Positions 1-15,442 of a stretch of DNA of 15,442 nucleotides are shown piece by piece. The translations under genes and the position numbers were made by a program. Under the pieces are notes generated by a model. The model saw only the letters and a program-made list of their open reading frames with translations, ran no database searches and was not told the DNA's origin. The DNA comes from Burkholderiales bacterium UBA954 (lineage in GTDB: Bacteria > Pseudomonadota > Gammaproteobacteria > Burkholderiales > Burkholderiaceae_A): NCBI GenBank assembly GCA_002293155.1, contig DBCQ01000053.1, positions 1 to 15,442 of the forward strand, read 5' to 3'. Numbering within the stretch: the stretch's first letter is position 1; every line of letters begins with the position of its first letter.

Positions 1-429
1 AGGCTCTATGAAGATCTACCCAAGGCTGAGATGGATGTCCGCGTTGAGTGGGCGCTGACCAAGACCGCGCTCTGGAATGAGGCCAAGGATAAACTCAATC
101 AAAGCGGGCTTGCGCTCTCGGGCGGTCAGCAGCAACGGCTCTGCATTGCACGGTCGGTTGCGGTGAAGCCTTCTGTAATTCTGCTCGATGAACCCACCTC
201 GGCCTTAGATCCGATCTCCACGGCCAAGGTTGAGGAGCTGGTGCACGAGCTTAAAACCGACTATACGGTGGCGATTGTTACCCACAACATGCAGCAGGCT
301 GCACGCGTTTCAGATTTCACTGCCTACATGTATATCGGTGAGATGGTGGAGTATGGCAAGACCGACGAGATCTTTATTAAGCCCAAAAAACAGGAAACCG
401 AGGATTACATCACTGGGCGTTTTGGTTGA
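1..429 (+). CDS. pstB: Phosphate ABC transporter ATP-binding protein PstB (5'-truncated by the window edge)
   Basis: This is the C-terminal 142 residues of the ATPase that powers high-affinity phosphate import by the PstSCAB complex at the inner membrane. The reading frame is open from base 1, so the gene starts outside the window; about 115 residues, including Walker A, should be missing compared with the usual length of about 255-260. Visible motifs in order are the ABC signature LSGGQQQR, Walker B in [12 protein letters not shown], and the H-loop VTHNMQQA. The C-terminus ([11 protein letters not shown], then ITGRFG) is typical of PstB. The stop codon is one base from the stop of the convergent phosphoribosyltransferase gene. 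In many proteobacteria phoU follows pstB directly; here phoU lies about 10.5 kb downstream. PstB family membership is near certain. Confidence 0.97.
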
Positions 430-430
430 T

Positions 431-991
431 TTAGCCTGATTCTTTCAGCGCGTAGATCCCCGGGAGGTTGCGCCAGTAGCCTTTGTAATCCATGCCACAT
501 CCGAATAGGTAGCGGTCTTCGACATCAAGTCCACTAAAGTCCGCTCGCTGGCCGGGCCGAACTTTTCGATCGTGAATCTTGTGCACTAAAACCGCAGTTA
601 AGACCTCTTTTGCGCCCTCTGACTTCAGGTAGTTCACAATGGCCTCAAGGGTGTGACCTTCATCTAAGATGTCGTCAATGACGAGAACCGAGCGGCCGGT
701 TATGTCGTGGGTTGGGCGAACCCGCCAGTCGAGAAAGGTTCCGGTAAGCGCGTGGCCATAACGGGTCGCATGCAGGTAGGCGACCTCTAGGGGGAAGTCA
801 AGCTTGGGGATGAGTTGGCCTGCAAAGATCAGGCCACCATTCATAACGCAGTACACCATGGGATTGGTGTACTTGAGTCGCGCGGTGATGTCGCCCGCCA
901 TCTGCGCAATCGCCTGATCCACCTGCAGGGCGGACATTAGACAGTCGGCCTCGTCGCGGACACGTTGGATCTCTTTCAAATCAATGGTCAT
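431..991 (-). CDS. hpt: Hypoxanthine-guanine phosphoribosyltransferase
   Basis: This 186-residue cytosolic type I phosphoribosyltransferase should convert hypoxanthine or guanine plus PRPP to IMP or GMP. The PRPP-binding loop VLVIDDILDEGHTL is at residues about 103-116. The N-terminal segment VMNGGLIFAGQL (about 49-60) and the C-terminal GMDYKGYWRNLPGIYAL are characteristic of the proteobacterial HGPRT family, whose members are about 180 residues. I chose the ATG at 991 because an AGGA Shine-Dalgarno (998-1001) sits 6 bases upstream. A TTG at 997, which overlaps the guanine deaminase stop as TTGA, is an alternative that adds two residues. It is the last gene of the purine operon and converges on pstB with a one-base gap and no visible terminator. 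Exact base preference (hypoxanthine, guanine or xanthine) cannot be read from sequence. Confidence 0.9.
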   Translation of the reverse strand: MTIDLKEIQRVRDEADCLMSALQVDQAIAQMAGDITARLKYTNPMVYCVMNGGLIFAGQLIPKLDFPLEVAYLHATRYGHALTGTFLDWRVRPTHDITGRSVLVIDDILDEGHTLEAIVNYLKSEGAKEVLTAVLVHKIHDRKVRPGQRADFSGLDVEDRYLFGCGMDYKGYWRNLPGIYALKESG

Positions 992-993
992 GT

Positions 994-2307
994 TCAATCC
1001 TGATCTAACTTGGGACTGCCTTGAATGTGGGTCTGCTCGATCATGCGATCGTCGCCTAGCATCATCATCACAAAGAGTTGCTCAGAAAGATTCTTTGTTT
1101 TTTGAAATCGTCGCGTAGTCAGTGCTGTGGATTCTGGGTTCAGCACAACGCAGTCGGCCTCCTTGCCCACCTGAAAGTTGCCCACAAACTGATCAAGGCC
1201 AAGGGCTCTCGCGCCGCCAAGCGTAGCGAGGTAAAAGCAATCCTCGGGCGTGAGCGTGAGGCCCGTGAGCTGGGCGACTTTATAGGCCTCATGCATGGTC
1301 CGCAGCATAGAGAAACTGGTTCCGCCGCCAATATCGGTGGCGAGTCCAACGATCATATGGGCGGCACGTGCCGCACGATAGTCAAAGAGACCAGAGCCGA
1401 GAAAAAGGTTTGATGTGGGGCAGAATGCGGCGGCGGTGCGGGTGTTAGCCATCAGCGTACGATCGTCGTCATCAAACCAGATGCAGTGGGCATAGGTAGC
1501 CCGCGCGCCAAGAAGGCCGAAATCACGATAGACCTCAAGATAGCTTCTCGCGCTTGGGTATAAGCGCTTGACCCATGCAACCTCATCGGCGTTCTCTGCA
1601 ACGTGGGATTGCAGATGGAGATCAGGATAGTCGTGATAGAGATTGGCTGCGAGTCGAAGCTGCTCAGCCGAGGAGGTGGGAATAAACCGCGGGGTCACTG
1701 AATAGCGAAGGCGTGCCTGTCCGTGCCATTTTTTGATCAAGGCCTGCGACTCCTCAATGCCGCCTCTTGCGGAGTCGCGTAGAGTCTTCGGGCAGTTCTG
1801 GTCCATTAAGACCTTGCCGGCGATGATGCGCATATCATATTCATGCGCTGCTTGAAATAGTGCATCACAGGAGTACGCGTGGACAGTGCCAAAAATTGAG
1901 GCGGTTGTTGTTCCTTGCCGAAGGAGCTCTGAAATAAAGAAGTGCGCAACCTCATGACAGTGTTCCGTGCGCGCGAACTCGGATTCTTCGGGGAAGGTGT
2001 AATGCTCAAGCCAGTGGAGCAGCGATGGACTTGGGCTCGCCACAATATCGGTCTGCGCAAAATGAGTATGCGTATCAATGAAACCCGGAAGGATAAAACG
2101 GCCCGGGTAGTGATATTGAGAATCACAGGCGTGGAAGGCCTCAGATAATTCCGCATAGGGTCCAACAGCGCTGATTAGTCCCTTGCTAATCAGTAACACG
2201 CCATCGGAGAAACTCTGTAGGGCCTCTGATCCAGTGAGAGAAGGATCCGAGAGAAAGTGAAGAAGGTGTCCGCGGAGCCCCACGGACACCGGTTTTGCTG
2301 GAATCAA
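994..2307 (-). CDS. guaD: Guanine deaminase
   Basis: This amidohydrolase (437 residues) should hydrolyse guanine to xanthine and ammonia. The metal-site motif PGFIDTHTHFAQTD carries His80 and His82. A third metal ligand, probably His235, lies in HLQSHVAENADEV with Glu238, followed by His274 (YAHCIWF) and Asp325 (ATDIGGGTSFSML). The last motif and the overall length match bacterial guanine deaminases rather than cytosine or other deaminases. The longest frame begins at a TTG that overlaps the preceding stop as TTGA, which suggests translational coupling. No clear Shine-Dalgarno is visible, and GTG codons at 2289 or 2283 are alternative starts. With the adjacent HGPRT, imported guanine has two possible fates: deamination to xanthine or salvage to GMP. 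No xanthine dehydrogenase lies in the window. Confidence 0.93.
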   Translation of the reverse strand: MIPAKPVSVGLRGHLLHFLSDPSLTGSEALQSFSDGVLLISKGLISAVGPYAELSEAFHACDSQYHYPGRFILPGFIDTHTHFAQTDIVASPSPSLLHWLEHYTFPEESEFARTEHCHEVAHFFISELLRQGTTTASIFGTVHAYSCDALFQAAHEYDMRIIAGKVLMDQNCPKTLRDSARGGIEESQALIKKWHGQARLRYSVTPRFIPTSSAEQLRLAANLYHDYPDLHLQSHVAENADEVAWVKRLYPSARSYLEVYRDFGLLGARATYAHCIWFDDDDRTLMANTRTAAAFCPTSNLFLGSGLFDYRAARAAHMIVGLATDIGGGTSFSMLRTMHEAYKVAQLTGLTLTPEDCFYLATLGGARALGLDQFVGNFQVGKEADCVVLNPESTALTTRRFQKTKNLSEQLFVMMMLGDDRMIEQTHIQGSPKLDQD

Positions 2308-3410
2308 GACTTCGGTAGCTTGGAGGTCACACCCTGCACGTAGTAGTCCATTTTCCCAAGATCTTCATCCGACATCGTTTTTCCTGCGCCAAGACGCTCC
2401 TTGCCGCTCTGATCTTTGACTGAGCCCGAGAACGGATGGAAGGTACCGGCCTTAATATCGGTTTCAATCTTGGCGACCTGGTCTTTAACAGGCTGGGGGA
2501 CACTTGCATTGATCGGCGCAAGCTTGATGAAGCCATCTTTCATGCCACCCCAGATGGTGCCGCTTTTCCAGGTCCCGCCAATCACCTCTTGGGCGATCTT
2601 GGTGTAATACGCGCCCCAATGATGGGTCGTGGCTGTGAGATGCGCCTTTGCACCGTACTTCGACATATCCGAGTGATAACCGCAGGCGTAAACCCCTTTT
2701 TCCTCTGCGGCCTGAACGGCTGCGGTCGAGTCGGTGTGGTGAGTCACCACGTCGGCTTTCTGCGCGATTAATGTCATTGCGGCCTCGCGCTCTTTGCCTG
2801 GGTCGTACCAGCTATTGACCCAGATCACCCGCACGTCAACCTTGGGGTTTACGCTGCGCGCGCCCAGGGTAAAGGCGTTGATGCCTTGGAGCACTTCAGG
2901 AATGGGGAATGCGGCGACATAGCCAAGGATATTGCTCTTAGTCATCTTGCCTGCAATCACGCCGGTGAGGTAGCGGCCCTCATAGAAGCGGGCATTGTAG
3001 TTGCCAAAATTCTCACCGGACTTATAGCCGGTGGCATGCATGAACACGACCTTTGGAAAATCCTTCGCAACTTTTTCGACATAATTCATGTAGCCAAAGC
3101 TTGTTGCAAAGACGATCTTGTTACCGCTGGAGGCCATCTCGCGAATTACCCGCTCTGCGTCCGCACCCTCGGCGACCTTCTCGACAAAAGAGGTGGTGAC
3201 TTTTCCTGCCATTGATTTTTCCATCTCGAGGCGGCCGAGATCATGCTGGTAGGTCCAGCCGGCATCACCGATTGGGCTTACATAGACAAACCCTGCCTTG
3301 ATTGCACTACCGGATTTTTTGTCATCAGATTTGCTGCAGCCTGCAAGACCAAGCCCTAGGATTGCAGAGCCCGATACGGAGGCTTGTATAAATTGGCGAC
3401 GATTGGTCAT
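2304..3410 (-). CDS. BMP-family (PnrA-like) substrate-binding lipoprotein of a purine/nucleoside ABC transporter
   Basis: This 368-residue periplasmic binding protein belongs to the basic membrane protein (BMP/PnrA) family, whose members bind nucleosides or nucleobases. From the ATG at 3410 the N-terminus has a twin-arginine-like motif (NRRQFIQ), a hydrophobic stretch and a lipobox LAGC with Cys25, predicting a Tat-exported, lipid-anchored protein. The family-typical segments AGFVYVSPIGDAGWTY and the region around GYVAAFPIPEVLQGINAF (about residues 164-182) are present. A GTG at 3419 would add three residues, but AAGGG (3419-3423) lies 8 bases before the ATG and favours it. The gene follows the two permeases by 37 bp and overlaps guaD by 4 bp. 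The neighbouring guanine deaminase and HGPRT suggest a guanine, hypoxanthine or purine nucleoside ligand; this is inference from context. Confidence 0.88.
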   Translation of the reverse strand: MTNRRQFIQASVSGSAILGLGLAGCSKSDDKKSGSAIKAGFVYVSPIGDAGWTYQHDLGRLEMEKSMAGKVTTSFVEKVAEGADAERVIREMASSGNKIVFATSFGYMNYVEKVAKDFPKVVFMHATGYKSGENFGNYNARFYEGRYLTGVIAGKMTKSNILGYVAAFPIPEVLQGINAFTLGARSVNPKVDVRVIWVNSWYDPGKEREAAMTLIAQKADVVTHHTDSTAAVQAAEEKGVYACGYHSDMSKYGAKAHLTATTHHWGAYYTKIAQEVIGGTWKSGTIWGGMKDGFIKLAPINASVPQPVKDQVAKIETDIKAGTFHPFSGSVKDQSGKERLGAGKTMSDEDLGKMDYYVQGVTSKLPKS

Positions 3411-3447
3411 AACGAACACCCTTTCTTTCTACGATGGTTGAATTAAA

Positions 3448-4377
3448 TTAATCCGCACGGAAGGACTTCCCGAGGGATGCTGGCGAATTGATGCGAATCA
3501 TTTGTGCGTTTCTGGAAATTAGTACGAGTACCACAATGGTTGCGAGGTAGGGCAGTGCAGACAGAAGCTGGGCCGGCACATTGATCTGTAACGTAGAGGA
3601 TTGTACAAAGAGTTGGCTAATCAAGACACCGCCAAACAGATAAGCGCCAAGTAAGACTCTCCAGGGCCGCCAGGTTGCGAAGACCACCAGGGCGAGGGCG
3701 ATCCAGCCCTTGCCCGCAATCATCCCTTCGGTCCACATGGGTGTATAAAAAACCGACAAAAACCCACCACCAAGGCCTGCCATCGCACCACCAAAGAGCA
3801 CGGCAAGGTATCGGACGCGATTCACCGCAATACCCACTGCATGAGCCGCCACGGGGGACTCCCCAACCGCCTTGAGTACCAAGCCGCCCCGGCTCTTGGC
3901 TAAAAACCAGACGACCAGCCCAAAAATCACCCAGGTAAGGTACACCAAGGACTGTTGCTGAAATAACACCCGTCCAATAAGGGGAATGTCACTGAGAACC
4001 GGGATGGTCAGGGGCGGGGTCGCGGCAATCACACGGGCTTCAAAGGGCTTGCCGAGGAAGGCAGCAAGGCCAACACCAAATATCGCAACTGCCAGCCCCG
4101 TGGCGACCTGATTGGCCATGAGGTTGATGGTGATGAGGCCAAAAATGAAGGCGAGCAGTGCGCCGGCGAGGATCCCCGCGCAAAGCCCAAGCGCTGCCGA
4201 TCCACTCCAGTAGGCAATTACAAACGCGGCAACGGCGCCCACCGACATCATTCCCTCGGCACCGAGGTTCAGCATCCCTGCTTTCTCGCAGACCAGCTCG
4301 CCAATGGCCACTAAAACCAGTGGGGTGCCGGCGACAACCGTCGCAAAGCAGATCGCAGTGATTAGCTCGAGGCTCAT
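3448..4377 (-). CDS. Nucleoside-type ABC transporter permease, second subunit (NupQ/YufQ-like)
   Basis: This inner-membrane permease of 309 residues is almost entirely hydrophobic segments, with a start typical of the family: LVLVAIGELVCEKAGMLNLGAEGMMSVGA, here residues about 20-48. The conserved Glu-Lys-Ala-Gly and GAEGMM elements are those of BMP-type nucleoside and sugar importers (BPD_transp_2 family). The ATG overlaps the stop of the upstream permease as ATGA, and AGGGG (4383-4387) lies 5 bases upstream, so translation is probably coupled. Together with the preceding permease it should form the heterodimeric channel through which the purine passes. Substrate identity rests on the operon partners. 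Confidence 0.9.
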   Translation of the reverse strand: MSLELITAICFATVVAGTPLVLVAIGELVCEKAGMLNLGAEGMMSVGAVAAFVIAYWSGSAALGLCAGILAGALLAFIFGLITINLMANQVATGLAVAIFGVGLAAFLGKPFEARVIAATPPLTIPVLSDIPLIGRVLFQQQSLVYLTWVIFGLVVWFLAKSRGGLVLKAVGESPVAAHAVGIAVNRVRYLAVLFGGAMAGLGGGFLSVFYTPMWTEGMIAGKGWIALALVVFATWRPWRVLLGAYLFGGVLISQLFVQSSTLQINVPAQLLSALPYLATIVVLVLISRNAQMIRINSPASLGKSFRAD

Positions 4378-5480
4378 GTCGACCCCTGCCGGGCCGCAGC
4401 CGAGGGCTCTGGATCAGTCAGAGATGGCCCGCGAACCCAGAGGATTCGGTAACGAATCAATACATCGGCTGCGAGCAGATAAAAGAGCAGTAACCCTTGG
4501 AATACCTTTGAAATCGCACCCGGCAATCCGAGGTACTGCTGGGCCTGCTCGCCGCCAATGTAAAAGAGTGCCATTAGAAGGGCGGCCAAGCCAATTCCAA
4601 GCGGGTGGAGCCGGCCTACGAAGGCGATGATGATCGCTGCAAACCCGTAGCCATTAGCGACCTTGTCGGTGAGCTGGCCCATCGGGCCCGAGACCTCGGC
4701 CATCCCCGCGAGTCCCGCGCAGGCTCCCCCGATCAGTAAACCAATCCAGATCATCGCCTTGGAAGAAAAGCCCGCATAGGCTGCAGCGCCTGCGGATTCG
4801 CCAGCCACCCGCATTTTGTAGCCAAGGGTTGTTCGGGTGAGAAGCACATGACCGGCTGCGAGTAAAACGATTGCGAAGCCAAAGGCCAGGTTGAGCCGGC
4901 TCCCCTCAAGCAATATGGGCAGGAGTGCGGTGGCTTCAAACATCTGGGTCTGCGGGAAATTAAATCCCTTCGGATCTTTCCAAGGCCCAAATACAACCCA
5001 GGAGACGAGGAGTTCGGCCACATAGACCAGCATCAGTGAGACAAGAATTTCGTTGGTGTTGAATCGGGTTTTGAGCAGGGCAGCGATTCCCGCCCAGGCA
5101 GCCCCGCCGAGCATTCCCGCAAGAATCATGAGAAGGAGACTCAGTGCAGTGATTGAGCCAAAAAAGAGCGCCACGCCTGTTGCAGAAATTGCGCCGACAA
5201 TAAACTGACCCTCCGCACCAATATTCCAGACATTGGCGCGAAAGCCGATTGCAAGACCAATCGCGCAGATCGCAAGCGGCGTTGCCTTTAGGAGTAACTC
5301 CGTCACACCGTAAAAGCTTTTTAAGGGGTTGATAAAAAATACCTCAAAGCCTTTGAGGGGATCTTTGCCTAAGAGGGCAAAGATGACAAGGCCGGTAAGG
5401 ATGGTGAGTGCTACCGCAATGGGCGGCGACGCAAGCCGCATCCAATCGGAGGCTGCAGATCTCGCCTCAAGCTGCAGCAT
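4374..5480 (-). CDS. Nucleoside-type ABC transporter permease, first subunit (NupP/YufP-like)
   Basis: This 368-residue inner-membrane permease of the BPD_transp_2 family has multiple transmembrane helices. The family-specific segment FRANVWNIGAEGQFIVGA is at residues about 81-98, and NTNEILVSLML follows in the middle. Its own start overlaps the last 14 bases of the ATPase gene, and AGGAG (5488-5492) sits 7 bases before the ATG. Its stop overlaps the start of the second permease as ATGA. This gene order (ATPase, long permease, short permease) matches known bacterial nucleoside importers of the NupOPQ/YufOPQ type. Nothing is missing from the transporter: ATPase, two permeases and binding protein are all present. 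Confidence 0.9.
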   Translation of the reverse strand: MLQLEARSAASDWMRLASPPIAVALTILTGLVIFALLGKDPLKGFEVFFINPLKSFYGVTELLLKATPLAICAIGLAIGFRANVWNIGAEGQFIVGAISATGVALFFGSITALSLLLMILAGMLGGAAWAGIAALLKTRFNTNEILVSLMLVYVAELLVSWVVFGPWKDPKGFNFPQTQMFEATALLPILLEGSRLNLAFGFAIVLLAAGHVLLTRTTLGYKMRVAGESAGAAAYAGFSSKAMIWIGLLIGGACAGLAGMAEVSGPMGQLTDKVANGYGFAAIIIAFVGRLHPLGIGLAALLMALFYIGGEQAQQYLGLPGAISKVFQGLLLFYLLAADVLIRYRILWVRGPSLTDPEPSAAARQGST

Positions 5481-6993
5481 GGGTCTGCTCCTGCCAAAGG
5501 CCGCTCATCCAAAGGCCAATCTGTTCCACGCTGGTTGAATCAATCGATCGAACTGGAGATAGGCGACCCTGCGCAAGCACGGCAATTCGGTTGCTAATTT
5601 CAAATAGTTCATCAAGCTCTTCTGAGATCACAATCACTGCGCAGCCTTGGCGCGCAAGATCAATGAGCGCCTGCCGAATGAAGGCGGCAGCGCCAACATC
5701 CACCCCCCATGTCGGCTGGGCGCAGATCATGACTTTTGGGCCTTGAAGAATTTCTCGGCCAGCGATGAATTTCTGAAGATTGCCACCCGACAGGTCGCCA
5801 GCTATCGCATCTGGCCCTTGTGCTTTAACTTTAAATTCGCTGATGCAGCGGCGTGCAAAAGATTCCGCGGCAGTGAGATCGAGTAAGCCCTTGCGAGCCA
5901 AGCCCAGTGTTGCCGTTCCTGTGAGAATTACGTTTTCGGTTAGTGACATTGCAGAGATGGCTGCCTGTCCGAGTCGATCCTCTGGGATATAGGCGAGCCC
6001 TTGTGCGCGTCGCGCAAATGCTGTGGTTTTTCCAACCGGTTTTCCCATCAACTTAATCGCATGATGGTCGGGCGCAGGTGTTTCGCCCGACATTACCCGG
6101 CAGAGTTCTTTTTGGCCGTTACCCGAGACCCCTGCAATACCAAGAATCTCTCCTGCATGAACGCTCAGATCAATACTGCTTAAGTTCGTACCGAAGGGAT
6201 CATCAGAGGTTCGGCTAAGGTTGTGGATTGAAAAAGAGATGGCGCCCGGTTGGTTGGGTGCGCGGCGCGGCGGATCAAAATCCCTCCCGATCATCATTTT
6301 CGAGAGAGATTGAGGTGTCTCTTGTGCTGGAATACAGGTGCCCGACACCTTACCGCTTCGCAGAATCGTCGCCCGATCACAGAGGGACTGAATCTCAACC
6401 AATTTGTGGCTGATATACAAAATTGCACAGCCCTCTTGGCTAATAAGCCGCAGAGTTTCAAACAACTTATCAACTGCCGTTGGACTTAAGACCGAGGTTG
6501 GCTCATCCATGATGAGGAGCTTTGGTTTTTGCAGAAGACAACGAATGATTTCCACGCGCTGGCGCTCTCCCACGGAGAGATCATGAATCATTCGATTGGG
6601 GTTGACTGTCAAACCATAATGCTCAGAGACCTCCGAGATTCGTTGACCCAAGGCCGCGAGGCTCTGGCCACCGGGTAGCGCCAAGGCCGTGTTTTCCACA
6701 ACCGTGAGGGATTCAAATAACGAGAAATGTTGAAAGACCATGCCAATGCCGAGAGCCCGTGCATGCGCAGGGTTCCGGATTCTGATCGGGTTATCTTCCC
6801 AGAAGATTTCTCCGCGGGTTGGGAGCGTTACCCCGTAGATCATCTTCATGAGGGTGGATTTTCCGGCCCCATTCTCACCCAAAACGGCGTGGATTTCGCC
6901 GGGCTGAATCTCCAAATCAATCGAGTCATTTGCAACGACCGACGGGTAGATCTTGGTTAAGGATTGAACGCGCAACTGGCTCATAGCCTTCAT
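5467..6993 (-). CDS. Two-domain ABC transporter ATPase for purine/nucleoside uptake (NupO/YufO-like)
   Basis: This 508-residue fused ATPase has two ABC domains, as in nucleoside and ribose-type importers. Domain 1 has Walker A GENGAGKST (about residues 39-47), signature LSVGERQR (139-146), Walker B LLIMDEPT (159-166) and switch His in ISHK (194-197). Domain 2 has a degenerate Walker A (GVSGNGQKEL, about 288-297), the IPEDR motif (about 335-339), signature LSGGNLQK (about 400-407) and a Walker B variant in MICAQPTWGVDVGA. The degenerate second site is normal for this family. An ATG at 6984 is an alternative start adding no known domain change. It is the first gene of the six-gene operon, and its start lies only 48 bp from the divergent tRNA-Pro gene, so its promoter must lie in that gap or inside the tRNA. 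Confidence 0.93.
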   Translation of the reverse strand: MKAMSQLRVQSLTKIYPSVVANDSIDLEIQPGEIHAVLGENGAGKSTLMKMIYGVTLPTRGEIFWEDNPIRIRNPAHARALGIGMVFQHFSLFESLTVVENTALALPGGQSLAALGQRISEVSEHYGLTVNPNRMIHDLSVGERQRVEIIRCLLQKPKLLIMDEPTSVLSPTAVDKLFETLRLISQEGCAILYISHKLVEIQSLCDRATILRSGKVSGTCIPAQETPQSLSKMMIGRDFDPPRRAPNQPGAISFSIHNLSRTSDDPFGTNLSSIDLSVHAGEILGIAGVSGNGQKELCRVMSGETPAPDHHAIKLMGKPVGKTTAFARRAQGLAYIPEDRLGQAAISAMSLTENVILTGTATLGLARKGLLDLTAAESFARRCISEFKVKAQGPDAIAGDLSGGNLQKFIAGREILQGPKVMICAQPTWGVDVGAAAFIRQALIDLARQGCAVIVISEELDELFEISNRIAVLAQGRLSPVRSIDSTSVEQIGLWMSGLWQEQTHAAA

Positions 6994-6997
6994 GGTA

Positions 6998-7011
6998 GCC
7001 CGAAGGCGGGC
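6998..7011 (-). other. Short G/C hairpin in the leader of the purine operon
   Basis: Arms GCCCG (6998-7002) and CGGGC (7007-7011) enclose an AAGG loop (plus-strand reading). On the minus-strand transcript the hairpin ends 4 bases before the ATG at 6993, exactly where a ribosome binding site should be, and no good Shine-Dalgarno is visible there. It could lower initiation from 6993 and favour the ATG at 6984. The structure is seen; the effect is inferred. Confidence 0.35.
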
Positions 7012-7021
7012 GGGTTGACCC

Positions 7022-7030
7022 TGCTATAAT
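7022..7030 (+). promoter_or_regulatory. Extended -10 promoter of the tRNA cluster
   Basis: The sequence TGCTATAAT is a perfect TATAAT -10 with an upstream TGn extension, followed by the G/C-rich discriminator CGCGGGC. Transcription should start at about 7037, five bases before tRNA-Pro. G/C-rich discriminators are typical of stable-RNA promoters under stringent control. No well-spaced -35 hexamer is visible; the TTGACC at 7015-7020 is only 4 bp from the -10. Confidence 0.7.
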
Positions 7031-7041
7031 CGCGGGCTTCT

Positions 7042-7118
7042 CGGGGTGTAGCGCAGTCTGGTAGCGCATCTGCTTTGGGAGCAGAGGGTCGGGAGTTCGA
7101 ATCTCTCCACCCCGACCA
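7042..7118 (+). tRNA. tRNA-Pro (anticodon TGG)
   Basis: This 77-base tRNA has a genomically encoded CCA. The acceptor stem CGGGGTG pairs with CACCCCG, the discriminator is A7115, and CCA ends at 7118. The anticodon stem TCTGC/GCAGA encloses the loop TTTGGGA, with anticodon TGG at 7076-7078. The T-arm contains the canonical GTTCGAA-type loop. It is the first gene of a three-tRNA cluster. Confidence 0.97.
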
Positions 7119-7155
7119 GTTTGCGACGTTGTTTCCTGGAAAGGATCTCGAACAT

Positions 7156-7232
7156 CTGCCGGTAGCTCAGTCGGATAGAGCAACAGCCTTCTAAGCTGTA
7201 GGTCGGGGGTTCGATTCCCTCCCGGCAGGCCA
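7156..7232 (+). tRNA. tRNA-Arg (anticodon TCT)
   Basis: This 77-base tRNA has an encoded CCA. The acceptor stem CTGCCGG pairs with CCGGCAG, the discriminator is G7229, and CCA is at 7230-7232. The anticodon stem ACAGC/GCTGT encloses loop CTTCTAA, with anticodon TCT at 7190-7192. It reads the AGA/AGG arginine codons. It is 37 bases from tRNA-Pro with no promoter seen between, so the cluster is probably co-transcribed. Confidence 0.97.
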
Positions 7233-7272
7233 AGTCTGTAGGTGGGCCGGGGTCGCAGTCCCAGTCATTGGG

Positions 7273-7286
7273 CCCGCATGAGCGGG
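7273..7286 (+). other. Hairpin in the tRNA-Arg/tRNA-His spacer
   Basis: Arms CCCGC (7273-7277) and GCGGG (7282-7286) enclose a 4-base loop (ATGA). It is not followed by a T-run, so it is not a typical terminator. It may be a structural or processing element in the tRNA precursor. Nothing else is recognised in the 72-base spacer. Confidence 0.35.
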
Positions 7287-7304
7287 TTCGTAGGTGAAGT
7301 CAGT

Positions 7305-7381
7305 GGTGGCCGTAGCTCAGTTGGTAGAGTCCAGGATTGTGATTCCTGTCGTCGTGGGTTCGAGTCCCATCGGCCACCCCA
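7305..7381 (+). tRNA. tRNA-His (anticodon GTG)
   Basis: This 77-base tRNA has the histidine-specific extra G (-1) at 7305 opposite C73 at 7378, and an encoded CCA ending at 7381. The acceptor stem GTGGCCG pairs with CGGCCAC. The anticodon stem CAGGA/TCCTG encloses TTGTGAT, with anticodon GTG at 7339-7341. The last D-stem pair is G-T. No terminator is visible behind it; the gap-arsJ promoter region begins about 20 bases downstream. Confidence 0.97.
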
Positions 7382-7403
7382 GCTCTTCAAAGTCCCGCCT
7401 CGT

Positions 7404-7421
7404 ATGTCATCGTTTTGTCAA
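7404..7421 (+). promoter_or_regulatory. Pho box (PhoB binding site) upstream of gap-arsJ
   Basis: The 18-mer ATGTCATCGTTTTGTCAA matches the PhoB consensus layout of two 7-base half-sites separated by 4 bases. Both TGTCA cores are exact and lie 11 bp apart (7405 and 7416). Overall 12 of 18 positions match the Escherichia coli consensus. The distance from its end to the -10 hexamer TATTCT is exactly 10 bp, as in the E. coli phoA and pstS promoters. It should place the arsenate pair under phosphate-starvation control; binding itself is inferred. Confidence 0.72.
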
Positions 7422-7440
7422 GAAACCGGCATATTCTTGA
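7418..7440. promoter_or_regulatory. Perfect 7-9-7 inverted repeat over the gap-arsJ promoter
   Basis: TCAAGAA (7418-7424) and TTCTTGA (7434-7440) are exact reverse complements separated by 9 bases. The repeat covers the second Pho half-site and the -10. It could be the operator of an arsenic-sensing repressor (ArsR family), but no arsR gene is in the window. Chance overlap with the Pho box is possible. Confidence 0.4.
7432..7437 (+). promoter_or_regulatory. -10 hexamer of the gap-arsJ promoter
   Basis: TATTCT matches TATAAT at four positions and lies 10 bp after the Pho box, which replaces the -35 in PhoB-activated promoters. Transcription would start near 7444, leaving a leader of about 60 bases to the GTG at 7505. 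Confidence 0.55.
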
Positions 7441-7504
7441 AACACGAAACAAAGTCCATGCTTGTTTATATCCGAGCCCAAATTCTACGAGAGAGGGATA
7501 CACC

Positions 7505-8548
7505 GTGCGAGTCGGTATTAACGGAATGGGCCGGATTGGCCGCCTGGCCCTCCGGGCCGCGTTTGGCGCGGCCAGTCGCCCCGATGAGGACCCCTATCGC
7601 TTAAATCGTCTTGATGTGGTGCACATCAACGAGTTAAAAGGCGGCATTGCGGCGACTGCCCACCTGCTTGAGTACGATAGTGTTCAGGGGCGGTGGCCTG
7701 CCGGTTTTGAATGCGAAGGCGAGAACACAATTCGCATCGATGGGCGTTCCGTGAAGTACACCGCCCATGGGTCACCAGCCGAGATTGCATGGGCCGATTC
7801 GGGAGTTGATCTGGTTTTAGAGTGCACGGGTAAGTTCCTCACTCCAGAGACCATTCAGGGCCACTTTGATCGCGGGGCTAAGCGGGTCATCGTTGCGGCA
7901 CCGGTAAAGGTGGGCAATGTTTTGAACATCGTCTTTGGGGTCAATCATGCGCTCTATGATCCCGCGGTCAATCGGCTCGTCACGGCTGCATCATGCACCA
8001 CAAACTGCCTTGCGCCAGTCGTGAAGGTTCTTCAAGAGTCCATTGGCATTCGGCACGGCCAGATCACAACCATTCATGACCCAACCAATACCAATCTCGT
8101 CGTGGACGCACCCCACAAAGACCTGCGTCGCGCGAGAAGCGCGATGCTGAGCCTCGCACCGACGACAACAGGCAGTGCAACAGCGATCGCATTGATTTAT
8201 CCCGAGCTAAAGGGCAAGCTCAATGGCCATGCGGTTCGCGCCCCTGTGCTCAACGCCTCGCTAACAGACTGTGTCTTTGAGCTCGCCCGCGAAACCACAG
8301 CGGAGGAGGTCAATGGGCTTTTTGCTCAGGCGGCCCGCGGTGGGCTGGCAGGGATCCTGGGCTATGAAACGAAGCCGCTCGTCAGCGCAGACTACGCGCG
8401 GGATACGCGCAGCGCCATCGTTGACGCTCTATCCACCATGGTGACGGATGGCACTTTGTTGAAGGTCTATGCCTGGTATGACAACGAGATGGGATACTCT
8501 TGTCGTATGGTTGATCTTGCGTGTTACATGGAATCCCGGGGTTTGTAG
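7505..8548 (+). CDS. gap: ArsJ-associated glyceraldehyde-3-phosphate dehydrogenase
   Basis: This 347-residue cytosolic dehydrogenase should use arsenate in place of phosphate to turn glyceraldehyde 3-phosphate plus NAD into the unstable 1-arseno-3-phosphoglycerate, the substrate of ArsJ. The N-terminal Rossmann motif [10 protein letters not shown] is at residues 4-13. The catalytic Cys164 is in [11 protein letters not shown], and the C-terminus has [25 protein letters not shown] at 40-47 and the arsJ gene right behind point to the ArsJ-associated subfamily rather than housekeeping GapA. The frame is open upstream to 7415, but homology begins at the GTG at 7505, which has AGGG (7494-7497) 7 bases before it. 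Residues about 21-36 form an insertion of roughly a dozen residues compared with the relatives I recall. Confidence 0.9.
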
Positions 8549-9801
8549 TGCAATCGGCGAATGCCGCATCCACTGGGCTTAGACATTACGCAGTTGTAAC
8601 ATCGGCTTATTGGGGGTTCACGCTCACCGATGGTGCCCTGCGGATGTTGGTGCTCTTGCACTTCTACCGCTTAGGTTACTCTCCGTTTACGCTTGCATTT
8701 CTCTTTCTTCTCTACGAGTTCGCCGGCATTATTGCCAACCTCATTGGGGGCTGGCTCGCAACCCGATTCGGCATCACGCGGATGCTGACTGTTGGCTTAA
8801 TCACTCAGATCTGCGGCTTTCTTTTGCTCTCGGCCTTATCGCCCGATTGGAGTGTTGCTCTATCTGTCGCCTGGGTTGTGCTTGCGCAGGGTGTCTGTGG
8901 CGTAGCCAAGGATTTGACCAAAACGGCCAGTAAGTCTGCGATCAAGATTACCTCCGGAGAGGCCTCGGGAAGGCTCTTTCATTGGGTTGCCTGGTTCACG
9001 GGCAGTAAAAATGCAATGAAGGGTATCGGATTTTTTCTGGGCGGCTTTATGCTTGACCAGATGGGATTTCGTGGCGCCCTGTGGAGTATGGCGGGGCTGC
9101 TCGGGCTCATCCTGATTGGGGTGGTGGCCAGCCTTCCGCCGATGATTGGAAAAAGTCGAGCCTCACGAAGTGTCCGAGAGTTATTCTCGAAGAGTAGGCC
9201 CATCAACCTATTGGCGGCTGCCCGAATCGGTTTATTTGGCGCGCGGGATGTCTGGTTTGTGGTTGGTGTGCCCGTGTTTCTCTATGCCTCGGGTTGGACG
9301 TTCACCATGGTGGGGGGATTTCTAGCGGCATGGACAATCGCTTATGGAGTTGTGCAGGCAATCGCTCCGCAGCTGGTTAAGCGCAGCAGTGATGGCTTGA
9401 GTCAAGAGGTACCGGCCGCTCGTTGGTGGTCGGCTGTCGCTGCGTTAATTCCAGTCGGTCTAGCGTTTGCTGTGGCGATGGAGCCGGCCCAACTCGAGTG
9501 GATTATTGTGGGCGGGCTTAGCCTCTTTGGAGTTGCATTCGCAGTGAACTCATCGGTTCATTCCTATCTCATTCTTGCGTATGCGGGCAGCGAAAAGGCG
9601 GCCGAGGATGTTGGGTTTTACTACGCTGCGAATGCAGCAGGGCGCTTTATCGGAACCCTGTTATCGGGGCTTCTTTATCAGTGGGGCGGCCTTGGTTATG
9701 CGCTGATGGGTTCGGCCGTGCTGTTAACGATATGCTGGAGTTTTACCCTTGCGTTGCCAGGCGCGCGGGTGGCACAGCCTGTCGTTAAGCGCTCGGAATA
9801 A
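8548..9801 (+). CDS. arsJ: Organoarsenical efflux MFS transporter ArsJ
   Basis: This 417-residue major facilitator protein with about 12 hydrophobic helices should export 1-arseno-3-phosphoglycerate across the inner membrane. Outside the cell the compound breaks down to arsenate, so the pair acts as an arsenate pump. The N-terminal block from HYAVVTSAYWGFTLTDGALR (about residues 13-32), followed by MLVLLHFYRLGYSP and FLFLLYEFAGI, is characteristic of ArsJ. Its start is inferred: the GTG at 8548 overlaps the gap stop by one base (TAGTG), giving tight coupling. An in-frame GTG at 8521 inside gap would add nine residues. Its last 17 bases overlap, tail to tail, the end of the ykgJ-like gene. Confidence 0.92.
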   Translation: MQSANAASTGLRHYAVVTSAYWGFTLTDGALRMLVLLHFYRLGYSPFTLAFLFLLYEFAGIIANLIGGWLATRFGITRMLTVGLITQICGFLLLSALSPDWSVALSVAWVVLAQGVCGVAKDLTKTASKSAIKITSGEASGRLFHWVAWFTGSKNAMKGIGFFLGGFMLDQMGFRGALWSMAGLLGLILIGVVASLPPMIGKSRASRSVRELFSKSRPINLLAAARIGLFGARDVWFVVGVPVFLYASGWTFTMVGGFLAAWTIAYGVVQAIAPQLVKRSSDGLSQEVPAARWWSAVAALIPVGLAFAVAMEPAQLEWIIVGGLSLFGVAFAVNSSVHSYLILAYAGSEKAAEDVGFYYAANAAGRFIGTLLSGLLYQWGGLGYALMGSAVLLTICWSFTLALPGARVAQPVVKRSE

Positions 9802-10174
9802 ATTCCTTGTCGCCTTGGTGTTTGCGTTCAAACTTTAAGAAGTTGTAATACCCGCAGGTCTTACCGTCGGGGTATTCGCGGCAAACACTTGGCCGTGCGG
9901 CATAGATTGTGCAGCGGCGCTCATCCTGATCAAAAAACTGGCAGATGGTGGCGTAGACGGTGTCTTTGCGGTGCTTCAAGATATTCTCAACTGTACCGGC
10001 ATCCTCCTCACCCTCTTCGACCGTGTACTGGGTGATGAATTTTTTCCAGGCGGCTGCCTCTGTAATTTCGAAGTGCTCGGCCAAGCGGCGAACATCCTTC
10101 TTGGTTACCGAGATGCGCGGGTAGCTACAGCAGTATCCTGGGCATTTGCTACAGTCGTACTTCACTTTAGACAT
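9785..10174 (-). CDS. YkgJ-family cysteine cluster protein
   Basis: This 129-residue protein has eight cysteines in the pattern of the YkgJ / CxxxCxxCC family, thought to bind zinc or iron-sulfur. They are Cys8, 11, 15 and 16 in CSKCPGYCC, then Cys78, 88, 98 and 107 in the C-terminal half. The segment CTIYAARPSVCREYPDGKTC is a family hallmark. No signal peptide or membrane segment is seen, so it should be cytosolic. The start is ATG at 10174 with only a weak GGA upstream. Its 3' end overlaps arsJ by 17 bp in convergent orientation, and it is divergent from rpiA with a 37-bp gap. The biochemical role of the family is poorly defined, and I see no evidence that links it to arsenic beyond position. 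Confidence 0.88.
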   Translation of the reverse strand: MSKVKYDCSKCPGYCCSYPRISVTKKDVRRLAEHFEITEAAAWKKFITQYTVEEGEEDAGTVENILKHRKDTVYATICQFFDQDERRCTIYAARPSVCREYPDGKTCGYYNFLKFERKHQGDKEFIPSA

Positions 10175-10211
10175 GGCACAATTCCGTAATTAACAACGAT
10201 CCCTGCATTGT

Positions 10212-10886
10212 ATGCCGAACTCTGATCAGAACGCCTTGAAAATCGCGGTTGCGCGCGCCGCTGTGGCGGAGGTCGCGCAGGGGATGATTCTGGGTGTTGG
10301 CACGGGCTCGACAGTCGATTGCTTTATCGATGCGCTCGCCGAAGCCGGCGTGTCGCTAAAGGGGGCAATATCAAGCTCGGTTCGCAGCGCCAATCGGCTT
10401 GCGGCCCTGGGCTATCCCATCATGGAGCTTGATGATCTCGCTGGTCCAATCGATCTCTACATTGATGGCGCCGATGAGATTGATCCCAACCTCTGCATGA
10501 TCAAGGGGGGCGGTGCGGCGCTTACCCAAGAGAAAATTGTTGCCAGTGCGGCAAAGCGGTTTGTCTGTATCGTGGATTCCTCAAAGCAGGTGGAAACACT
10601 GGGCCGTTTCCCCCTTCCCATTGAGGTCATCGAGAAGGCTATTAAGCCGGTGACCTGGGCAATTCAGGCGATGGGTGGTGAGCCCAGGCGGCGCGCTGGG
10701 GTGTTAACGGATAACGGGCATCCGATTCTGGATGTCCTTGGCCTGGCGATCACTGATCCGGTCGCTCTAGAGCGCGCACTTAATCAGATTCCGGGGGTGG
10801 TCACCAATGGGATATTTGCGCTGCGGCGGGCGGATCTAGCCCTAGTTGCAACGCCACAAGGGGTCGTCCGCCTGCAACATAATTGA
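10212..10886 (+). CDS. rpiA: Ribose-5-phosphate isomerase A
   Basis: This 224-residue enzyme interconverts ribose 5-phosphate and ribulose 5-phosphate in the pentose phosphate pathway and so feeds PRPP synthesis. The phosphate-binding GTGST is at residues 30-34. DGADEID (85-91) and KGGGAALTQEK (98-108) supply the catalytic set: Asp85, Asp88, Lys98 and Glu107, each four positions beyond the E. coli counterparts. Length is close to the usual 219-230. No obvious Shine-Dalgarno precedes the ATG at 10212, which may be weakly translated or leaderless. phoU follows after 48 bp in the same direction. Confidence 0.96.
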   Translation: MPNSDQNALKIAVARAAVAEVAQGMILGVGTGSTVDCFIDALAEAGVSLKGAISSSVRSANRLAALGYPIMELDDLAGPIDLYIDGADEIDPNLCMIKGGGAALTQEKIVASAAKRFVCIVDSSKQVETLGRFPLPIEVIEKAIKPVTWAIQAMGGEPRRRAGVLTDNGHPILDVLGLAITDPVALERALNQIPGVVTNGIFALRRADLALVATPQGVVRLQHN

Positions 10887-10934
10887 AACACGACCGCTGT
10901 ACACTCAAGCATTCTCATTTTGCCGGGTCCTGCC

Positions 10935-11636
10935 ATGCTGACGCACACCTCAAAAGAATTTGATAAAGAACTCGAGGCAATTCGCACCAACGTTCTCGAG
11001 CTGGGCGGCCTCGTTGAAGGCATGATCAAAAGTGCAATTCAGGGCCTCGAGGAGGCTGATATCGCGCTTCTGAAGGATGTCCTTCAGCGGGAGAAACAGG
11101 TCAATCGTCTTGAAGTGGAGATCGATGATCAATGTAACCATATTATTGCCCGTCGTCAGCCCACTGCGTTTGATCTTCGATTCGTTCTAACCTGCATGAA
11201 GATGATTCGTGATCTCGAGCGTATCGGTGATGAGGCTGAGAAAATTGCCCGGATGGCGCTCTTCATTCACGAAAGTAATGCCCGGTTCACGCCCCGGATT
11301 GAGCTCTCGAGCATGTATGGTGTGGTGATGAAAATGATGCGGCAGTCTCTGGATGGGTTTGCCAGAAACGATTCGTCAAGCCTGCCCGATGTGATCCGCG
11401 AAGATATTAGCGTGGATGATCAGTTTAGAAACACGCTGCGGCTTTTGATCAGCTACATGATCGAGGATTCGCGAACCATTTCACGATCAATTGATCTACT
11501 GTTTATTGCCAAGGCGCTCGAGCGTATCGGCGACCATTCCAAGAACATGTCGGAGCACGTTGTGTATATGGTCAAGGGTAAAGATATCCGCCATCAGGAT
11601 ATTGACGACGCCGAAAAACAGGTTCAGGCCAGCTAA
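10935..11636 (+). CDS. phoU: Phosphate signalling complex protein PhoU
   Basis: This 233-residue all-helical peripheral protein links the Pst transporter to the PhoR kinase and keeps PhoB inactive when phosphate is plentiful. The two three-helix bundles each carry the family's metal-binding motif: DLERIGDEAEKIARMA in the first half and ALERIGDHSKNMSEHV in the second. I took the ATG at 10935, which gives the family-like N-terminus MLTHTSKEFDKEL. A TTG at 10920 would add five residues. It follows rpiA by 48 bp, so it may be co-transcribed or have its own promoter; no Pho box was seen before it. In many relatives it directly follows pstB. Confidence 0.95.
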   Translation: MLTHTSKEFDKELEAIRTNVLELGGLVEGMIKSAIQGLEEADIALLKDVLQREKQVNRLEVEIDDQCNHIIARRQPTAFDLRFVLTCMKMIRDLERIGDEAEKIARMALFIHESNARFTPRIELSSMYGVVMKMMRQSLDGFARNDSSSLPDVIREDISVDDQFRNTLRLLISYMIEDSRTISRSIDLLFIAKALERIGDHSKNMSEHVVYMVKGKDIRHQDIDDAEKQVQAS

Positions 11637-11642
11637 GGTTTT

Positions 11643-11921
11643 CTAAGAAGCTTTGGAGGGGGGTACGAAGCCGGACGCCGTATCGGCCCCGGAACCCCAG
11701 AAATGGTTCTCAAGCTGCTGGGCGAGGTATTTCCGTGCCTTGGGGTCTGATAGGTTCAGCCGATATTCATTGACCAGCATCGTCTGATGCTTAAGCCAAT
11801 CCTGCCACGCCTGCTTCGACACTGATTCCCAGAGCTTTTTGCCCATCTCGCCGGGGACCGGGGGGAAGTCAAGACCATCGGCCTCTTTGCCAAGTTTGAT
11901 GCATTGAACGGTGCGTGCCAT
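11643..11921 (-). CDS. yggX: Probable Fe(2+)-trafficking / oxidative damage protection protein YggX
   Basis: This 92-residue cytosolic protein matches YggX closely in length (91 in E. coli) and sequence. Recognisable blocks are [20 protein letters not shown] at the start, [17 protein letters not shown] in the middle, and the conserved [17 protein letters not shown]. The family protects iron-sulfur clusters from oxidants and is proposed to move iron. The frame is open upstream to 12092, but homology starts at the ATG at 11921, where no Shine-Dalgarno is visible. It converges on phoU with a 6-bp gap and is divergent from the TRAP operon. Confidence 0.95.
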
Positions 11922-11928
11922 TGTCAAA

Positions 11929-11937
11929 TTATGCCAT
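11929..11937 (-). promoter_or_regulatory. Candidate extended -10 promoter for yggX
   Basis: On the minus strand this reads TGGCATAAT: CATAAT matches the -10 at five of six bases and has a TGn extension. No -35 is visible. Transcription would start at about 11922, virtually at the yggX ATG, implying a leaderless or nearly leaderless mRNA. Confidence 0.3.
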
Positions 11938-11973
11938 GTGCCGCAATGCGCCATGCGAGCCGCCTCGAATTCG

Positions 11974-12015
11974 CCCCCGACGGGAGGGGGATTTCCCCGA
12001 GTGTGATTTTCGGGG
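11974..12015 (+). other. dctP leader segment with mutually exclusive hairpins
   Basis: Four tracts can pair in alternative ways: CCCCC (11974-11978), GGGGG (11986-11990), CCCCGA (11995-12000) and TCGGGG (12010-12015). Tract 1 can pair with 2, 2 with 3 (GGGG-ATTT-CCCC) and 3 with 4 (9-base loop). This resembles attenuator or riboswitch logic upstream of dctP, although no T-run follows the last stem. It matches no riboswitch class I know. Whether it is transcribed is unknown because no promoter was identified. Confidence 0.35.
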
Positions 12016-12050
12016 TTCTGCAAGATCATCCGAAAGCATTCGTCAACTAC

Positions 12051-12061
12051 AGGAGACTCCT
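12051..12061 (+). promoter_or_regulatory. Self-complementary Shine-Dalgarno of dctP
   Basis: AGGAG (12051-12055) is followed after one base by CTCCT (12057-12061), then the ATG at 12063 (spacing 7 from AGGAG). AGGA can pair with TCCT around a 3-base loop and partly hide the ribosome binding site. The Shine-Dalgarno fixes the dctP start; the masking effect is inferred. Confidence 0.5.
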
Positions 12062-12062
12062 T

Positions 12063-13067
12063 ATGAAGTTCAATCGTCGCGGTGCCCTGCACCTCGCAGC
12101 AGGGCTGCTATCTGCCAGCCTTTTTGCCGCCCCTTTGGCCGCCCAAGAGATCAAGGTTTCCCATCAGTGGAAAGCCAATTCGGATGGCCGTGATGTGGCT
12201 GCTCGGCTTTTTATCGATGAAGTCAATAAGAAGGATCCTAGCCTCAAGTTCCGTATTTATCCCAGCTCATCGCTGGGAATCAAGCCGGTCGCCCAGCTTG
12301 ACGCTCTTCAAAATGGAACTCTCGAGATGGCCATTTTCCCAATGTCGTATGCAGTGGGCAAGGCCAAGGAGTTTTCAGGCGTCATTCTCCCGGGAGCTAT
12401 TCCGAATCTTGATTTCGCGATGCGCCTAAAGAAGACGCCCTATTATCAGAAGATTCAGCAGCTCTCAGAGAAGAACGGCTTTCGGATCATCACTTGGTGG
12501 TGGACGCCAGGTGGTTTTGCGACAAAGAATAAATTAATTACCGGGCCTGCGAGCGTTTCGGGCGAGAAGATGCGCGCAGCCGATCCAACCTTTGAATCGA
12601 TGTTGAAGGCTGCCGGCGCATCTGTGTCCGCAATGGCCTCCAGCGAGATTTATTCGGCACTGCAGTCGGGGGTCCTCACCGGTGCATTAACTTCCGCGGA
12701 GACGTTTGTAAGTGGTCGTCTTTATGAGCAGACCAAGATGGCAACTGTCCCTGGCGATCAGACCTTATGGATGCTTTTACAGCCTCTGGTCATGTCAAAC
12801 CAAGCCTACGCAAAACTAACGCCCGCTCAGAAAAAGATATTTGAAGAAGCCGCTGACAAGAGCGACGCATTTTTCTTGGCTGAGCAGCGTAAGGCGGTGG
12901 ATGAGATGGTGGCCGCTTACAAAAAGGCGGGGGGCCAGACCCATGTCTTAAGCAAGGCAGAGTTTGATCAGTGGATTGAGCTTGCCAAGAAGACCGCCTA
13001 CCCTGAGTATGCGGCGATTTCACCGCTTGCGAAATCCATCTTGGAAGACCTTCAAAAGGCGAAGTAA
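12063..13067 (+). CDS. dctP: TRAP transporter substrate-binding protein DctP
   Basis: This 334-residue periplasmic binding protein belongs to a tripartite ATP-independent transporter, which uses an ion gradient. An N-terminal signal peptide of about 27 residues ends in an Ala-rich PLAAQ site; it begins NRRGAL, so Tat export is possible but weakly supported. Mature protein starts near [16 protein letters not shown]. The DctP hallmark [20 protein letters not shown] carries the arginine expected to bind the substrate carboxylate, followed by [20 protein letters not shown]. The frame is open upstream to 11904, but the AGGAG before 12063 and the signal peptide decide the start. It is followed by a terminator-like hairpin and then dctQ and dctM. 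Substrate is unknown; an organic acid is typical of the family. Confidence 0.93.
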
Positions 13068-13082
13068 TTTTTTTGTGGTGGG

Positions 13083-13120
13083 TCCCGGCGGGTATATGGC
13101 CCGTCGGGATTTTCTTTATT
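13083..13120 (+). terminator. Rho-independent terminator-like hairpin between dctP and dctQ
   Basis: A 9-bp stem of CCCGGCGGG (13084-13092) and CCCGTCGGG (13100-13108), with one G-T pair, encloses the loop TATATGG. A flanking T13083-A13109 pair can extend it, and a T-rich tail (TTTTCTTTATT) follows. It has all features of an intrinsic terminator yet lies inside the operon, so it probably terminates part of the transcription and gives more binding protein than permease. Confidence 0.75.
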
Positions 13121-13136
13121 GCCGGATGGTATTCAT

Positions 13137-13637
13137 ATGCGTTATTTTTCGTTATTTATGTCAAGGGTCTCGAAAGTCTGCGCTATTGTTGCCTCCGTGC
13201 TGCTTGCCCTTGCAGCCGTCGTGATTGTGTGGATGGTCACCACCCGTACAATGGGAAACTCCACCTCCTGGGAGTTGGAGCTATCAATCTTTCTGATGGT
13301 CGCGAGCTTATTTTTCGCCTCGCCCTATACCTTGCTGACGAAAGGCCATGTTGGCGTCGATCTGCTTGGCCACTATATGTCGAAAAGCGCCGCCAAGCAG
13401 CTTGAACTGATCGCAACCATTCTAGGTTTGTGCGTTTGTATTTTCCTGACTTGGATTTGTTTTGAGTTTGCGGTGGAGTCGTTCCTAAAGGGCGAGCGTA
13501 CCGAAAGTATGTGGGGGCCGCCGAAGTGGCCACTTTATGCCACGATGCCGATTGGTTTTGGCCTTACCGTTCTGCAGTACATCGCAATCATCTCGGATCG
13601 CCATACCCAATCATCAGCGGAGGTGCCCTATGTCTGA
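13137..13637 (+). CDS. dctQ: TRAP transporter small permease DctQ
   Basis: This 166-residue inner-membrane protein has four hydrophobic segments, as usual for the small TRAP subunit. The segment TWELELS-like (NSTSWELELSIFLMVASLFF, about residues 42-61) and TKGHVGVDLL just after are family landmarks, and the helical end has KWPLYATMPIGFGLTVLQ. The ATG at 13137 is preceded by GGATGG; a later ATG at 13158 is possible, and a TTG at 13119 lies in the terminator tail and is unlikely. It overlaps dctM by 8 bases. Confidence 0.92.
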   Translation: MRYFSLFMSRVSKVCAIVASVLLALAAVVIVWMVTTRTMGNSTSWELELSIFLMVASLFFASPYTLLTKGHVGVDLLGHYMSKSAAKQLELIATILGLCVCIFLTWICFEFAVESFLKGERTESMWGPPKWPLYATMPIGFGLTVLQYIAIISDRHTQSSAEVPYV

Positions 13638-14940
13638 ATTACAGATGGGTGCTCTGATTCTCGGGATCACGCTGTTGGTGTTGTTCTCGGGATTACCAAT
13701 CGCCTGGGGGCTTATTCTGGTCTCCGTGGGCGCGCTCGTTATCGTTAAAGGTGCTGCGTCGTTGGCGAATATCCCCTTGGTGATGATTGATGAGTTAGCA
13801 TCCTTCGCACTGCTAACAATCCCGCTATTTATTCTCTTGGGTTCTGCTGTCGGGAGCTCCAATGCGGGTCGGGATATCTACGAATCCCTCCATCGTTGGC
13901 TTGATCGGGTTCCCGGGGGATTGGTGATCGCCAATATTCTGGCCTGTGGAATTTTCTCCGGCATTAGTGGCTCCAGCCCAGCAACTGCGGCGGCGATCGG
14001 CAAGGCGGGTGTTCCTGAAATGTTAAGGCGTGGTATCCCCGTGCGACTTGCCACAGGATCCGTTTGTGCGGGAGGCACCCTTGGTATTCTGATCCCCCCT
14101 TCTATCACCATGATTCTCTATGGGCTCACCACAGAAACCTCCATTGGAAGGCTATTTCTTGCTGGTGTTATCCCGGGAATTCTATTGGTGAGCTTATTTG
14201 CCCTCTATGCTTGGCTAATCAGTTGGCGCAAAGATAAGCGCGATGTAGCCGAGCCGGTGGTGTACTACACGATGAGCCAGAAGTTGGAGGGGCTTGGGCG
14301 TGTCTCCCCTTTTATTGCGGTAGTCATTGCGATCGCTTATGCAATGTATGGGGGCATCGCAACCCCCTCAGAAGTTGCGGCGCTTTCGGCAGCCTTTGCA
14401 ATTCTGCTCGTTGTCGTGATTTATAAAGAGCGCTCGATGGCCGATCAGTGGAAAATCTTTCGCGAAACCATGCGCGAATCCACAATGATTCTCATGATCA
14501 TCGCGGCGGCTGCTGTCTTCTCCTACATGATGTCACTGCTGTATGTCACGCAGTCAGCGGCAGAGTGGCTGGTCGCGATGCAGATGAATCGTTGGGTCTT
14601 GCTTGCTGCGATAAGTGTATTTTTACTAATCGCAGGCTGTTTTTTGCCACCGGTAGCAATCATACTCATGATCATGCCGGTTTTAACGCCCGTATTAGAG
14701 GCCAATAATTTTGATTTGATCTGGTTTGCAGTGATTCTGACCATCAATATGGAAATCGGATTAATTACGCCACCGGTTGGCCTAAATCTTTTTGTACTTA
14801 AGGGAGTTGTCCCTCATGTATCCATTAAAGATATTCTTTATGGATCGATGCCCTTTGTCGTGATCATGATGTTATTTACAGTCGTATTAGCGATATTTCC
14901 CGATATCGCCTTATGGCTACCCAACAAGGCAATGGGCTAG
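13630..14940 (+). CDS. dctM: TRAP transporter large permease DctM
   Basis: This 436-residue inner-membrane protein has about a dozen hydrophobic segments and carries the translocation pathway. The DctM signature FSGISGSSPATAAAIGKAGVPEM-type block lies at about residues 115-137, and GGTLGILIPPSITMILYG follows. The ATG at 13630 overlaps the dctQ stop by 8 bases and has GGAGG (13619-13623) 6 bases upstream, so the longer open frame from 13537 is not the real start. The gene ends 18 bases from the convergent permease gene. GGGCTAGCCC at 14935-14944 is too small to be a convincing terminator. Confidence 0.96.
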   Translation: MSELQMGALILGITLLVLFSGLPIAWGLILVSVGALVIVKGAASLANIPLVMIDELASFALLTIPLFILLGSAVGSSNAGRDIYESLHRWLDRVPGGLVIANILACGIFSGISGSSPATAAAIGKAGVPEMLRRGIPVRLATGSVCAGGTLGILIPPSITMILYGLTTETSIGRLFLAGVIPGILLVSLFALYAWLISWRKDKRDVAEPVVYYTMSQKLEGLGRVSPFIAVVIAIAYAMYGGIATPSEVAALSAAFAILLVVVIYKERSMADQWKIFRETMRESTMILMIIAAAAVFSYMMSLLYVTQSAAEWLVAMQMNRWVLLAAISVFLLIAGCFLPPVAIILMIMPVLTPVLEANNFDLIWFAVILTINMEIGLITPPVGLNLFVLKGVVPHVSIKDILYGSMPFVVIMMLFTVVLAIFPDIALWLPNKAMG

Positions 14941-14958
14941 CCCGCTCGCACTGATCGG

Positions 14959-15442
14959 TTAGGCCAGAGGCGTTGTCGGTCGTTTGTGTGGAAGGAGTCG
15001 CAATACAATCAGCACCATTATGCCCGCCGCCATTACCCATAGCGACACATGAACAGCGTTCTTGCTCGCCGCGTAGGTAATGCTGGAATACGCGAGATAA
15101 CCACTTGATGCACAAAACACGAGTGGTGTGATGGGGTAGAGCGGCACACTGAAGGGCCGATGGGTCGACTTATCTCGCACACGCATCAGAAACAGAGCAA
15201 CGCCCACGAGAAAGAGAAATGTCCAGAATACTGGCGCTGTAAATTCCACCATGGCCTCAAAGCCATCCGTCTGCAGGGCACCAAACGCGACGAGCACCAG
15301 ACAGATTGCACCCTGTATTAAGTAGGCTAGCGTGGGAGAACCTTTAGTCCCTTCCCATTGCGAGAGAAAATCGAGTCGCCCCCAATCTCTACCTAGCGCA
15401 TAGTTACTGCGCGCTCCGACGACCATGGTTGCGTTGATACTC
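14959..15442 (-). CDS. APC-superfamily amino-acid permease, C-terminal part (truncated by the window edge)
   Basis: The last 160 residues of an inner-membrane transporter are visible; the frame stays open to the window end, so the 5' part lies outside. INATMVVGARSNYALGRDW at the start of the visible part is the conserved block found before the C-terminal helices of APC permeases. Four to five hydrophobic segments follow, with the cytosolic stretch FLMRVRDKSTHRPFSVPLYP typical of amino-acid permeases, and a short basic tail. Substrate cannot be read. It converges on the TRAP operon with an 18-bp gap and no clear terminator. Confidence 0.85.
   Translation of the reverse strand, partial: SINATMVVGARSNYALGRDWGRLDFLSQWEGTKGSPTLAYLIQGAICLVLVAFGALQTDGFEAMVEFTAPVFWTFLFLVGVALFLMRVRDKSTHRPFSVPLYPITPLVFCASSGYLAYSSITYAASKNAVHVSLWVMAAGIMVLIVLRLLPHKRPTTPLA

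Follow-up and report, generated by a model that had tools for sequence, protein, structure and literature searches.

Several described systems each resemble part of the arrangement reported here. In the V. cholerae gap-arsJ (var) system, a special glyceraldehyde-3-phosphate dehydrogenase (GAPDH) makes 1-arseno-3-phosphoglycerate and ArsJ exports it, as predicted for the locus examined here; unlike this locus, it is driven by arsenate from a single promoter before arsR that is repressed by ArsR, and PhoB does not occur in the available part of the report (PMC9601151). The cyanobacterium Nodularia spumigena CCY9414 carries an arsR-sphX-gap-arsJ cluster, described in a study of phosphate limitation, and there too gap and arsJ stand beside a phosphate gene (sphX, phosphate-binding protein). 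The RNA-seq log2 changes in the first two value columns were 1.57 and 2.41 for gap and 0.29 and 1.20 for arsJ, and most arsenate-related genes changed little according to the text (PMC9846622). Besides its phylum, this case differs from ours by the arsR within the cluster and by the absence of the term Pho box from the available portion of that paper (PMC9846622). In Halomonas HAL1, PhoB binds a Pho box at the arsenite oxidase genes aioBA under low phosphate, as established by EMSA and one-hybrid assays (PMC4563254). Common to both is an arsenic gene with a Pho box, bound by PhoB there and known from sequence here; the function is arsenite oxidation rather than arsenate efflux, and the aioB box occupies the antisense strand from -21 to -3 with 56% identity to the E. 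coli consensus (PMC4563254). Finally, Agrobacterium tumefaciens shows cross-control of pst1-pho1 by ArsR1 and PhoB1, where ars, aio and pst genes share genomic islands and the phosphate and arsenic regulators meet at promoters next to each other; in contrast to the arrangement below, ArsR1 represses pstS1/phoB1, the motifs lie mostly 100-150 nt upstream instead of being fused to a -10 element, and gap-arsJ is unmentioned in the sections available, arsJ having 0 occurrences in PMC7965956 and PMC3834237 (PMC7965956, PMC7533571, PMC3834237). Our searches of the open-licence literature revealed neither a Pho box described upstream of gap-arsJ nor the composite element presented below; among the matches listed, no paper combined arsJ with Pho box, and PMC9846622 was the only one to combine arsJ with PhoB.

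The window, i.e. the whole stretch of 15,442 nt that was analysed, is the entire contig C46 of the draft genome G000 (1.613 Mb in 72 contigs, 79% complete and hence without about 21%). It starts with the 3' end of pstB, followed on the opposite strand by hpt, guanine deaminase and a BMP-type ABC transporter, and continues with tRNA-Pro/Arg/His, gap, arsJ, a CxxCxxCC protein, rpiA, phoU, an iron-trafficking protein and a TRAP transporter. The features relevant to the promoter are as follows.

31..429, + strand: 3' end of pstB, truncated by the contig end
7306..7381, + strand: tRNA-His, final gene of the upstream tRNA-Pro/Arg/His cluster
7404..7421, + strand: Pho box with half-sites ATGTCAT and TTGTCAA (pattern, matrix, random model)
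7432..7437, + strand: -10 hexamer TATTCT, 10 nt past the box
7438..7504, + strand: gap leader, 67 nt, without ArsR-like operator
7505..8548, + strand: gap, ArsJ-associated glyceraldehyde-3-phosphate dehydrogenase, GTG start (family match)
8521..9801, + strand: arsJ, predicted MFS exporter of 1-arseno-3-phosphoglycerate (family match from residue 21; start uncertain)
10872..10905, + strand: second Pho-type site, score 18.7, ahead of phoU (matrix)
10920..11636, + strand: phoU (family match)

A preliminary description of this DNA had named the pair gap-arsJ, and both adjacent genes indeed encode proteins above the curated family cut-offs (NF033735, ArsJ-associated GAPDH, 530 bits for a cut-off of 450; NF033734, ArsJ, 523.5 for a cut-off of 400). 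The pstB and phoU genes that it placed in the same window are likewise there. The second Pho-type site overlaps the end of rpiA, and phoU is here separated from pstB by about 10.5 kb.

By definition, a Pho box comprises two direct repeats of 11 bp, each with a CTGTCAT-like heptamer (PMC4415409). The box of the window, ATGTCATCGTTTTGTCAA (7404-7421), contains two exact TGTCA cores at 7405-7409 and 7416-7420, 11 bp apart, with 7-bp half-sites separated by a 4-bp spacer, and TATTCT follows exactly 10 nt past the box, so that every position claimed beforehand for the cores, the spacer and the -10 element was confirmed. The same 10-nt distance between box and -10 is known from the E. coli phoA and pstS promoters and was observed directly in 25 of 30 pstS promoters of relatives. 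The window resembles these classical Pho-box promoters by its repeats ahead of the -10 and differs from them by the gene under control, an arsenate-efflux pair. Exact TGTCA-N6-TGTCA occurs at 4 sites in the whole 1.613-Mb assembly, and one mismatch yields 69 sites as compared to 40 for the backward pattern. When TAnnnT is required at the correct distance, the window site is the sole one without mismatch, and up to 2 mismatches give 25 assembly sites versus 14 in the backward control. A PhoB matrix spanning box, 10 nt and -10 was built from the 25 pstS promoters of relatives whose best box has xAxxxT exactly 10 nt downstream (25/30, a training set thus filtered on geometry), own pstS and all gap promoters being left out. 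With this matrix, the comparison with pstS proposed in the preliminary description gives 21.15 for the window site and 21.01 for own pstS. Only two sites of the window exceed 5, those at 7404 and 10872, and none of 8,000,000 Markov-random positions reached 21, a single one attaining 20. A chance match was rejected on the basis of the matrix score, the pattern counts against the backward control, the random model and the recurrence of the box before gap.

The genome encodes the cognate regulators, PhoB (TIGR02154, 350.9 for a cut-off of 296.2) and PhoR (TIGR02966, 430.4 for a cut-off of 334.2), by adjacent genes on contig C39. Scanning 155 kb of the genome (with overlaps) plus the 25 genome-wide pattern matches, rather than every base, returned further sites above 17 whose neighbours look like a Pho regulon. 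The site scoring 24.4 precedes a phosphonate-type HD gene and, next to it, a phnC-like ATPase (the two products, at 189 and 257 bits, fall just below their cut-offs of 215 and 266), and that scoring 21.0 precedes pstS. A glycosyltransferase gene (20.4) and a 206-aa gene (19.7) are divergently oriented and have a site each, and a ppk-like gene with a divergent ppx-like neighbour has one of 19.5. The others lie before phoU (18.7), before a metallophosphoesterase-glycosyltransferase pair that follows glmM (17.5) and before one unlabelled gene (17.1); the names plcP, agt, ppk, ppx and glmM are presumptive and given by resemblance. The metallophosphoesterase-glycosyltransferase pair, possibly involved in membrane-lipid remodelling, is preceded by three overlapping Pho-type dyads, i.e. 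four half-sites at 11-bp steps (L034, about 3547-3584; G000 C50:72046-72083). Two nearly identical copies of the pstS promoter, each with the gene upstream of it, lie at contig ends (C20:1-3062 and C50:74836-75018), the duplicate being probably an assembly or strain variant.

Conservation of the box was examined at 93 gap-arsJ loci, namely 80 from named genomes (the best 80 of at least 589) and 13 of relatives, of which 87 were evaluable once 6 without upstream DNA had been dropped. The gap starts were taken from alignment plus a whole-locus scan, since the longest open frames start too far upstream and undercount gap promoters; L083-L085, pieces of arsJ without a gap match, were dropped. In this sample of the best 80 of at least 589 plus the 13 relatives, a box scoring at least 13 is found at 46/87 loci and one scoring at least 10 at 48/87, while the random model predicts about 0.06 at a score of at least 12 across the 87 loci; L146 and L074 agree in length and promoter and most likely represent one contig, in which case 46/87 becomes 45/86. 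The same sample splits according to gene order: the box stands at 45 of the 61 loci with no ars gene abutting gap upstream (ars gene end within 200 bp) and at 1 of the 26 with one. By class, as assigned from record titles, it occurs at 37/51 non-alphaproteobacterial and 1/23 alphaproteobacterial loci among the best 80 of at least 589, in addition to 8/13 in the relatives. These 80 loci (the best of at least 589; 1.096 Mb) contain 70 sites scoring at least 13, of which 40 lie before gap (38 loci), the others including sites before pstS, ppk-like and ppx-like genes. The box is conserved before orthologous genes, though not universally: in the best 80 of at least 589, the 48 non-alphaproteobacterial loci where no ars gene abuts gap include 12 that do not reach a score of 13 (9 none, 3 weak), three Thauera being among these 12. 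A second sample of 23 loci, drawn from 399 genomes and possibly including species already in the first, had 19 evaluable members (L256, L257, L259 and L262 being unusable for want of a gap match or upstream DNA), 13 of which reach 10 (11 at least 13, 2 more at least 10) and 6 of which stay below.

Furthermore, many Burkholderiales gap promoters contain TTCRA-N6-TYGAA after the -10, the two elements overlapping by one base, the T that ends the -10 and begins the 16-mer. Several arsR-led operons have a 16-mer of the same type directly ahead of the start codon of arsR, and because of this position we read it as a probable ArsR operator. The resulting composite promoter of about 49 bp consists of Pho box, 10 nt and a -10 fused to the ArsR-like operator at fixed spacing. 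Across 97 loci (1.329 Mb) there are 74 perfect 16-mers, 31 of which have a box (here a core matching at least 8 of 10) within 120 nt upstream, versus 5 with the segment in backward reading. Among these 31, box and 16-mer are offset by 33 nt in 20 cases, by 34 in 4, by 36 in 3 (L073, L074, L146), by 44 in 2 and by other distances in 2. All four cases at 34 nt (L103, L126, L156, L159) are alphaproteobacterial arsR-led operons (arsR-arsC-gap-arsJ), in which the operator following the Pho-like box abuts the arsR start codon. Within the best 80 of at least 589 plus relatives, 30 of the 47 box-bearing promoters, window included, match the operator at 9 or more of 10 positions, arsR-led promoters with mixed right and wrong starts being left out of this count; arsR lies in the same locus in 23 of these 30 as opposed to 6 of the 17 others (Fisher p 0.011, without kinship correction). 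A search for the element as such, with up to 2 mismatches, in 399 genomes of the order gave 15 matches in 15 genomes against 3 backward. Eleven of the 15 precede gap, whose start lies 68-93 nt after the first base of the element, 1 precedes pstS and 3 lie elsewhere; arsJ occurs in 36 of the 399 genomes, so this strict form marks under a third of them.

Loss of the TGTCA cores in close relatives that keep gap-arsJ had been proposed as a test of PhoB control. In the sister genus (g2) the box is present with a score of at least 13 at 6 of the 8 loci whose upstream DNA is readable (L070, L071, L073, L074, L081, L082), which favours such control, but two are without it, L077 and L072, where gap-arsJ comes after arsR, arsC and arsH. 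In five sister-genus loci gap-arsJ directly precedes pstS-pstC-pstA-pstB (L070, L071, L073, L074, L077), four of them after glmM; L081 and L082, which end inside arsJ, are also located after glmM, and L083 has an arsJ piece ahead of pstS. There as well, pstS carries its own box. The two g3 loci (L079, L080) display AT-rich Pho-like sites (18.9 and 16.6), and no PstS was found in these two genomes by TIGR00975. In the window's own genus, pstSCAB is followed by the tRNA cluster, and none of six same-genus genomes has arsJ while 5/6 have Acr3, the reverse of G000. Three of these genomes had their tRNA cluster within the stretch examined: arsR-arsC-acr3 comes directly after tRNA-His in G001 and G005, and neither it nor gap-arsJ does in G002. 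The arsR-arsC-acr3 genes occupy the place of gap-arsJ (L203, 9911-11750 in G001; L204, 13239-15063 in G005), an arsenic slot beside pst. At the arsR promoter of G001, a box-like site (16.0) and an operator-like 16-mer (9/10) overlap, and at that of G005 only the 16-mer (9/10) is present. Shared descent with the sister genus was rejected, as the Gap+ArsJ tree (L078, L146 and short rows left out) groups the window with seven other betaproteobacterial rows and not with g2 (SH-aLRT 87, below the 95 mark); separate acquisition of gap-arsJ by the two lineages appears likely.

The preliminary description had opposed phosphate scarcity to arsenic as the signal. This fits the genome as assembled: the best operator-like 16-mer in the leader matches 6/10, which 193 of 200 shuffles equal; neither acr3 nor ArsB was found in the 79%-complete assembly, nor any other of the arsenic genes searched beyond gap-arsJ. 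Taken with a single ArsR/SmtB-family gene that passes no specific model, this leaves phosphate scarcity as the only input visible in this 79%-complete assembly. It does not extend to a general rule, many relatives holding both inputs. An ArsR-type repressor not seen or recognised here could nevertheless make arsenic the main signal, as in V. cholerae, and many relatives do have the operator at the gap promoter; the one ArsR/SmtB-family protein of the assembly (NF033788, 79.4 bits for a cut-off of 55) may be an arsenic sensor and passes the general metalloregulator model, but its best named families, TsoR and BigR, are below their cut-offs and no ars genes lie beside its gene, which together with the missing operator and arsenic genes makes arsenic unlikely as the main signal. 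Since the window's tree group mixes operator-bearing, operator-free and box-free promoters, it is plausible that the operator was lost here rather than never present.

Two other explanations bear on the box and on the pair itself. Transcripts of the tRNA-Pro/Arg/His operon might reach gap by read-through and leave little for the box to add: tRNA-His ends 123 nt ahead of gap on the same strand, and no terminator-like site was found in between. Yet in L070-L082 no tRNA lies directly upstream of gap and the box is present in 8/13, so we consider this unlikely, slightly more so than a hidden arsenic repressor. The pair could also serve phosphate-starved carbon metabolism as an alternative GAPDH with an exporter of a phosphorylated intermediate, in keeping with a promoter and an assembly so poor in arsenic features; but both proteins exceed arsenic-specific cut-offs, related pairs are mostly grouped with arsR, arsC or acr3 (best 80 of at least 589 plus 13 relatives), and two of the three same-genus genomes place arsenic genes after the same tRNA-His, which renders a metabolic role the most doubtful of the three.

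Comparison thus supports the earlier interpretation that PhoB controls gap-arsJ, on account of the box score, of the uneven distribution between loci without and with an abutting ars gene and of the encoded PhoB-PhoR pair. We consider, with a probability of about 0.8, that gap-arsJ is a member of the Pho regulon and that the window promoter is the phosphate-only form of the Burkholderiales composite promoter. When phosphate is scarce, PhoR would phosphorylate PhoB, which would bind 7404-7421 and recruit RNA polymerase to TATTCT in substitution for a -35 element. Arsenate leaking in through the induced Pst would then be converted by Gap into 1-arseno-3-phosphoglycerate for export by ArsJ, and efflux may be raised in advance, which may be of benefit. 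In relatives with the composite form, expression probably requires activation by PhoB as well as release from ArsR. Descriptions of arsenic defence usually have it induced by arsenic; here it would depend on the very nutrient signal that lets arsenate in.

The composite phosphate/arsenic promoter appears to be the larger finding. On balance, we favour the view that in Burkholderiales, and in at least four arsR-led operons of alphaproteobacteria, this promoter couples arsenate efflux to phosphate scavenging, acting as an AND gate that requires Pst import together with arsenic, and that in some lineages, including that of the window, the arsenic input is missing and the pair would be a standing purge of arsenate entering with phosphate. 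This might explain why bacteria living in low-phosphate waters retain gap-arsJ without the usual arsenic genes. The short element in which both signals meet is found before the same genes in different genera; it is a two-input promoter open to direct test and could help to recognise, as a sequence tag in metagenomes, arsenic genes under phosphate control. In three loci (L100, L106, L109), gap-arsJ-arsR-(arsC)-acr3-pstS-pstC-pstA-pstB are found on one strand behind a Pho/ArsR promoter.
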